Assembly: GCF_009765995.1 (NCBI RefSeq)
Contig: NZ_LMUI01000008.1
Coordinates: forward strand, 69,292 to 133,291
Reading direction: 5' to 3'
Origin: Methylocapsa sp. S129
GTDB taxonomy: Bacteria > Pseudomonadota > Alphaproteobacteria > Rhizobiales > Beijerinckiaceae
Length of the DNA: 64,000 nucleotides
The notes below the pieces were generated by a model. That model did not search any database and was not told where the DNA came from. It saw only the letters and a program-made list of their open reading frames with translations. A program made the translations under genes and the position numbers. Shown here in pieces: positions 1 to 64,000 of this stretch. Numbering within the stretch: the stretch's first letter is position 1; each line of letters starts with the position of its first letter.

Positions 1-218
1 TCAAAACTGGCCTGGGCCATCGATCCCGCGATGACTGTTCCAACCTCGCGCGCATCGACGCCGGCCTTTTCCAGCGCCGCTTTCGCGGCCTTGACGCCAA
101 GGTCGATTGGCGAGACCGACGACAGGGCGCCGTTGAGATCGGTGAACGGCGTTCGCGCGCCGCCAAGCAGGAAGGCGTCGTCCCATTTGGAAAAGACGCC
201 GGGATTGTCGAACGCCAT
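1..218 (-). CDS. Thiolase / acetyl-CoA acetyltransferase, N-terminal part (cut by window edge)
   Basis: Only the first 72 codons are present; the gene continues beyond base 1. The translation has the thiolase opening: a short lead, then a segment ending GGARTPF, then the stretch in which a conserved first helix (AAKAALEKAGVDAREV) precedes the VIAGSMAQASF strand. Thiolases cleave or form 3-ketoacyl-CoA. The ATG lies 2 bp after the stop of the feruloyl-CoA synthase gene, so it is almost certainly the third gene of that operon, where it would remove acetyl-CoA after side-chain shortening. The catalytic Cys and His lie outside the window and cannot be checked. Confidence 0.85.
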   Translation of the reverse strand, partial: MAFDNPGVFSKWDDAFLLGGARTPFTDLNGALSSVSPIDLGVKAAKAALEKAGVDAREVGTVIAGSMAQASF

Positions 219-220
219 GA

Positions 221-2113
221 TCAGGCCTCTTCCATCGTGACGATGCGCGGCGAATACGGTCTTGCGTAAAGCTCTTCAACGAGATCGGCGCGGTGGGTCA
301 GCACGGCGCGTTGATTGATCGAGCCCTTGTCGGTGATCTCGCCTTTGTCGAGCGAGGGCGGCGCCTCAAGAAGAAGCGCGCGCGCGATGCGGGTGGACGA
401 TCCGGTCGCGCCGGCGGCCAAAGCGACCAAAAGGCGGCGGATTTCCTTTCGCACGCGCGCATCGGCGAAGACCGCGCCGGGATCGTCTATACGCGACAGA
501 TCCGGGCAGAGCGCGCGGCACGCGTCGATGTCCGGAAAGGCCAGCACGGCAAGGTCGTCGCGATTGATTCCGGCGATGGCGACGTCGCGAAAGTACGGCG
601 CGAAATGGGCGATGATCTTCGCGCGCATCGGCCCGACGCTGACCCAGGTGCCGGTGGAAAGCTTGAAGTCCTCGGTAATGCGGCCGTCGAATTCGAAGCC
701 TTTGGTCGGATCGGCTTCGTCGATCCACTTCACGGCGTCGCCAAGGCAGTAATAGCCTTCGTCGTCGTATGACCTGGCGTTGGCCTCGGGGTCGCGCCAA
801 TAGCCCCGCGTGATCGAGGGGCCGCGCAGGCGCACTTCGAGTTTGCCCTCGACGGGGGCGAGTTTCAGCACGACGCCTGGCACAGGCAGGCCGACATAGC
901 CGGACCGGCAATGTTCAGGCGCGCAGACCATCGCAAAGGGGCCGCTTTCGGTCGCGCCTAGGCCTGTCATCATGGGTACGCGCTCGCCCACGGCTTCCAC
1001 AGAAACAGCGTCCAGCGCGTCCCAGACATGCTGAGCGAGGCCCGCGCCGGCGAAGAAATTCATGTGGAGGCGCGAGAAGAATTTTTCGCGCAACGCGGGT
1101 TCGGCGCGCAGGAACGGAACCAGTTCCTCGAAGCCTTTGGGCACGTTAAAATAGGCGGAGGGCGCAATTTCGCGCAAATTCCTCACTGTCGCCAGAATGC
1201 CCTTGGGCGTTGGCCGACCCTCGTCGATATAGAGCGAGCCGCCATTATAGAGCACGAGGCCGAAATTGTGATTGCCGCCGAATGTGTGGTTCCATGGCAG
1301 CCAGTCGACGATAACCGGCGGAACATCGCGCAGGAAGCGGAAGTAATTGGCGATCATCTCCTGATTGGCGGTCCACATCGCATGAGTATTGATGACGCCC
1401 TTGGGCAAAGCGGTTGAGCCCGAGGTGAACAGAATTTTCGCGACATCGTCGCCTCTGACCGCGTCATGCGCGCGGGCGATCGCCTCTTCGTCGATGGGGA
1501 ATTCCAGCAATTGCGCGAATGGCGTCGTCGGAAGGCCGGGCGGCGGATTGCGCGAGACGACAACTTCCGTATCGCCCGGCGCGACGGCTTTCAACGCGGC
1601 GGCAAAGGCGTCGCCGTCGTTTGCGAAGATGAGACCTGGCGTCAGCCGTCGCGCGATATGCCGCAGCTTCGAAAAATCGCTCGACGCTGCGGAATAGGCG
1701 GGCGAGATCGGGGCGTAGGGCAGGCCGACATGGAGGCAGGCGAGGGCGAGCAGCGCATGGTCGACGTCATTGCCCGACAGGATCATCAAGGGGCGCTCGG
1801 GCGAAACGCGGCGTTGGAGGAGCGCGCTGCCGATCGCCTTGGCCGCATGAAACGCCTGCGCATAAGTAATTTTGCGCCATTCGCCGGTCGCATCACGCTC
1901 GGCGATGAAGACGCGCTCCGGGGCTTCAGCGGCAAAGCGAACGAGGCGTTCGGTCAATCTGGCGGGATAGGGCCCCAGCGGCTGCGAAGGGCGCACCACG
2001 ATGACCCCATCGGCGCGCCGTTCGATCGTGGCCGCGTTGGAGCCTGTCTTGAGCTTGCGTAACGGCGCGGCTTTGGGTTTGTCCTGATCGGGAGCCGCAG
2101 GGCTCGCTTGCAT
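221..2113 (-). CDS. Feruloyl-CoA synthase-like acyl-CoA synthetase
   Basis: Adenylate-forming enzyme of 630 residues that would activate a hydroxycinnamate (ferulate or coumarate type) or related aromatic acid to its CoA thioester. The AMP-binding P-loop ILFTSGSTALPKGV is at residues 227-240, followed by the WLPWNHTFGGNHNFG region and a GLGATESGP adenine motif. The DWLPWNHTFGG and NVPKGFEELVPFLR segments are typical of the FCS family rather than of generic fatty acyl ligases. The start at 2113 is preferred because GGGAGG lies 6 bp upstream; another ATG two codons earlier abuts that Shine-Dalgarno. It is preceded by a crotonase gene (44 bp gap) and followed by a thiolase (2 bp gap), which fits CoA-dependent side-chain degradation. 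The exact substrate is inferred. Confidence 0.88.
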   Translation of the reverse strand: MQASPAAPDQDKPKAAPLRKLKTGSNAATIERRADGVIVVRPSQPLGPYPARLTERLVRFAAEAPERVFIAERDATGEWRKITYAQAFHAAKAIGSALLQRRVSPERPLMILSGNDVDHALLALACLHVGLPYAPISPAYSAASSDFSKLRHIARRLTPGLIFANDGDAFAAALKAVAPGDTEVVVSRNPPPGLPTTPFAQLLEFPIDEEAIARAHDAVRGDDVAKILFTSGSTALPKGVINTHAMWTANQEMIANYFRFLRDVPPVIVDWLPWNHTFGGNHNFGLVLYNGGSLYIDEGRPTPKGILATVRNLREIAPSAYFNVPKGFEELVPFLRAEPALREKFFSRLHMNFFAGAGLAQHVWDALDAVSVEAVGERVPMMTGLGATESGPFAMVCAPEHCRSGYVGLPVPGVVLKLAPVEGKLEVRLRGPSITRGYWRDPEANARSYDDEGYYCLGDAVKWIDEADPTKGFEFDGRITEDFKLSTGTWVSVGPMRAKIIAHFAPYFRDVAIAGINRDDLAVLAFPDIDACRALCPDLSRIDDPGAVFADARVRKEIRRLLVALAAGATGSSTRIARALLLEAPPSLDKGEITDKGSINQRAVLTHRADLVEELYARPYSPRIVTMEEA

Positions 2114-2157
2114 GATCATCCTCCCGATACCTGTCCGTCCGCCGCGCTCAAACGGAA

Positions 2158-2955
2158 TCAAAATTGCGGCGCGACTTTGTCGGCCCGTTTTTCGAGAAAG
2201 GCGCGTAGGCGCGATTTTGCTTCCGCGTCGTCCTGGGCGATCGAGGACATCAACGCCTCCATCAGATAGCCGGCGGCGCGGTCGCCATCCGCGATGCGCG
2301 GCAACGCCTGGATCAGCGCAAAATTGGTGCGCCCGGCATTGCCGGCGATTTTGCGGGCGAGTTCTTTGGCCTTGGCGAGGCTTTCCCCGACCGGCGTCAC
2401 ATAATGGGAGAAGCCAAAGTTGTAGCCCTCCTCGGCGCGATAAACGCGCCCTGTCAGCATCATCTCCATCATCCGGGAAACGCCGATCAGGCGCGGCAAT
2501 CGCACGGAGCCGCCGCCGCCGACGAAAATGCCGCGCTGGCCTTCGGGCAGAGCGTAAAAAGCCGAAGTCTCGGCGACGCGCACATGGGTGGCGCAGGCGA
2601 GCTCCAGCCCCCCTCCGACCACTGCGCCATGCACCGCCGAGACGACTGGCACTCGGCCAAATTCGATCGCCTCGAATGCGCGATGCCAAAGGCGCGAATG
2701 TTCGATGGCGCCGTTAAGGTCGACCTCGACCAATTCGCTGAGGTCGAGGCCGGCCGAAAAATGCTCGCCAGAGCCGTGAATCACCGCCGCCTTGACCTGG
2801 CCGGGGAGTGAGCGGAACGCCGCTTCGAGCCCGAGAATCGCCTGGTCGTTCAGCGCATTGCGCTTGGCGGGTCGGTTGAGGCGCACGACTGCGATGTCGC
2901 CCTCGATTTGTGTGACGACAACAGCGTCCCCAACCGGGGCGGTCCCTGCGGACAT
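2158..2955 (-). CDS. Enoyl-CoA hydratase/isomerase (crotonase) family protein
   Basis: 265-residue crotonase-fold protein. It shows the oxyanion-hole segments HGSGEHFSAGLDLSEL and HGAVVGGGLELACATHVRV and the PEGQRGIFVGGGGSVRLPRLIG segment. In crotonases the general acid/base is often Glu around the GGGLELA and PE positions; the PEGQRGI motif is present. The start at 2955 has GGAGGA 6 bp upstream; a longer frame to 2991 has no such signal and would run through the operator. It is the promoter-proximal gene of an operon with feruloyl-CoA synthase and thiolase, so hydration (and possibly retro-aldol cleavage) of the aromatic enoyl-CoA is the likely job. I cannot tell a true hydratase/lyase from a simple hydratase by eye. 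Confidence 0.88.
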   Translation of the reverse strand: MSAGTAPVGDAVVVTQIEGDIAVVRLNRPAKRNALNDQAILGLEAAFRSLPGQVKAAVIHGSGEHFSAGLDLSELVEVDLNGAIEHSRLWHRAFEAIEFGRVPVVSAVHGAVVGGGLELACATHVRVAETSAFYALPEGQRGIFVGGGGSVRLPRLIGVSRMMEMMLTGRVYRAEEGYNFGFSHYVTPVGESLAKAKELARKIAGNAGRTNFALIQALPRIADGDRAAGYLMEALMSSIAQDDAEAKSRLRAFLEKRADKVAPQF

Positions 2956-2971
2956 GGCGGCGGCTCCTCCA

Positions 2972-3010
2972 ATTGTTATCTTACATAACAATCGGCGCGA
3001 AGCCTGTCAA
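2972..3010 (-). promoter_or_regulatory. Promoter and palindromic operator of the crotonase/FCS/thiolase operon
   Basis: On the minus strand TTGACA (3010-3005), 17 bp, TATGTA (2987-2982) form a near-consensus sigma-70-type promoter. A perfect 8-bp inverted repeat ATTGTTAT-N5-ATAACAAT (2972-2992) covers the -10 element and the predicted start of transcription about 20 nt before the crotonase ATG. The position implies repression by steric block. The arms look like a MarR- or TetR-type site; MarR-family control of ferulate operons is established in other bacteria, but no regulator gene is visible next to it here. Confidence 0.72.
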
Positions 3011-3128
3011 ATGGAGCGTTCCCGTCAACGCTATCGCCGCGCCCGCGCGGCGCCCTCGACTGGCGAAAGAAAACAGCCGAGCTTGTGATCTATGAGTCGC
3101 ACCGCTCAACCCGCTGCCTTCAACGCGG

Positions 3129-4148
3129 TCATTTCGACGGGCCGGCGCTCCAAGTCCCCCAGTCGGCGACGATAGCGTGCGCCAGCGCGCCCGCGACACG
3201 ATAGGCGTTGGTCACCGACGGCAGATAGCCGCCTGACTTCGCCGCCAAGGATTCCGCCGCTGTCTGGCCCGGCGCCTCGCGATCGAAATTGGAGGCCGTT
3301 CTCAGCACGGCGATCCGGTTGAAATCCAATAGTTGCGCGTCGGCCCCGCGCTTGAGCGCCGTCAGCGTCGCATTATCCTCCTGCTGGGTGGTGCAGACAT
3401 TGGCGGCGCCGTCGGTGATCAGCTTCGCCCAGGCTTGCATGGCGTCGTCCAGCTTCGACCCGTGCCACCAGGTGTCGGACGAAATGGTATCGCAGATCGT
3501 CACCTGTGGAGGCGAGGCGGCGGGCCCCGATTCATATCGCGCCCGATAGGCTTTGGCCGCGTCGCCGTCGCTCAAACCCGCGTCTTTGGTCAGTTTGAAC
3601 GCCGCCTGCAACAAATCTTCGTTGAGGCGATAGATCTCGCTGCCGTAGCGCAAGTCGGCCTTCCGCCCCGGCGCGCCGGCGCCGATCGTCAGATAACCCG
3701 TGCTCCAATCGCTCGGCATTTCGCGCGCGTCGATCTCGTTTTGCAGGCCGCCGTCAATCGCATAACGCGCCCAATGCGCGGAGCCGAGCGTCCCTTGCGC
3801 GGGATCGACGCCGGCGATTCCCGCGATCAGAAAGTAAGTTTTCGAAAGGTCGAACCGACCGGAATAGACGAGCGCGGAGACGGAGCTGGCGGCGTTCGCA
3901 TAACCCATGCCGGTTGTCATGAGACATAGCGCGCCTTCTGTGCAGGCAACGTCGGGATAGGCTTTTGGGAAGCCGGGAATCGCGATCTTGCGCGTGAACT
4001 CCTCGCCTTCGAGCCAGGGTTTCGCCTCGCCGCCAAACATCGTGATCACGAGAACCTTCGGCGCGAACGGCGACGCCTGGGCGCAAGCCTGATTGGGCGC
4101 CGCGATCCACAACAGTCCAGCGATGCTCAAGCCGATTTCGCGCAGCAA
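3129..4148 (-). CDS. Purine nucleoside permease family protein (NUP), exported
   Basis: 339 residues with a signal peptide (hydrophobic stretch ending ACAQA around residue 24) followed by the NUP-family domain: PKVLVITMFGGEAKPW, LMTTGMGYANAASSVSALVYSGRFDL, YFLIAGIAGVDP and, near the end, TASNFDREAPGQ. The family is named after a Candida nucleoside transporter but has no obvious membrane spans. It resembles nucleoside phosphorylase folds, so a periplasmic nucleoside-processing or binding role is possible. The start is probably TTG at 4148, with AGAGGG 8 bp upstream. It stands alone between the crotonase operon promoter and a small secreted protein gene. Confidence 0.75.
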   Translation of the reverse strand: MLREIGLSIAGLLWIAAPNQACAQASPFAPKVLVITMFGGEAKPWLEGEEFTRKIAIPGFPKAYPDVACTEGALCLMTTGMGYANAASSVSALVYSGRFDLSKTYFLIAGIAGVDPAQGTLGSAHWARYAIDGGLQNEIDAREMPSDWSTGYLTIGAGAPGRKADLRYGSEIYRLNEDLLQAAFKLTKDAGLSDGDAAKAYRARYESGPAASPPQVTICDTISSDTWWHGSKLDDAMQAWAKLITDGAANVCTTQQEDNATLTALKRGADAQLLDFNRIAVLRTASNFDREAPGQTAAESLAAKSGGYLPSVTNAYRVAGALAHAIVADWGTWSAGPSK

Positions 4149-4235
4149 GCCGACATCCCTCTGTTAGCCGATTGCGTCACGATGTTGCGCCCGGTCGAGC
4201 GCTCCCGGCAAGCGCGAACTGTTGCGCCGCCGGAG

Positions 4236-4532
4236 CTAGAAGAAGTCGCCGAGCCAGCCCGATTCGCGCAGCCAGTCCGTCGGAACGCAGCGGTAGCCGT
4301 TGCCGTTTGGAAATTGGACGGCGAACAGGCCGGGCGAGCAGCGGCGGCTATAGTCCATGGAATCGACGCAGAGCCCTGAAACGTCGAGATGATAGCCGTA
4401 GCTGCAGGCGGCGCCGGCCAGCGCGATATCCGATGTCGCAGCAGTCTCAACCACAGGCTTCATCGCCGCCTGCGCCGGCGCTGCAAGGAACGCGGCGGCC
4501 AAAAAGCAGCCGGCGAAATAACGATGCAACAT
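4236..4532 (-). CDS. Small secreted cysteine-containing protein, function unknown
   Basis: 98 residues with a good signal peptide (MLHRYFAGCFLAAAFLAAPAQA, cleavage after AQA). The mature part is about 76 residues with four cysteines (ACSYG, GLCVDS, RRCSPG, YRCVP), which could form two disulfides in the periplasm. GAAGGAGAG lies 5 bp before the ATG. I do not recognise a family. It shares direction with the permease-like gene downstream but is separated by about 90 bp. Confidence 0.6.
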   Translation of the reverse strand: MLHRYFAGCFLAAAFLAAPAQAAMKPVVETAATSDIALAGAACSYGYHLDVSGLCVDSMDYSRRCSPGLFAVQFPNGNGYRCVPTDWLRESGWLGDFF

Positions 4533-4661
4533 CGGATCTCTCCTTCAACAATTCGCCGCCGATGGCGCCCCAATAGCAAAGGTGGCCATGCAGGCGCGCC
4601 GCGCCAGCCTACACGATTTGGCGATTCCAGTCGCCTGATGCAAGGCGGCCGTCATGCGCGC

Positions 4662-5396
4662 CTAGCGGGCGTCCTGATCGAGTTCGGGATAATGGCGGAA
4701 GACGCCTGATTCGTTGAACGGGATGCGGCGTTCGGAGGCCAGATAAAGCGCGATGCGCGGCCGCGTCCGAACGGCTTCGCGCAGAGCGGCAAGCGCGGGA
4801 TAATGCGCGACAAAGCTCTTCATGGCGCGCGGAAAGGCGTAGGACAGACCCTCGATCAGTTGAAACAGCGACAGATCGACAGCGGTCAACGAAGCGCCGA
4901 CGGCATGTTTGTCGCCCTTCGGATTCTGCTGCAGCACGCGTTCGAAATAGCCCATGAATTTGGGCAGGCGATGCCCAAGGAAATCGGCGGCGCGGGCCTT
5001 GGCGGCGTCTTTCTGGTCTTCGTAATAGAGATTCGTGGAAAGCGGATGATGCGTGTCGTGGACCTCGGCGACGATGTCCGTGACGGTCAATTGCAGGCCG
5101 TTGGCGATAGGACGCAGCGCCGCCGGCTTCGGCGCGAGGCCGAGCTTCGGCGCCAGATACATCAGGATATTGGCGACCTGCGCGATAATCAGATCGCCGT
5201 CTCTCAGGAAGGGCGGCGCAAAGGGTATGTGCGGCTCGCTGTTGCTTTTGAGCACTTTCATCATCGCGGCGACGCCGCGCCCCGCGCCGGAGCCGCGCGC
5301 GACGTCGATATAGTCGGCTCCCGCTTCTTCCAGCGCCAGCCGCACAAATTCGCCGCGGCCCTGCAGACCCGGCCAGTAGTAGAGTTCATAGGCCAT
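4662..5396 (-). CDS. Glutathione S-transferase family protein
   Basis: 244 residues. The N-terminal thioredoxin-like domain starts YELYYWPGLQGRGEFVRLALEEAG, with Tyr near residue 7 and the cis-Pro segment PFAPPFLRDGDLIIAQVANILMYLAPKLG. The all-helical C-terminal domain includes LTAVDLSLFQLIEGL, the N-capping-box region of GSTs. GGGAGA precedes the ATG. It probably conjugates or binds electrophiles in the cytoplasm. It sits between an aromatic-acid-type operon and a Liv transporter on the same strand, so it may help with aromatic intermediates, but that is only context. Confidence 0.85.
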   Translation of the reverse strand: MAYELYYWPGLQGRGEFVRLALEEAGADYIDVARGSGAGRGVAAMMKVLKSNSEPHIPFAPPFLRDGDLIIAQVANILMYLAPKLGLAPKPAALRPIANGLQLTVTDIVAEVHDTHHPLSTNLYYEDQKDAAKARAADFLGHRLPKFMGYFERVLQQNPKGDKHAVGASLTAVDLSLFQLIEGLSYAFPRAMKSFVAHYPALAALREAVRTRPRIALYLASERRIPFNESGVFRHYPELDQDAR

Positions 5397-5453
5397 CGGG
5401 TCTCCCTATCGTGTCGAAACCTTCAGTTCTTGATTCGCAGCGACGCAAATCGT

Positions 5454-6164
5454 TCACCCCTTGCTCCCCGCCGTCAAATGCGCCTCCAGCGCCGCCGCAT
5501 CCGTCAGCAGCGCGGCGCTCGGCCCCGTATGCACGATCGCGCCGCGGTCGAGGATGACGGCGTCGTCCGTGAACGGCAATATCTTATGCGCCTTCTGTTC
5601 GACGACGATCATCGACAGGCCCTCTTCCCGCGCGAGCCGGCGCAGCACGCCGAGCAATTCGTCAACCAGGATAGGGGCGAGGCCCTCGGTCGGCTCGTCG
5701 AGCAGCAGCAGGCGCGGATTGAGCATGAGGGCGCGGCCGATCGCCAGCATCTGTTGTTCGCCGCCCGACAATTGGCGCCCGCCATTGCGCGCCCGCTCCT
5801 TAAGGCGGGGGAAAAGCGCATAGACCCGCTCCAGATTCCAGGGGCCGGGTAGCGCGACGGCGGTGAGGTTTTCCTCGACGCTGAGTGAGCGAAAGATATT
5901 GCGCTCCTGCGGCGCCCAGCCAAGACCCAGCCTGGCGCGCCGGTGCGGGGCGAGCCCCGTCACATCCGTCCCGGCAAAGCGAATGCGCCCGGCATGGCGG
6001 GTGGTGACGCCGATCAGCGAATTGAGCAGCGTCGTCTTGCCGGTTCCGTTGCGCCCGAGCAGGGCGAGCGAGCGCCCTTCCTCGAGCCGCAGGTCGAGGC
6101 CGGCAATGACCCGCGCCTCGCCATAGCCGGCGCTCAAACCTTCGACAATGAGCAATTCAGCCAT
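5454..6164 (-). CDS. livF: Branched-chain/aromatic acid-type ABC transporter ATP-binding protein LivF
   Basis: 236-residue ATPase with Walker A GRNGTGKTT (around residues 37-45), signature LSGGEQQML, Walker B LLLLDEPTEGLAP, and the LivF-type ending. It powers uptake through LivHM in the inner membrane. Its ATG overlaps the end of livG by 8 bp, so the two are translationally coupled. Liv-family systems carry amino acids, urea or aromatic acids; the nearby feruloyl-CoA operon makes an aromatic acid a reasonable guess, not a proof. Confidence 0.93.
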   Translation of the reverse strand: MAELLIVEGLSAGYGEARVIAGLDLRLEEGRSLALLGRNGTGKTTLLNSLIGVTTRHAGRIRFAGTDVTGLAPHRRARLGLGWAPQERNIFRSLSVEENLTAVALPGPWNLERVYALFPRLKERARNGGRQLSGGEQQMLAIGRALMLNPRLLLLDEPTEGLAPILVDELLGVLRRLAREEGLSMIVVEQKAHKILPFTDDAVILDRGAIVHTGPSAALLTDAAALEAHLTAGSKG

Positions 6165-6912
6165 GGGCGTCCGCCCCCAGATAGACTTCGCGCACGCGGC
6201 TGTCGGCGGCGACTTCGGCGGGGCTCCCCTCCATCAGCATGCGACCAGCGACCAGAACGGAAATGCGCTGGGCGAAGCGGAACACCAGATCCATATCGTG
6301 CTCGATCAGTAGGATCGTCACATCGGCGGGAAGCGCCGCCAGCGCGGCCAAGATATCGGCGCGCTCGCCTTCGGGCACGCCGGCGGCCGGCTCGTCGAGC
6401 AGCAGCACGCGCGGGCGGCTGGCCAGCGCAAGCGCGATCTCCAGCAGCCGCTGCCGCCCATAGGCGAGCTGGCGGGTCGGCTGGTCCATCACGCTCATCA
6501 GATCGAAGCGCCGCAGGAGGTCCTCGACTTCGCTCGCCATCGCACGATCGGCGCCAGCGATTCCGCGCCAGTTTCCGCCTTCGCCGAGCCGCTCGCCGAC
6601 CGCCAGGCAAAGCTGCTCGGCCGGCGTCATATCGGGGAAGAGCTGGTTGATCTGGAAGGTGCGCGACAGGCCGCGTCGCACCCGCGCATGGGCCGAGAGG
6701 GCCGTCACATCCTCGCCTTGCAGCAAAACCTGGCCGGATGTCGGCTTGACCATGCCGGTCAGCAGATTGACGAGCGTCGTCTTGCCCGCGCCATTGGGGC
6801 CGATCAGCGCATGCCGCGCGCCCGGCGCCAGATTCAGCGAGACATTGTCGGTTGCGATCAGGCCGCCAAACCGGCAGGCCAGTCCGCGCGTTTCCAGGGC
6901 GGGCGCGTTCAT
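6157..6912 (-). CDS. livG: ABC transporter ATP-binding protein LivG
   Basis: 251 residues from the ATG at 6912, which overlaps the livM stop as ATGA. Walker A GPNGAGKTT, the LivG-typical SRTFQINQLFPDMTPAEQ segment, LAYGRQRLLEIALALASRPRVLLLDEPAAG (signature slightly altered, AYGRQR in place of SGGQ as is usual in LivG), and LLIEHDMDLVF (H-loop). It pairs with LivF as the ATPase heterodimer. Longer upstream frames overlap livM heavily and are not needed. Confidence 0.93.
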   Translation of the reverse strand: MNAPALETRGLACRFGGLIATDNVSLNLAPGARHALIGPNGAGKTTLVNLLTGMVKPTSGQVLLQGEDVTALSAHARVRRGLSRTFQINQLFPDMTPAEQLCLAVGERLGEGGNWRGIAGADRAMASEVEDLLRRFDLMSVMDQPTRQLAYGRQRLLEIALALASRPRVLLLDEPAAGVPEGERADILAALAALPADVTILLIEHDMDLVFRFAQRISVLVAGRMLMEGSPAEVAADSRVREVYLGADAHG

Positions 6913-7901
6913 GCCGCGCTTCCACGTGCGCGTCGCGGCAAGAGGCCGGCGATCCGCGCGCCGATCCGCTCGCGCCCGGCCAGGACGAGCGCGACCAGCA
7001 ACAGGCCGATCCAGAATTCCCAATATTCAGGGGTAGCCGTCGAGAGGCCATCCTTGATCGCGATGAACAAAGCCGCGCCGATGATGCCGCCGTAGAGAAA
7101 GCCGGTTCCCCCGATGATCAGCATCAGCAGTGCGTCGGCGGAGCGGTGGAAATCGAAGACGTCGAGCGAGACGATCTGCGTCGTCTGCGCAACCAGCGCG
7201 CCCGCGGCGCCGGCGTAAACGGCGGCGAGCGCATAGATCGCGATCAGGCGGCGCGGCGCGGAGATTCCCAGCGCGCCGGCGCGCAGACGGTTCTCCCGCA
7301 AGCCGCGCAGCGACAGGCCGAACGGCGATTGTACAATCCGCCGCGCCAGCGCGAACAGGAGAAACAGGACTGCGAGACTATAGAGCGCCGCATTGCGCTG
7401 GCCGGTGAAGCCGATCGGGAACAGGTGGAAAATCGGCGTCAGCTCGAGGCTCAGCCCATCGGCGCCGCCGGTCGCCCAGGAATTCTTGTTGGCGAGTTCG
7501 CCCAGCATCAGGCAAATGCCGAGCGTCACCATCAGGCGTGTGAGATCGGAGCCGCGCAGCACAAGCGGCGCGCTCGCCAGTCCGACGAGCCCGGCGATCA
7601 GGCTGGCGATAACGAGCCCAACGATCGGATCGTTGATTCCATGGCTCGCCAGAATCGCCGCGCCATAGGCGCCGACGCCAAAAAAGGCGGCATGGCCGAG
7701 CGAGATGATCCCGGCATAGCCGAGGATCAGATCGAGCGACAAAGCGAACAGGCCGGCGATCAGGATTTCATTGATCAGCAGCGCCCGAGACGGCGCGACG
7801 AAGATCAGCGCGACCAGCCCGATCCAGAAGGCGATCTCGCCGGCGCCCCAACGCGCGCGGCGCGTCAGATGCGCCGAGATGCGCGCCGCTTCCCCGCTCA
7901 T
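6909..7901 (-). CDS. livM: ABC transporter permease LivM
   Basis: 330-residue inner-membrane permease with about ten hydrophobic segments and the family block ILGYAGIISLGHAAFFGVGAYGAA (around residues 59-82), then the SPFGLSLRGLRENRLRAGALGI cytoplasmic loop that contacts the ATPases. Both ends overlap neighbours by 4 bp (ATGA with livG downstream and livH upstream), a tight coupled operon. It forms the pore together with LivH. Confidence 0.93.
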   Translation of the reverse strand: MSGEAARISAHLTRRARWGAGEIAFWIGLVALIFVAPSRALLINEILIAGLFALSLDLILGYAGIISLGHAAFFGVGAYGAAILASHGINDPIVGLVIASLIAGLVGLASAPLVLRGSDLTRLMVTLGICLMLGELANKNSWATGGADGLSLELTPIFHLFPIGFTGQRNAALYSLAVLFLLFALARRIVQSPFGLSLRGLRENRLRAGALGISAPRRLIAIYALAAVYAGAAGALVAQTTQIVSLDVFDFHRSADALLMLIIGGTGFLYGGIIGAALFIAIKDGLSTATPEYWEFWIGLLLVALVLAGRERIGARIAGLLPRRARGSAA

Positions 7902-8761
7902 CGTCCGCCGCTCCGCGCGAACAATCCCTGCGGGCGAATGAGCAAGGCGGCGACCATCACGGCATAGATGATGAAGGCGCCGATCGAGGGGACGTAATAT
8001 TTACCGGCGACGTCGAGAACGCCAAGCAGCAAAGCGCCCAGCAGCGCGCCAAGCACGCCGTTCGATCCGCCGACCGTCACGACGATCAGGAACGAAACCA
8101 TGAATTTAACCGGGAAGGTCGGATCGATGCCGCCCACGACATCGGCGGCGAGCGCGCCGCCCAGGCCCGCCAGGCCGCAGCCGATCGCAAAAGTAATGGT
8201 GAACAGCCTGTCGACGTCAATGCCAAGGCCGCTCGCCACGCGCGCATCGTCGACCGCCGCGCGCAACTGGGCGCCAAAGCGCGTGCCGATCAGAAACATC
8301 TGCAGGGCCGCGGCGATCGCGCCGCAGACCAGAATGATAAACAGTCGATAGATGCCAATGCCGACGCCGCCCCACTCGACGCGCCCCTGCAGGAACAGCG
8401 GCAGATGCACCTGCTGCGGCTGATCGCCCAGGAAATAATTGGCGATCGGCATGGCCATGAAGACGAGGCCGATGGTGAACAGGACCTGGTCGAGCGGGCT
8501 CGCGCCATAGAGGCGCCGGTAGAGCGTTCGCTCCAGCGCGACGCCGAGAATGGCGGGGGCGGCGAAAGCGATCGGCAGCGTCGCCAGGAATGGAACGCCG
8601 CAACGGTTCATCAGCAGCGCGGTCGCATAGCCGCCCAGCATGGCGAAAGCGCCGTGGGCGAGATTGACGAAATTCATCAGGCCGAGCGTAACCGACAGGC
8701 CGCAAGCCAGCACGAACAGCAGCATCCCATAAGCGATTCCGTCGAACAGGATGGTCAGCAA
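7898..8761 (-). CDS. livH: ABC transporter permease LivH
   Basis: 287 residues, about eight membrane spans, with the LivH blocks LFVLACGLSVTLGLMNFVNLAHGAFAMLGGYATA and the central loop AQLRAAVDDARVASGLGIDVDRL. The likely start is TTG at 8761; no ATG or clear Shine-Dalgarno lies upstream. This weak start may lower translation relative to the binding protein. A long palindrome separates it from the binding-protein gene, which is transcribed first. Confidence 0.9.
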   Translation of the reverse strand: MLTILFDGIAYGMLLFVLACGLSVTLGLMNFVNLAHGAFAMLGGYATALLMNRCGVPFLATLPIAFAAPAILGVALERTLYRRLYGASPLDQVLFTIGLVFMAMPIANYFLGDQPQQVHLPLFLQGRVEWGGVGIGIYRLFIILVCGAIAAALQMFLIGTRFGAQLRAAVDDARVASGLGIDVDRLFTITFAIGCGLAGLGGALAADVVGGIDPTFPVKFMVSFLIVVTVGGSNGVLGALLGALLLGVLDVAGKYYVPSIGAFIIYAVMVAALLIRPQGLFARSGGR

Positions 8762-8804
8762 GGGCAGGCTTTCGGGTTAGCAATAGGTGGCACTGTCGGA
8801 GGAT

Positions 8805-8936
8805 TGCGCCGCCCCTCATCCGGCCGGCTCCGCCGGCCACCTTCTCCCCGCTACGCGGGGCGAAGGGGCGCGCGTATCCCTTCGCCCCGCGTAGCGGGGA
8901 GAAGGTGGCGCGAAGCGCCGGATGAGGGGCGGCGCA
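8805..8936. repeat. 132-bp palindromic REP-like element between the binding-protein gene and livH
   Basis: Outer arms TGCGCCGCCCCTCATCCGG and its complement close the element. Inside are CCGGCCGGCTCCGCCGGCC-type stems and a long pair built on CACCTTCTCCCCGCTACGCGGGGCGAAGGG and its complement (each arm shown here only in part of its length). As RNA it would form a very long hairpin. Related but divergent elements occur at 34596, 34764, 35298, 40590 and 61106 in this window. Confidence 0.85.
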
Positions 8937-8960
8937 GTCCTTTGACAAAGATTCCGCGCG

Positions 8961-10136
8961 TCAGTTCTTAGCCGCTTTGAACGGATCCTTCACGGCCTCG
9001 ATCGTCGAGAATTCCACATTATAGAGTTCGCCGTCGACCTTTTCGACTTTCCGGACATAGATGTTCTGGATGATGTCGCGCGTCTGCGGGTCGATCGAGA
9101 CGGGGCCGCGCGGGCTGATCCAGCTTGCGCCCTTCATCGCCTCGATCAGAGCGTCGCCGTCGGTCGCGCCTTTGGTCTTCTCCAAAGCGCCATAGACAAG
9201 CGCCATGCCGTCATAGGCGGCGACCGCCATGAAATTGGGGCGCAGGCCGCCATTGGCTTTTTTGAACGCCTCGACGAAAGCCTTGTTCTCGGGCGAGGGA
9301 TGGGCGACCGAATAATGATGCGTCGTCACCGCGCCGAGCGCGGGGTCGCCGATATCGGCAAGGAGATCGTCGTCCGTCACGTCGCCCGTGCCGATCAGCT
9401 TGATTCCGGATTTGTCGAGGCCACGCTCAGCGAATTGCTTCATGAAGGCGCTGCCCTGGCCCGACGGCACGAAGACGAAGACGGCGTCCGGCGCGTCATC
9501 TTTCACGCGCTGCAGGAACGGCGCGAAATCGGGATTCTTGAGCGGCGCCCGGATTTGCTCCACCACCGTTCCGCCGCCCTTGGTGAATGTGTCGCTGAAC
9601 CATTTCTCCGCGTCATTGCCGGGGCCGTAATCGGTGACGAAGGTCACGACTTTGTGGATGCCGTTCTTGAGCGACCATTCGGCCATCGGCGCGGCGGCTT
9701 GCGGCAGCGTGAAGGAGGTGCGCACGATATAGGGCGACTTCTCGGTGATCATCGCGGTCGCGGCGGCGGTGACGATTTCCGGAACCTTGGCCTCGGTCGC
9801 GACCGGCGCGACGGCGAGCGCCAGCGGCGTCAGCCCGAAGCCCATCAGCGCTTTCGCCTTGTCGTTGCCGATCAGCTCTTGCGCAAGGCGCTTGGTGACG
9901 TCGGCGGCGCCGCCGTCGTCCTTGATGATGAGCGCGATCTTTTTGCCGGCGACGCTGGCGCCGTGTTGCTGGAGATAGAGCTGCGCGCCGGCCTGTTCCT
10001 GTTTGCCAGTGCTGGCGGCCTGCCCGGTCATCGGCAGGATCAGGCCGATATTGACGACATCGTCGTCGGCGAAAGCCGCGCTCGCCGCGACGATCGCGCC
10101 CGCCGCCAGGCCCGCCCTCAGAATGGCTCGAAGCAT
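8961..10136 (-). CDS. Periplasmic substrate-binding protein of the Liv-type ABC transporter
   Basis: 391 residues. Signal peptide MLRAILRAGLAAGAIVAASAAFA, then the periplasmic binding fold type 1 with VNIGLILPMTGQAASTGKQEQAGAQLYLQQHG, KIALIIKDDGG and the later FMAVAAYDGMALVYGALEKTKG. It captures the solute and delivers it to LivHM. The ATG follows GGGGGAGACGGAAC. It is the first gene of the transporter operon; the 199-bp gap to livH holds the long palindrome. Solute unknown: members of this family bind amino acids, but aromatic-acid versions such as CouP have the same layout. Confidence 0.9.
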   Translation of the reverse strand: MLRAILRAGLAAGAIVAASAAFADDDVVNIGLILPMTGQAASTGKQEQAGAQLYLQQHGASVAGKKIALIIKDDGGAADVTKRLAQELIGNDKAKALMGFGLTPLALAVAPVATEAKVPEIVTAAATAMITEKSPYIVRTSFTLPQAAAPMAEWSLKNGIHKVVTFVTDYGPGNDAEKWFSDTFTKGGGTVVEQIRAPLKNPDFAPFLQRVKDDAPDAVFVFVPSGQGSAFMKQFAERGLDKSGIKLIGTGDVTDDDLLADIGDPALGAVTTHHYSVAHPSPENKAFVEAFKKANGGLRPNFMAVAAYDGMALVYGALEKTKGATDGDALIEAMKGASWISPRGPVSIDPQTRDIIQNIYVRKVEKVDGELYNVEFSTIEAVKDPFKAAKN

Positions 10137-10359
10137 GTTCCGTCTCCCCCGCTATGCGCCCTTCGAGGCGCCAATTCGACGAGGCGAACCATCCACGACC
10201 CCCAGTCAATAGACAAGAGCCGCCGCGTCATTCTTTTGTATTGGGACAAGCCCAGAATCCCGATGCGCCCGTTCATGGACAAGCGCCGGCAAACGCGATT
10301 GACTACGCCGCGACGGCAAAGGGGAATCTCGCGCCGACGGTTCAACCCAGGGAGGCCCC

Positions 10360-12735
10360 ATGATCGTTCGTCTGCTGAAATGGGCGTTGATTCTCGTCGT
10401 CGCGCTCGTCGTTCTCGCCGCGGGCGCCGTCGCCTTCCTCTTCTACCGGGCGATGCCCGATTACAGCGGCGCCGCGCGCTTGCCGGGCCTCTCGGGCGAA
10501 GTGCGGGTCTATCGCGACCTCCACGGCGTCCCCCATATTTTCGCGCCTTCGATGAACGATTCCGCGCGCGCGCTAGGCTACATCCACGCGAGCGAGCGGC
10601 TCTATCAGATGGAAATCCAGCGCCGCGCCGGGCAGGGCAGGCTTGCCGAGGTCGCGGGCGCCGATCTCGTCGGAATCGACAAATTCATCCGCACTCTGGG
10701 CTTTTATCGTCTGGCGACCAGCAGCTTTGCGGCTCTCAGCCCCGAAACGCAAGCCTATTACCAGGCCTATGCCGATGGCGTGAATGCGTTCTTGACAAGT
10801 CACAAGGGCCGGCTGCCGCCCGAATTCCTGATTCTCGGCGACGACCCCGAGCCGTGGCAGCCGGCCGATTCGCTGGTCTGGGGCAAGCTGATGAGCCTGC
10901 AGCTCAGCAATAATTACGCGCTCGAGGAAGCGCGCGCCGAACTCGCGCAAAAAATACCGCCCGATATGGCGCGGCTGCTGTTTCCCGGCGCTCCAGCCGG
11001 TTCTCCAATCACGACGCTTCCGGTCAGCAATTCCAGGCATTCGGAGCTTCCGTCGGCTCGCGATCAACTCGGCGCGCTTATTTCGCTTGATCACGGCGCC
11101 TCCAACGAATGGGTCATTTCGGGCGCCCGCACGCAGACCGGCAAGCCGATCCTCGCCAATGATCCGCATCTCGGCCTGGAGGCGCCGATCCTGTGGTATC
11201 TCGCGCGCATCGTGACGCCGGAGCTTTCAATCAAAGGCGCCACGGTGCCGGGGGTGCCCGGCGTGCTGCTCGGGCAGAACGATCATATCGCCTGGGGGTT
11301 CACGACGGCCGACACCGATACGCAGGATCTGTTCATCGAGACGATCGATCCGAAAAGCCCCACGCAATATCTGACGCCCGGCGGCTCCGAGCCCTTCGCC
11401 ACGCACGACGAAATCATCCATGTCAAAAATGCGCCCGACATCGTCCTGAAAGTGCGCGCGACCCGGCACGGGCCGGTTCTCTCGGATATTGAAAAAGGGT
11501 TGGCGTCGCTGGCCGGCGATGGCAAGGTTATTGCGCTCGCCTTTACCGGTCTTGGCGATCACGACACGACGACCGAGGCGCTGATGCGCGTCAACCGCGC
11601 CGAAAATTGGGATCAGTTTCTCGAAGCGCTGAAATTATATCAGACGCCGACTCAGAACATCGTCTTCGCCGATATCGCGGGCAATATCGGCTTCATTAGC
11701 CCCGGCCTCGTGCCTTTGCGCAAATCGGGCGACGGGCTGACGCCCGCGGACGGGGCGAGCGGCGAAAAAGACTGGATGGGCTTCGTGCCCTTCGCCCAAT
11801 TGCCGCAAGCCTATAATCCGCCGACCGGCTTCCTGTTCAACGCCAACAACGCCAATGTGCCGGACGATAATGTCCCCACGTTCGGGCGCGATTGGGAAGA
11901 GCCTTATCGGGCGCGCCGCATCCAGCAATTCTTCGATACGATCGACAAGCATTCGCTCGACACATCCGCCGCGATGCAGGCCGATCTTGTCTCGCTGGCC
12001 GCGACCGATTTTCTGCCGCTCCTCAAACGCATCGCGCCTACCGATGAGCGCGCCAAACAGGCGCTCGCTTTGCTGGCGGGTTGGGATGGCAAGATGGACA
12101 AGGATCGGCCGGAGCCGCTGATTTTTGAGGCGTGGCTCAGCGCCCTGCGCCGCATCATGATCGACGAGAAAACCGGCCTCCATCTGGCGGAAAAAGGTCC
12201 CTATGCGGCGATGACTCTATTCTCGCTGCTGACCGACCATCCGCAATGGTGCGACGTTGCGCAAAAGCCCGATCCCGATTGCCGTCAGACGATCGAACGC
12301 GCGCTCCACGAATCCCTGGCTCTGCTGGCGCAGCGCGATGGCGAAGATATGACGAAATGGCGCTGGGGCGCCGAGCATATCTCGCAATTGGCGCACAAGC
12401 TCTACAGCCATGTGCCCCTGCTCGATCGTTTGAGCGATCTCTCGCTGCCCGCCAGCGGCGGGTTCTATACGCTCGACCGCGGCGAGGGGTTCAACCCGAA
12501 GCCGGACCATCCCTTCGCCCGCGCCCATGCCGCCGGCTTCCGCGGCCTCTATGACCTTGGCGATCCCGACAAGACGCGTTTCATTATCGCGACGGGCGAG
12601 TCCGGGCATATCTTCTCAAGCCATTACGGCGATCTGGTTCCACTATGGAGCGCCGGCAGGACGATCACGCTGACGGGCTCGGAGGCTGAGCTGAAACAAA
12701 GTGGGGCGGAGGAATTGGTGTTCTCGGGGAGATAG
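10360..12735 (+). CDS. Penicillin acylase family protein (N-terminal nucleophile hydrolase)
   Basis: 791 residues. One N-terminal membrane segment (residues about 5-28) anchors or exports it. The alpha chain is followed by the autocleavage site HGASNEWVISG, with Ser248 as the predicted new N-terminal nucleophile; upstream YIHASERLYQMEIQRRAGQGRLAE and downstream ILANDPHLGLEAPILWY and GFTTADTDTQDLF are family blocks. These enzymes hydrolyse amides such as beta-lactam side chains or acyl-homoserine lactones in the periplasm. GGAGG lies 4 bp before the ATG. It stands alone, divergent from the Liv operon. Real substrate unknown. Confidence 0.9.
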   Translation: MIVRLLKWALILVVALVVLAAGAVAFLFYRAMPDYSGAARLPGLSGEVRVYRDLHGVPHIFAPSMNDSARALGYIHASERLYQMEIQRRAGQGRLAEVAGADLVGIDKFIRTLGFYRLATSSFAALSPETQAYYQAYADGVNAFLTSHKGRLPPEFLILGDDPEPWQPADSLVWGKLMSLQLSNNYALEEARAELAQKIPPDMARLLFPGAPAGSPITTLPVSNSRHSELPSARDQLGALISLDHGASNEWVISGARTQTGKPILANDPHLGLEAPILWYLARIVTPELSIKGATVPGVPGVLLGQNDHIAWGFTTADTDTQDLFIETIDPKSPTQYLTPGGSEPFATHDEIIHVKNAPDIVLKVRATRHGPVLSDIEKGLASLAGDGKVIALAFTGLGDHDTTTEALMRVNRAENWDQFLEALKLYQTPTQNIVFADIAGNIGFISPGLVPLRKSGDGLTPADGASGEKDWMGFVPFAQLPQAYNPPTGFLFNANNANVPDDNVPTFGRDWEEPYRARRIQQFFDTIDKHSLDTSAAMQADLVSLAATDFLPLLKRIAPTDERAKQALALLAGWDGKMDKDRPEPLIFEAWLSALRRIMIDEKTGLHLAEKGPYAAMTLFSLLTDHPQWCDVAQKPDPDCRQTIERALHESLALLAQRDGEDMTKWRWGAEHISQLAHKLYSHVPLLDRLSDLSLPASGGFYTLDRGEGFNPKPDHPFARAHAAGFRGLYDLGDPDKTRFIIATGESGHIFSSHYGDLVPLWSAGRTITLTGSEAELKQSGAEELVFSGR

Positions 12736-12796
12736 GAAGCACCCGCGGGCCGCCAAGCGGCCAAGCCGCAGTCAAGCGAAGCGATGCTTCTCCGCC

Positions 12797-13984
12797 TCAA
12801 AACCTTTCTGTTCCCGGCGTCATCCCGAGAAACACGCGCCCGAACACTTCCAAGTTTCGTTGTGCGAACGCCAGGTGCTGGCCGGCGGCGTTTACGTCGC
12901 GAAGACAAGCGGCGAATGGCAGCCGTTCATCGAGGGCGCTGCCGCCGGCCGCCTCATACATCAGCGTCACCGTTTGTTTGCTGGCCCGCAGCGCATTCCA
13001 ACACGCGAGCCGCACCAGCGCCCGCAATCGGACTTCGCGCGCGTTTCCCGCCTGCGCCGCCTGCCACATTTCCCCGACCGCGTCGAACAGGAATGCGCGC
13101 GCCGAGCGCAATTCCGCTTCCGCTCGCGCAACATCGGCCTGCACGCCCGGCTGTTCGCCTAACGGCGCCGACGCGCCGGATGGCGTCTTGCGGCCGGCCA
13201 GCGCCATGAGCGCCTCGATCGCCGCCCGCGCTACGCCCAGCGCCACCGGCGTGATGCCAATGGCGAAGGCGGTGATGAATGGCAGCGCGTCGAGCGGGCC
13301 TCTTATCGGCGCGGCGGCGTCAAAGCCCCGCATCGGAATCGTGCGCTCGGCGGGCGCGATTAGTCCCTCCATCTCGAAGTCATGGCTGCCGCTAGCGCGC
13401 AGGCCGCCGGCGTCCCAATTGTCGTGGATGCGTACGGATTCCGTCGGGACGATCGCTGCAAGAAGAGCCGGGCGACCGGCTTCATCCCGGCGCGGCGCGC
13501 CGTCCGTCTCCCGGATCGTGCACATGCCGATCGTCCAGGCGCTGTGGCGGATGAAGCTGCCATAGCTCCAGCGGCCGCTGACGCGCCAGCCCCCGCCTGG
13601 AATTTCAGTCGCCGCGCCGACGGGATTGCCGCTACCGACCAGGCAGCCCCGGCCGGGGCCGAACATCGAAGCGGCGACCTCTGGCGCGAGCAGACCCGCT
13701 AGCCGCGCATTGCTCGCTGCGACGGCGGCGCACCAGCCGACCGCGCCATCCAGCCGGCCGACCGCCTCGATCACCCGGATATAGTCTTCGGGCGACAGTT
13801 CCGCGCCGCCGAGCGCCCGCGGCAGCCACAGCCGGGTCAGCCCCGCTTCCTCCAGCGCCGCGGCGAGCGGCGCCGGCAGGTCGCGCGATCGGACGAGTTC
13901 CGCTCGATGCGCCGAGACCAGCGGCGCTAGCCCCTCCGCCGCTGCAATCAGCGCCGCCGTAGAAGTTTCCGCCGCGCGCCGCAT
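12797..13984 (-). CDS. Acyl-CoA dehydrogenase-like flavoprotein (class D monooxygenase type)
   Basis: 395 residues from the ATG at 13984. N-terminal helical domain with LEEAGLTRLWLPRALGGAELSPEDYIRVIEAVGRLDGAVGWCAAV, middle beta domain with GGGWRVSGRWSYGSFIRHSAWTIGMC, and the C-terminal type-2 domain ending RNLEVFGRVFLGMTPGTERF. This build fits the flavin-dependent hydroxylases that use reduced flavin from a partner reductase (HsaA/HpaB-like) better than true acyl-CoA dehydrogenases, and the catalytic Glu of the latter is not evident. No reductase gene is adjacent. An upstream ATG at 14023 lacks a ribosome-binding site. Confidence 0.75.
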   Translation of the reverse strand: MRRAAETSTAALIAAAEGLAPLVSAHRAELVRSRDLPAPLAAALEEAGLTRLWLPRALGGAELSPEDYIRVIEAVGRLDGAVGWCAAVAASNARLAGLLAPEVAASMFGPGRGCLVGSGNPVGAATEIPGGGWRVSGRWSYGSFIRHSAWTIGMCTIRETDGAPRRDEAGRPALLAAIVPTESVRIHDNWDAGGLRASGSHDFEMEGLIAPAERTIPMRGFDAAAPIRGPLDALPFITAFAIGITPVALGVARAAIEALMALAGRKTPSGASAPLGEQPGVQADVARAEAELRSARAFLFDAVGEMWQAAQAGNAREVRLRALVRLACWNALRASKQTVTLMYEAAGGSALDERLPFAACLRDVNAAGQHLAFAQRNLEVFGRVFLGMTPGTERF

Positions 13985-14183
13985 CGTTCGTCCGCCTGCC
14001 TCTGTCGCGCGGAAGGCTAACATTGCGGGAAATGGCGCGGTAGCGCGTCCGCGCCAATGCGCGCATATGGCGCAGGGCGCCACGACAAGACCGGCGCGTC
14101 TTCTCTTTGATTGGAATCGAACGATCGCGATAGAAATGCCCGCGATTGAGGCGCCGTTGCTTTCGCTCTGGCCTTGGCGAGCG

Positions 14184-14633
14184 TTACACCTTCGCCACCC
14201 GCAGCAGCGATCCTTCCTCGACCCCCGTCACCCGCACTTTCGCGCCCGCGCCCATATCTTCGCCCGTCACGCGCCAGACGCTGTCGTCGACGCGGATATT
14301 GCCAAAGCCGCGTTCGATCGGCTGGTCGAGGAAGAATTCCTTGCCGACGAGGCCATGCGCGCGGCTGAGCGGTTGCGGCGCCGAGCGCCGGTCGAGCGAG
14401 CCATAGACTCGCCGCCCGATAATCACGAGGACGACAACCAAAGCAGCGAACAGGAAAAGCTGCGCGGTGAATTCCAGCGGCCAGACGAATTCGACCGCGC
14501 CAAGGATCAGCGCCGCCGCGCCGATCCAGATCAGAAATGCGCCGGGCGCGATTGTTTCGGCCGCGCAGAGAATGAACCCGGCGACGAGCCAGACGATATA
14601 GTCGCCATGCGAAAACAGGCCGATGTCGGACAT
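14184..14633 (-). CDS. NfeD family membrane protein
   Basis: 149 residues: three or four hydrophobic segments (IVWLVAGFILCAAETIAPGAFLIWIGAAALILGAVEFVW, LFLFAALVVVLVIIG) followed by a small beta-barrel domain (GLVGKEFFLDQPIERGFGNIRVDDSVWRVTGEDMGAGAKVRVTGVEEGSLLRV), the OB-fold of NfeD. It is placed 10 bp after the SPFH gene; NfeD proteins commonly work with their SPFH partner in membrane quality control (QmcA/YbbK-type pair). Confidence 0.9.
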   Translation of the reverse strand: MSDIGLFSHGDYIVWLVAGFILCAAETIAPGAFLIWIGAAALILGAVEFVWPLEFTAQLFLFAALVVVLVIIGRRVYGSLDRRSAPQPLSRAHGLVGKEFFLDQPIERGFGNIRVDDSVWRVTGEDMGAGAKVRVTGVEEGSLLRVAKV

Positions 14634-14643
14634 CACAGGCCTG

Positions 14644-15666
14644 TCAGGTTGGAGTGGTCGGCCCAAACGGCGTGGGAGCCGGCGGGGTTGGCGGCACGAC
14701 ATTGCGCAGTGGCCGCGCGGGTCGCGACGCGTCGGCGGCGCGTCCCTCGCCCAGCGCGCTCGCCGCGATCTCGGAAAGCCCCCCCAATGTGCCGGCGAGC
14801 GAGGCCAGATCCAGCGGCACGATGAACACCTTCTGGTTCGGCGCTTCCGCCAAGGCCTGAATCGACTTCACATATTTTTCGGCGATGAAATAATTGAGCG
14901 CGGCCAGATCGCCCTCGGCGAGCGCCTTGCTCAGCATATTGGTCGCGGCCGCCTCGGCCTGGGCCGAACGTTCGCGCGCTTCGGCGTCGCGGAAGGCGGC
15001 TTCCTTGCGCCCTTCGGCCTCCAGTACGACCGCCGCCTTTTTGCCTTCGGCGCGGGTGATGTCGGCCTGGCGCATGCCTTCGGCGTCGAGGATGACCGCG
15101 CGCTTTTCGCGCTCGGCTTTCATCTGCCGGCCCATCGCCTCGATGAGGTCCTTGGGCGGTTCGATATCCTTGATCTCGATGCGCGTGACCTTGATGCCCC
15201 ACGGCAAGGCGGCGGCGTCGATGACGGTGAGCAGCCGCACGTTGATCTCGTCGCGATGCGACAGCAATTGGTCGAGATCCATCGAGCCCATCACCGTGCG
15301 GATATTGGTCATCACGAGATTGAGCAGCGCCTGTTCGAGATTGGACACTTCGTAGGACGCGCGCCGCACGTCGAGCACCTGAAAGAAGGCGACGCCGTCG
15401 ACTTTGACGGTCGCATTGTCCTTGGTGATGATTTCCTGGCTGGGAACGTCGATCACCTGCTCCATCACGTTCAATTTACGGCCGACGCGGTCGAAATAAG
15501 GGATAATGACGCCAAGACCCGGCGTGAGGGTTTTGTTGTAGCGGCCGAACCGCTCGACCGTGTAATTATAACCCTGCGGCACCTGCCGAATCCCCATCAT
15601 CACCGTGATGAGGACGAATAGAACAAGGATGATGGCGAATACGCTGAATCCGGCGAGCATCGGCAT
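14644..15666 (-). CDS. SPFH/band 7 domain protein (QmcA/paraslipin-like)
   Basis: 340 residues: N-terminal membrane anchor (GFSVFAIILVLFVLITVMMG), then the SPFH domain (IRQVPQGYNYTVERFGRYNKTLTPGLGVIIPYFDRVGRKLNVMEQVIDVPSQEIITKDNATVKVDGVAFFQV), a long charged coiled coil rich in A and E (about residues 195-265), and a Pro-rich tail. It probably builds oligomeric membrane microdomains that hold proteases such as FtsH. Operon with the NfeD gene. Confidence 0.92.
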   Translation of the reverse strand: MPMLAGFSVFAIILVLFVLITVMMGIRQVPQGYNYTVERFGRYNKTLTPGLGVIIPYFDRVGRKLNVMEQVIDVPSQEIITKDNATVKVDGVAFFQVLDVRRASYEVSNLEQALLNLVMTNIRTVMGSMDLDQLLSHRDEINVRLLTVIDAAALPWGIKVTRIEIKDIEPPKDLIEAMGRQMKAEREKRAVILDAEGMRQADITRAEGKKAAVVLEAEGRKEAAFRDAEARERSAQAEAAATNMLSKALAEGDLAALNYFIAEKYVKSIQALAEAPNQKVFIVPLDLASLAGTLGGLSEIAASALGEGRAADASRPARPLRNVVPPTPPAPTPFGPTTPT

Positions 15667-15840
15667 AGGAATCTCCCCCTCGCCCGAAAGCGGGCGCGCG
15701 AATCGGGCGGCTCAGGCTTACGGGACGGGCTCTTCTATCGCTTGCGCGGGGGAAAGACTATGGGCGGAGCGAACGGATCGAGCTGCTGTCATGGCTTCGC
15801 TCCGCTCTCATTGACGGCAGAATGAACTTAAGGATTTCTC

Positions 15841-16866
15841 ATGGAATATCGTCGGTTGGGCGCATCGGGTTTTACGGTTCCGGTGCTGAGTTTTGGCTGC
15901 GGCACGTTTGGCGGCAAGGGTGATTTTTTCCAGGCTTGGGGCTCGACCGACGATAATGGCGCGCGCCGGATCGTCGACATCTGCCTTGAGGCCGGCGTCT
16001 CGATGTTCGACAGCGCGGATATTTATTCGGCCGGCGAGTCCGAGCGCATCCTCGGGACCGCCATCAAGGGACGGCGCGACAAGGTGATCGTCTCGACCAA
16101 GGCGACGTTCCGTTCAGGTGAGGCCGCCAATGATGTGGGCTCGTCGCGCTTCCATCTGATCCAGGCCTGCGAGGCCGCGCTTAAACGGCTTGGCACCGAT
16201 TATATCGACCTCTTCCAATTGCATGGTTTCGACGCGCTGACGCCGGTCGAGGAAGTGCTGTCGGCGCTCGACGATCTCGTGCGCGCGGGCAAGATACGTT
16301 ACGTCGGCGCCTCCAATTTCTCCGGCTGGCATCTGATGAAATCGCTCAGCGCGGCCGATCGTTACGGCTATCCCCGTTATGTCGCCAACCAGACCTATTA
16401 TTCGCTGGTCGGGCGCGATTACGAATGGGAGCTGATGCCGCTCGGCCTCGACCAGGGCGTCGGCGCGGTTGTCTGGAGCCCGCTCGGCTGGGGCCGGCTG
16501 ACCGGCAAGATCCGGCGCGGCGCGCCGCTGCCCGAACTGAGCCGCTTGCATAAGACGGCCGACAACGGCCCGCAGATGAGCGACGACTATCTCTACGGGG
16601 TCGTCGATGCGCTCGACGAAGTCGCCAGGCAGACCGGTAAATCCGTGCCGCAGATCGCGCTGAACTGGCTGCTGCGGCGCCCGACCGTCGCGACGCTGAT
16701 CATCGGCGCGCGCGACGAAGAACAATTGCGTCAGAACCTGGGCGCCGTCGGCTGGAGCCTGACAGCCGACCAGATCGCGCTGCTCGACAAGGCGAGCGCC
16801 GCTCCGCTCGCCTATCCCTATTGGCATCAGCGCGGCTTTGCTGAACGCAATCCGCCGCCGGTGTGA
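15841..16866 (+). CDS. Aldo/keto reductase
   Basis: 341-residue TIM-barrel oxidoreductase using NADPH. Catalytic tetrad visible as Asp57, Tyr62 (FDSADIYSAGESE), Lys87 (VSTKATF) and His128 (LFQLHGFD). The cofactor end has TLIIGARDEEQLRQNLGAVGWSL, typical of the AKR11/12-like family. AAGGA lies upstream of the ATG. It stands alone between the SPFH gene, which is divergent, and a gene-free stretch. Substrate unknown. Confidence 0.92.
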   Translation: MEYRRLGASGFTVPVLSFGCGTFGGKGDFFQAWGSTDDNGARRIVDICLEAGVSMFDSADIYSAGESERILGTAIKGRRDKVIVSTKATFRSGEAANDVGSSRFHLIQACEAALKRLGTDYIDLFQLHGFDALTPVEEVLSALDDLVRAGKIRYVGASNFSGWHLMKSLSAADRYGYPRYVANQTYYSLVGRDYEWELMPLGLDQGVGAVVWSPLGWGRLTGKIRRGAPLPELSRLHKTADNGPQMSDDYLYGVVDALDEVARQTGKSVPQIALNWLLRRPTVATLIIGARDEEQLRQNLGAVGWSLTADQIALLDKASAAPLAYPYWHQRGFAERNPPPV

Positions 16867-17271
16867 GGCGGCGGCTCCTTGTCCTTAGGGGCGAGGGGCG
16901 CCAGCGCAACAAAACTGTCGAGGGTGGATTAATCTGGCGGTTTCTGTTTTTTATGATACAATACGCCAATGTTCTATTTTAAAGAATTGATCCAGGGAGA
17001 TCGCCGGACGTTCGAAGGCAGTTCTGCAGGCGGGCGCCAAAGGATCGCGGGCGCTCATCATCTCGTCAATTGGGCTGTCGAACGGCGGCTCAAACAGCGG
17101 CCGGCTTGGGTGCTATTTTTTCCCGTTTTTCGCTTGCAAGTCCTTGATAACGCTCATTCCTGTTAAATAAAATTTTCGAGGGCTCTGGAAAACGTCAATC
17201 TTTACAAAGGGGCAAATCGCCGGCTATCTGCATGAGCCGGCTGATTGGGCGTTTTCCAAGCAAATTCCCAA
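16867..17271. other. Intergenic stretch without a convincing gene
   Basis: 405 bp between two convergent oxidoreductase genes, clearly richer in A/T than its surroundings near 16925-16995 and 17120-17185. It holds TATGATACAAT-like sequence near 16950 and one open frame of 65 codons (16969-17166) with no Shine-Dalgarno and no recognisable protein character. I see no strong hairpin terminator. It may be a remnant of a lost gene. Confidence 0.5.
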
Positions 17272-18267
17272 TCAGATCAGCTTCACCAATTGCTTGCCGA
17301 AATTGCGGCCCTTGAGCATGTCGATAAAGGCCTCCGGCGTCTTCTCCAGCCCCTGCGCGATCGTCTCGCGATAGCGGATGCGCTTTTCCGCGACATGGCC
17401 GGCGAGTTCTTTGAGGGCCTGCGGCCAAAGCGCGAGATGGTCGGACACGATGAAGCCCTCGATCTTGCTGCGCGTGATCAACAGCGTGCCGACATTGTCG
17501 AGGCCGGTCGGCGCGCCTTCGTAAGAGGCGATCAATCCGCAGACGGCGATGCGCGCGAAAGTGTTGAGCCGGCTCATGCAGGTGGCGAAAGGCACGCCGC
17601 CGACATTCTCGAACAATCCGTCGACGCCGTCGGGCAGCGCCGCTTTCAGTTCAGCGACGAAATCGGGCGATTTGTGATCGACGCAGAGGTCATAGCCGAG
17701 CTCTTCGCGCGCATAGGCGCATTTGTCGGGGCCGCCCGCGATCCCCACCGTCTTGGCGCCCGCGATCTTGGCGAGTTGGCCGACGACGGAACCCACCGCC
17801 CCCGTCGCCGCCGAAACGACGATCGTCTCGCCCTTCTTGGGCGCGATGATCTTGTTGAGGCCATACCAGGCGGTGACGCCCGGCATGCCGACGGGTCCAA
17901 GATAGGCCTGGATCGGAATGCGCGTGGCGTCGACGACATTGAGGCCGCTGCCGTCGCTCAGCGAATATTCCTGCCAGCCGCCCATGCCGACGACCTTGTC
18001 GCCGGGCTTGAAGCGCGGATTGTTCGAAGCGACGATCTCGCCGACCGCGCCGCCGCCCATGACGGCGCCCACTTGCTGCGGCTTGGCGTAGGATTTGGAA
18101 TCGTTGAGCCGCCCGCGCATATAGGGATCGAGCGAGAGATAATGATGGCGCACCAAAGCCTGCCCGGCGCCGGGCGTCGGGATCGGCGTCTCGACAAGCC
18201 TGAAGTTCGAAGGCGCCACATGACCCGCGGGCCGGGAATCGAGAACGAATTGTCTGTTGACGGGCAT
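17272..18267 (-). CDS. NADP-dependent oxidoreductase, MDR family (CurA / prostaglandin reductase-like)
   Basis: 331 residues starting MPVNRQF, with GGAGG 8 bp before the ATG at 18267. Shows the LSLDPYMRGR signature of the leukotriene B4 12-hydroxydehydrogenase/CurA group, GAVMGGGAVGEIVAS, the Rossmann motif VSAATGAVGSVVGQLAKIAGAKTVGIAGG, and FENVGG. These enzymes reduce alpha,beta-unsaturated ketones with NADPH and have no zinc. A second member begins at 63180 in this window. Confidence 0.9.
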   Translation of the reverse strand: MPVNRQFVLDSRPAGHVAPSNFRLVETPIPTPGAGQALVRHHYLSLDPYMRGRLNDSKSYAKPQQVGAVMGGGAVGEIVASNNPRFKPGDKVVGMGGWQEYSLSDGSGLNVVDATRIPIQAYLGPVGMPGVTAWYGLNKIIAPKKGETIVVSAATGAVGSVVGQLAKIAGAKTVGIAGGPDKCAYAREELGYDLCVDHKSPDFVAELKAALPDGVDGLFENVGGVPFATCMSRLNTFARIAVCGLIASYEGAPTGLDNVGTLLITRSKIEGFIVSDHLALWPQALKELAGHVAEKRIRYRETIAQGLEKTPEAFIDMLKGRNFGKQLVKLI

Positions 18268-18357
18268 GGCGATTTCCTCCGAGGCCTTAGCCTGTTGTTC
18301 GCGGCGCAACTTAGCCGGTTCTCGCGGCCAAGGGGAGGATAAGGAGTCGGGCGGCCG

Positions 18358-20628
18358 TCAGGCGCCGCCAAACAGCTTGCCCAGCAGGCTCCTGTCGCGC
18401 TGCGGCGAGGCGGGTTTGGCGCCCCCGACATTGGGAATTGAAGCGGGCGGCACGGGGATATCGGGCGCGTTCACCGGCGCGATGTCGCGCCGCGCCGGGG
18501 CGACCGGCATTGGCGCGCTCTGCATCGGCGCGCCTTGCAAGGCGATGCCGCCCCTGTTGATCGTCAAGGGTTGTCCGGCGGCCAGAGGGATCGGAGCGGC
18601 CGGAGGATCGGGCGGTGCGGTCGGCGGCGCGCTTTCGGGGACCGGCGTGTCGGCGTTGCGCCAGACGCCGGAGGGCAATGCCGCGACCGGCACGCCCTCG
18701 TGGGCCGCCTTCATGAAGCGGCTCCAGATTTCGACCGGTAGATTGCCGCCCGAGACTTTCTTGGTCGGCGTCCCGTCGTCATTGCCGAGCCAGACGCCGG
18801 CGACGAGATAGGAGGTGTAGCCGACGAACCAGGCGTCGCGCCATTCCTGGCTGGTGCCGGTCTTGCCCGCCGCCTGCCACCCCGGCAGTTCCGCCTTATG
18901 CGCAGTGCCGGTCAGCAGGGTCTCTTCCATCATTTCGTTCATCATCGCGACATATTGCGGATCGATCACCCGGCCAAAGCTCGCATTCTTGCGCGCATAA
19001 AGCTGTTTGCCGTTGGCGGTGCGCACGCGCGAGATCACATGCGGCTGCACGCCGATGCCGCCATTGGCGAAAGCGGCATAGGCCGAGACGAGTTCGAGCG
19101 GCGTGACTTCGGACGTGCCAAGCGCGATCGAGGCATTCGGTTCGAGATCGCTCGCTATTCCCAGGCGATGCGCGGTTTTCACCACCGTTTTGGGGCCGAC
19201 TTCAAGGCCGAGCCGCACCGCCACCGTGTTGAGCGAAAGCGAAAGCGCCTTGGTCAGCGTCACCGGACCGAAATATTCCTTGGAATAATTCTCCGGGTTC
19301 CAGCCCTTGACGGTGATCGGCCCATCTTCGCGCACCGTGTCAGGCGTCAGACCCTTCTCCAGCGCGCTGAGATAGACGAACGGCTTGAACGCCGAACCCG
19401 GCTGGCGTTTGGCGGCGACCGCGCGATCGAATTGGCTGTCGGCATAATTGCGCCCGCCGACCAGCGCCTTGACGGCGCCGTCGGGGGTGAGCGCGACCAG
19501 CGCGCCCTGGCCGACGCCATATTTTTCGCCCTTGGCGTTGAGTTCGTCAGTCAGCGCATGTTCGGCGAGCGCTTGCATCTTTTCATCGAGCGTGGTGGTG
19601 ACGACGATGTCTTCGTCGATCGCGCCGACGGTGTCGTCGAGCATGTCCATCACGTAATCGGCGGCGTAGTTGATCGATCCCGAGCCTTTTTCGCGGACGA
19701 CCGTCGCGGGCTTCGCCAGCGCCAATTTGGCCATCGCCTCGGTGATATGGCCCTGTTCGGCCATAGCGGTAATCACCTGCGCGGCGCGCGCATTGGCGGC
19801 GTCGAGATTGTGGTTGGGGGCGAGCTTGGAGGGCGATTTCATCAGCCCGGCCAGAACGGCGGCTTCCGATAGGTTCACCAGTTTGGCGCTCTTGCCGAAA
19901 TATTTCTGCGCCGCCGCCTCGACGCCATAGGCGCCCGAACCGAAATAGACGCGGTTGAGATAGAGTTCGAGAATCTGATCCTTCGAATATTTGCGCTCCA
20001 GCCAGAGCGCGAGGATCGCCTCCTGGATCTTGCGCGAGAGCGTGCGCTCCTGTGTGAGGAACAGGTTCTTCGCGAGCTGCTGGGTCAGCGTCGAGCCGCC
20101 CTCCATGCCGCCGCGCCCGCTCACGTCGCGAAAGATCGCACGGCTGATGCCAATCGGATCGATGCCGAAATGCGAGTAGAAACGCCGATCCTCGATCGCG
20201 ACAAAGGCTTTGGGCAGGTAGGGGGGCAGGTCGCTCAAATGCACCGCCGCGCCGCCGGTGTCGCCGCGATTGGCGATCAACGCGCCGTCATCGGCCAGAA
20301 TGGCGATATTGGGCGGCCGCTTGGGCACGGCGAGCTGGTCGATGGGCGGCAATTGGCTCGCGTAATAGATCAACAGGCCGGCGAGGCCTATGGCGCCCCA
20401 GACGCCCAGGACAAAACACCAATAGAACAGTCGCCCGAGCCTAGAGCGCCCGCCCTCGCGCTTGCCCTTGCCGCGCCGGCGTTCCTTGCTCGCCGGTCGT
20501 CTTGGCTTGGGCGCGGGCCGGTCGTCGGGATCGGCGCGCAGGTCATAGCGCCCGGCGCGGCCCCGCCCCGAATCGTCGAGACGCGGCTCAATTCGCTCCC
20601 CGTTTCGCCTGCCCCCTAGGCCAAACAT
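18358..20628 (-). CDS. mrcA: Penicillin-binding protein 1A (bifunctional transglycosylase/transpeptidase)
   Basis: 756 residues from the ATG at 20628; a GTG 39 bp further upstream (20667) is the alternative. Basic cytoplasmic tail, one membrane span (LFYWCFVLGVWGAIGLAGLLIYYA), a GT51 glycosyltransferase domain (EDRRFYSHFGID, GGSTLTQQLAKNLFL, RKIQEAILALWLE) and a transpeptidase domain with SAFK (in QPGSAFKPFVYL), SLN and KTGTS, then a Pro-rich tail. It polymerises and crosslinks murein in the periplasm. Monocistronic; divergent from dnaN. Confidence 0.95.
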   Translation of the reverse strand: MFGLGGRRNGERIEPRLDDSGRGRAGRYDLRADPDDRPAPKPRRPASKERRRGKGKREGGRSRLGRLFYWCFVLGVWGAIGLAGLLIYYASQLPPIDQLAVPKRPPNIAILADDGALIANRGDTGGAAVHLSDLPPYLPKAFVAIEDRRFYSHFGIDPIGISRAIFRDVSGRGGMEGGSTLTQQLAKNLFLTQERTLSRKIQEAILALWLERKYSKDQILELYLNRVYFGSGAYGVEAAAQKYFGKSAKLVNLSEAAVLAGLMKSPSKLAPNHNLDAANARAAQVITAMAEQGHITEAMAKLALAKPATVVREKGSGSINYAADYVMDMLDDTVGAIDEDIVVTTTLDEKMQALAEHALTDELNAKGEKYGVGQGALVALTPDGAVKALVGGRNYADSQFDRAVAAKRQPGSAFKPFVYLSALEKGLTPDTVREDGPITVKGWNPENYSKEYFGPVTLTKALSLSLNTVAVRLGLEVGPKTVVKTAHRLGIASDLEPNASIALGTSEVTPLELVSAYAAFANGGIGVQPHVISRVRTANGKQLYARKNASFGRVIDPQYVAMMNEMMEETLLTGTAHKAELPGWQAAGKTGTSQEWRDAWFVGYTSYLVAGVWLGNDDGTPTKKVSGGNLPVEIWSRFMKAAHEGVPVAALPSGVWRNADTPVPESAPPTAPPDPPAAPIPLAAGQPLTINRGGIALQGAPMQSAPMPVAPARRDIAPVNAPDIPVPPASIPNVGGAKPASPQRDRSLLGKLFGGA

Positions 20629-20922
20629 GCCAAGATCCCGCTGCTCCGGTCGTCGTTCGAAAAGCACTTCGACGCTCGCCGCCCGCTGACATCGAAACTA
20701 AAGGCGGCGATTTAAGGGCCAGTTAAGGTTGTGGGGCTGGACGAGGGGTGGCGCGAATAATGCTTGAAAACCTTGCCCGAGGCGCGCACCGCCCTTGCGG
20801 ATTGGCCGACGCCTTGGCAAAGTCGCGCCCCCACGCGATGGGGCCGGACTTCATTCGCGCGGCTTGAAAAGCTGGTCGGGGTCGAGACTGTCCGGGTTGA
20901 TTGGCAAGGTTGGGATGTTGCG

Positions 20923-22041
20923 ATGAAGGTCACGTTGGAGCGGACGGCCCTGCTCAAGGCTCTGGGGCATGTGCATCGCATCGTCGAGCGGCGCAATACG
21001 ATCCCGATCCTGTCGAATGTGCTGATCGAGGCGCGGGAGCGCCAGTTGACGCTCAAGGCGACCGACCTCGATCTGGAGGCGACGGAATCGGCGCCGGCCG
21101 ACGTCGCGCAGGAGGGCTCGACCACTGTGCCCGCCCATGTCCTTTATGAAATCGTCCGCAAACTGCCCGAAGGCGCGCAAGTCTCGCTCGAAATGTCGGG
21201 TGAGGTCGGCCAGCTCCTGCTGCGCTCGGGCCGCGCGCGCTTCCATCTGCAATGTCTGCCGGCCTCCGACTTTCCCGATTTGACCACAGGCGATCTTTCG
21301 CATCGCTTCGCTTTGTCCTCCGGCGATCTGAGGAAGCTGATCGACAATACGCAATTCGCCATCTCGACCGAGGAAACGCGCTATTATCTCAACGGCATTT
21401 TCCTGCATGTGACGGAGGTCGACGGCGCCGCGATGCTGCGCGCCGTCGCCACCGATGGGCATCGCCTGGCCCGCGTCGAATTGCCCGCTCCCCAAGGGGC
21501 CGCGGGCATGCCCGGCGTGATCGTGCCGCGCAAGGCCGTCAATGAAATCCAGAAGCTGATCGAGGATTTGGCCCAGGAGATCGTCATCGAATTGTCGACC
21601 GCCAAGGCGCGCTTTCGCTTCGGCGACGTCGTGCTGACGACCAAGCTGATCGACGGCACCTTTCCCGATTACGGGCGCGTCATTCCAGCCAATAACGACA
21701 AGCGGCTGGTCGTCGACAAGGAGCCGTTCGCCAAGGCGGTCGACCGCGTCTCGACCATTTCGTCCGAGCGCGGCCGCGCGATCAAATTGTCGATCGGCGA
21801 CGGCAAGATGGTTCTTTCCGTCAACAATCCGGATTCCGGCTCGGCGAGCGAGGAGATCGAGGTCGATTACGATTCCGCGCCGATCGAAATCGGCTTCAAC
21901 GCGCGCTATCTCCTCGACATCGCTGGCCAGCTTTCGAGCGATACGGCGCTGCTCAAACTCTCCGATCCGGGTTCGCCGACCATCATCCAGGATCGCGATG
22001 GTGCGGCGGCTCTCTTCGTGCTGATGCCGCTGCGGGTCTAA
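20923..22041 (+). CDS. dnaN: DNA polymerase III beta subunit (sliding clamp)
   Basis: 372 residues with the three clamp domains: MKVTLERTALLKALGHVHRIVERRNTIPILSNVLIEA at the start, the middle SSGDLRKLIDNTQFAISTEETRYYLNGIFLH and ATDGHRLARVELP, and the ending ...AALFVLMPLRV. It forms the ring that tethers polymerase III to DNA. The ATG at 20923 is chosen because the family begins with MKVT; the open frame extends upstream without homology. Neither dnaA nor recF is adjacent. The last bases overlap the convergent TetR gene by 3-4 bp. Confidence 0.97.
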   Translation: MKVTLERTALLKALGHVHRIVERRNTIPILSNVLIEARERQLTLKATDLDLEATESAPADVAQEGSTTVPAHVLYEIVRKLPEGAQVSLEMSGEVGQLLLRSGRARFHLQCLPASDFPDLTTGDLSHRFALSSGDLRKLIDNTQFAISTEETRYYLNGIFLHVTEVDGAAMLRAVATDGHRLARVELPAPQGAAGMPGVIVPRKAVNEIQKLIEDLAQEIVIELSTAKARFRFGDVVLTTKLIDGTFPDYGRVIPANNDKRLVVDKEPFAKAVDRVSTISSERGRAIKLSIGDGKMVLSVNNPDSGSASEEIEVDYDSAPIEIGFNARYLLDIAGQLSSDTALLKLSDPGSPTIIQDRDGAAALFVLMPLRV

Positions 22042-22694
22042 ACCCGCCCCGAACGTAGCGCGCGCAGCACCAAAGCGATAATCCGTTCGAAGCGATCCTC
22101 GATCGCGGGGCCTGCAGCCTCCGCGTCGAGGCGCATGGCGAGCGGATGAATGAAGCGATGCGCGGCGTCGAAGACCAGCGACAGGGCGCGGCGCCGGTCG
22201 GCCATCGCGAAGGCGCCCGACGCGACGCCTTCCTCGACGACGCGCTGAATTTCCGACTGCACTCGCGCGCGATGTTTGCGCACGCTCCCCTTCGCTTTAT
22301 CGAGCGCGTCGACGAGCAGGTCGAACAAAGCCGGGTCGGTCTCCAGTTTTTGCCGGTAGACGCGATGGATGGCGAGCAGCATGCGCTCTAATTTATCATA
22401 GGCGGGATCGGCGCCGTCGGCGGCTTCGCGCAGGCGCGCTTCGAGCGGGCGCAGCCATGACGCCGTGACTTCCTCTAGCAAGGCGTCCTTCGAGGGGAAA
22501 TAACGATAGACATTGGCGTGCGTCATGCCCGATTCCTGGGCGATGCCGACGATCGTCGCGCGCGCCGCGCCAAACTTGCGCACATGCGCACGGGCCGTTT
22601 CGAGGATGCGGGCCTCGACGGGTTCGCTGGATGAGGATCGAGGCAAACGAAGGGACTCCCGCGCCCATGCGGGGCGAGGCGCAAATGCTGGCAT
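22038..22694 (-). CDS. TetR/AcrR family transcriptional regulator
   Basis: 218 residues. HTH in RILETARAHVRKFGAARATIVGIAQESGMTHANVYRYFPSKDALLEEVTASWL; the rest is a helical ligand domain with the TetR_C-like VYRQKLETDPALFDLLVDALDKAKGSVRKHR. Its stop overlaps the dnaN stop tail to tail. It lies 103 bp downstream of the MFS transporter gene on the same strand and may be read from that promoter. Start at 22694 is uncertain. Confidence 0.88.
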   Translation of the reverse strand: MPAFAPRPAWARESLRLPRSSSSEPVEARILETARAHVRKFGAARATIVGIAQESGMTHANVYRYFPSKDALLEEVTASWLRPLEARLREAADGADPAYDKLERMLLAIHRVYRQKLETDPALFDLLVDALDKAKGSVRKHRARVQSEIQRVVEEGVASGAFAMADRRRALSLVFDAAHRFIHPLAMRLDAEAAGPAIEDRFERIIALVLRALRSGRV

Positions 22695-22797
22695 GGAATG
22701 CGAAAGAGCGCCACTCGTCGACCGGATTCATGACCCGAAGCGCTGAGGCGGAAATCGGCCCCGCCGTCCGCTTCGGGACGGTCGGGGTCGAACGAGG

Positions 22798-24039
22798 TCA
22801 TGGGGTCGAAGGCTTGAGCGTCTTCCTTTTCGACCCCTCGATATTGGGGAGGAACAAGGTGAGGAGGCCGAGCGCCGGCAGATAGGAGCAGACGTTATAG
22901 ACGAAGTCGATGCCCTTGATGTCGGCGACTTCGCCGAGCACTGCCGCGCCAATGCCGCCAATGCCGAAAGCGAAGCCAAAGAACAGGCCCGCGATCAGGC
23001 CCACTTTGCCGGGCACCAGTTCCTGGGCGAAGACGATGATCGCCGAGAAGGCCGAGGCCAGGATCAGGCCGATCGCTACGGTGAGCGCAATCGTCCATTC
23101 GAGGTTGGCGTAGGGCATGGCGAGGGTGAAGGGCAGGACGCCGAGGATTGAGCCCCAGATCACGTATTTGCGCCCGAACCGGTCGCCGATCGGGCCGCCG
23201 ATGATCGTGCCGGCCGCCACTGCGCCGAGGAAGACGAACAGCAGGAGCTGCGCGTCGCGCACCGACAGGCCGAACTTGTGGATGAGATAGAAGGTGTAAT
23301 AGCTCGACAGGCTGGCCATGTAGACATATTTCGAGAACACCAGGACGCCAAGCACCGTCAGCGCGATCAAGACCTTGCGGCGCGGCAGCGCGATCGTGGC
23401 GCTAGGGCTTCGCTGCTTGCCCGTCGCCGCCCGGTGAGCGCTGTACCAATTGCCGACCTGCCACAGGATGATCATCGCAACGAGCGCGGCGAGCGAGAAC
23501 CAGGCGACGCTCGACTGCCCACGCGGCAGCACGATGAAGGCTGCGACCAACGGCCCGAGCGCCGAGCCGAAATTGCCGCCAACCTGGAACAAAGATTGGG
23601 CAAGGCCATGGCGCCCGCCGGACGCCATCCGCGCGACGCGCGAGGATTCGGGATGGAACACCGACGAGCCCATGCCGACCATGGCCGAGGCGACGAGCAG
23701 CAGCCAATAGCGATCGGCGAAGGCGAGCAAGATCAATCCGACCAGCGTAAAGCCCATGCCAACCGAGAGCGAATAGGGTTGCGGCCGTTTATCCGTATAG
23801 ACGCCGATCAACGGCTGCAGGAGCGAGGCAGTCACCTGGAATGTGAAGGTGAGCAGGCCGATCTGGCCAAAGTCGAGGCCATAATTGGTCTTGAGCATCG
23901 GATAGAGCGCCGAGATCAGCGATTGCATCATGTCGTTGAGGAGATGACAGAAGCTGATCGCAGCGATGATTGTGAAGGCAGTGTTGTTCGCGGCCGTACG
24001 ATCGGCCGTCACAGTGGCGTTGGTCACGGGTGGCTCCAT
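22798..24039 (-). CDS. MFS transporter, fosmidomycin-resistance (Fsr)-like
   Basis: 413 residues, about 12 membrane spans. Family-typical opening ISFCHLLNDMMQSLISALYPMLKTNYGLDFGQIGLLTFTFQVTASLLQPLIGVYTDKRP, the GMGSSVFHPESSRVAR block, and the mid loop PIGDRFGRKYVIWGSILG. Fsr pumps drugs or small acids out with the proton gradient. An AraC/cupin-type regulator is divergent across a 210-bp gap, as in NimR/NimT-type pairs. Start at 24039 (MEPPVTN) has only a weak ribosome-binding site. Confidence 0.9.
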   Translation of the reverse strand: MEPPVTNATVTADRTAANNTAFTIIAAISFCHLLNDMMQSLISALYPMLKTNYGLDFGQIGLLTFTFQVTASLLQPLIGVYTDKRPQPYSLSVGMGFTLVGLILLAFADRYWLLLVASAMVGMGSSVFHPESSRVARMASGGRHGLAQSLFQVGGNFGSALGPLVAAFIVLPRGQSSVAWFSLAALVAMIILWQVGNWYSAHRAATGKQRSPSATIALPRRKVLIALTVLGVLVFSKYVYMASLSSYYTFYLIHKFGLSVRDAQLLLFVFLGAVAAGTIIGGPIGDRFGRKYVIWGSILGVLPFTLAMPYANLEWTIALTVAIGLILASAFSAIIVFAQELVPGKVGLIAGLFFGFAFGIGGIGAAVLGEVADIKGIDFVYNVCSYLPALGLLTLFLPNIEGSKRKTLKPSTP

Positions 24040-24129
24040 AAGTCCGCCGGGCGCGATCTCGTAGGGCGCCGCCGGACAGCGGCACAATACGCCTTGCCGC
24101 GTGACCTGCTTTCGTGATTTGGTCTAATT

Positions 24130-24162
24130 CTTTCGCAACTGGGCCACAAAGATGTGCGAAAG
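24130..24162. promoter_or_regulatory. Inverted repeat between the Fsr-like pump and AraC regulator genes
   Basis: CTTTCGCA (24130-24137) and TGCGAAAG (24155-24162), a perfect 8-bp inverted repeat with a 17-bp spacer, lies midway between the two divergent start codons. It could be the operator for the AraC-type regulator, although AraC proteins more often use direct repeats. Confidence 0.4.
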
Positions 24163-24249
24163 CCGCGGCGCCGCCCAGCAGAGGATGCGCCCTAAAGACG
24201 ACGAACGGGACGGAGCTGGACTGTCACCCCAGATGAGACTGCAGCCGAG

Positions 24250-25128
24250 ATGACCGACGGGACCGCACTCAAATCGTTGGACCGCGATATGGAAACGGCC
24301 GAGATCTTGCGTCATCCGCCGGCCGGGATGGATATCGGGGCGCTGCACGAACTCCGGATAGGTTGGCTGGAGCGATCGCCTGGCCAGGTTGTCGCGCTGG
24401 CGAGCGACTATCCGGCGGGCTATCTCGTTCCCCTGCACCAGCACGGCCGGTCGCAATTGCTGCATGCGCTTTCGGGCGTGGTCACGGTGGCGACGAGCGA
24501 AGGCCGCTGGATGGTGCCGCCCGAGCACGCGCTCTGGATTCCGGCCGGCGTCCCGCATTCGGTCGAGATGCTGGGCGCGGTGATGATGCGTTCCCTCTAT
24601 GTCGTCGCCGATGCGATCGCCGGGCTGCCCGAGCGATGCCGCGTCGTCGGCATGACGGAACTGATGCGCAGTCTCATCGTCGAGGCCGTGACGCTGCCGT
24701 TCGACTATGAGTCAGGAAGCCGGGCGGCCCTCGTCATGGCGCTGATCCTGCAGGAGATTCCGCGCCTGCCGGAAAAGCCGCTCGGCCTGCCGTTTCCCAC
24801 CGATCCGCGTTTCGCAGAGCTCTGCCGTGGCTTCGTCGAGGCGCCCTCGCCGCGCGCCAGGATCGACGACTGGGCCGATGCGCTCGCCATGAGCCGCCGC
24901 ACCTTTACCCGCGCCTTTCGCCGCGAGACCGGCGTCAGCCTGTCGACATGGCGTCAGCAGTGTTGCCTATTCGCGGCCTTGCCGCGCCTTGCCCGCGGCG
25001 AGCCGGTGACGAGCGTCGCTTTCGATCTTGGCTATGACAGCGTCGCCGCCTTCACGACCATGTTCAAACGCATGCTCGGCGCGCCGCCGCGCGACTATCT
25101 GCGTGAGGGGCCAAAAATCGAGGATTGA
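24250..25128 (+). CDS. AraC family regulator with N-terminal cupin domain
   Basis: 292 residues. Cupin-like sensor domain (PAGYLVPLHQHGRSQLLHALSGVVTVATSEGRWMVPPEHALWIPAGVPHSVEMLG, with the HxH and later H that bind metal or ligand), and the double HTH at residues about 195-285: RIDDWADALAMSRRTFTRAFRRETGVSLSTWRQQ and EPVTSVAFDLGYDSVAAFTTMFKRMLGAPPRDYLRE. Divergent from the Fsr-like pump it probably controls. Confidence 0.92.
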   Translation: MTDGTALKSLDRDMETAEILRHPPAGMDIGALHELRIGWLERSPGQVVALASDYPAGYLVPLHQHGRSQLLHALSGVVTVATSEGRWMVPPEHALWIPAGVPHSVEMLGAVMMRSLYVVADAIAGLPERCRVVGMTELMRSLIVEAVTLPFDYESGSRAALVMALILQEIPRLPEKPLGLPFPTDPRFAELCRGFVEAPSPRARIDDWADALAMSRRTFTRAFRRETGVSLSTWRQQCCLFAALPRLARGEPVTSVAFDLGYDSVAAFTTMFKRMLGAPPRDYLREGPKIED

Positions 25129-25152
25129 GCGCGCTGGCGGCCCTCGCCCGCT

Positions 25153-26325
25153 CTATGTTTCGATCAATCCCCCCATATCGCCTGACGCGCTCGATCCGGA
25201 ATGGCCATGAGCGAGCGCAAGATAGTCGGCGGAGCGCATTTCGATGAGGCGCGAGGCGGTCCGGTCGAATTCGAAGACCTCATAACCGTCCTCGCCCAAA
25301 AACAGCGCATTCGGCTCCGCCTCGGCCGAGGCGATCAGCTTGACGCGCTGATCGTAGAGCGTGTCGATCAGATTGATGAAGCGCTTGGCCTCGTTGCGCT
25401 GGTCGCGGCTCATCACCCGGATGTGGTCGATCAGCACGGTGTGGAAACGCTGGGCGATGGCGAGAAAATCGGACGAGCCAAGCGGCTGGCGGCAGAGATC
25501 GTCGAAGGAGAATCGCGCAACGCCGTCCGACGCCTCGGGAATCTTCAGGGAGCGGCCCAGTAGCGCGATCTCGGCGGGCGCGCCATGTTCATGGCCCGTC
25601 AAGCGCTTGAACGCATCATCGAGCGCGGACTTGGCCGCCGCGTCGGGCGGGCAGTAATAAACCGGCGCGCGCGCGAGCTTTTCCAACCTGAAATCGGTCC
25701 GCGCCTCGAGCGCGCAAATCTCGAGCCGCTGATGCAGCATCGCGATGAAGGGCAAAAAAAGCGCCCGGTTGAGCCCGTCCTTGTAGAGATCGTCCGGCGC
25801 CACGTTCGACGTGGCGACGACGACGACTCCCGCCACGAAAAGTTGGGTGAAGAGACGCCCCAGAATCATGGCATCGGCGATGTCTCTGACGCTGAATTCG
25901 TCAAAGCACAGCAGCCACGCTTGCGCCGCCATGTCGGCCGCCACGGGCGCGATCGGGTCTTCGCCGGCGACCTCGCCGGCCCTGCGGTGCGTCCGCCATT
26001 GATGGATGCGCGCGTGGACGTCGGCCATGAAAGCGTGAAAATGCACGCGGCGCTTAGCCTTGGCCGGGGCCGCCTCGAAGAACAAATCCATCAGCAACGT
26101 TTTGCCGCGTCCGACCGGGCCGAAAATATAGAGGCCGCGCGGCGCTTCGGCGGGCCGGACGCCGATCAGGCGCTCAAGCGCATTGGGCGGCCGCGCCGGA
26201 ACATAGTCCGCAAGGCGCGCCAGGAGGGCGTCCAGCCGCTCGATCAGCGTCATTTGCGCCGGGTCAGGCTCAAGCCGGTTGGCGGCGACAAGTTCGCCAT
26301 ATCGCTGCTGAAGGGAAAGGCTCAT
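25153..26325 (-). CDS. zapE: Cell division protein ZapE (AFG1-like ATPase)
   Basis: 390 residues. Walker A GPVGRGKT (69-76), followed by the family segment RVHFHAFMADVHARIH, Walker B LLCFDEFSVRDIADAMILGRLF, ATSNVAPDDLYKDGLNRALFLPFI, and the C-terminal FDDLCRQPLGSSDFLAIAQRFHTVLIDHIRVM. ZapE is an ATPase that acts on the Z-ring during constriction; the mitochondrial homologue handles misfolded membrane proteins. Single gene, divergent from the protease gene. Confidence 0.95.
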   Translation of the reverse strand: MSLSLQQRYGELVAANRLEPDPAQMTLIERLDALLARLADYVPARPPNALERLIGVRPAEAPRGLYIFGPVGRGKTLLMDLFFEAAPAKAKRRVHFHAFMADVHARIHQWRTHRRAGEVAGEDPIAPVAADMAAQAWLLCFDEFSVRDIADAMILGRLFTQLFVAGVVVVATSNVAPDDLYKDGLNRALFLPFIAMLHQRLEICALEARTDFRLEKLARAPVYYCPPDAAAKSALDDAFKRLTGHEHGAPAEIALLGRSLKIPEASDGVARFSFDDLCRQPLGSSDFLAIAQRFHTVLIDHIRVMSRDQRNEAKRFINLIDTLYDQRVKLIASAEAEPNALFLGEDGYEVFEFDRTASRLIEMRSADYLALAHGHSGSSASGDMGGLIET

Positions 26326-26534
26326 TGCGCGCGGGGCCGCTTCCTATGGCGCAAAAGCCACGTACGCCGAATTATCGAGCGAGATCAGGCAAGTCAAACT
26401 TGACATTTTTGTTGCAGTATTAATCATGCGTCTCAATCACAAAAATGTGTGCTTCCCGACAGGTCGGCGCGCAAGAGGCCGAATGGCCCGATTTTTGCTA
26501 GCCCTGGTTCGCCATGGTGGGAGGCTCTCTTTTG

Positions 26535-27401
26535 ATGTTTCATATCATCCGTGCGGCAATTGCATCAGGTTTTTGTCTCTTTGCGTGCATCGAGGCCCAG
26601 GCGGGTCCGGCGCATCCGATGGATTTGGAGGCCTTGCATACGCTTCCGCTTGTGCCCGTCGTGGTCTTTGGCGACCATCCGCGGCTGACGGCCGAGCAAT
26701 TCGCCAGCGAAAACCATCTCGACCTTGGCGACGTCAAACGGCGACACGCCGCCTCCGGCGTCATTCATTGCGGCAATGCGCGCGGCGCGGGCCAATTGAC
26801 GCTTGCCGACAATGTCATCACGACCGCCGCCCATGTGCTGTTCGACGAGCATGGCCAATTGCGCGGCGACAGCGCCCATTGCTTCTTCACCGCGACGGTC
26901 GCCGACCAGGAAGTCACCACGGCGATCGATGTGGCGTCCGTGGTCTCTGGGAACAAGGACCCCTATTCCAAACCGGCCGTGCATGATTGGGCGGTCGCGC
27001 GGCTTCTTCGCTCCGTCAAGGGCGCCACGCCTTATGGGTTGGGCGCTCCGGCCCAGGCCGCCGAAGACATTCGGTTCGTTGCGCGCGGTCATAGCGACTG
27101 GGGTTCGGGCCATGTCATGTCGATGGAAAACTGCCGGCTGCATGATGCGCTCTCTTCGGGATCGGAAGGCACGCGCGAATTTTCTTTCGATTGCGACGCG
27201 GGCGTCGGCGCCTCGGGCGGCGCCGTTCTCAATGCGAGCGGCGGACGTCTGCTCGGGGTCTTTGTCGGCTATCGCTCGGTCGCGCCTGACAGCACAATGC
27301 CATTCTCGGCGCAGCACTATAATTTCGCGGTGACGCTGGAGGGCGCTTTCCGCCGTGCTGTCGAGGCCGCCGCAGGAGGGAGCGCGACCGCCGCGCGCTG
27401 A
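26535..27401 (+). CDS. Exported trypsin-like serine protease
   Basis: 288 residues from the ATG at 26535, which has GGGAGG about 11 bp upstream. Signal peptide to about residue 23 (CIEAQA). A chymotrypsin-type triad can be read as His100 (VITTAAHVLF), Asp151 (HDWAVARL) and Ser227 (VGASGGAVLN). The nucleophile context is GASGG instead of the usual GDSGG, which occurs in diverged bacterial V8/trypsin-like members. The mature part contains five cysteines (HCG, HCFF, ENCR, FDCD and one in the signal). Periplasmic or secreted; substrate unknown. TTGACA at 26400 is a possible -35 element. Confidence 0.78.
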   Translation: MFHIIRAAIASGFCLFACIEAQAGPAHPMDLEALHTLPLVPVVVFGDHPRLTAEQFASENHLDLGDVKRRHAASGVIHCGNARGAGQLTLADNVITTAAHVLFDEHGQLRGDSAHCFFTATVADQEVTTAIDVASVVSGNKDPYSKPAVHDWAVARLLRSVKGATPYGLGAPAQAAEDIRFVARGHSDWGSGHVMSMENCRLHDALSSGSEGTREFSFDCDAGVGASGGAVLNASGGRLLGVFVGYRSVAPDSTMPFSAQHYNFAVTLEGAFRRAVEAAAGGSATAAR

Positions 27402-27440
27402 TTGCCGCGCGAGGCTCGCATTGTCTCGCGCGAATCGATG

Positions 27441-27472
27441 GCGCCAGTGGGCAGGTTTGTCTAAACTGGCGC
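27441..27472 (+). promoter_or_regulatory. Hairpin immediately before the polA start codon
   Basis: GCGCCAGT (27441-27448) and ACTGGCGC (27465-27472) form a perfect 8-bp stem with a 16-base loop, ending one base before the ATG of polA. No purine-rich Shine-Dalgarno is visible in the last 15 bases. In the mRNA this would place the start codon at the foot of a stem, or act as a DNA-binding site if transcription begins close by. Confidence 0.45.
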
Positions 27473-27473
27473 T

Positions 27474-30461
27474 ATGACTCAAAACCCTCGCCCCGTCGGT
27501 CCCGGCGACCATGTTTTTCTGGTCGACGGCTCGTCCTTCGTCTTTCGCGCCTATTTTCAATCGATCCGCCAGGATCAGAAATATAATTACCGGTCAGACC
27601 GTCTGCCGGTTGGCGCCGTTCGCCTGTTCGCGACCAAGCTGCTGCAATTCGTGCGCGATGGCGCGGCGGGCATCAAGCCGACGCATCTGGCGATCATTTT
27701 CGACAAGTCGGAAAATTCGTTCCGTAAGGAGCTTTATCCGCCCTACAAGGGCCATCGGCCCGATCCGCCCGAAGATCTCGTGCCGCAATTTCCGTTGATG
27801 CGCGACACCGTCCGCGCTTTCGGCCTCGCGCCGATCGAGCAGGACCGCTACGAGGCCGACGATTTGATTGCGACCTACGCACGCCAGGCGCGCGAACGCG
27901 GCGCTGATGTGCTGATCGTTTCCGCCGACAAGGACCTGATGCAACTCGTCCAGCCGGGCGTCGCCATGTACGACCCGGCGTCAGGCGATCGCGAGGAGCG
28001 GCGCATCGGCCCCGACGAGGTCTTCGCCTATTTTGGCGGCGGCGCCGACAAGGTGATCGACATCCAGGCGCTCGCGGGCGATTCGACCGACAATGTGCCG
28101 GGCGCGCCCGGCATCGGGGTGAAGACGGCGGCGCAGCTCATCGCCGAATATGGCGATCTCGAAACGCTGCTCGCGCGCGCCGGCGAAATCAAACAGCCCA
28201 AGCGCCGCGAGGTTTTGACCAATCCGGATTCCGTCGCGTTGATCCGCCTGTCGAAGACGCTGGTGACGCTCATTCAGGATGTTGCGCTCGAAGTGCCGCT
28301 CGACGATCTGACGCTGGCCGCGCCGGACGCCAAGCGCCTTGTCGCGTTTCTCAAGGCGCTCGAATTCACCACGATCACGCGGCGCGTCGCCGAAATCTAT
28401 GGCGTTGAAGCGGGCGAGATCGAAGCGGCCCCTGAATTCGTCGGCGCCGGCGGCTGGCGCGGGCGCAATGGCGAAGCGGTCGAGCCTCGCGCGCAGAGGC
28501 CGCCGCCTGCCGATAAAGCCGAAACCCCGGCCGCATTGCCTGGCGCATTGAATCCAAAGGTGTTCGCCGCCAGCCGCCTCGCCGAGGCGCGCGAGGCGAA
28601 GATCGACCGCGCCGCTTACGCCACGGTGACAACGCCGCAAGAATTGCAGCGTTGGATCGATGAAGCCTTCGAGGCCGGAATCGTCGCGTTCGACACGGAA
28701 ACGAGTTCGCTCGATCCCATCCAGGCCGATCTCGTCGGATTCTCGCTCTGCGTCGCGCCGGGCCGCGCCTGTTACGTGCCGCTCGGCCATCGCAACGCTG
28801 GGCAGGGCGATCTGTTTGGCGGCGGCGAACTTCTGCCTGGCCAGCTCGCCGAAAGCGAAGCGCTCGCTCTGCTGAAGCCGATGATGGAGGCGCCGGGAAT
28901 CCTCAAGATCGCCCAGAATGTGAAATTCGATTGGCACGTCTTCGCGCAGCGCGGCATCGAGGCGGCGCCCATCGACGATACGATGCTGCTTTCCTACGCG
29001 CTTGACGCCGGCGCCACCAATGAAGGCCATGGCATGGATGCTTTGGCCGAGCGCTGGCTTGCTCATAAGACGATCCATTTCGCCGATGTCGCCGGTTCGG
29101 GCAAGAATTTCATCGGCTTCGCCCGTGTCCCCATCGACAAGGCGACCGAATACGCCGCCGAGGATGTCGATGTGACGCTGCGCCTGTGGCGCGCACTCAA
29201 GCCCCGCCTGCCTGCCGAAGGCATGACCCATGTCTATGAGACGCTGGAGCGACCGCTTGTCGTGCCGCTGGCGCGGATGGAGCGGCGTGGCATTGCGATC
29301 GATCGCGACATTCTCTCGCGCCTGTCGGGTGAATTCGCGCAAGGCATGGCGCGGCTCGAAGCGGAGATTCATGGGCTTGTCGGCGCGCCTTTCAACCTCG
29401 GCTCGCCCAAGCAGCTTGGCGATATTCTGTTTGGCCAGATGGGCCTGCCCGGCGGCAAGAAGACCGCGACGGGCGCCTGGTCGACCTCGGCCAATGCGCT
29501 CGATGATCTGGCCGCCGAGGGCCATCAATTGCCTGCGCGCATCCTCGAATGGCGTCAGATCGCCAAGCTGAAATCGACCTATACCGACGCGCTGCCGGCC
29601 TTCGTCAATCCGAACACCAAGCGCGTGCACACCTCCTATGCGCTCGCCGCGACGACGACCGGGCGACTGTCGTCGTCCGATCCCAATCTGCAGAACATTC
29701 CGGTGCGCAACGACGAAGGGCGCAAGATCCGCCGCGCCTTTGTGGCAACCCCTGGCCATGCCCTGATCTCGGCCGATTACAGTCAGATCGAATTGCGCCT
29801 GCTCGCCCATGTCGCCGACATCGGCCAGCTCAAGAAAGCGTTCGCCGACGGGCTCGACATTCACGCGATGACGGCCTCCGAAATGTTCGGCGTGCCCGTC
29901 AAGGACATGCCGGGCGAAGTGCGGCGGCGCGCCAAGGCGATCAATTTTGGCATCATCTACGGCATTTCGGCGTTCGGCCTCGCCAACCAGCTCGGCATTC
30001 CGCGCGAGGAGGCGGGCGCCTATATCCGCAAATATTTCGAACGTTTTCCCGGCATCCGCGACTATATGGAGACGACGAAAAAAGCGGCGCGCGCCGACGG
30101 CTTCGTGCGCACCATTTTCGGCCGCAAATGCCATTATCCCCGCATCAACGCCTCCAACCCGTCCGAGCGCGCCTTCAACGAGCGCGCCGCGATCAACGCG
30201 CCGCTGCAGGGCTCGGCCGCCGACATCATCCGCCGCGCGATGATCCGCATGGACGACGCGCTCGGCGCTGCCAAACTCGACGCGCAGATGCTGCTGCAGG
30301 TGCATGACGAACTGGTGTTCGAAGCGCCGCTGACCCAGGTCGAGGCGACGATCAAGCTCGTCGCCAAAGTAATGGTCGAGGCGCCGATGCCGGCGCTGCA
30401 GCTCAGTGTGCCGCTACAGGTCGATGCGCGGGCGGCGGACAATTGGGACGAGGCGCATTGA
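27474..30461 (+). CDS. polA: DNA polymerase I
   Basis: 995 residues with all three activities. 5' nuclease domain in the first 300 residues (LVDGSSFVFRAYF, EADDLIATYARQARERGADVLIVSADKDLMQL, LAGDSTDNVPGAPGIGVKTAAQLI). 3'-5' exonuclease with intact Exo motifs (AFDTETSSLDP, NVKFDWHVF, YAAEDVDVTLRLW). Polymerase with DYSQIELRLLAH (motif A, about residue 767), RRRAKAINFGIIYG (O helix) and QVHDELVFEA (motif C, about residue 942). Used in Okazaki fragment maturation and repair. Single gene; ATG sits just after a hairpin. Confidence 0.98.
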   Translation: MTQNPRPVGPGDHVFLVDGSSFVFRAYFQSIRQDQKYNYRSDRLPVGAVRLFATKLLQFVRDGAAGIKPTHLAIIFDKSENSFRKELYPPYKGHRPDPPEDLVPQFPLMRDTVRAFGLAPIEQDRYEADDLIATYARQARERGADVLIVSADKDLMQLVQPGVAMYDPASGDREERRIGPDEVFAYFGGGADKVIDIQALAGDSTDNVPGAPGIGVKTAAQLIAEYGDLETLLARAGEIKQPKRREVLTNPDSVALIRLSKTLVTLIQDVALEVPLDDLTLAAPDAKRLVAFLKALEFTTITRRVAEIYGVEAGEIEAAPEFVGAGGWRGRNGEAVEPRAQRPPPADKAETPAALPGALNPKVFAASRLAEAREAKIDRAAYATVTTPQELQRWIDEAFEAGIVAFDTETSSLDPIQADLVGFSLCVAPGRACYVPLGHRNAGQGDLFGGGELLPGQLAESEALALLKPMMEAPGILKIAQNVKFDWHVFAQRGIEAAPIDDTMLLSYALDAGATNEGHGMDALAERWLAHKTIHFADVAGSGKNFIGFARVPIDKATEYAAEDVDVTLRLWRALKPRLPAEGMTHVYETLERPLVVPLARMERRGIAIDRDILSRLSGEFAQGMARLEAEIHGLVGAPFNLGSPKQLGDILFGQMGLPGGKKTATGAWSTSANALDDLAAEGHQLPARILEWRQIAKLKSTYTDALPAFVNPNTKRVHTSYALAATTTGRLSSSDPNLQNIPVRNDEGRKIRRAFVATPGHALISADYSQIELRLLAHVADIGQLKKAFADGLDIHAMTASEMFGVPVKDMPGEVRRRAKAINFGIIYGISAFGLANQLGIPREEAGAYIRKYFERFPGIRDYMETTKKAARADGFVRTIFGRKCHYPRINASNPSERAFNERAAINAPLQGSAADIIRRAMIRMDDALGAAKLDAQMLLQVHDELVFEAPLTQVEATIKLVAKVMVEAPMPALQLSVPLQVDARAADNWDEAH

Positions 30462-31196
30462 GCGGGGGTTTGGCGGCGCCGAAGCCGATTTGCGCCCCTT
30501 GCAAAATCCTTGTTTGGCGCGCTTTGGACGAGATTCAGGCCATCGCCCTTTAAAGAAACCCCAATGATTTCAATACAAGACTCCCGCGCCTCCAAATTTT
30601 TTCCTATCCCCATCGTGCGATTTCAATAGCTTGCAAGCGAAAAACTTGAATTCGCGTTTCTTGAGCCGACCGATGCCGTCCGCGTCCCGTCCGCCGCTTC
30701 CACTTCGCCCGGCGGTTCGACAGAAGACGCTTGCAAGCCCGACCACCCAAAACCATACCACAGAAAGACAGAAATTTATAGAAAATACTTCTCTAAATCA
30801 GAAGTCGCTACAAACATTCCGTCCACCAGTGAATGGAGGCGCGCGTCCGAGATTGGCGGCGGATTTGCCTATTGTTTGCACAATCGCCTCCAAGCAATCA
30901 ATGAATTTCCGGCGCTGCGATCAGCGCTCCCCATGCGCCCCGACGAACACCGTTTCGCCCGCTTTGGCGCGATCCGCGCGCGCTCCGGCGCTGGCCGCGA
31001 CGCGCCTCTCACACGTTTTGACGCGAGATTTCACGAGAAAGGCGCCGGCCGCGCGGATAGCTATTGTATATCAGCGTCCGGCGTCTTTGCGCTTGTGCAA
31101 GCACGGACCAGTATCGGTGGGCAGATCTTTTTCACATAAGCAGCTAAATGGCGTCCATCGTAATAAGGAACGGACGGAGCCGGTTTCCTACGCCGC
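30462..31196. other. Gene-poor, AT-richer stretch downstream of polA
   Basis: 735 bp with no supported gene. Base composition is clearly lower in G/C at 30540-30660 and 30750-30840 (runs such as GAAATTTATAGAAAATAC). Several open frames of 60-210 codons exist on both strands, but none has a ribosome-binding site with convincing protein character. It marks the left edge of the accessory stretch and may be decayed foreign DNA. Confidence 0.5.
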
Positions 31197-31385
31197 TCAA
31201 TCGAAGCGCATCAGATGGCAGGCGGCGAATGCCCAGTGCAACAGCGCCGAAGCCGAGTAACAGAAGCTCAGATCGCGGTGGCCCGCGCGCCGTGACAATA
31301 TCGCGGCCGCGACATAGGTTGCCGCTTGAGACGCGTAGAGAACAGTCAGAGGACTGCTCGAAAGACGAGCGAATATGTCGAACAT
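31197..31385 (-). CDS. Predicted small membrane protein (62 residues)
   Basis: MFDIFARLSSSPLTVLYASQ then two hydrophobic segments: AATYVAAAILSRRAG and CYSASALLHWAFAACHLM. GAGG stands about 7 bp before the ATG. It is divergent from the STAND ATPase gene with about 60 bp between starts. I do not recognise a family; length, composition and start signal support a real gene only moderately. Confidence 0.45.
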   Translation of the reverse strand: MFDIFARLSSSPLTVLYASQAATYVAAAILSRRAGHRDLSFCYSASALLHWAFAACHLMRFD

Positions 31386-31448
31386 TGCCGGACCTCACAT
31401 TTGTGGTTGCCGGCTCGCTATTGACGCCAAGGTTCTGGAAATCGCGAC

Positions 31449-34100
31449 GTGCGCGTCGGAAAAGCGGAAAGGTTTGGAAAGGTGACCCCCGCGCCTCCGC
31501 CCGCTTCCGCCGATGATCGAGAGCGACGGTCCTTCGCCGAACTCCTGGACAGCTATTTGTCGCAGGGTGCGCGGCCTTCCGGCCGGCCGGGCAAACCGGG
31601 AAAAGCCTGGACGAGCAAGGAATTCGCCGCCCAATGCGGTGGACTTACCGACCGCACGGTCCGCAACTGGCGCAGGGGCAGGACGGCCCCGCCGGAACTT
31701 GGCTCGATCGAGCGGGAGTTGTTTGGAGACAATTCGGCGTATGACGATTGGCGGCAAGAACTGCGGGAGGCGTATCGATATGCGGTCAGTCGCAATCCAG
31801 GCAATGATTCGAAGGCTCTCGCCGAAGGGCCTCATCGTAAGCCCCGCAATCTCCCCTTCGCCTCGCTCGGTCCGCTGTTCAAAGGCCGCGAGGAGTTCCT
31901 CGGGAAACTGCATGAAGCTTTGAATTCGAACGAAAGCGCCCATGCCGCCGCCGTCGTCGGCAAGGCGCTGCATGGGCTAGGCGGGGTCGGCAAGACGCGG
32001 CTGGCGGTCGAATATGCGTTGCGCCATGACGCCGAGCATTCGGCGCTGCTGTTTTTGCGCGCCGCGACGCCGGCGCAGCTCGATGCGAGCCTGGCGGCGT
32101 TGGCTGGGCCGGATATTCTCGATCTCCCAACGCAAAACGAGCGCGAGGACGCGTTGAAAATTCCAGCCGTCCTCAACTGGCTGAACAATCATCCGGGCTG
32201 GCTGGTGATCCTCGACAATGTCGACGACGCGCCCGCCGTCGCCGCAGTCGAAAAACTGCTTGCGCGGCTGCGTGGCGGGCAGGCGATCATCACCGGCCGC
32301 GTCGCGAATTTCTCGGGCGCGGTGCGCAAGCTCGAACTTAGCGTTCTCGACAAGGACGCCGCCGTGGTGTTTCTGCTCGAGCGAACGCGGGACGACCGCA
32401 CGCTTTCAGTCGACGATCCGGAGTTGGCGCGAGAACTCTCTAAGGAATTGGACGGCCTAGCCCTCGGGCTCGAACAGGCGGCGGCCTATATCGCGACCGA
32501 GCGTATCGGCTTTGCGCGCTATCTCGCGCTGTGGCGCGAGAACCGTCCGAAGGTGCTGAACTGGTTCGACAAGAACCTGATGACCTATGACCACGACACC
32601 GGCCTCGCTGCGACCTGGGCGACCTCGGTTGCTCGGCTGACGCCGCAAGGCCTCCGCCTCATCGAACGACTCGCCTTTCTCGCGCCGGAGCCCATTCCTG
32701 ACACGCTGCTCGACGTGAGCGCTCCGGGGGATGGACGGGATTTCGACGCGCATAGCGCGAGAGCCAATCTGTTCGCCTATTCGTTGGCCGCGCGCGCAAA
32801 CTCGGAGGCGGGTAAGACGTCGGCGGCAGGCTTTGTCGTGCATCGGCTGGTGCAAGATTTTTGTCGACGCGGCATCTCGGGGGAACGGCGCGGTGCGGCA
32901 CTCCGGGAGGCGTTGGGATGGGCGAGTGAAGCGTTTGTGGGTGACCCTAGCGACGTCAGGACATGGTCCCTTCTTGATTCGCTGGCGCCGCATGCGTTGG
33001 CTGTCGCCGAGCGCGGCGACGAGGCCGGAATTGCTGCGCCGACGGCCAGGCTTTATGGGGAACTCGACATATTTTTCAGCGCCAAGGCGCAGTATTCCGA
33101 AGCAGAGCGCGTTTCGCGCCGCGCACTGGCGATCGACGAGGCGAGCTATGGGTCGGATCATCCCCATGTAGCGCTTAACCTCAACAACCTTGCTGGACTA
33201 CTTCGCGCGACGAACCGGTTTGCCGAAGCCGAACCGCTATTCCGGCGTGCGCTCGCCATTTTTGAGGCGAGCTGTGGCCCGGATCATCCCGACGTGGCGT
33301 TAAGCCTCAACAACCTAGCGCAATTGCTCAGCGACACAAACCGACTTGCCGAGGCCGAACCGCTGATGCGTCGCTCACTCGCAATCGACGAGGCGAGCTA
33401 TGAACCGAATCACCCGAGAGTGGCGATCCGCCTTAGCAATCTTGCAGAACTGTTCCGTGATACGAATCGGCTTGCGGAGGCCGAGCCGCTAATGCGTCGC
33501 TCGCTGGCCATCGATGAGGCGTTTTACGGACCGAATCATCCCAATGTCGCGATCCGCCTCAACAATCTCGCTGGATTGCTTGGCGACACTGACCGACTTG
33601 GCGAAGCCGAGCCGCTTTATCGGCGCGCGCTTGTGATCGCAGAATCGAGTTACGGGCCAGATCATCCGAGAGTCGCGAATCCGCTCAACAATCTCGCGGG
33701 ATTGCTTGGCGAGACGAACCGGCTTGGCGAGGCGGAACCGCTCTATCGGCGTGCGCTGGCGATTGACCAGACCAGTTACGGTTCGGATCATCCTAATGTA
33801 GCGATCCGCCTGAGCAACCTCGCGACCTTGCTTCTTGCAACCAACCGGCTCGATGAGGCCGAACTGCTAATGCGTCGTGCGTTGGCAATCGACGAGGCGA
33901 GTTACCGGTTCGGTCATCCCAATTTGGCGATCCGCCTCAGCAACCTCGCGACATTGCTCCGAGCAACCAACCGATCTGATGAGGCCGAGCCGCTGATGCG
34001 TCGCGCGTTGGCGATTGACGAGGCAAGTTACTGGCCGGATCATCCGACAACGATGCGGATGAGAGCAAACCTTGCCGCGCTCGAAGCGCGGAAGAGCTAA
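31449..34100 (+). CDS. STAND (NB-ARC-like) ATPase with HTH-like N terminus and kinesin-light-chain TPR array
   Basis: 883 residues from a GTG at 31449; a second GTG at 31482 has GGAAAGG 9 bp upstream and may be the true start. Residues 52-82 (KAWTSKEFAAQCGGLTDRTVRNWRRGRTAPP) look like a helix-turn-helix. The NTPase has Walker A at 175-183 (GLGGVGKT), Walker B in WLVILDNVDD, an Arg-containing ITGRVANF segment and GLALGLEQAAAYI, the NB-ARC GLPLAL-type motif with P changed to A. After a winged-helix-like region come seven full 42-residue TPRs (unit with HP-V--NNLA-LL---NR--EAEPL-RRALAI) to the end. STAND proteins oligomerise when the repeat domain senses a ligand. The HTH suggests transcriptional control rather than a killing effector; a defence role is possible but unproved. 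Confidence 0.85.
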   Translation: MRVGKAERFGKVTPAPPPASADDRERRSFAELLDSYLSQGARPSGRPGKPGKAWTSKEFAAQCGGLTDRTVRNWRRGRTAPPELGSIERELFGDNSAYDDWRQELREAYRYAVSRNPGNDSKALAEGPHRKPRNLPFASLGPLFKGREEFLGKLHEALNSNESAHAAAVVGKALHGLGGVGKTRLAVEYALRHDAEHSALLFLRAATPAQLDASLAALAGPDILDLPTQNEREDALKIPAVLNWLNNHPGWLVILDNVDDAPAVAAVEKLLARLRGGQAIITGRVANFSGAVRKLELSVLDKDAAVVFLLERTRDDRTLSVDDPELARELSKELDGLALGLEQAAAYIATERIGFARYLALWRENRPKVLNWFDKNLMTYDHDTGLAATWATSVARLTPQGLRLIERLAFLAPEPIPDTLLDVSAPGDGRDFDAHSARANLFAYSLAARANSEAGKTSAAGFVVHRLVQDFCRRGISGERRGAALREALGWASEAFVGDPSDVRTWSLLDSLAPHALAVAERGDEAGIAAPTARLYGELDIFFSAKAQYSEAERVSRRALAIDEASYGSDHPHVALNLNNLAGLLRATNRFAEAEPLFRRALAIFEASCGPDHPDVALSLNNLAQLLSDTNRLAEAEPLMRRSLAIDEASYEPNHPRVAIRLSNLAELFRDTNRLAEAEPLMRRSLAIDEAFYGPNHPNVAIRLNNLAGLLGDTDRLGEAEPLYRRALVIAESSYGPDHPRVANPLNNLAGLLGETNRLGEAEPLYRRALAIDQTSYGSDHPNVAIRLSNLATLLLATNRLDEAELLMRRALAIDEASYRFGHPNLAIRLSNLATLLRATNRSDEAEPLMRRALAIDEASYWPDHPTTMRMRANLAALEARKS
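33121..34029 (+). repeat. 126-bp tandem coding repeats encoding the TPR array
   Basis: About seven units of 126 bp (42 codons). Each carries the GATCATCC/AATCATCC (HP) core, CTCAACAACCTCGC-like and GAGGCCGAACCGCT-like segments. Units are similar enough at DNA level to allow unequal recombination, so copy number may differ among strains. Confidence 0.85.
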
Positions 34101-34106
34101 CCCAAC

Positions 34107-34535
34107 TCACCGCACCCGCCACCCCACCGCCTCCGTCGCATGCGGCCGCCGACCAATGACACTCGCCTCAAGCCGCCCGCCCGCTTTGTCGGCCGCCCGG
34201 ATTTCCGCCCAGCCGATGCCCGCGAGAGGAATCTTGATCCGCCAGGCCCAGGGTGCGTCGCGCTTTCCCTCGCGCTTCCAGCTCAGATAGAGAAAGCGGG
34301 CCGCCGGCGGCCCATGAGCGAAGGGGCCGGCGAACACAGGCGCGCTCGCGCCGCCGCCGAGTTTGATCGTCAATACACAATCGAAATGCAGCGTCCCGTC
34401 CGGCTGCGCCGCGCCGGAATGAACCTCGCCTTTCGAATCCTGCAGGCCGAAGCGCAGCGGCTCGCCCGCCGCGCCCGGCGGCGCGCCGTCGTGGATCAGG
34501 CGGAGACGGAGCTGTTGGGGTTGGGCCGCCGGCAT
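34107..34535 (-). CDS. DUF5990 family protein
   Basis: 142 residues. Carries the family features as I remember them: LRFGLQDSKGEVHSG near residue 27, and APVFAGPFAHGPPAARFLYLSWKR followed by WAWRIKIPLAGIGW. Function not known. An in-frame TAA stands 6 bp upstream of the ATG, so 34535 is the only possible start; no Shine-Dalgarno is visible, which weakens it. Convergent with the STAND gene (6 bp gap). Confidence 0.7.
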   Translation of the reverse strand: MPAAQPQQLRLRLIHDGAPPGAAGEPLRFGLQDSKGEVHSGAAQPDGTLHFDCVLTIKLGGGASAPVFAGPFAHGPPAARFLYLSWKREGKRDAPWAWRIKIPLAGIGWAEIRAADKAGGRLEASVIGRRPHATEAVGWRVR

Positions 34536-34595
34536 GGAGGAATATTAGCATAGAAGGGCCGCCCCGCGCCGCATCCTCCACAATGCCGCGAAGGG

Positions 34596-34673
34596 CTCCC
34601 CCTTCCCCCCTTGGGGGAAGGTGTCATGCGAAGCATGACGAATGAGGGGGGGTCGCGCGCAGCGCGACGGCTT
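34596..34673 (-). repeat. REP-like element, left inverted copy beside the DUF559 gene
   Basis: Read on the minus strand: an AAGCCGTCGCGCTGCGCGCG box, CCCCTCAT, the stem GTCATGCTTCGCATGAC, then CTTCCCCC/GGGGGAAG. It is nearly identical to the element at 35298-35372 but in the opposite direction, so the two are inverted repeats around the DUF559 gene. Confidence 0.85.
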
Positions 34674-34763
34674 GCTGCGTCGCGTTGAACGCTGCGCTTA
34701 CCGAATGAGCCACTCGTCACGGTAAGGCGTGCCGCTTTGCTTCTTGTGGCGTGCTCAACCGAT

Positions 34764-34897
34764 AGGTTCAAAGCCGTCGCGCTTTGCGCGACTCCCCTCA
34801 TTCCAAGGCGAATGCGAAGCATTCGTCCGCGCCCTCGCTTCGCGAGGCCACCTTCCCCCAAGGGGGCAGGGGTGCGCGCAGCGCGATGGCTTCGAAC
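34764..34897. repeat. Palindromic REP-like element ending at the DUF559 stop codon
   Basis: Starts with GGTTCAAAGCCGTCGCGC and closes with its imperfect complement GCGCGATGGCTTCGAACC (34880-34897). Inside are small stems (GAATGCGAAGCATTC, CTCGCTTCGCGAG, CCTTCCCCCAAGGGGG). Bases 34769-34801 match 35297-35329 at 31 of 33 positions. Confidence 0.8.
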
Positions 34898-35257
34898 CTA
34901 TCCGCGCAACGCCGCGCGAATGCGCGCGACCGCGAGTTCGGTCGAGGCGATGACCAGTTCATTGGGTAAGCGCAAGATTCGATATCCCTGTCCGCAGAGC
35001 CAAGCGTCTCGCTCGCGATCTTTGGTTTGTTGCTCCGCGATTTCATGGCTTGGGCCGTCAATCTCGACGATGAGCCGCTGCGCGAAACAAAAAAAGCCGA
35101 CGATGAAATTTCCTATCGGCGCTTGTCTGTGGAATTTCGCGCCCTCGCAGCGCCGGTCGCGGACCGCGCGCCAGATGATCGCCTCGGTTTGCACGGCGTT
35201 GGCGCGCTGTTCGCGCGCGAAGCGACGCAGGACGGAGCGTGGGATTTCGGCGGCCAT
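34898..35257 (-). CDS. DUF559 endonuclease-like protein (PD-(D/E)XK/Vsr fold), active-site Asp changed
   Basis: 119 residues with the DUF559 pattern: TEAIIWRAVRDRRCEGAKFHRQAPIGNFIVGFFCFAQRLIVEIDGPSHE, then DAWLCGQGYRILRLPNELV. The family normally reads IVDF where this protein reads IVGF (Gly54); the codon is GGC against GAC, a single-base change. That Asp is expected to bind the catalytic metal, so nuclease activity is doubtful, although Glu65 and the later residues remain. The gene lies between inverted REP-like copies and stops exactly at a third one. Confidence 0.82.
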   Translation of the reverse strand: MAAEIPRSVLRRFAREQRANAVQTEAIIWRAVRDRRCEGAKFHRQAPIGNFIVGFFCFAQRLIVEIDGPSHEIAEQQTKDRERDAWLCGQGYRILRLPNELVIASTELAVARIRAALRG

Positions 35258-35297
35258 GGCGTGAGGTTTGCGCGCGGCGTGGACTTAGGCAAGGTAC

Positions 35298-35372
35298 AAA
35301 GCCGTCGCGCTGCGCGCGACTCCCCTCATCCGTCATGCTTCGCATGACACCTTCCCCCGAAGGGGGAAGGAG
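35298..35372 (+). repeat. REP-like element, right copy beside the DUF559 gene
   Basis: AAAGCCGTCGCGCTGCGCGC, then CCCCTCAT, stem GTCATGCTTCGCATGAC, and CTTCCCCCGAAGGGGGAAG. It is the inverted partner of 34596-34673, and its right end lies 12 bp from the stop of the truncated TetR copy. Confidence 0.85.
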
Positions 35373-35384
35373 TTGCGGCGCCCT

Positions 35385-36003
35385 TCAAACACCCGGCGCC
35401 CCCGTCTCTCCCCTCGCCCGGCTCCCATCCAAAAACAGCCGCACCGCCGCGCGCAGCCGGCGCGCCTCCTGCTCGGGCGTGTCGCGATAGCCGAGCATCG
35501 CCAAACGCTGCGGCACGCCGATGACGAGCATGGCGAATTGCTCGGCGGCGAATTGCTCATCCTCGAAGCGCAGCGCGCCGCGTTCGACGTAGACCGACAG
35601 AAAGCGCGCAATGCCGTTGAGGCCGCGGCGGGGAAAGGTTTCGGCGAAATGCTTGGCGAAGTCGCGCATGCGCGGCGCCTCGGCGAGGAACAGGCGGATG
35701 ATGGCGAGCGTCTCCTCGCGCATCGCCAGGTCGAACATTTGCGTCGCGAGCGCGAGGAGGCTCTCTTCGACATCGTCGGGCGGCGCGCCAAGGGCGCCAA
35801 GCGCGCCGATCTGCTCGTCGCGAAACTGCGCGACCGCGGCGAAAAACAGCGCGTCCTTGTCGGGATAGCGCGCATAGAGAAAACGTTTGGCGACGCCGGA
35901 CTGGCGCGAGATTTCGTCGATCGACGTCGCCTCCCAGCCGCGCTCCAGCAGCAGGCGCTTGGTCGTCTCCAGCAGCTCGCGATGGCGCCGCTCGGCCTCC
36001 TCG
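35385..36003 (-). pseudogene. Truncated second copy of the TetR regulator (start lost)
   Basis: The frame reads EEAERRHRELLETTKRLLLERGWEATSIDEISRQSGVAKRFLYARYPDKDALFFAAVAQF... to ...LFLDGSRARGETGAPGV and matches the intact TetR at 36751-37431 almost residue by residue, with one codon less. Similarity stops abruptly at about 36003, which is 20 codons into the intact protein (at GRPNR|EEAERR). Upstream the frame has no ATG, GTG or TTG before a TGA inside the toxin gene. The only start, ATG at 35738, would give 117 residues without the HTH. So the DNA-binding part cannot be made from a normal start. The protein-level match remains good, which suggests a recent event or residual use. Confidence 0.82.
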
Positions 36004-36009
36004 CCCCGC

Positions 36010-36396
36010 CTACATCTTCCGAACAGGCCCCAAATATTGAGCCACCAGCGGGTCGGCGGTGAGGAGCGTCATGCCTTCGACCATCGCTTGCGCGACAAGG
36101 ATGCGATCGAATGGGTCTTTGTGGATGGCTGGCAGGCTCATCACACAGATGGCGTGCGCACTCCGCACAGGCAGTTCGCTGTATGAATTGTTGAGCAGAC
36201 CGTCGTGCAGGTCCGATACATCGACCTGAAAGTCTTCACGGCCAAGCGCGCGCTTGATCGCGAGTTCCCACAGGCTCGCGGCGCTGAAGAATCTTTCGTT
36301 GTCGGTGTCGGCGATCAGGCGCCGGGCGGCGGCCGAGAGACGCTCCGAATCCGCGGCCGCCCAAAGAAGAAGATGGGTATCAAGAAGTAATTTCAT
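36010..36396 (-). CDS. vapC: PIN-domain toxin, VapC-like
   Basis: 128 residues. PIN acidic residues visible as Asp6 (LLLDTHLLLW), Glu44 (ASLWELAIK), Asp94/Asp97 (HKDPFDRILVAQA) and Asp115 (LLTADPLV). The DTHLLLW opening is typical of the PIN group paired with Phd-type antitoxins. These cleave RNA, often tRNA. The ATG overlaps the antitoxin stop by 4 bp. The stop codon lies 7 bp from the edge of the truncated TetR copy. Confidence 0.92.
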   Translation of the reverse strand: MKLLLDTHLLLWAAADSERLSAAARRLIADTDNERFFSAASLWELAIKRALGREDFQVDVSDLHDGLLNNSYSELPVRSAHAICVMSLPAIHKDPFDRILVAQAMVEGMTLLTADPLVAQYLGPVRKM

Positions 36397-36638
36397 CCGA
36401 CGCCATCGAACAGGCGTTCGATGGCGTCCTCGCCCATACGGTCAAAATCGTCGGGTATTCGGATGCGTCCCTTCATGAATCCAATCGGTTGGATTGCGCG
36501 CGGAGCGGGCGCCTCCAAGGGCACGACCTTGACGAGGGGCTTGCCCGCCTTGGCGATCACGAACGCTTCGCCCTTGGCGGCCCTCTCCACCAGCCGCGAA
36601 AGATGCGTCTTGGCGTGGTGGATGTTGAAGGTTTCCAT
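36393..36638 (-). CDS. Antitoxin of the Phd/YefM family
   Basis: 81 residues: METFNIHHAKTHLSRLVERAAKGEAFVIAKAGKPLVKVVPL is the Phd/YefM DNA-binding fold; the C-terminal part (GFMKGRIRIPDDFDRMGEDAIERLFDG) has the form seen in antitoxins that wrap PIN toxins. First gene of the pair and probably autorepressor, with an operator just upstream. Confidence 0.92.
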   Translation of the reverse strand: METFNIHHAKTHLSRLVERAAKGEAFVIAKAGKPLVKVVPLEAPAPRAIQPIGFMKGRIRIPDDFDRMGEDAIERLFDGVG

Positions 36639-36653
36639 GGGACGTTCTCAAAA

Positions 36654-36698
36654 TGGACTAAGTCTCGTGAGTTTAGTCCAATAAACCGAGCACCACAA
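36654..36698 (-). promoter_or_regulatory. Promoter and operator of the toxin-antitoxin pair
   Basis: Minus strand TTGTGG (36698-36693), 17 bp, TAAACT (36675-36670). A perfect inverted repeat TGGACTAA-N11-TTAGTCCA (36654-36680) overlaps the -10 element, 16 bp from the antitoxin ATG. The layout fits autoregulation by the antitoxin. Confidence 0.65.
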
Positions 36699-36750
36699 GC
36701 GGGCGCTTCTGCGAAAGGCTCCCCCCTTGAGGGAAGGCCCCTTGCTTCCT

Positions 36751-37431
36751 TCAAGCATCCGCCGCCCCCGCCTCCCGCGTCGCCCTGCTCCCCTCCAGAA
36801 ACAGCCGCACCGCCGCGCGCAATCGCCGCGCCTCCTGCTCCGGTGGGTCGCGGTGGCCGAGCATCGCCAGGCGCTGGGGGACGCCGATGACGAGCATGGC
36901 GAAATGCTCGGCGGCGAATTGCGGATCCTCGAAGCGCAAGACGCCGCGCTCGGCATAGATTGCCAGAAACCGCGCGATCCCGGTGAGGCCGCGGCGGGGG
37001 AAGCTTTCGGCGAAAAGCCGGGCGAAATCGCGCAGGCGCGGCGCTTCGGCCAGGAACAGCCGAATGATGGCGAGCGTCTCGTCGCGCATCGCCAGGTCGA
37101 ACAATTGCGCGGCGAGCGCGAGCAGGCCCTCCTCGACGTCCTCGGGGGGCGCGTCAAGCCCCCCCCCCAGCGCGCCGATCTGCTCGTCGCGAAATTGCGC
37201 GACCGCGGCGATGAACAAAGCCTCCTTGTCGGGATAGCGCGCATAGAGAAAACGCTTGGCGACGCCCGACTGGCGCGAGATTTCGTCGATCGACGTCGCT
37301 TCCCAGCCGCGCTCCAGCAGCAGGCGCTTGGTCGTCTCCAGCAGCTCGCGATGGCGCCGTTCGGCCTCCTCGCGGTTCGGCCGGCCGCCGGGGCCGCGTC
37401 TGAACTGGCCGGTTTCGAGCGAATTGGTCAC
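36751..37431 (-). CDS. TetR family regulator (intact copy), divergent from the HlyD/ABC operon
   Basis: 226 residues from a GTG at 37431 (VTNSLETGQFRRGPGGRPNREEAERR). HTH in RRHRELLETTKRLLLERGWEATSIDEISRQSGVAKRFLYARYPDKEALFIAAV; C-terminal helical domain with AMRDETLAIIRLFLAEAPRLRDFARLFAESFPRRGLTGIARFLAIY. A longer frame to 37536 would run through the operator and into hlyD. It most likely represses the export operon 80 bp away. A truncated duplicate lies at 35385-36003. Confidence 0.9.
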   Translation of the reverse strand: MTNSLETGQFRRGPGGRPNREEAERRHRELLETTKRLLLERGWEATSIDEISRQSGVAKRFLYARYPDKEALFIAAVAQFRDEQIGALGGGLDAPPEDVEEGLLALAAQLFDLAMRDETLAIIRLFLAEAPRLRDFARLFAESFPRRGLTGIARFLAIYAERGVLRFEDPQFAAEHFAMLVIGVPQRLAMLGHRDPPEQEARRLRAAVRLFLEGSRATREAGAADA

Positions 37432-37444
37432 GCTTCGCAATACC

Positions 37445-37497
37445 TTGCTTGCCGCCTGTTGGCGATTATGATAATGCAACACTCTCGTTTCGTTGCA
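37445..37497 (+). promoter_or_regulatory. Promoter and TetR-type operator upstream of the HlyD gene
   Basis: TTGCTT (37445-37450), 16 bp, TATGAT (37467-37472), then an inverted repeat TGCAAC-N11-GTTGCA (37475-37497) at the predicted transcription start. It lies between the divergent TetR and hlyD starts, where a TetR protein would block both directions. Confidence 0.6.
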
Positions 37498-37510
37498 ATA
37501 GGTCAAGCTC

Positions 37511-38503
37511 GTGGATCGGCGCCTCCTCCTCCTCATCGCCGTCTGCGCCGCCGCCTTTGCCGGCTGGTGGTTCGTCCTGCGGCCGCAAGCCGTCCAGCCT
37601 GTCGAGTGGCAGGGTTATGCCGAGGCGGATTTCATCAAGCCCGGGCCGACGCAGCAAGGCCTGATTACGCAGGTTCACGTCGCGCGCGGCGACAGGATCG
37701 CCAAAGGCGCGCCTTTGTTCGATCAGGATGACGCGGACGACCGCGCCGCCGTCGATCAGATCGCGCGCCAACTGGCGCAGGCCGAGGATCAACTCGCCAA
37801 TCTTCAGAACGGCGGCAAGCCGACCGAAATCCAGCAGGCGCAAGCCAATCTCGCGGACGCCGAAGCGGCGCGCGACAAGACCCAGACCGACCTCGCGCGC
37901 AATCAATCCCTGCTCAAGACCGGCGCCGCCGCGGCGCAGCTTGTCGACCAGGAGACGGCCGATCTGCGTTCGGGCAACGCCAAAGTACGGGCGCTGGAAG
38001 CCGCGCTCGCCCAATTGCAGGCGCCGATGGGACGCGAGGGCGAGATCAAGGCTCAGAATTCGGCCGTCGAAGCGGCGCAAGCGGCCCTCGTCATGGCGCG
38101 CTGGCGGCTCGACCAGCGCCATGTCGCCTCGCCGGTCAGCGGCGCGATCGCCGACGTGCTGGCGCTGCCGGGCGAAACGCTCGCCGCCGGCGCGCCTGTC
38201 GTCTCGATCTTGCCGCCGGAAAATATTTTCGTGCGCTTCTTCGTGCCCGAGCCGGCGCTCTCCAGCATTCATCAGGGGGACCAGGTCGCGATACTCTGCG
38301 ACGGCTGTCCGCCGGACCTGACGGCGACCGTCTCGTTCATCGCGCCGCAGGCCGAATATACCCCGCCCGTCATCTACAGCGAATCGACGCGCGGCAAATT
38401 CGTGTTCCAGGCCGAGGCGCGGCCAAAGCCGGATCAGGCGCCGCTGCTGAACCCGGGCCAACCGGTGTCGGTGCGTCCGAAAATCCAGGCGCCACGGCGA
38501 TGA
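37511..38503 (+). CDS. HlyD family membrane fusion protein
   Basis: 330 residues from a GTG. N-terminal anchor LLLLIAVCAAAFAGWWFVL, first half-lipoyl segment (GLITQVHVARGDRIAKGAPLFDQDD), a long coiled coil (about residues 75-195) with LLKTGAAAAQLVDQETADLRSGNAKVRALEAALAQLQA, the second lipoyl half (VASPVSGAIADVLALPGETLAAGAPVVSILPPENIFVRFFVPE) and a beta-barrel. It bridges inner and outer membrane components of an ABC exporter. Its stop overlaps the ATPase start (ATGA). Confidence 0.93.
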   Translation: MDRRLLLLIAVCAAAFAGWWFVLRPQAVQPVEWQGYAEADFIKPGPTQQGLITQVHVARGDRIAKGAPLFDQDDADDRAAVDQIARQLAQAEDQLANLQNGGKPTEIQQAQANLADAEAARDKTQTDLARNQSLLKTGAAAAQLVDQETADLRSGNAKVRALEAALAQLQAPMGREGEIKAQNSAVEAAQAALVMARWRLDQRHVASPVSGAIADVLALPGETLAAGAPVVSILPPENIFVRFFVPEPALSSIHQGDQVAILCDGCPPDLTATVSFIAPQAEYTPPVIYSESTRGKFVFQAEARPKPDQAPLLNPGQPVSVRPKIQAPRR

Positions 38504-39432
38504 GTGATGCCGCGGCGATGAGTGATTATGTCATTGACGTTCGCGACCTGCGCAAAAGCTTTGGCGCGCGCAAAGTCGTCGAGGGGCTGACGCTGCAAGT
38601 CGCCAAAGGCGAAATCTGCGGCTTTCTCGGCGCCAATGGCAGCGGCAAGACGACGACGATCCGCATGTTGTGCGGCCTGCTCATCCCCGACGGCGGCGCC
38701 GGCGAATGCATCGGCCTCGACATCATCAGGCAAGCGCCGCTGATCCGCCAGCACGTCGGCTATATGACGCAGAAATTCAGCTTCTACGAGGACCTCACCG
38801 TCTTCGAAAATCTCGATTTCGTCGCCAGCGTCTATGAAATGAAGGACCGCGCCAAGGCGGTTCAGGACATTATGGTCCGCATGGGCCTGGCCGACCGGCG
38901 CGATCAATTGGCCGGCCAGCTTTCCGGCGGCTGGAAGCAGCGCCTGGCGCTCGCCGCCTGCGTGCTGCATCAGCCCAAATTGCTGCTGCTCGACGAGCCG
39001 ACGGCCGGCGTCGACGCTCTGGCGCGCCGCCAATTCTGGGACCTGATCCATGACATGGCGGGCGAAGGGCTGACCGTCCTGGTTTCGACCCATTACATGG
39101 ATGAAGCGGAGCGTTGCAAACGCATCGTCTATCTCGCCAATGGTCGCATCGTCGTCCAAGGCAGCGCCGACGAAGTGTCCAGTCAGTCCGGCCTCATCAC
39201 ATTCGAAGCGAGCGGCGAGGGAATCGACGACGCCGCGCGCGCCTTGCGCCATTTGCAAGGCGTCGAGGCGGCCGCCGTGTTCGGGCGTTCGCTGCATGTG
39301 GCGGGAACCGACCGCGCGGCGTTGCAGACCGCCATCCATTCCATCGACGGCGATCTCAAATGGGAGGAAGTCCCGCCGCGGCTGGAGGATGTTTTCATCC
39401 ATATGCTCAGTGCAAAAGGAGGCGAGCCATGA
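38500..39432 (+). CDS. ABC exporter ATP-binding protein
   Basis: 310 residues. Walker A GANGSGKTT, Q-loop in GYMTQKFSFYEDLTVFENL, signature LSGGWKQRLALA, Walker B LLLLDEPTAGVD, H-loop VSTHYMDEAERC. The CcmA/DrrA-like type 2 exporter class. A second ATG seven codons in (MSDYVIDV) is also possible. Overlaps both neighbours by 4 bp. Confidence 0.94.
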   Translation: MSDAAAMSDYVIDVRDLRKSFGARKVVEGLTLQVAKGEICGFLGANGSGKTTTIRMLCGLLIPDGGAGECIGLDIIRQAPLIRQHVGYMTQKFSFYEDLTVFENLDFVASVYEMKDRAKAVQDIMVRMGLADRRDQLAGQLSGGWKQRLALAACVLHQPKLLLLDEPTAGVDALARRQFWDLIHDMAGEGLTVLVSTHYMDEAERCKRIVYLANGRIVVQGSADEVSSQSGLITFEASGEGIDDAARALRHLQGVEAAAVFGRSLHVAGTDRAALQTAIHSIDGDLKWEEVPPRLEDVFIHMLSAKGGEP

Positions 39433-40553
39433 AAGGCTATTCCTGGCGCCGGTTCTTCGCGCTGCTGCGCAAGGAATGGATACAGGTGCGGCGCGATGCG
39501 ATGACGCTGCGCATCATCATCGCCATTCCGATCATGCAATTGTTCCTGTTCGGCTACGCCATCAATTCGGATCCGAAAAACCTGCCGACCGGCCTGTTGT
39601 CGAGCGATCATTCGAAATACGAGCGCACCATCGTCGCCGCGCTGAAGAATTCCGGCTATTACAACATCGTTCCGCTGGCCAGCGAAGCCGAAGCGGAAGA
39701 AGGCCTCGCGGCCGGTGATCTGTTGTTCGTCATCGCCATCCCGCCCGGCTTCGATCGCGCCGTCGATCGCGGCGAATCGCCTTCCATTCTCGTCGACGCC
39801 GACGCCACCGACCCCTCGGCGATCGGCAACGCCACGGCGGCGCTCGCCTCGCTCGGCGCCGATCTGCAGCGCGACCTGCCCGCCATCCGGCAGAGCGAAC
39901 CTCAGACGCCGGCGTTCCAGTTCGTCGTTCACGCCCGCTACAATCCCGAGCAATTGACCGTGCTCAATATCGTGCCGGGCCTGATCTGCATCGTCCTCAC
40001 ATTTTCCACTTTGTTCGTGACGACGCTGTCGATCACCAAGGAGCGCGAGCGCGGCACGATGGAAAACCTGCTCGCCATGCCGGTGCGCCCGCTGGAAGTG
40101 ATGGTCGCGAAAATCTCGCCCTATATTGTCATCGGCTATGTGCAGGTGGCGCTGATTCTGATCGCCTCGGCTTTGTTTTTCCACTTGCCGATTCGCGGCT
40201 CGATCCCGCTGTTGCTGTTCGCGCTCGGCCTGTTCATCGGCGCCAATCTGGCGCTAGGCGTGCTTTTCTCGACCATTTCAGCCAATCAGATGCAGGCGAC
40301 GCAATTGGCGCAATTCACGCTGATGCCGTCTTTCCTGCTGTCGGGCTTCATGTTTCCCTTCCGCGGCATGCCGCTATGGGCGCAATGGGCGGGCGAAGTC
40401 TTCCCCACCACCCATGCGATGCGCATCGTGCGCGGCATGTTGCTGAAAGGCAACGGCTGGCACGAGATCGCCCCCGAGCTTTGGCCGATCGCGCTTTTTG
40501 CGCTGATCGTGGTGACGATCGCGGTGCGGTTCTATCGCGAAACGCTGGATTAG
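39429..40553 (+). CDS. ABC-2 type permease (YhhJ-like)
   Basis: 374 residues: WRRFFALLRKEWIQVRRDAMTLRIIIAIPIMQLFLFGYAIN opening, a large periplasmic domain, the NIVPGLICIVLTFSTLFVTTLSITKERERGTMENLLAMPVRPLEVMVAKISPYI block, and five C-terminal spans ending RFYRETLD. Together with HlyD and the ATPase it makes an exporter of the YbhGFSR/YhiI-type; only one permease gene is present here, so it would act as a homodimer. Cargo unknown. Confidence 0.92.
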   Translation: MKGYSWRRFFALLRKEWIQVRRDAMTLRIIIAIPIMQLFLFGYAINSDPKNLPTGLLSSDHSKYERTIVAALKNSGYYNIVPLASEAEAEEGLAAGDLLFVIAIPPGFDRAVDRGESPSILVDADATDPSAIGNATAALASLGADLQRDLPAIRQSEPQTPAFQFVVHARYNPEQLTVLNIVPGLICIVLTFSTLFVTTLSITKERERGTMENLLAMPVRPLEVMVAKISPYIVIGYVQVALILIASALFFHLPIRGSIPLLLFALGLFIGANLALGVLFSTISANQMQATQLAQFTLMPSFLLSGFMFPFRGMPLWAQWAGEVFPTTHAMRIVRGMLLKGNGWHEIAPELWPIALFALIVVTIAVRFYRETLD

Positions 40554-40589
40554 CGGGGCGCTCAGCGATCTGCGTCGGGCTTCCTCCAT

Positions 40590-40679
40590 CCCCACCCCCG
40601 GCCCCTCCCCGCAAACGCGGGGAGGGGAGGCGCGCGCATTTCCCCTCCCCGTTCTTACGGGGAGGGGCCAGGGGTGGGG
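40590..40679. repeat. 90-bp palindromic REP-like element after the export operon
   Basis: CCCCACCCCCGGCCCCTCCCCG at the left and CGGGGAGGGGCCAGGGGTGGGG at the right pair with few mismatches; an inner CGCAAACGCGGGGAGGGG half adds a second stem. Could end transcription of the operon or stabilise its mRNA; there is no T-tract. Confidence 0.8.
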
Positions 40680-40838
40680 CGGCGGCGTTCGCTTTGGCCG
40701 ACGCCCCCCAGGACCAAAGCACATCGTTTGGCCGTCATTTTACGGCAAATTAGCCTCAATTGTTCATCGCCCAGTCATCGACCCTGCGTCATTGTCGATT
40801 CGAGTCTCGGATAAGGCCGGTCGCCGGCGAATCATCGA

Positions 40839-42152
40839 ATGGCTGTGGGGATGTTGTCTCGTTTCTTGGGTTTCCTGGTCCTCGCTCTTTGCGCGGCCGC
40901 CGGGTCGGATTCTTTGGTGGGGAGCGCGCAATCGCTGCCTGTGTCGACCTATTGCATCAGCGCCGACCAATGCGCCGCGCTCTGCCGGCGCTTCGTCGAG
41001 GGCGATCAGGGCCCTGAAGATTTCATCCGCAAGGCGTCGCTCGAACTCGGGCCGCCCGAGCGCTTTCTCATTGCGCCCTCGAATGCTTCGACCATGCCGC
41101 CGGTCGTCGACCCGACCAATGTCTATTCGGAAGTCGGCGCCAATCATTTCAGTCCGGCGGTCGCCGACGCTCTGCCGCGCATCTATTCGCCCAATCTGAT
41201 CACCGGCAAGGTCGACGTTATCGACCCCCAGACCTTCACCGTCGTCGATCATTTCGCCGCCGGCGCCAGCCCGCAGCATATTGTTCCCTCCTGGGATTTG
41301 CAGACCTTGTGGGTGACGGGCGACGTCAGCGGCCCGGGCGCGCATGGCTCGCTCGTGCCGATCGATCCGAAAACCGGCAAGCCGGGAACGCCGGTCAAGG
41401 TCGACGACGCCTATAATATGTATTTCACGCCCGACGGGCGCTCGGCGATCGTGGTGGCCGAGGCGATGCGCCGGCTCGAATTCCGCGATTCCCACACGAT
41501 GGATCTGCAGGGCTATATCAACGCGCCGCAATGCGCGGGCATCAACCATGCCGATTTCGCGATCGACGGCTCCTACGCGATCTTCACCTGCGAATTCAAC
41601 AATGCGCTCGTCAAGATCGACATGGTCAAGCACGAGCTGATCGGCACGCTGCAATTGGCGCCCGGCCATATGCCGCAGGACATCCGGATTTCGCCCGACG
41701 GCTCGGTGTTCTTCGTCGCCGATATGATCGGCGACGGGGTCGTCGTCGTCAACGGCGAGACTTTTAAGGAGATCGCCTTCATCCCGACTGGCGTCGGCAC
41801 GCACGGGCTCTATCCGAGCCGCGACGGCAAGCGCCTCTATGTGTCCAATCGCGGCACCCATAATCTGGCCGGAATCAAGCGCGGCCCGGGCAGCATTTCG
41901 GTGATCGATTTCAAGAGCCGTGAAGTCGTCGCCAATTGGCCGATCCCCGATGGCGGCAGCCCGGACATGGGCAATGTCAGCGCCGACGGACAGACTCTCT
42001 GGCTCTCGGCGCGCTATGACGGCGCGGTCTATGCGATCAACACGACCGACGGCTCGGTCAAGACGATCCCCGTCGGCGGCATGCCGCATGGCCTGACCGT
42101 CTGGCCGCAGCCCGGCCGCTATTCGCTGGGGCATACCGGCAATATGCGGTAG
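40839..42152 (+). CDS. Exported YVTN/YncE-like beta-propeller protein
   Basis: 437 residues. Signal peptide (MLSRFLGFLVLALCAAAGSDSLVGSAQS), then a Cys-rich stretch (YCISADQCAALCRRF) and repeated blade motifs such as ITGKVDVIDPQTFTVVDHFAAGASPQHIVPS, GHMPQDIRISPDGSVFFVADM, GVGTHGLYPSRDGKRLYVSNRG and MGNVSADGQTLWLSARYDGAVYAINTTDG. It fits a seven-bladed propeller of the lactonase/YncE group in the periplasm. No catalytic residues can be assigned. The start could be 40839 or the Met four codons later. Confidence 0.85.
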   Translation: MAVGMLSRFLGFLVLALCAAAGSDSLVGSAQSLPVSTYCISADQCAALCRRFVEGDQGPEDFIRKASLELGPPERFLIAPSNASTMPPVVDPTNVYSEVGANHFSPAVADALPRIYSPNLITGKVDVIDPQTFTVVDHFAAGASPQHIVPSWDLQTLWVTGDVSGPGAHGSLVPIDPKTGKPGTPVKVDDAYNMYFTPDGRSAIVVAEAMRRLEFRDSHTMDLQGYINAPQCAGINHADFAIDGSYAIFTCEFNNALVKIDMVKHELIGTLQLAPGHMPQDIRISPDGSVFFVADMIGDGVVVVNGETFKEIAFIPTGVGTHGLYPSRDGKRLYVSNRGTHNLAGIKRGPGSISVIDFKSREVVANWPIPDGGSPDMGNVSADGQTLWLSARYDGAVYAINTTDGSVKTIPVGGMPHGLTVWPQPGRYSLGHTGNMR

Positions 42153-42161
42153 GCCGCCGCC

Positions 42162-43004
42162 TCAGCGGACCGCCGCGCGCAGGATGTGAGGGCCGCCGCC
42201 CGAGGCTGGGCTGGCGTGGCCCGGAAAGTAACGCGCCGCGATCTCGACCGCGCCGAGGTCCTCGATTTCGCGAAATCCGAGAGTCTTCAGCCTGGCGCCG
42301 AGCGCCTGTGTGTCGAAAGAACTCCTGAACGCCTCGCCGGCGGCGGCGACCCGCGCGGCCAAAGCTTCGTGGAAGGCGCGCCGCTCCGGCTGCTCGATCG
42401 TATCAGGCGGATTGACATAGTCGAACACGACCTCGCCGCCGCCGGGCAGGCCGGCGATGAAGCCGAGCGTCGCAAAGACCGCCTGTTCCGTCAGATAGGG
42501 CGTGACGCCGAGCCAGGTGAAGAAGCTGCGCCGCGCTGGGTCGAAGCCGGCGGCGGCAAGGCCCTCCGCCAGGCCCTCGCGCTCGAAATCGACCGGCGCG
42601 AAGGTGAGCGCATCGGGAACCGCGATTCCCGCACTGGCGAGCCGCTCGCGTTTCCAGGCCTGGGTCGCGGGATGGTCGACTTCGAAGACGCGCAGGCGGC
42701 CGCCCGGATCGGCGCGATAGGCATAAGTGTCGAGCCCTGCGCCAAGCACCACGAGCTGGCTCGCGCCCCGCGCGATCGCCGCGGCCAGAGCGTCCTCGGC
42801 GAAACGCGTGCGCACCGCGATGAATAGCCGCAGACCGCGCCTGGCCGGCTCCCGCTCGGCCTCGGCGAGGGCTTCTTCAGCGTCCGCGCCCAGAATGCGC
42901 AGCGCGAGCGGATCGGCGAAGATGCGCCCCTGCTCCAGCACCTGATGCGCGGCCCGATGTCCCGCCGCGCCGAGCGCCGTGCGGCTGGCCTGTCCTGACT
43001 GCAT
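42162..43004 (-). CDS. SAM-dependent methyltransferase of the LCM-like (TIGR00027-type) family
   Basis: 280 residues. Opening ASRTALGAAGHRAAHQVLEQGRIFADPLALRILG and RLFIAVRTRFAEDALAAAIARGASQLVVLGAGLDTYAYR (SAM-binding motif I, GAGLDTYAYR) are diagnostic; then VFEVDHPATQAWKRERL and FFTWLGVTPYLTEQAVFATL. Members methylate carboxylates or unknown small molecules. The stop is 9 bp from the convergent propeller gene. Confidence 0.9.
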   Translation of the reverse strand: MQSGQASRTALGAAGHRAAHQVLEQGRIFADPLALRILGADAEEALAEAEREPARRGLRLFIAVRTRFAEDALAAAIARGASQLVVLGAGLDTYAYRADPGGRLRVFEVDHPATQAWKRERLASAGIAVPDALTFAPVDFEREGLAEGLAAAGFDPARRSFFTWLGVTPYLTEQAVFATLGFIAGLPGGGEVVFDYVNPPDTIEQPERRAFHEALAARVAAAGEAFRSSFDTQALGARLKTLGFREIEDLGAVEIAARYFPGHASPASGGGPHILRAAVR

Positions 43005-43100
43005 GGCGGATGTCCCGGGGTTCTGTTGCGCGCGGGCGAGAGAATCGCCGTCGCCGGGCCGCTCGTCAATCTATTGCTTTTGGCGGCTGGTCGTCACACG

Positions 43101-45569
43101 TCACGTCCCTCTCGGCTTCGCCCTTGCTGTCGGCGCGGCGGCGGCGGGGTCTTCCGGCCAGGAATGGCGGGGATAGCGGCCGCGCAAATCGGCGCGGACG
43201 GCGGCCCACGAGCCGCGCCAGAAGCCGGGCAGGTCGCGCGTGATCTGGATCGGCCGGTGGGCGGGCGACAAGAGATGCAGCGTCAGCGGGACGCGGCCCC
43301 CCGCCAGCGCCGGATGGGCGGCGAGGCCGAACAATTCCTGCACCCTGAGCGCGATCGCCGGGCCGCCCTCCGCCTCATAATCGACGGGGATCGCCGAGCC
43401 GGTTGGCGCGGTGAAATGCGTCGGCGCCTCGGCGTCGAGGCGGCGGGCCAGCGCATAGGGCAGCAGCGCGCGCAACGCCTCGCCAAATTCCTCTGCGGAA
43501 AAATCGGCGAGACTCGTCTTGCCGACGAGATAAGGCGTCAGCCAGTCCGCGCTCGCCGCCAGCGCTTCGTCGCCAAGATCGGGCCATGCGGCATCGCCCG
43601 CCCGGCGCAGGAACAGGATCCGGTCGCGCCATTGCCGCAAACTCTTGCTCCAGGGCAGGCGCGCGACGCCGAGCCCGAGCAGGCCGGCCGCCAGCGCGGC
43701 GGCGCTCGCTTCGTCAGCGGGAACGGGCAGGTTCTGTTCGGTCAGCGTGATCGCCCCCAGCCGCCGGCGGCGGCGCGCGCGCAGCGCGGCCGAGGCGCGA
43801 TCAAAGACAACCTCCTCAAGCGTTTCGATCGATGCGCCCGCGACAGCCTCGATCTCCTCCAGCGATAAAGGAGCGGCCAGCAGGATGCGCGCGGCGGCGG
43901 CGCGGCCGACGATCTCACCGACGGCGAGATAAGACGCGCCGCTCAAGCTATCGTGCGGCTCGACGGCGCCGGCGCGGCCGTTGGCCATCAGGAACTCGCC
44001 GCGTTTGCCGCGCGCCTTGGCGATGCGATCGGGAAAAGCGAAGGCGAGCAGCGGCCCGACGTCGCCGGCGCTCTTGTCCGCAGGCGCTCCGGCCAATGCC
44101 CGCGCCTGCTGCGCGAGGCGCTTGGCGAGACGTCGCGCGTCTTCGGCGCGCGGCGAGCGATCCTGTGCGAAGCGATCGAGCCGCGCGGTCAGATCGACGC
44201 TGTCGCCGCCGAGCCCACGCTCGGTCAGCATGATCGCGATGCGGCTGGCGAGATCCGCATGGCCCTGCACGGCCGCCGACAGGACCATGCGCGCCAGACG
44301 CGGCGGCAAAGCGAGTTTGGCGATCGCCTTGCCCTCTTCCGTAATGCGTCCGGCCTCGTCGAGCGCGCCGATCGCCCTCAGCAGCGCGCGGCCCTCACTC
44401 AGCGCCGGCGCGGGCGGCGCGTCGAGAAACGCCAGCCTCGAAGGGTCGCTGACGCCCCAGGCGGCCAGATCGAGCAGGAAGCCCGAGAGATCGGCGGACA
44501 GAATTTCGGGCTTGGCGAAAGGCGCCAACGCCCCATTGGCGCCCGCCTCCCAGAGCCGGTAGCAGATTCCCGGCTCCGTGCGCCCGGCGCGGCCGCGCCG
44601 CTGGTCGGCGCCGGCCTTCGAGACCCTTTGCGTCTCCAGCCGCGTCACGCCGATATCGGGCTCATAGCGCGGCACGCGCGCCAGGCCGCTGTCGACGACA
44701 ATGCGCACGCCTTCGATCGTCAGCGAAGTCTCGGCGATCGAGGTCGCCAGCGCCACCTTGCGCCGGCCGGGTCGGGCCGGCAGCACCGCCCGGTCCTGCG
44801 CCGCCCGGTCCATCGCGCCATAGAGCGGCGCTATGTCGATCGAAGGGTCTTTGACGCGCGCCTCAAGCAGCGCCGCCGTGCGTGTGATCTCGCCCTGGCC
44901 GGGCAGGAAGACGAGGATCGAGCCGCGTTCGGCGGCCAGAGCTTCCAGCGTGACCTTCGCGACTTCGTCCTCGATGCGCGCGTTTGGCGTCCGCCCGACA
45001 TAACGCGTCTCGACGGGATAGGCGCGGCCTTCGCTTTCGACCAACGGCGCGTCGCCCATCAGCGCCGCGACGCGCGCGCCATCGAGCGTCGCCGACATCA
45101 GGAGCAGGCGCATATCCTCACGCAGGGCCGCCTGCGCATCGAGCGCCAGCGCCAGGCCAAGATCGGCGTCGAGCGAGCGCTCATGGAATTCATCGAACAG
45201 CACCGCGCAGACCCCCTCCAGCGCTGGATCGTCGAGAATCATCCGCGTGAACACGCCCTCGGTGATGACTTCGATGCGGGTCCGGGCCGAGACCTTGGCC
45301 TCCATCCGCACGCGCAGGCCGATCGTCTCGCCGACTTCCTCGCCCAGCGTCGCCGCCATGCGCGCCGCCGCGGCGCGGGCGGCGAGGCGGCGCGGCTCCA
45401 GCAGCAGGATGCGCCCGGCGCTGGCGAAGGGCTCGGCCAGCAAGGCGAGGGGAACCCGCGTCGTCTTGCCGGCCCCCGGCGGCGCGACCAGAACGGCGCG
45501 GTTTTTTCGCGCGAGTTCGGCGCAGAGCCGTGGAAGAACGGCGTCGATCGGCAAGGGCGCGTGCGGCAT
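43101..45569 (-). CDS. hrpB: ATP-dependent helicase HrpB
   Basis: 822 residues, the normal HrpB length. DEAH/RHA helicase motifs: VAPPGAGKTTRVPLALL (I), LEPRRLAARAAAARMA (Ia), LFDEFHERSLDADLGLAL (II, here DEFH), LLMSATLDG (III), LVFLPGQGEI (IV), ATSIAETSLTIEGVRIVVDSGLARVPRYEP (V) and DQRRGRAGRTEPG (VI), then the HrpB-specific C-terminal region ending in LPGFWRGSWAAVRADLRGRYPRHSWPEDP. Role in RNA metabolism is unclear in the family. Start at 45569 (MPHAPLPID) follows the family. Confidence 0.95.
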   Translation of the reverse strand: MPHAPLPIDAVLPRLCAELARKNRAVLVAPPGAGKTTRVPLALLAEPFASAGRILLLEPRRLAARAAAARMAATLGEEVGETIGLRVRMEAKVSARTRIEVITEGVFTRMILDDPALEGVCAVLFDEFHERSLDADLGLALALDAQAALREDMRLLLMSATLDGARVAALMGDAPLVESEGRAYPVETRYVGRTPNARIEDEVAKVTLEALAAERGSILVFLPGQGEITRTAALLEARVKDPSIDIAPLYGAMDRAAQDRAVLPARPGRRKVALATSIAETSLTIEGVRIVVDSGLARVPRYEPDIGVTRLETQRVSKAGADQRRGRAGRTEPGICYRLWEAGANGALAPFAKPEILSADLSGFLLDLAAWGVSDPSRLAFLDAPPAPALSEGRALLRAIGALDEAGRITEEGKAIAKLALPPRLARMVLSAAVQGHADLASRIAIMLTERGLGGDSVDLTARLDRFAQDRSPRAEDARRLAKRLAQQARALAGAPADKSAGDVGPLLAFAFPDRIAKARGKRGEFLMANGRAGAVEPHDSLSGASYLAVGEIVGRAAAARILLAAPLSLEEIEAVAGASIETLEEVVFDRASAALRARRRRRLGAITLTEQNLPVPADEASAAALAAGLLGLGVARLPWSKSLRQWRDRILFLRRAGDAAWPDLGDEALAASADWLTPYLVGKTSLADFSAEEFGEALRALLPYALARRLDAEAPTHFTAPTGSAIPVDYEAEGGPAIALRVQELFGLAAHPALAGGRVPLTLHLLSPAHRPIQITRDLPGFWRGSWAAVRADLRGRYPRHSWPEDPAAAAPTARAKPRGT

Positions 45570-45800
45570 GGCGGGCTTGCTTGTCAGGAACGGGCGACGG
45601 CGGCAAGGGCGCCGCGGCCCGCCCTCAAAGCCAGCGCGCGACGCAGGTGGCCGGGATAGGTCTGCCAGCGACGGTGAATTGTCCCTATGGGGCCTCTCGC
45701 CGCGCCCCCTTCCAGCGCCAAGCGCAACCCTGTATAGAGCCGCCCGAGCGAGACCGGATCGCATTCCGGCGACAGACCCCCTGATTTAGAGATCGTGTAA

Positions 45801-47723
45801 ATGCAAGATGCGTTGCCTGGCGCTCACGCGCCCGCGGCCAACGGCCATGACGCCGCCGCCGCTCATGGCGCGGGCAATTTCTGGCTGCTGGCCTTGGGTT
45901 CGGTCGGCGTCGTGTTCGGCGATATCGGCACCAGCCCGCTCTATGCGCTGCAGGCCTGTCTGTCCCATGTCAAGGACGGCGGCGGCCTGACGCCGGGCGA
46001 GGTCGTGGGCGTCGTCTCCTTGATCGTCTGGGCGCTGATCGTCACGGTCACGGCCAAATATGTCCTGTTCCTGATGAAGGCGGACAATAAGGGCGAAGGC
46101 GGCATCCTCTCGCTGATGGCGCTGGCGCAAAGCGCGCTCGGCAAACGCACCATGCTGATCTTCTTCCTCGGCGTCGCCGGCTCCGCTCTGTTTTCGGGCG
46201 ACGCGGTCATCACCCCCGCCATTTCAGTGCTTTCGGCGCTTGAGGGGTTGAAACAGATTTCGCCCAATCTCGCCCCCTTCGTCCTGCCCGCGACGATTCT
46301 CATCCTGATTCTGCTGTTCATGGTCCAGAGCCGGGGGACAGCGGGGATGGCCGCGTTCTTTGGGCCGATCATGGTGGTGTTCTTTTTCACCATCGCGGCG
46401 CTGGGCGCGACCCATATCGGCGAGGCCTGGAACATTCTTCGCGCGCTCAACCCGATCCACGGCGTCTTTTTTCTCTATAGCCACGGCGCGATCGGCTTTG
46501 TCGTGCTCGGCAGCGTTTTCCTGGCGGTCACCGGCGGCGAGGCGCTTTACGCCGATATGGGCCATTTCGGCCGCGCGCCGATTCAGGCCGCCTGGATATG
46601 CCTGGTGCTGCCCGCCCTCATCCTCAATTATCTTGGCCAGGGCGCCCATATCATCGCCGATTCCAGCGCCGCCGAGAATCCCTACTATCTCATGGCGCCG
46701 ACCTGGGCGCTGCTGCCGCTGATCCTGCTTTCGACCATCGCCACCGTCATCGCCAGCCAGGCGGTGATCACCGGCGCTTTTTCGCTGGCGCGCCAGGCGA
46801 TCCAGCTCGGCCTGCTGCCGCGCCTCGAAATCGTCCACACCTCCGATACGCTGGAGGGGCAATTGTTCATCCCGCGCGTCAATCGCGTGCTGCTGTTTGG
46901 CGTTCTCGCGCTGGTGCTGATGTTCCGCTCGTCGGACGCCTTGGCCAACGCCTATGGCATCGCGGTTTCCGGCACGATGGTCGCCACGACGGCGCTCGCT
47001 TTCTTCGTCGTCTGGCGTCTGTGGCGTTGGCCTCTATGGGGAGCGCTGGCGCTGGTCAGCGTCTTCTTGTCGGTCGACGTCAGTTTCCTCGTCGCCAATC
47101 TCTACAAAGTGCTCGACGGCGGCTGGGTGCCATTGCTACTCGGCGGCACCATGTTCACGCTGATGTGGACCTGGATGCGCGGCAGCGCGATCCTCAGCGC
47201 CAAGACGCATCGCGATTCCATCCCGATGGTCGATCTCATCAAAATGCTCGCCAAATCCAAACCGGTGCGCGTGCCCGGAACCGCGATCTTCCTGACCAAC
47301 GACCCGCAATCGGCGCCTTCCTCCTTCATGCACAACCTCAAGCACAACAAGGTTCTGCATGAGCGGGTGGTGATGATGTGCGTGCGCACCGAAACGTCGC
47401 CGCGCATTCCCGCCAAGGCGCGCTTCGAGGTCAAGATATTGTCGCCCGATTTCATCCAGGTGACGCTGCATTTTGGCTATATGGAATCGCCGCGCATTCC
47501 CAACGCGCTCGCCGTCATGCGCAAATCGGGCCTGAAGTTCGACATCATGACGACGTCGTTCTTCGTCGGCCGGCGCACGTTGAAAGCGTCCTCGACATCG
47601 GGCATGCCGCAATGGCAGGACAAACTCTTCATCGCGATGACCAAACAGGCCGCGAGCGCCCCCGACTTCTTTCACATTCCCTCGGACCGCGTGGTCGAAC
47701 TCGGCGCGCAGATGAAAGTTTGA
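45801..47723 (+). CDS. kup: Kup/Trk-type low-affinity potassium transporter
   Basis: 640 residues, about 12 membrane spans with the Kup blocks GVVFGDIGTSPLYAL, NKGEGGILSLMALAQ, GSALFSGDAVITPAISVLSALEGL, FFGPIMVVFFF, VTGGEALYADMGHFGR and LLGGTMFTLMW, plus a cytoplasmic C-terminal domain (RVPGTAIFLTNDPQSAPSSFMHNLKHNKVLHERVV). Imports K+ with protons at the inner membrane. Followed by a bidirectional terminator. Confidence 0.97.
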   Translation: MQDALPGAHAPAANGHDAAAAHGAGNFWLLALGSVGVVFGDIGTSPLYALQACLSHVKDGGGLTPGEVVGVVSLIVWALIVTVTAKYVLFLMKADNKGEGGILSLMALAQSALGKRTMLIFFLGVAGSALFSGDAVITPAISVLSALEGLKQISPNLAPFVLPATILILILLFMVQSRGTAGMAAFFGPIMVVFFFTIAALGATHIGEAWNILRALNPIHGVFFLYSHGAIGFVVLGSVFLAVTGGEALYADMGHFGRAPIQAAWICLVLPALILNYLGQGAHIIADSSAAENPYYLMAPTWALLPLILLSTIATVIASQAVITGAFSLARQAIQLGLLPRLEIVHTSDTLEGQLFIPRVNRVLLFGVLALVLMFRSSDALANAYGIAVSGTMVATTALAFFVVWRLWRWPLWGALALVSVFLSVDVSFLVANLYKVLDGGWVPLLLGGTMFTLMWTWMRGSAILSAKTHRDSIPMVDLIKMLAKSKPVRVPGTAIFLTNDPQSAPSSFMHNLKHNKVLHERVVMMCVRTETSPRIPAKARFEVKILSPDFIQVTLHFGYMESPRIPNALAVMRKSGLKFDIMTTSFFVGRRTLKASSTSGMPQWQDKLFIAMTKQAASAPDFFHIPSDRVVELGAQMKV

Positions 47724-47847
47724 GGCGCGCGCTTATCGCGGCTTGTGACCGTCGCCGCGCCGCCCGTGCAGGCCGCGTCTTGCGCGAGCGCCTGGGTTCG
47801 CCCAATCATCACGCGATCGTGATGCGCTGAACGGCTGGCGGAAAATA

Positions 47848-47880
47848 AAAGGCGCGCGGGTTTGGAGCCCGCGCGCCTTT
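47848..47880. terminator. Bidirectional intrinsic terminator between kup and the Flp pilin gene
   Basis: A perfect stem AAAGGCGCGCGGG / CCCGCGCGCCTTT with loop TTTGGAG. On the minus strand it is followed by TTTTATTTTC and lies 11 bp beyond the pilin stop, a textbook terminator for that gene. For kup (plus strand, 125 bp downstream) the T-run after the stem is short (TTT). Confidence 0.88.
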
Positions 47881-47891
47881 CGTGGCTGCAT

Positions 47892-48056
47892 TTATTTCAG
47901 ATTGCCCGAGACTTCGTTGAAGGTCGAATTGAGCTGAGTGCCCAGGGCGGTGAGCGAAACGATGATCGCCACGGCGATCAGCGATGCGATAAGAGCGTAT
48001 TCAATGGCGGTGGCGCCTGATTCATTGGCGACGAGCTTCCTGATGGATCCGATCAT
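47892..48056 (-). CDS. Flp/Fap-type pilin
   Basis: 54 residues. Short basic leader MIGSIRKLVANESG, then the cleavage region G14/ATAIEYALIASLIAVAIIVSLTALGTQL with Glu5 and Tyr6 of the mature form, the type IVb pilin signature. GAGG lies 8 bp before this ATG; another ATG two codons earlier is less well spaced. Processed by a TadV/CpaA prepilin peptidase and assembled by Tad/Cpa machinery, none of which is in the window, so it is an isolated pilin gene with its own promoter and terminator. Confidence 0.9.
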   Translation of the reverse strand: MIGSIRKLVANESGATAIEYALIASLIAVAIIVSLTALGTQLNSTFNEVSGNLK

Positions 48057-48122
48057 TCTCATATCCTCGTGGAAAAAATTCATTTCCTTGCTTTGATTTC
48101 TGTTTACCGGAGCACGGAAAGA

Positions 48123-48152
48123 ATTATATTTTTCACGTTGCAATTGAGTTAA
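48123..48152 (-). promoter_or_regulatory. Predicted promoter of the Flp pilin gene
   Basis: Minus strand TTAACT (48152-48147), 18 bp, consensus TATAAT (48128-48123), about 65 bp before the start codon in an A/T-rich leader. Confidence 0.5.
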
Positions 48153-48219
48153 TTCGATCTCAGAGAATCAGCGCTATCGTCCGTTGTCTCGCGTATGGTT
48201 AAATCGCGCGTCGCCGGCT

Positions 48220-48663
48220 CTATCGCCTTTGAGTCGCCATGAATTGGCGCAGCGCGGCCAGCCATCGGGCGAAGCCTTCTTGCTCGAAATACTTCGTCCA
48301 ACGATCGTACTCCTCGACGGCGCAGTCGAATGTCGCCCACCATTCGACGAAGGCTTTCCCTGTCTCGACAATCGGCGCGACGCGGATTGTCGCGATGTAG
48401 TTACGCAAGGGAAGGGGCGACGGATCGCAGAGTGCGTAGGTGTAGGAGCGGTCGATGTCGGAATGGGCGAGCAGAATCTGTCGGATGATCTTCTCGCCCA
48501 CAGCGACGCGGCGGATGGCCGCGACCTGATCGCCAGCCTTGCCGGCCTCGATGACGGTCTGGCTTTCGACGCCGGCCCAGGCATAATGATCGAAGGGACG
48601 TATGACCGCCCAGACCGCTTCGGCGGAATGATCAAGCACGATGCTATAGTACGATTTCGCCAT
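48220..48663 (-). CDS. SRPBCC (START/polyketide cyclase-like) family protein
   Basis: 147 residues from the ATG at 48663, which follows AGAGGAAGAG. AKSYYSIVLDHSAEAVWAVIRPFDHYAWAG is the first strand and helix of the SRPBCC fold (cf. Bet v 1), followed by IRRVAVGEKIIRQILLAHSDIDRSYTYALCDPSPLPLRNYIATIRVAPIVETGKAFVEWWATFD. Probably binds a small hydrophobic ligand in the cytoplasm. Downstream of the pilin promoter region, same strand, separate unit. Confidence 0.8.
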   Translation of the reverse strand: MAKSYYSIVLDHSAEAVWAVIRPFDHYAWAGVESQTVIEAGKAGDQVAAIRRVAVGEKIIRQILLAHSDIDRSYTYALCDPSPLPLRNYIATIRVAPIVETGKAFVEWWATFDCAVEEYDRWTKYFEQEGFARWLAALRQFMATQRR

Positions 48664-48776
48664 CTCTTCCTCTTTCGGTGGCCGCGGCGCCAACGCCATC
48701 AACAGGATGAAGACAGCGCGGACACTCCGATTCTTGCGCTGTAATTTTTTGCCGCCTGTCGAAGGCTAGGCTCTGG

Positions 48777-49763
48777 CTATGTCTGGCGAACGTCGGAAGA
48801 GGGCGCGGCTGGAGCCCGCGCGGCCACGCGGCTCCTGACGCACACGATCATCGACGCGACGACCACGCCCGCGCAAACCAGCGCAACGTTCGTGACGCGC
48901 TCGCCAAGGAGCAGCGCCGACCAGAGGAGCGCCAGAAGCGGCTGGATCAGGTTGAGTTGGCCAATGCGCGCGATGCCGCCGGCCGCGAGCCCGCGATACC
49001 AGGCTATCGAGCCGAGGAACATGCTGATCACGCAGGCATAGACGAGGCCCGCCCAGGCCGGTCCCGGGATGGGCTGTTCCCAATCGTGATGCAGCAAGCC
49101 GAGCGCGAGAGGCGCCGCCGCGATCGGCGCCATGGCGATCATCGCCCAGCACAGCGTCGTCGCGCCGCCCAGCGCGCGCGCTGCTTGTCCTCCCTCGACA
49201 TAGGCGATTCCGACGCTCAGCATGGCGGCGACAAGCCAGCCGTCCGCCAAGCTGACACGGCCGCCGCCTTGATGCAGGGCGAAGACCAACACTGCTGCGA
49301 CCCCGATGAGGCAAGCGATCCAGAACGCCCTTGGCGGACGCTCGCCGGCCCGCACAACCGCGACGACCGCTGTAGCGGCCGGCGCCAGTCCGATCACAAC
49401 AGCGCCATGCGCGGCGGGGGCGCGCTCAAGGGCGAGGGCGACGAAGAGGGGATAAGCGACGGCAAGGCCGAAGCCCATCCAGAAGACGCCCGGCCAGTAG
49501 CGGCGATCAGGCAACCGCCATTGGCGGCCGACAAGGAGCGTGAGGACGCCGAGGATGGCGGCGACCTCGATCCGCGCGCTCGTGACGAGCATGGGGCCGA
49601 ATGCCGGCACGGCGAGGCGCGTCGCCGGCAGGGTGCCGCTGAAGGCGAGCATGCCGAGGCCGCCCATCAGAAGGCCGTCCCGCCAGTGCGGCGGGGTGGC
49701 GATCATACGCAGAGGAGGCGGCCCTTCGCTGTCGAGGCCTGGTCGCGGGGAGGCGCGCATCAT
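48777..49763 (-). CDS. EamA/DMT family transporter
   Basis: 328 residues with ten hydrophobic segments in two EamA halves: LGMLAFSGTLPATRLAVPAFGPMLVTSARIEVAAILGVLTLLVGR and SVGIAYVEGGQAARALGGATTLCWAMIAMAPIAAAPLALGL; the AHGAVVIGLAPAATAVVAVVRAGERP and GQLNLIQPLLALLWSALLLGERV segments are the conserved end-of-half motifs. An inner-membrane exporter of amino acids or metabolites. Start could be any of two adjacent ATGs or M20. Confidence 0.9.
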   Translation of the reverse strand: MMRASPRPGLDSEGPPPLRMIATPPHWRDGLLMGGLGMLAFSGTLPATRLAVPAFGPMLVTSARIEVAAILGVLTLLVGRQWRLPDRRYWPGVFWMGFGLAVAYPLFVALALERAPAAHGAVVIGLAPAATAVVAVVRAGERPPRAFWIACLIGVAAVLVFALHQGGGRVSLADGWLVAAMLSVGIAYVEGGQAARALGGATTLCWAMIAMAPIAAAPLALGLLHHDWEQPIPGPAWAGLVYACVISMFLGSIAWYRGLAAGGIARIGQLNLIQPLLALLWSALLLGERVTNVALVCAGVVVASMIVCVRSRVAARAPAAPSSDVRQT

Positions 49764-49937
49764 GGGCGATTTTGCATCCGCCGGCCTTCGCGGTCGATGC
49801 GCGATGGAAGGCGAAACGGCTATTTCGTCTCCTGATCAAAAGCCGAAAGCCATTCCGCGCCGCTTTTCTTGAGTCCGCCGCGGCGTCACCGTCATTTCCC
49901 CATTTCGTATCTTGGATAGGGGTAGCGCGAGCGTGAC

Positions 49938-49981
49938 ATGTGGCGCGCGCCACATCCTCCGGGATGGCGTAGGTCTAAAAA
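49938..49981 (+). promoter_or_regulatory. Candidate Crp/Fnr-activated promoter (copy 1)
   Basis: Palindrome ATGTGGC-GCGC-GCCACAT at 49938-49955 (centre 49946.5), and a -10-like TAAAAA at 49976-49981. The 29.5-bp distance from centre to -10 puts the site at -41.5, the class II activator position. It is 115 bp upstream of the gene at 50071. The same arms, spacer length and distance recur at 51663-51706. The rest of 49764-50070 shows no gene. Confidence 0.65.
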
Positions 49982-50070
49982 GGCGTCTTCTAGGGGTGGG
50001 GCGCGATCCGGCGCGAGCTTTCCAAGCCGGAGCGCCCTCGGGGCGAATGCGAATTTGGGGACTAGCCGTT

Positions 50071-50421
50071 ATGCGCAGGTCGCTTCTGTTTGGCGTCATC
50101 GCCGTCGCCCTCATCCTCGCTTTGGGCGCCGCCAACGCCCTTGCGGCCACGCCCAGCGACCAGTCGGTCTTCGTCGCGCGCGGCCAACAGGCGCAAGCGG
50201 CTGTCGCCGGCGCCGGGTTGATTGAGGGGCGTTCGGCTTACAACGGCGACCAGGCTCAGGCGGAGCATCGCGAGGATCTGGCGGTCATCATCCGCAGCGT
50301 CATCGTGCTGGGAATCGCCGGCCTCGTCTTCAGCCTGAGCGCTGTCGGCGCCAAAGCTCTGTGGGTTCTGGATGAGGCGGAATCCTCGTCGCACGGATGG
50401 CCGCGTTGGCCTAACGGCTGA
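50071..50421 (+). CDS. Small exported/membrane protein, function unknown
   Basis: 116 residues: signal-like segment RRSLLFGVIAVALILALGAANALAA, a soluble stretch of about 45 residues (GQQAQAAVAGAGLIEGRSAYNGDQAQAEHRED), then a membrane span LAVIIRSVIVLGIAGLVFSLSAVGAKALW and a short tail. Not recognised. Preceded by the Crp-type promoter and followed 55 bp later by the DUF3307 gene, likely co-transcribed. An in-frame ATG at 50047 is an alternative start. Confidence 0.65.
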   Translation: MRRSLLFGVIAVALILALGAANALAATPSDQSVFVARGQQAQAAVAGAGLIEGRSAYNGDQAQAEHREDLAVIIRSVIVLGIAGLVFSLSAVGAKALWVLDEAESSSHGWPRWPNG

Positions 50422-50476
50422 TCGCCCGGTCGGCTTGAGCGCCGCGGCCGGGGGAGCCCGGGGGAGGGATCTTGTT

Positions 50477-50872
50477 TTGCCGCAGATTGGCCCTCTTGTT
50501 CCGCTCTGGACTTTCTGCATCGTCCTCGTCGCGATGGCGCTGAAGCATTTTGTCGCCGATTTCGCCCTCCAACCGAAATGGATCGCCCACGGCAAGGAGC
50601 GTCGCGAGGGTTGGTTGGCGCCGCTGGCGCTTCACGCGTTCGGCCATGCCGTCCTGACGCTGTGCGTCGTGTTGGTGGTCGCACCCCATTTGTGGTGGCT
50701 GGCTCTCGCCGACTTCGTCGTCCATGCGGCGATCGACCGCGGTAAGACGCTGATCGCCCAACGAGGCGGCTGGTGCGTCGACAAGGCGGGTTTCTGGTGG
50801 TTGCTGGGTTTCGACCAGTTCTTGCACCAAGTCACCAATGTGGCGATCGTCGCGGCCCTCTTCACGCTTTGA
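50477..50872 (+). CDS. DUF3307 family membrane protein
   Basis: 131 residues from a TTG preceded by GGAGGGA. Family features: KHFVADFALQPKWIAHGKERREGWLAPLALHAFGHAVLTLCVVLV and WWLALADFVVHAAIDRGKTLIA, with the conserved H, D and Q residues of DUF3307, then LGFDQFLHQVTNVAIVAAL. Three or four membrane spans. Function unknown. Convergent with the Crp regulator gene. Confidence 0.78.
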   Translation: MPQIGPLVPLWTFCIVLVAMALKHFVADFALQPKWIAHGKERREGWLAPLALHAFGHAVLTLCVVLVVAPHLWWLALADFVVHAAIDRGKTLIAQRGGWCVDKAGFWWLLGFDQFLHQVTNVAIVAALFTL

Positions 50873-50904
50873 TCGCGGCGCCCGCGGCGGCTCGAACCTC
50901 GCTT

Positions 50905-51585
50905 CTAGCCCGCTTCGGCGACAATCCGGCGCAAGCGCGCCGGGTTCGTCAGGACGATCGCGCCGCGCGTGCGGGAAATCGCGTCTTCCCGCTCCAGCGC
51001 GTTCAACATTTTGGTCACGAGCTCGCGATGCGAGCTGATGCGCGCCGCCAGTTCGGCGTGCGTCGGCGGCGGCGAGATGACGACGCGGCCGTCCGCTGTG
51101 GTGCGCGAGAGCCGAAGCAGCTCCGCGCAAAGGCGCTCATGGGCGTCGAAATGCGCCTGTTCGTGCGCGCGATTGTTATGCGCGCGGATGCCGGCCACCA
51201 GCTTGGTGAGAACCTGGTCGCATACGCTGGGATAGCGATGGATCATTTCGCGAAACACCGTCGCCGACATGCGTGCGACCGCCGCGTCCGTAATCGCCAG
51301 AATGCCCGCCGACCGCGGTTTTCCATCGATCGCTGAATATTCGCCGAAATATTCGCCATCGAGAATGTCGCCAAGAATGATCTCACGGCCTGACGTTCCG
51401 ATGACGACGCGCGCATGCCCGCCGATGACGAAGAACACGTCCGTGCCTTCCGCCTGGTCGTCGATCACCCATTGGCCGGCGCTGACCATACGCCAGGTGC
51501 AGCGCATATCGAGCGCGCGCACGTCCTCCGGGGCAAGCGAAGCGAACAGGGGCGCCAGCGCCAGTGATTGCCGATCTCGATTCAT
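50905..51585 (-). CDS. Crp/Fnr family transcriptional regulator
   Basis: 226 residues. N-terminal cyclic-nucleotide-binding barrel with EYFGEYSAIDGKPRSAGILAITDA, close to the phosphate-binding cassette FGE...PRSA of cAMP receptors; long dimer helix; winged HTH at 160-215 with THAELAARISSHRELVTKMLNALEREDAI. In the recognition helix Arg187 and Glu188 match the Arg-Glu pair of CRP, with Lys192 where CRP has Arg. It lacks the N-terminal cysteine cluster of FNR (Cys29 only), so it is not an iron-sulfur sensor. The gene lies between two promoters bearing ATGTGGC-N4-GCCACAT, the probable binding site. Confidence 0.92.
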   Translation of the reverse strand: MNRDRQSLALAPLFASLAPEDVRALDMRCTWRMVSAGQWVIDDQAEGTDVFFVIGGHARVVIGTSGREIILGDILDGEYFGEYSAIDGKPRSAGILAITDAAVARMSATVFREMIHRYPSVCDQVLTKLVAGIRAHNNRAHEQAHFDAHERLCAELLRLSRTTADGRVVISPPPTHAELAARISSHRELVTKMLNALEREDAISRTRGAIVLTNPARLRRIVAEAG

Positions 51586-51662
51586 GCGTTCAGTCCCCAG
51601 CTACCGCGAGCCGTCTCATTGCTTTTCTTCGCCACAAAACCTTCCGCGCGGCCGGCGGCGAC

Positions 51663-51706
51663 ATGTGGCTGACGCCACATCATCCGCGCCGACGCAGGAT
51701 TATAAA
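51663..51706 (+). promoter_or_regulatory. Candidate Crp/Fnr-activated promoter (copy 2)
   Basis: Palindrome ATGTGGC-TGAC-GCCACAT at 51663-51680 (centre 51671.5) and TATAAA at 51701-51706: again 29.5 bp from centre to -10, the class II (-41.5) arrangement. It is 80 bp upstream of the 30-residue peptide gene and 78 bp upstream of the divergent regulator gene, so the regulator may also control itself. Confidence 0.68.
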
Positions 51707-51785
51707 CAGATCATACAGCGGGATGTCGCGATCCCGAACCGCCCTCCGACGTGAAATTGGATGGGGCAGGGACCAGGAGGGTTCC

Positions 51786-51878
51786 ATGGACCATGCATCG
51801 AGCCACAACACGTTCAACATCCTGTTCATCGTTTCCTTCATCGCCAGCGTCGCGGTGGTGATGTTCCGGTTTGGATGA
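51786..51878 (+). CDS. 30-residue single-span membrane peptide
   Basis: Short polar N terminus MDHASSHN followed by TFNILFIVSFIASVAVVMFRFG, one membrane span almost to the end. AGGAGGG stands 4-5 bp before the ATG, the best ribosome-binding site in this neighbourhood, and the Crp-type promoter lies upstream. The size and layout recall accessory peptides of oxidases or transporters (CydX, CcoQ, KdpF-like), but no sequence match is claimed. Confidence 0.65.
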   Translation: MDHASSHNTFNILFIVSFIASVAVVMFRFG

Positions 51879-52141
51879 GGCCGCGCGCGCATTCGAACAC
51901 GGGCGGGCCGGCGCGGGCGCCGCGCGGGGCCCTTCTCCGTCGAAGCTTGGTCCCGAGGGGTTGCGCGTCCGCTGAGCCAGCGCGGCGCTTTCTGCAAACG
52001 CAGTCACGGAGCCGATGCGGCCGCGCGCGTCCCCAAGTCCGGCGCTGCCGCCAAAGTCCTTGTCCACATAGATGAGGTGGAAGCCGAAGCCCTGGTGGCG
52101 AGCGGCGTCGCAGCTATGGACGTGCGGCGCGCCTTACGCCG

Positions 52142-52450
52142 TCAGGCTCTATCGACACGCTGCATGATTGGAGGGTGAGCGGGCGCGGAGGGCGGCGCAT
52201 CGTTGCGCGCCACGACGACGCCATCATCAGCAGCGGCGGCGCCGCCAACCTCCTCTACCGGCCTCGTTGCGCAAGCGTCATAGCAATTTCGCACATCCGC
52301 GGGGTCGTTATCGAGAAAGAAGAATGCGGCGTCTACCGTCTGCGAATAGCCGTCGGTGGTCCGGGCCTGCATCGCCTTCCATGGCGCGGCCGCAAAGCCG
52401 CCGCAGGCGATAAGGACGAAAACGGCGAATCCAGATGCTGAACGATTCAT
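52142..52450 (-). CDS. Possible small secreted protein
   Basis: 102 residues. A signal-peptide-like start MNRSASGFAVFVLIACGGFAAA, then AFFFLDNDPADVRNCYDACATRP with two cysteines, and a low-complexity Ala/Pro tail. The ribosome-binding site is weak. Reading-frame character is acceptable but no family is recognised. The 263 bp between this gene and the 30-residue peptide show nothing else convincing. Confidence 0.4.
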   Translation of the reverse strand: MNRSASGFAVFVLIACGGFAAAPWKAMQARTTDGYSQTVDAAFFFLDNDPADVRNCYDACATRPVEEVGGAAAADDGVVVARNDAPPSAPAHPPIMQRVDRA

Positions 52451-52531
52451 GTCGCAACTTTCGCCAACGTCATTTTCTTCTCGTCCGCCGCTCTTCGGTT
52501 CAGGATCTGAAAGATTGGATGGGGTCCCGAA

Positions 52532-52804
52532 TCACGCCGGGGCTGTGGACGTCGTCCTCGCCCACGAGAGAATCTCCGTCAGCGACACGGTTTTTACGGC
52601 TAGCTCCTCGCGCGCATAAATGACCTGGGCTGGCGCTGTCGTAGCCACGCGCCTGACTTCAACGCGCTTGCACGATCCCATATGGGCTTTCGCGATCTTG
52701 GCCGCTTCATCGGCGTTGTCGGCCTGAATCGTCGCTGTTCTGACCGACCGAACCGCCTTGTCGACGCCGTCGAAGCAATCCGCGCGCCATTTAAATCTGG
52801 CCAT
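52532..52804 (-). CDS. Conserved-looking small protein, function unknown
   Basis: 90 residues: MARFKWRADCFDGVDKAVRSVRTATIQADNADEAAKIAKAHMGSCKRVEVRRVATTAPAQVIYAREELAVKTVSL. Predicted alpha/beta, cytoplasmic; the ADNADEAAKIAKAHMG segment resembles those small rhizobial proteins with a strand-helix repeat. GGGGGA stands 5 bp before the ATG. No known domain. Confidence 0.6.
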   Translation of the reverse strand: MARFKWRADCFDGVDKAVRSVRTATIQADNADEAAKIAKAHMGSCKRVEVRRVATTAPAQVIYAREELAVKTVSLTEILSWARTTSTAPA

Positions 52805-53021
52805 CAAATCCCCCGCTTGAATTCAGCCGTAAAATTCCTTGCAGGGGGAACGCATTCCCGCGCGGAAAGTTCCTTCCGGTTGTCTTCGATTCAAATGTTG
52901 ATGACGTCGCGCTCATCATAAGGCTTCCCCCAGCGCGGCGATCACGGACGGTGAGCTCCTGCGCGCGCTATAAGCTGCACAGCGCGAATGTGTTGGAGCC
53001 GCCGCGGCGGAGAACAAATCA

Positions 53022-53414
53022 ATGATCGACCACGTGTCCATTGCTGTTCGCGATCTGGCGGCGAGCGCCGACGTCTATGAACGCCTCCTGGCGCCGCTCG
53101 GCCTCATCCGTCTGGTCGAGCGTCCCGGCGCGGTCGGTTTTGGCAAGCGTTATCCCGAATTTTGGCTTAACCATCGTCCGCGCCAGGCGCCCGCGCCGCC
53201 GGACGCTGGCGCTCACGTGTGCCTGCGTGCGCCCGACGAACAGGCCGTGCGGACCTTCCACGCAGCGGCGTTGGCGGCCGGATGCAAGGACGCTGGCGCG
53301 CCCGGCCCGCGCCAGGGGGCGATGACGATTTATTTCGGCGCCTTCGTTTTCGACCTGGATGGCAACAAGGTGGAGGCGGTCAGCTTTCCACGCGACGCCG
53401 CCCAAAGGTCTTGA
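53022..53414 (+). CDS. VOC (glyoxalase/dioxygenase superfamily) protein
   Basis: 130 residues: MIDHVSIAVRDLAASADVYERLLAPLGLIRLVE and a second half with HVCLRAPDEQAVRTFHAAALAAG and YFGAFVFDLDGNKVEAVSF. Metal ligand candidates are His4 and the late Glu (KVEAV), as in single-module VOC proteins that dimerise. Function unknown. Single gene. Confidence 0.88.
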   Translation: MIDHVSIAVRDLAASADVYERLLAPLGLIRLVERPGAVGFGKRYPEFWLNHRPRQAPAPPDAGAHVCLRAPDEQAVRTFHAAALAAGCKDAGAPGPRQGAMTIYFGAFVFDLDGNKVEAVSFPRDAAQRS

Positions 53415-53526
53415 AATACGAACAACTGCCGTGGTTATGCGTTCGGCCTCAATTTGCGCCTGGCGCCATGAGCGAAATCGACGATCCGCGCGATCCGCCA
53501 AAAAGGAAATTCAAAAACGACGGCCG

Positions 53527-55812
53527 TCACCCGCCGATATTGAAGCTCGCCAGCGCCGCCATATTGACGATGTCGGAATCCTTGGCGCCGAGCGCCACGA
53601 TCTGCACCGGCCGCTCCAGCCCTACGATCAGCGGGCCGATCACCGTCGCGCCGCCCAGCTCCTGCAGCATCTTGGTCGAGATCGAGGCGGAGTGGAACGC
53701 GGGCATGATGAGGACATTGGCGGTGTCGGTCAGGCGGCAGAACGGGTAGGAGGCCATCGTCTCTTTGTTGAGGGCGACATCGGCGGCCATCTCGCCGTCA
53801 TATTCGAAATCGACGCGCTGGGCGTCGAGAATGCGCACCGCCTCCTGCACGCGCTGCGTACGCTCGCCCGGCGGATGGCCGAAGCTTGAAAAGGCGAGCA
53901 TGGCGACGCGCGGCTCATAGCCGAGCCGCCGGGCGACGCCCGCCGCCTCGATCGCGATCTGCGCGAGATCCTCAGCGTCGGGCATTTCCATGATCGCGGT
54001 GTCGGCGACCACGATCGGACGCCCGCGCGCCAGCACCAGCGAGACGCCGATCACCCTATGGCCAGGCTTATGATCGATGACGCGGCGCACTTCTTCGAGC
54101 GCGATCGAGAAATTGCGCGTGACGCCGGTCACCATCGCGTCGGCGTCGCCTTGCGCGACCATCGCGGCGGCGAAATAATTGCGGTCCTGATTGATCAGGC
54201 GCTGGCAATCGCGAAACAGGAAGCCGCGCCGCTGCAGGCGCTCATAGAGGAATTGGGCGTAAACGGAATTGCGCGAGGAGAGCCGCGCATTGTGAATCTC
54301 GATGCCTTTTTCGGCGAGATCGAGGCCGGCGTTGGTGGCCGCCAGCCGCACACGGTCCTCGCGTCCGACCAGAATGGCTGAGCCCAGCCCCTGGTTGACG
54401 AAGGAATAGGCGGCGCGAATAACCTGCTCTTCCTCGCCTTCGGCAAAGACCACGCGTTTGGGATAGCGGCGCACGCGCTCGATGATGCGTTGCAGGGCGC
54501 CGGCGATCGGATCGCGCCGCGCCGACAGCGCCGCCTTATAGGCGATCATGTCGGCGATCGGCCTGCGCGCGACGCCCGAATCCATCGCCGCCTTGGCGAC
54601 GGCGGCCGGGATGACGGTGATGAGGCGGGGGTCGAAGGGAACGGGGATGATGTAATCGCGGCCGAAACGCGGCCGCGCGCCCTGATAGGCGGCGGCGACC
54701 TCATCGGGCACGTCCTCGCGCGCCAGATCGGCCAGGGCATGGGTGGCCGCGATTTTCATTTCCATATTGATCGTCTTGGCGCGCACATCGAGCGCGCCGC
54801 GGAAGATATAGGGAAAGCCGAGGACATTATTGACCTGGTTGGGATAGTCGGACCGGCCAGTGGCGATGATGACGTCGTCGCGCACTTTCATCGCGTCTTC
54901 GGGCGTAATCTCAGGGTCGGGATTGGCCATCGCGAAAATGATCGGATGGGGCGCCATCGACCTGACCATTTCCTCGGTCAAGGCGCCCTTGGCCGACAGG
55001 CCGAAGAAAATATCGGCGCCAGCCATCGCTTCTTCGAGCGTGCGCAGATCGGTGTCGACGGCATGGGCCGACTTCCATTGGTTCATGCCCTCCTGCCGGC
55101 CGCGCCAGACCACGCCCTTGGTGTCGCAAAGCAAGACGTTGTTCGGCTCGAAGCCGATCGCCTTGATGAGGTCGAGGCAGGCGATGCCCGCCGCGCCCGC
55201 GCCGTTGCAGACAAGCCGTGTGGTCTTGATGTCGCGGCCGGTGAGCAGAATCGCGTTGATCATGCCGGCGGCGGCGATGATCGCAGTGCCGTGCTGATCG
55301 TCGTGGAAGACAGGAATGTCCATCAATTCGCGCAGGCGCTCCTCGATGATGAAACATTCGGGCGCCTTGATGTCTTCGAGGTTGATGCCGCCGAACGAGG
55401 GGCCGAGATAGCGCACGCTGTTGATGAATTGCTCGGGGTCTTCGGTATCCACCTCCAGATCGATGGAATCGATGTCGGCGAAGCGCTTGAACAAAACCGC
55501 CTTGCCTTCCATCACGGGTTTGGCGGCGAGCGGGCCAAGATTGCCCAGGCCCAGGATCGCGGTGCCATTGGTGATGACGGCGACCATATTGCCGCGCGTG
55601 GTGTAATCGAAGACGGTCGAGGGATCGGCATGGATCGCCTTGACCGGCACTGCGACGCCCGGGGAATAGGCGAGCGACAGATCGCGCTGCGTCGCCATCG
55701 GCTTGGTCGGCATGATCTCGAGCTTGCCCGGCCGTCCGCGCGAATGGAACAGCAGCGCTTCCTGATCGGTGATCGAGGGGCGCTTCGAGCGGCCTCCCGG
55801 TTCGTTGGCCAT
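53527..55812 (-). CDS. maeB: NADP-dependent malic enzyme with C-terminal phosphotransacetylase-like domain
   Basis: 761 residues. Malic enzyme part (1 to about 430): [114 protein letters not shown]-like part (about 440-761): [40 protein letters not shown], and [33 protein letters not shown]. Converts malate to pyruvate, CO2 and NADPH; the tail is regulatory (acetyl-CoA sensing in E. coli MaeB) rather than a working PTA. Single gene. Confidence 0.97.
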
Positions 55813-55896
55813 GGCAATTCCTCATCTGGACGCCGCGCGCGAAGCGGCAGGCGAAGCGAACGATTCTCTAGACCTCGGGCGATTTCCTCGCCGTTC

Positions 55897-57015
55897 CTAC
55901 GCCTCGCCCCAGACTTCGCGGGCGACTTCGACGGTGCGGGCGAGCTTTTTCCATTCGTCCGCTTCGGTCAGATCATTGCCGTGCGATGTCGACGAAAAGC
56001 CGCATTGATGGCTAAGGCAGCATTGTTCGAGCGGCACATAGCGGGCCGCCTCGTCGATGCGCTTCTTCAGCGCGTCCTTCGATTCGACGGCCGCGCTCTT
56101 GGAGCTCATGATCCCCAGCACGATCATCTTGCCCTTGGGCGTGAAGCGGAGCGGCGCGAAATCGCCGGAGCGCTCGTCGTCATATTCAAGGAAGAAGCCG
56201 TCGATCGCCATTTCATTGAGCAGGATTTCGGCGACCGGCTCATAGCCGCCCTGCGCGACCCAGGCGCTCTTGAAATTGCCACGGCAAAGATGGACGGAGA
56301 CGGTCATGTCCTTGGGACGGTCGCGAATCGAATCATTGATCAGCCGGCAATAGAGTCGCGTCAGATCGTCGGGATCGTCGCCGCGGGCCTTTGTCGATTC
56401 GCGGATCGCCGGGTCGCAGAGATAGGCCAGATTGGTGTCGTCGAATTGCAGATAGCGGCAGCCGCGCGCCGCGAGATCGGCGATTTCGGCGCGATAGGCG
56501 GCGGTCAGATCGTCGTAGAAACTTTCGAGATCGGGATAGATCGCCTTGCTGATCGCCTGGCGACCGCCGCGAAAATGCAGCATCGAAGGGGCCGGAATGC
56601 ATACTTTCGGCGTCTGCTTGGTCTGCGATTTGAGAAAGTCGAAATCGGCGCCCTGAATGGGCTTTGTGTGGCGGACGAGGCCTTCGACATGCATGGTCGG
56701 CGGCTTGAAGCCGACCTCGCTGCCATCATCTTTGCGGAATTTGGCGACGAATTCGCCATAGGAGACCGAAACGCCGGCCAGCTTCTCAAGAAAATCGACA
56801 TGGAAGTAAGTGCGGCGGAATTCGCCGTCGGTAATGCCGCGTAAGCCGACATTTTCCTGGGCGCGCACCACTTCGACGATGCATTCGTCCTCGACCGCCC
56901 GCAGAGCTTCGGGCTCAATTTTCCCGGCAAAGAAGGCTTCGCGCGCGACGGCGAGGCGCTGCGGGCGCAAATAGCTGCCGACATGATCGGCGCGAAATGG
57001 CGGTCGGTCGACCAT
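55897..57015 (-). CDS. Cobalamin-independent methionine synthase-like protein (MetE C-terminal domain type, YxjG-like)
   Basis: 372 residues from the ATG at 57015 (GGGAGGG 4 bp upstream). Zinc ligands of the MetE catalytic domain can be placed at His242 and Cys244 (VHLCRGN), Glu277 (FFLEYDD) and Cys338 (SHQCGFSS). It lacks the N-terminal half of full-length MetE, as in the YxjG/YxjH and core-MetE groups, so the methyl donor may not be the usual folate. It faces cobalamin-dependent metH across a 318-bp gap, suggesting shared control of methionine supply. TTGACA on the minus strand (57175-57170) is a possible -35. Confidence 0.9.
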   Translation of the reverse strand: MVDRPPFRADHVGSYLRPQRLAVAREAFFAGKIEPEALRAVEDECIVEVVRAQENVGLRGITDGEFRRTYFHVDFLEKLAGVSVSYGEFVAKFRKDDGSEVGFKPPTMHVEGLVRHTKPIQGADFDFLKSQTKQTPKVCIPAPSMLHFRGGRQAISKAIYPDLESFYDDLTAAYRAEIADLAARGCRYLQFDDTNLAYLCDPAIRESTKARGDDPDDLTRLYCRLINDSIRDRPKDMTVSVHLCRGNFKSAWVAQGGYEPVAEILLNEMAIDGFFLEYDDERSGDFAPLRFTPKGKMIVLGIMSSKSAAVESKDALKKRIDEAARYVPLEQCCLSHQCGFSSTSHGNDLTEADEWKKLARTVEVAREVWGEA

Positions 57016-57258
57016 AATTCCCTCCCTGATTTCTAGCGACGCATTTCTAGAGTAAGGCGGGCGTTTGGCAACCTGTCGCGGTGTCACATGCGCGACGACG
57101 GAAGCGAAGGCCGGACAATAGCGCTGACCATTTGCCTTTTTGAAAACACAAAATTAGCGGATTCTGTTTTGTCAAATATCGCCGACTCTTAGGCCGCGAT
57201 CCCAAACATCGGCTACGGGCCGTGCCGCGAGATTCGCGCCCATCCGCCCGGCGCGCCC

Positions 57259-57287
57259 TTGCTATCATATAAAGACATCTTTATGTT
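57259..57287 (+). promoter_or_regulatory. metH promoter overlapped by a 16-bp palindrome (SahR/ArsR-type operator candidate)
   Basis: TTGCTA (57259-57264), 17 bp, TATGTT (57282-57287). The perfect palindrome ATAAAGA-CA-TCTTTAT (57269-57284) fills the spacer and overlaps the -10, so its binder would repress. From memory, SahR, the ArsR-family S-adenosylhomocysteine sensor of proteobacteria, uses ATAAAGATATCTTTAT-like sites at methionine-cycle genes; the match is close but I could not search. Confidence 0.65.
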
Positions 57288-57333
57288 ATTATATCAGCAG
57301 TAAATCTGTGTGAGCGAGCTTTCGAGGGCGTGA

Positions 57334-60300
57334 ATGACGACGGGTTTGGACTCTCTATTCGACGCGGCTCCCGGACCGGCCGATAGCGCTGAGGCGCTCG
57401 TCGCCGCGGCGCGCGAGCGGATTCTGATCCTCGACGGCGCGATGGGCACCCAGATCCAGGGGCTCGGCTTTAACGAGAACCATTTTCGCGGCGAGCGTTT
57501 TGGCGCCTGCGAATGCCATTTGCAGGGCAATAATGATCTTCTGACCCTCACCCAGCCGCAGGCGATCGAGGACATCCACTTCGCCTATGCGATGGCCGGC
57601 GCCGACATTCTGGAGACCAACACGTTCTCCTCGACCTCGATCGCCCAGGCCGATTACGGCATGGAATCGGTCGTCTATGATCTCAATCGCGACGGCGCAC
57701 GCCTTGCCCGCCGCGCCGCGCTGCGGGCCCAGCAGATCGACGGGCGCCGGCGTTTTGTCGCGGGCGCGCTGGGGCCGACCAACCGCACCGCGTCCATGTC
57801 GCCCGACGTCAACAATCCCGGTTTTCGCGCGGTCTCGTTCGATGACCTGAAAAAAGCCTACGCCGAGCAGCTCAACGGCCTGATCGACGGCGGCGCCGAC
57901 ATCATTCTCATCGAGACGATCTTCGACACGCTCAACGCCAAGGCGGCGATCTTCGCCTGCGAGGAGATTTTCGCGGCGCGCAACATCCGCCTGCCGGTGA
58001 TGATATCGGGCACGATTACGGACCTCTCCGGCCGCACGCTTTCGGGCCAGACGCCGACTGCGTTCTGGCATTCGGTCCGGCACGCCCGCCCCTTCACGAT
58101 CGGCCTCAATTGCGCGCTCGGCGCCGCCGCCATGCGCGACCATATGGCCGAAATCGCCGCCGTCGCCGACACTTTCACCTGCGCTTATCCCAACGCCGGC
58201 CTGCCCAATGAATTCGGCCTCTATGACGAGAGCCCGGAGGCGATGGCCGCCCAGATCGGCGGCTTTGCGCGCGAGGGCCTCGTCAATATCGTCGGCGGCT
58301 GCTGCGGCTCGACGCCCGAACATATCAAGGCGATCGCCGAGGCCGTGCGCGGCGTCGCGCCGCGCGTCCTTCCGACCATCGCGCCATTGATGCGCCTGTC
58401 GGGCCTCGAGCCCTTCACGCTCACCGCCGACATCCCCTTCGTCAATATCGGCGAGCGCACCAATGTCACGGGCTCGGCAAGGTTCCGCAAACTGATCACC
58501 GCGGGCGATTACGCCGGCGCGCTCGCGGTGGCGCGCGACCAGGTCGCCAATGGCGCGCAGATCCTCGACATCAATATGGACGAGGGTCTGATCGATTCGG
58601 AACGCGCGATGGTCGAGTTCCTCAATCTCATCGCCGCCGAGCCCGATATCGCGCGCGTGCCCGTGATGATCGATTCGTCGAAATTCTCGATCATCGAAGC
58701 GGGCCTCAAATGCGTGCAGGGCAAGCCGCTCGTCAATTCCATCTCGATGAAGGAAGGCGAGGAGGCGTTCCTGCGCGCCGCCCGCCTCGTGCGCGCCTAT
58801 GGCGCGGCGGTCGTCGTGATGGCCTTCGACGAACAGGGCCAGGCCGACACGTTCGAGCGCAAAGTGAGCATATGCACGCGCGCCTATAAGCTGCTCACCG
58901 AGCAAGCCGGTTTCCCGCCCGAAGACATCGTTTTCGACCCGAACGTCTTCGCCATCGCCACCGGCATCGAGGAGCATAATGGCTATGGCGTCGCCTTCAT
59001 CGAGGCGACGCGGGAAATTCGCCAGACCCTGCCGCACGCTCATATCTCCGGCGGCGTCTCCAATCTGTCCTTCTCGTTTCGCGGCAACGAGCCGGTGCGC
59101 GAAGCCATGCACGCCGTGTTCCTCTATCACGCGATCCAGGCCGGCATGGATATGGGCATCGTCAACGCCGGCCAGCTCGCCGTCTATGAATCGATCGATC
59201 CGGAGCTGCGCGAGGCCTGCGAGGATGTCGTGCTCAACCGCCGCGACGACGGCACCGAGCGCCTGCTCGCGCTCGCCGAGCGCTATCGCGGCGGCGCCGG
59301 CAAGGAAGCCAAGGCGCAGGATCTGAGCTGGCGCGAACAGCCGGTCGACAAGCGCATCGCCCATGCCCTCGTCAACGGAATCACCGATTATATCGACGCC
59401 GACACCGAAGAGGCGCGCCTTGTCGCCGACCGCCCGCTGCATGTGATCGAAGGCCCGCTGATGGCCGGCATGAATATTGTCGGCGATCTCTTTGGCGCGG
59501 GCAAAATGTTCCTGCCGCAGGTCGTCAAATCCGCGCGCGTGATGAAACAGGCCGTCGCGCTGCTGCTGCCCTATATGGAGGCGGAGAAGAAGGCGAACGG
59601 CGGCGAGGGCCGCCAGAGCGCCGGCAAGATCTTGATGGCGACCGTCAAGGGCGACGTCCATGATATCGGCAAGAACATTGTCGGCGTCGTGCTCGCCTGC
59701 AACAATTACGAGATCATCGATCTGGGCGTGATGACGCCCGCCGCGAAAATATTGCAGGTCGCGCGCGAGCAAAAAGTCGACATCATCGGCCTCTCCGGCC
59801 TGATCACGCCTTCCCTTGACGAAATGGCGCATGTCGCGGCCGAGATGGAGCGCGAGGGTTTCGACATTCCGCTGCTGATCGGCGGCGCGACCACCAGTCG
59901 CGTCCATACGGCGGTCAAAATCCATCCGCGCTATGGCAGAGGCCAGACCGTCTATGTCAATGACGCGAGCCGCGCCGTCGGCGTCGTCTCCAGCCTGCTG
60001 TCGCCCGAAGCCAATGCGCCCTACGTCGCGTCGGTGCGCGCCGAATATGCGAAGGTCGCCGACGCGCATGCGCGCAGCGAGGCGGACAAGCAGCGCCTGC
60101 CGCTCGCCAAAGCGCGCGCCAATGCGCATAAGGCCGATTGGGCTTCCTATGCGCCAACCGTTCCAAGCTTCCTCGGAACGCGCGTGTTCGAGACTTACGA
60201 TCTCGCCGAACTCGCTAGGTACATCGACTGGACGCCGTTCTTCCAGACCTGGGAATTGAAGGGCCGCTATCCCGCCATTCTCGAAGACGAGAAACAGGGC

Positions 60301-61098
60301 GCCGCCGCGCGGCAACTCTTCGAAGACGCGCAGGCGATGCTGAAGAAGATCATCGCCGAGAAATGGTTCGCGCCCAAGGCGGTGATCGGCTTCTGGCCGG
60401 CGGGCGCCGTCGGCGACGACATCCGCCTGTTCACAGACAAGAAGCGCGGCAAAGAACTCGCGACCTTCTTCACGCTCCGCCAGCAACTCAGCAAACGCGA
60501 CGGACGGCCCAATGTCGCGCTATCCGATTTCGTCGCGCCCGTCGACAGCGGCAAGGGCGATTACATCGGCGCCTTCGTCGTCACCGCCGGCATCGAGGAA
60601 GAGGCGATCGCCCATCGCTTCGCATTGGCCAATGACGATTATTCCTCGATCCTCGTCAAGGCGCTCGCCGATCGTTTCGCCGAAGCCTTCGCCGAGGCGA
60701 TGCACGCTCGCGTGCGCCGCGAATTCTGGGCCTACGCGCCCGCAGAGAGCTTTTCGCCTAGCGAACTGCACGAGGAGCCCTATCGCGGCATCCGCCCCGC
60801 GCCCGGCTATCCCGCCCAGCCCGATCATACGGAGAAAGCGACTCTCTTCGCTCTGCTCGACGCGGAGGCGAAGATCGGCGTGAAACTCACCGAAAGCTTC
60901 GCCATGTGGCCCGGCTCGTCGGTGTCCGGCCTCTACATCGCCCATCCCGATTCCTATTATTTCGGCGTCGCCAAAGTCGAGCGCGACCAGGTCGAGGACT
61001 ATGCCGCGCGCAAAGACATGCCCGTCCGGGAAGTCGAACGTTGGCTCGGCCCGATCCTCAATTATGTGCCCGCCCCCTTCGCCGAGGCGGCGGAGTAA
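57334..61098 (+). CDS. metH: Cobalamin-dependent methionine synthase
   Basis: 1254 residues, full length. Homocysteine/zinc domain 25-345 with [11 protein letters not shown] (zinc cysteines about 321-323) and the upstream NCALGA Cys; pterin domain about 365-630 ([41 protein letters not shown]); cap about 660-760; B12 domain with [11 protein letters not shown] (His about 775 ligates cobalt) and [30 protein letters not shown]-binding reactivation domain with [12 protein letters not shown] (about 1153). Transfers methyl from methyl-THF to homocysteine. GAGGG stands before the ATG. Confidence 0.98.
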
Positions 61099-61105
61099 AG
61101 TGTCT

Positions 61106-61160
61106 TCCTTCCCCCCTCGCGGGGGAAGGTGGCCGGCGGAGCCGGCCGGATGAGGGGGCG
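61106..61160. repeat. REP-like element after metH
   Basis: CTTCCTTCCCCCCTCGCGGGGGAAG stem, then GGCCGGCGGAGCCGGCC stem, then GGATGAGGGGGCGG. It matches one half of the 132-bp element at 8805. No T-tract, so a stabiliser or attenuator rather than a standard terminator. Confidence 0.75.
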
Positions 61161-61242
61161 GCACAGACGGTGCAGGATGAGGACGTGTGGCGCCACAAGA
61201 TCTGTGCTCACGCTTAGCTCACGAACCGGACCTGGAGCGCCT

Positions 61243-61268
61243 GCCGCGCTCAACGAGCGCGGCTACAG
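61243..61268. repeat. Single half-unit of the GTAGCCGCG hairpin repeat
   Basis: GCCGCGCTCAACGAGCGCGGC followed by TACA; identical over this core to the second stem of the tandem repeat at 63003. About 115 bp upstream of the isochorismatase gene. The bases at 61188-61200 also hold TGTGGCGCCACA. Confidence 0.7.
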
Positions 61269-61381
61269 AGCCTATGGCGCGATTTGTCCGCTGTTGGTCC
61301 CGATCGGGCGTTTCGGAAACGGCCCTATAGGCTAACATGGCTCTCATGCGCTATCGTCCACCGCGCGATGGGAGACATGAA

Positions 61382-61948
61382 ATGTCCGCTTCCGACACCG
61401 TACTGCTTGTCATCGACGCGCAGGAATCCTTCCGCCATCGGCCCTATTACGAGGATTCCGGCGTCGCGGCCTTCGCCGAACGTCTCCAGGCGCTGGTCGA
61501 CGGCGCCAAAGCCGCGGGCATCCCGGTCGTCCAGATCTTCCATGTCGAAGACGCCGGCGTCTTCGCCGAAAGCTCGGGCTATGTGACGACGCTGGCGCCG
61601 CTCGTCATCGCGCCCGACGCCGTCTTCCGCAAGCGCCGCCACAGCGCGCTGGTGGGTAGCGGGCTCGACGTCTGGCTGACGGAGCACGGCGTCCGCCGCC
61701 TCATCGTCTCCGGCATCCGCACCGAGCAATGCTGCGAGACGACGACGCGTCACGCTTCCGATCTCGGCTATGCCGTCGATTACGTCGGCGAGGCGACGTT
61801 GACCTTCCCGATGAAAGACGCCGCGGGCCGTCAATGGAGCGCCAGCGAGATCCTGGCGCGCACCGAACTGGTGCTCGCCGGCCGCTTCGCGCGCATCGCG
61901 ACGGTCGAAGAGGCGCTCGCCTCGCCGGGCGCGAAGCTTGCCGCATGA
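61382..61948 (+). CDS. Isochorismatase family hydrolase
   Basis: 188 residues from the ATG at 61382 (GGGAGA 6 bp upstream). Catalytic triad elements: Asp12 (LLVIDAQESF), Lys in VFRKRRHSAL and Cys in GIRTEQCCETTTRHASDLGYAV. Hydrolyses a small amide or vinyl ether; not specifically isochorismate. Coupled (ATGA overlap) to a GlxA-type regulator gene, so it is likely an amidase or nicotinamidase-like enzyme controlled with it. Confidence 0.9.
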   Translation: MSASDTVLLVIDAQESFRHRPYYEDSGVAAFAERLQALVDGAKAAGIPVVQIFHVEDAGVFAESSGYVTTLAPLVIAPDAVFRKRRHSALVGSGLDVWLTEHGVRRLIVSGIRTEQCCETTTRHASDLGYAVDYVGEATLTFPMKDAAGRQWSASEILARTELVLAGRFARIATVEEALASPGAKLAA

Positions 61949-62970
61949 AGCAGGCCCCGCGCCCGGTCGAGATTCCCGTCTATGTGGTGACGCCGCCGCG
62001 CGTGCTGCTACTCGACGTGGCGGGGCCGATCGAAGTGCTGCGCAAGGCCAATCTGGAACAGGAGTCTTTGCGCTTTGTCGTCGCCTATGTCGGGCCGGCG
62101 GCTGGCGTCGGCAGCTCCATCGGCCTCGACTTGACCGGCGTTTCTCCTTTGCCGGAGCGCTTGCCGGAAGGCGCGCTCGTCGTCGTTCCCGGCAGCGCCG
62201 ACGCGCCGCTCGGCGAGGCCGCGACCAGCCGGGAGGAGGATGCGGCCTATGAGTCCGAGATCGTCGATTGGCTGAAGCGGACGATTCGCCCCGGCGTCCG
62301 GCTTGTGTCGATCTGTTCGGGCGCGTTGCTCGCCGCGCGCGCGGGTCTTCTCGACGGCCATGAATGCACGACCCATTACGGCTGCACGGCCGAACTTGCC
62401 CGTATGGCGCCCGCCGCCCGCGTCCGGGAGAACCGGCTCTATGTGGAGGACGGCGAGCGCCTGACCAGCGCTGGCGTCACCGCGGGCATCGACCTGATGC
62501 TGCATATCGTCGCCAGCATGGCGGGACGCGCCTGCGCGCTCGCGGTGGCGCGTTATCTCGTCGTCTATCTCCGGCGCGGCGGCGCCGATCCTCAGCTTTC
62601 GCCCTGGCTCGAAGGCCGCAACCATATTCATCCGGCGGTGCACCGCGCCCAGGACGCGGTGGCTGCCGATCCCGCGCGCGATTGGGCGGTGAGCGCGCTC
62701 GCCCGCGCGTCGGCGACCAGCCCGCGCCATCTCTCCCGCCTCTTCAACGAGCACGCCGGCATGAGCGTCACCGACTATGTGAACCGGATTCGCGTCGCAC
62801 TGGCGCGCGAATTGCTGACCGGCTCCCGTCTCGACATGGAGAGCGTCGCCGAGCGCGCCGGCTTCGCCTCAAGCCGTCAATTGCGCCGCGCCTGGGGACG
62901 CGTCCACGACCTACCGCCAAGCGGGATGCGCAGCCACAACGCCGCCTCGCCGCAATCCCCTCGCGCCTGA
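61945..62970 (+). CDS. GlxA-type AraC family regulator (DJ-1/PfpI domain plus HTH)
   Basis: 341 residues. N-terminal class I glutamine amidotransferase-like domain (VLLLDVAGPIEVLRKAN, LVSICSGALLAARAGLLDGHECTTHYG with the nucleophile-elbow Cys in SICSGA), and C-terminal AraC HTH (DWAVSALARASATSPRHLSRLFNEHAGMSVTDYVNRIRVALARELL and MESVAERAGFASSRQLRRAWGRVH). The start codon overlaps the hydrolase stop, so both are made together. Effector unknown. Confidence 0.92.
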   Translation: MKQAPRPVEIPVYVVTPPRVLLLDVAGPIEVLRKANLEQESLRFVVAYVGPAAGVGSSIGLDLTGVSPLPERLPEGALVVVPGSADAPLGEAATSREEDAAYESEIVDWLKRTIRPGVRLVSICSGALLAARAGLLDGHECTTHYGCTAELARMAPAARVRENRLYVEDGERLTSAGVTAGIDLMLHIVASMAGRACALAVARYLVVYLRRGGADPQLSPWLEGRNHIHPAVHRAQDAVAADPARDWAVSALARASATSPRHLSRLFNEHAGMSVTDYVNRIRVALARELLTGSRLDMESVAERAGFASSRQLRRAWGRVHDLPPSGMRSHNAASPQSPRA

Positions 62971-63002
62971 TCGCGTGGGCCGCGCCCAGCTACATGCGCG
63001 AT

Positions 63003-63147
63003 TGTAGCCGCGGTCGCTGACCGCGGCCCCTCTCGGCTTGGCGCCAGCCGCGCTCAACGAGCGCGGCTACAGGGGCGTTGTAGCCGCGGTCGCCGACCGC
63101 GGCCCTTTCGGCCCGGCGCTGGTCGCGCTCGGCGCGCGCGACTACAA
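63003..63147. repeat. Two tandem GTAGCCGCG-type hairpin repeat units
   Basis: Unit A (63003-63071) and unit B (63079-63147) start TGTAGCCGCGGTCG and end with the complement-like GCGCGGCTACA or GCGCGACTACA. Each has two small stems (CCGCGGTCGCTGACCGCGG; GCCGCGCTCAACGAGCGCGGC) enclosed by outer arms GTAGCCGCG/CGCGGCTAC. Unit B has compensating changes (GTCGCGC...GCGCGAC), so the pairing is kept. It fills the gap between glxA-like and the reductase gene; no protein is coded here. Confidence 0.88.
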
Positions 63148-63179
63148 TCCCTCATCGTCGTCGCTAAGGGGGCCCCATC

Positions 63180-64000
63180 ATGAGCATCGTCAACCATCAG
63201 TTCCGGCTCGCCGCGCGGCCGGTCGGCCTGCCCAAGCGCAGCGACTGGACTTTCACCGAAGAGCCATTGCCCGAGCCGGGCGATGGCGCGTTCCTGGTCA
63301 AGGTTCTCTTCATCTCGCTCGATCCGGCGATGCGCGGCTGGATGAACGAGGGTCGCTCCTATGTCGCGCCTGTCGGCATCGGCGACGTGATGCGCGCCGG
63401 CGCGATAGGCCGGGTGATCGCCTCGAAACATCCGGGCTTCGCCATCGGCGATCATGTCTATGGCGGCTTCGGGGTGCAGGAATATGCGCTGTCCAAGGGG
63501 GAGGGCGTCGCGAAGGTCGACCCGAACCTCGCGCCGCTGCCGGTTTTCCTCGGCGCCCTCGGCATGCCGGGCATGACCGCCTATTTCGGCCTGTTCGACA
63601 TCGGCAAGCCTCAGCCAGGCCAGACCGTCGTCGTTTCCGGCGCCGCCGGCGCGGTCGGCATGGTGGTGGGACAGATCGCCAAGATCCACGGCTGCCGCGT
63701 CGTCGGCATCGCCGGCGGGGCCGAGAAGTGCCGCTATCTTGCCGCCGAACTCGGCTTCGACGCGGCGATCGATTACAAGACCGACGATGTGCGCAAGGCG
63801 TTGCGCCAGCAATGTCCCAACGGGATCGACGTCTATTTCGACAATGTCGGCGGCGACATTCTCGACGCCGCGCTCGCCAACCTCGCGCGCCATGCCCGCA
63901 TCATCATATGCGGCGCGATCTCGCAATATAACAATACGACCCCGGTCAAGGGCCCGAGCAATTATCTGTCGCTGCTCGTCAACCGCGCCAGCATGACCGG
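63180..64000 (+). CDS. NADP-dependent oxidoreductase, MDR family (partial, runs off the window)
   Basis: 273 codons are present, without stop. MSIVNHQFRLAARPVGLP start, LFISLDPAMRGWMNEGRSY signature, QEYALSKGEGVAKVDPNLA, Rossmann motif VVSGAAGAVGMVVGQIAKIHGCRVVGIAGG, and VDVYFDNVGGDILDAALANLARHARIIICGAISQYN (first residues paraphrased from IDVYFDNVGG). Same family as 17272-18267 but clearly a separate subgroup. AGGGGG stands 8 bp before the ATG. Confidence 0.9.
   Translation, partial: MSIVNHQFRLAARPVGLPKRSDWTFTEEPLPEPGDGAFLVKVLFISLDPAMRGWMNEGRSYVAPVGIGDVMRAGAIGRVIASKHPGFAIGDHVYGGFGVQEYALSKGEGVAKVDPNLAPLPVFLGALGMPGMTAYFGLFDIGKPQPGQTVVVSGAAGAVGMVVGQIAKIHGCRVVGIAGGAEKCRYLAAELGFDAAIDYKTDDVRKALRQQCPNGIDVYFDNVGGDILDAALANLARHARIIICGAISQYNNTTPVKGPSNYLSLLVNRASMT

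Follow-up and report, generated by a model that had tools for sequence, protein, structure and literature searches.

Known Cyclic AMP Receptor Systems

The described regulators closest to the one treated here are CRP of E. coli, Clr of S. meliloti, and the CRP of M. tuberculosis. Some of the features of E. coli CRP compared below are described in PMC10127613. S. meliloti has one Crp-type receptor, Clr, and 28 class III cyclases including CyaC, as described in three papers (PMC10127613, PMC10463352, PMC5498481). According to these papers the Clr operator has the core GTNNCNNNNGNNAC, and the Clr helix, which reads HGTYHC half sites, contains R195, K197, and N199 and does not conserve the glutamate (PMC10127613). 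Many of the Clr targets are of unknown function (PMC5498481), while CyaC responds to quinones and carries a [2Fe-2S] cluster in addition to two haem b (PMC10463352).

The window, i.e., the whole stretch of 64,000 nucleotides from Methylocapsa sp. S129 that was analysed, lies within contig C14 of a genome (G000) of 6,873,913 bases in 62 contigs that is 98.8% complete. It contains a crp gene between two identical half-site pairs. Taken as a whole, the locus and its counterparts elsewhere in the genome probably (roughly three chances in four) represent a regulon of small membrane and exported proteins for which Crp-cAMP would be a class II activator.

Operators and Targets in the Window

The features discussed below are, by position:

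49938 to 49955, operator 1, ATGTGGC-GCGC-GCCACAT, centre 49946.5
49975 to 49982, + strand, -10-like element CTAAAAAG, T-A at 49976 (centre+29.5), predicted start about 49988
50071 to 50421, + strand, 116-residue protein, by eye with a signal peptide and a C-terminal transmembrane segment
50477 to 50872, + strand, membrane protein of the DUF3307 family, start codon TTG, predicted to form four long helices, invariant His, Asp, Lys, and Gln
50905 to 51585, - strand, Crp-type regulator of 226 residues, cNMP domain 33-118, HTH 150-221
51663 to 51680, operator 2, ATGTGGC-TGAC-GCCACAT, centre 51671.5, between the divergent genes for Crp and the 30-residue peptide
51700 to 51707, + strand, -10-like element TTATAAAC, T-A at 51701 (centre+29.5), predicted start about 51713
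51786 to 51878, + strand, 30-residue single-pass membrane peptide MDHASSHNTFNILFIVSFIASVAVVMFRFG, with a perfect AGGAGG upstream
52142 to 52450, - strand, 102-residue exported protein of the NCYDACA type, paralog of the protein of an operator-bearing gene on contig C17

A sequence-only reading of this DNA had reported two exact ATGTGGC-N4-GCCACAT palindromes, at 49938-49955 and 51663-51680, each followed by a -10-like element that begins 29.5 bp downstream of the centre, and both observations hold (T-A at 49976 and 51701). Allowing up to three mismatches gives six matches in the window, the two exact ones and four with three mismatches, against a mean of 2.8 in shuffled controls. At operator 2 the class II distance is found toward the gene for the 30-residue peptide only, and not toward crp. 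In form the motif is TGTGG-N6-CCACA and thus related to the CRP site.

The targets had been described as membrane or exported proteins with no known function, and this description fits what was found. The 116-residue protein, for which an alternative in-frame ATG exists at 50047, has no match in Pfam or NCBIfam, and the protein at 50477-50872 was rightly assigned to DUF3307 (PF11750, 45 bits against a cut-off of 23). The 30-residue ORF had been proposed as a gene, which is supported by its AGGAGG and by the presence, at another place in the genome, of a paralog with 70% identity. The 102-residue protein is 38% identical to its C17 paralog (4e-19); no operator was found upstream of its gene at up to three mismatches.

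A structure model of DUF3307 was built from 41 sequences (pLDDT 94.3) and displays four long helices. K23, H24, D28, Q32, H53, H57, and H83 are invariant in all 41 sequences, as are D87, K90, W107, G111, D113, Q114, and H117. Since invariant polar residues are thus placed within a membrane bundle, the model would suggest a metal-binding or catalytic protein. A Foldseek search of the model against the PDB gave no match at E 0.001, the best having E 1.4. Among the papers searched, a single one, on a phage genome, uses the term DUF3307. Among 60 genomes of the family (G000-G059) it is encoded only by G000, G007, G008, and G010, and these are the same four that have a close Crp ortholog. Of 40 order-level genomes from outside the family, 12 encode DUF3307 and lack such an ortholog.

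The Crp-Type Regulator

The gene at 50905-51585 had been called a Crp/Fnr gene, and is one: its product matches cNMP_binding (PF00027) with 57.1 bits (cut-off 27.5) and HTH_Crp_2 (PF13545) with 52.5 bits (cut-off 27), which places it in the Crp/Fnr superfamily. When HTH_Crp_2 is run against the whole genome the window protein scores 54.9 bits, while the 17 further matches at E <= 0.001, mostly partial matches to winged-helix proteins, reach at most 29.1 bits. The window protein is thus apparently the sole Crp-type receptor of the genome. A first scan of genome contigs with this protein alone gave 81 stretches matching a pattern, none of them a relative. The phosphate-binding pocket residues G81-E82 and R91-S92 of the cNMP domain, which mark the cyclic-nucleotide-responsive Crp branch, are kept in an alignment with the orthologs and with 3d0s. 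That this protein is the likely reader of the motif, as had been suggested, agrees both with its being the only strong Crp HTH in the genome and with the presence of sites adjoining crp in several relatives.

The recognition helix, SSHRELVTKML, retains Glu188 of the R-E pair. The alteration of the motif had been ascribed to Lys192, and this part of the earlier proposal fails: the CRP of M. tuberculosis (RETVNK) and the three closest orthologs share the lysine. Because the half sites of these Lys-bearing orthologs are divided between 20 A and 20 G, Lys192 is not regarded as a specificity switch. The M. tuberculosis CRP consensus is of the TGTGA-N6-TCACA type, so lysine alone does not give TGTGG. 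The helix differs from those of the three closest orthologs by Ser185, Leu189, and Met193, and residues 185, 189, and 193, rather than Lys192, are therefore the candidates for determining specificity.

Operators in the Genome

The genome-wide search that the first reading had called for gave six exact TGTGGC-N4-GCCACA sites, against one for the reversed-pattern control. With one mismatch the numbers are 22 and nine, and for TGTGR-N6-YCACA 15 and two. An A on the left and a T on the right flank 11 of these 15 sites, giving an 18-bp operator, ATGTGR-N6-YCACAT; the same flanks are found on 1 of 17 sites in G010, G008, and G007 and on 0 of 19 in G005 and G009. The exact motif is present in 28 of 100 genomes searched (own included), with most sites in G000 (six), four in G099 (control two), and at most two in each of the other 98, where the counts are roughly equal to those of the controls. 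Even the sister genomes have few exact sites, G010 having two (one inside a frame) and G007 and G008 none. Within this set of 100 the exact motif is thus specific to G000.

All six exact sites lie outside genes according to a GC3 rule, which is a crude label and not an annotation, and which is uninformative near L003 and L009, where no frame was kept. By the same rule three of the 15 TGTGR-N6-YCACA sites (L097, L099, and L101) are inside a frame. L101 adjoins a fabI-like gene and has no T-A at the -10 position. Five of the 15 (L095, L097, L098, L099, and L100) are without an evident small target in lists filtered by Shine-Dalgarno sequence, hydrophobicity, or codon-position GC, which may miss genes with atypical starts.

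The system had been pictured as a self-contained mini-regulon, which does not agree with six exact sites genome-wide and nine operator-promoter units distributed over six contigs:

Unit 1, site 49938, 116-residue exported protein and DUF3307
Unit 2, site 51663, 30-residue peptide, with crp on the opposite side
Unit 3, C20, 30-residue peptide (70% identical to the window peptide), then a 33-residue peptide
Unit 4, C51, 38-residue peptide, with a glycine-zipper-like exported protein on the opposite side
Unit 5, C59, 90-residue single-pass protein
Unit 6, C17:812723, 100-residue exported NCYDACA protein and a 57-residue membrane protein
Unit 7, C17:813960, 121-residue membrane protein
Unit 8, C17:891604, 86-residue exported SPYAIL protein
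Unit 9, C30, without an ORF, candidate short RNA of about 65-75 nt

Eight of the nine units precede exported or membrane proteins of 30-131 residues, mostly of unknown function. The 38-residue peptide of C51 and the 33-residue peptide of C20 are identical at 15 of 25 positions. Pfam searches with seven further targets gave as the best result a glycine zipper below the cut-off (22.7 against 25). Not all paralogs of the targets have an operator: two of the four copies of the 30-residue peptide in the genome (in tandem on C26) and the second copy of DUF3307 (C23) have no site at up to one mismatch in the 500 bp upstream.

The candidate transcript of C30, at L004:1400-1467 on the minus strand, contains CCUCCCCCC and would reach a GC-rich hairpin that has T5 after it; an 83-nt stretch of this region has a fold z of -2.9. 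The candidate was found in the own genome and in none of 10 other genomes of the genus. Alternatively, the convergent gene may use this hairpin as its terminator. Rfam searches with L001, L002, and L004 gave a single match, whose 17.6 bits are below the gathering score of 50.

Promoter Geometry

Every site was taken in both orientations and T-A was tallied at each offset, the windows covering 15 of 15 own sites, 11 of 11 in G005, 8 of 15 in G009, and 17 of 20 in G010, G008, and G007 together. Against a background rate near 0.02 per offset, T-A at centre+29.5 occurs in 7 of 30 oriented windows of the own genome (p 1.8e-6; other offsets at most three), in 8 of 34 for G010, G008, and G007 (p 4.8e-7; other offsets at most four), and in 7 of 38 for G005 and G009 (p 1.7e-5; other offsets at most three), and it is the commonest offset in all three sets. 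The aligned elements consist of CTA or TTA followed by an A/T-rich stretch, and resemble the alphaproteobacterial -10 element. Seven of the nine own units, when oriented, have T-A at the right offset, while L005 and L006 (units 4 and 5) show C-A; T-A is also missing at centre+29.5 for the DUF3307 and fabI sites of G010. The proposed class II activator spacing, with the site at -41.5, is accordingly found both as the enriched offset of three genome sets and in most of the own units, and it is from this geometry that we infer activation of the targets.

Conservation in Related Genomes

Close orthologs of the window Crp are found in G010 (70%), G008 (67%), and G007 (66%), and the clade is well supported in the tree (100/99). 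Four links between site and target recur in G010, the targets being homologous to those of the own genome:

DUF3307, 60% identical over 109 residues, encoded away from crp and preceded by the site TGTGGCGAATCTCACA
30-residue peptide, one-mismatch site with CTA at the right offset
SPYAIL exported protein, 5e-8
Intergenic region before a fabI-like gene

A further G010 site, TGTGACAAACGTCACA, precedes the gene of a small exported protein that is convergent to crp. This protein corresponds to the own 116-residue protein by position only; in a two-sequence comparison just 24 residues of the two align, at E 0.001. G008 and G007 have a tandem pair of small exported proteins next to crp, with one site for each protein. 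No site at up to one mismatch was found in the 500 bp upstream of DUF3307 in G008 and G007, nor in the corresponding 500 bp of a second, weak match to the 30-residue peptide in G010. Conservation in related species, which was to be expected if the first reading was sound, is therefore seen for several links in G010 and fails for the DUF3307 genes of G007 and G008. These comparisons indicate a regulon that is real and partly conserved.

In the genus-mates whose Crp is the other one (helix NTRRETVSRE) the number of sites per genome is 10-16, and in four of the five, one or two sites are found at most 320 bp upstream of the crp gene. Direct orthology with the Crp of these genomes (G001, G003, G004, G005, and G009) was not adopted, since in the tree that clade has a long branch (1.03) and is placed at an open fork.

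The letter at half-site position 5 differs between these groups. It is A 53 times and G once in G005 and G003, A 20 and G 20 times in G010, G008, and G007, and A seven and G 23 times in the own genome, where 9 of 15 sites have G on both sides and one of 15 has A on both sides. Fisher's test of the own genome against G005 and G003 gives p 1.7e-13 on the assumption, which does not hold, that half sites are independent. The counts cover 11 of 11 sites in G005 and 16 of 16 in G003, with G001, G004, and G009 left out; they were made by hand and repeated by script, using a search pattern that admits A or G only at position 5. Some of the A half sites in G008 may belong to another regulator. Since direct orthology with the genus-mates' Crp was not adopted, the shift from A to G is argued mainly inside the clade of G000, G010, G008, and G007, where the helices are SHRELVTKM in the own protein and THREAVTK(F/T) in its sisters, and where the change looks recent. 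A bolder picture, entertained tentatively and less likely than not, is that of a Crp clade caught midway in a change of DNA letter, with the sisters half TGTGA and half TGTGG and the own species mostly TGTGG, with a regulon dedicated to micro-sized membrane and exported proteins (mostly 30-131 residues) that includes the candidate short RNA containing CCUCCCCCC and is fed by a CyaC-like redox cyclase.

Cyclases and Signal Input

A search for class III cyclases gave 13 matches in the own genome. A CyaC-like cyclase is encoded at about C14:138,400-140,020, which is 5 kb outside the window and 18 kb away from crp, with no operator at up to two mismatches just upstream. In G029, G047, and JAJPKK010000256.1 a Crp ortholog (51-55%) is divergent to a membrane class III cyclase, of which 273 residues were matched in G047, where the contig ends inside the gene. 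The own C14 cyclase is 54% identical over 542 residues to the crp-divergent cyclase of the relatives, and by eye these cyclases of all three relatives have a ferredoxin-like cysteine segment. The layout of the own cyclase is like that of S. meliloti CyaC, and redox input to the own regulon via this cyclase is plausible.

Mechanism and Alternative Explanations

The sites, their geometry, the single strong Crp HTH, and several links in one relative were all computed directly. They are best explained by a chain in which cAMP from class III cyclases, the CyaC-like enzyme being the best candidate and a possible entry for redox input, would load a dimer of the window Crp as its ligand. The loaded dimer would bind TGTGR-N6-YCACA operators, in the own species mostly ATGTGGC-N4-GCCACAT, and from -41.5 it would bring about class II activation of about nine promoters. 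The products would mostly be small exported or membrane proteins, including the 116-residue protein with DUF3307 and the 30-residue peptide.

The same regulator and operator might serve chiefly for repression, or for both functions, so that binding at -41.5 or at the crp promoter blocks transcription. Operator 2 facing crp without a -10 element at the class II distance fits this, as do the sites upstream of crp in four of five genus-mates, which autoregulation would predict. However, the -10 element is most frequent at the class II activator distance in three genome sets, and we consider a mainly repressing or dual role unlikely. In another reading the sites belong to a different transcription factor family and lie near crp by accident. 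Other winged-helix proteins do match the Crp HTH model weakly (17 at E <= 0.001), but the half-site and spacing are of the CRP type, the sites of relatives adjoin crp, and the half-site letter varies with the Crp clade across genomes, which makes a factor of another family very improbable. It is less credible still that the palindromes are no operators and arose by the copying of a short repeat dispersed in the genome. The promoter stretch of L004 does match operator 2 at 85% over 41 bp, and some promoters may be duplicates; against this, the N4 spacers are not alike, the distance to the -10 element is fixed in most oriented copies, and TGTGA variants stand at equivalent genes in G010.

A Crp-cAMP activator regulon would provide a compact case, inside one genus, in which a regulator changes in step with its scattered operators. 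It would also bring DUF3307 and other anonymous small proteins of the membrane or exported type, about a dozen in all, under a single probable signal of the cAMP type, which would be a first handle on the role of these small proteins.

Comparison with Known Systems

The best PDB match by sequence is the M. tuberculosis CRP 3d0s (3.6e-13), which like the own Crp has lysine at the third contact position; 7pza, which we take to be the Clr structure, matches at 1.3e-12 and is not the best. The NCBIfam CRP equivalog model PRK11753 gives 56.9 bits against a cut-off of 266. With E. coli CRP the window protein shares the domain layout, the R-E pair of the recognition helix, the cNMP pocket residues, and the 5-N6-5 operator, and its units, like the class II CRP promoters of E. 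coli, have the site centre 41.5 bp upstream of the start (predicted in the own units). In contrast to E. coli, the operator has G in place of A at half-site position 5, and the half sites (23 G, seven A) do not follow the TGTGA-N6-TCACA type; the third contact residue is Lys where E. coli has Arg, and the targets are tiny membrane proteins instead of catabolic operons. TGTGGN6CCACA was not found under five spellings in the open-access papers searched. The operator is a variant of the well-known CRP kind, and the unfamiliar part is the targets.

According to the papers on S. meliloti, Clr resembles the own Crp in being one receptor for many class III cyclases, in having many obscure targets, and in the presence of a CyaC-like cyclase, and by inspection the own TGTGGC-N4-GCCACA fits the Clr core GTNNCNNNNGNNAC. 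The helices differ, since the own Crp keeps R-E (Glu188) and Clr is without that glutamate. The window Crp is thus best classified as a member of the Crp superfamily that is neither an E. coli CRP equivalog nor a bearer of the Clr helix. In its working the regulon would be of the class II CRP kind, and of the known systems that of S. meliloti Clr appears closest to it.

Additional features and A-type sites

The gene for the Crp-type regulator shares its contig in the Methylocapsa sp. S129 genome (G000) with a CyaC-like membrane adenylate cyclase. This gene and the other features considered here are as follows:

G000:C14:138,400-140,020 (L154:406-2031), CyaC-like membrane adenylate cyclase, about 5 kb beyond the window end
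Window 47892-48143, (-), gene for a pilin of the Flp/Fap type, scoring 61.3 bits
G000:C30, L004:1400-1467, (-), candidate short RNA stretch at which an operator and a -10 are directed
G000:C26:51697-52036 (L183, L184), two more copies of the 30-aa peptide family, in tandem

The stretch on C30 is without an ORF, contains CCUCCCCCC, and carries a GC-rich hairpin followed by T5. It is a candidate short RNA, or the hairpin and T5 could simply be the terminator of the convergent gene.

In the sister genome G008, TGTGATGATTCTCACA (L087:1501) and TGTGATGATAATCACA (L090:248) are found close to NnrS-like genes. These are possibly sites of another Crp/Fnr protein, which would inflate the count of half sites with A at position 5 in this genome.

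Small membrane proteins

No operator with up to 1 mismatch was found in the 500 bp upstream of the tandem peptide copies on C26. DUF3307 is frequent among viral contigs, with 386 confirmed relatives, 80 of which were retained as loci (L189-L268). In the genus-mates G005 and G009, canonical TGTGA sites (L103, L118) also precede small single-pass proteins, of 74 and 75 aa and 43% identical to each other, and the small-membrane-protein theme may thus be older than the change from TGTGA to TGTGG.
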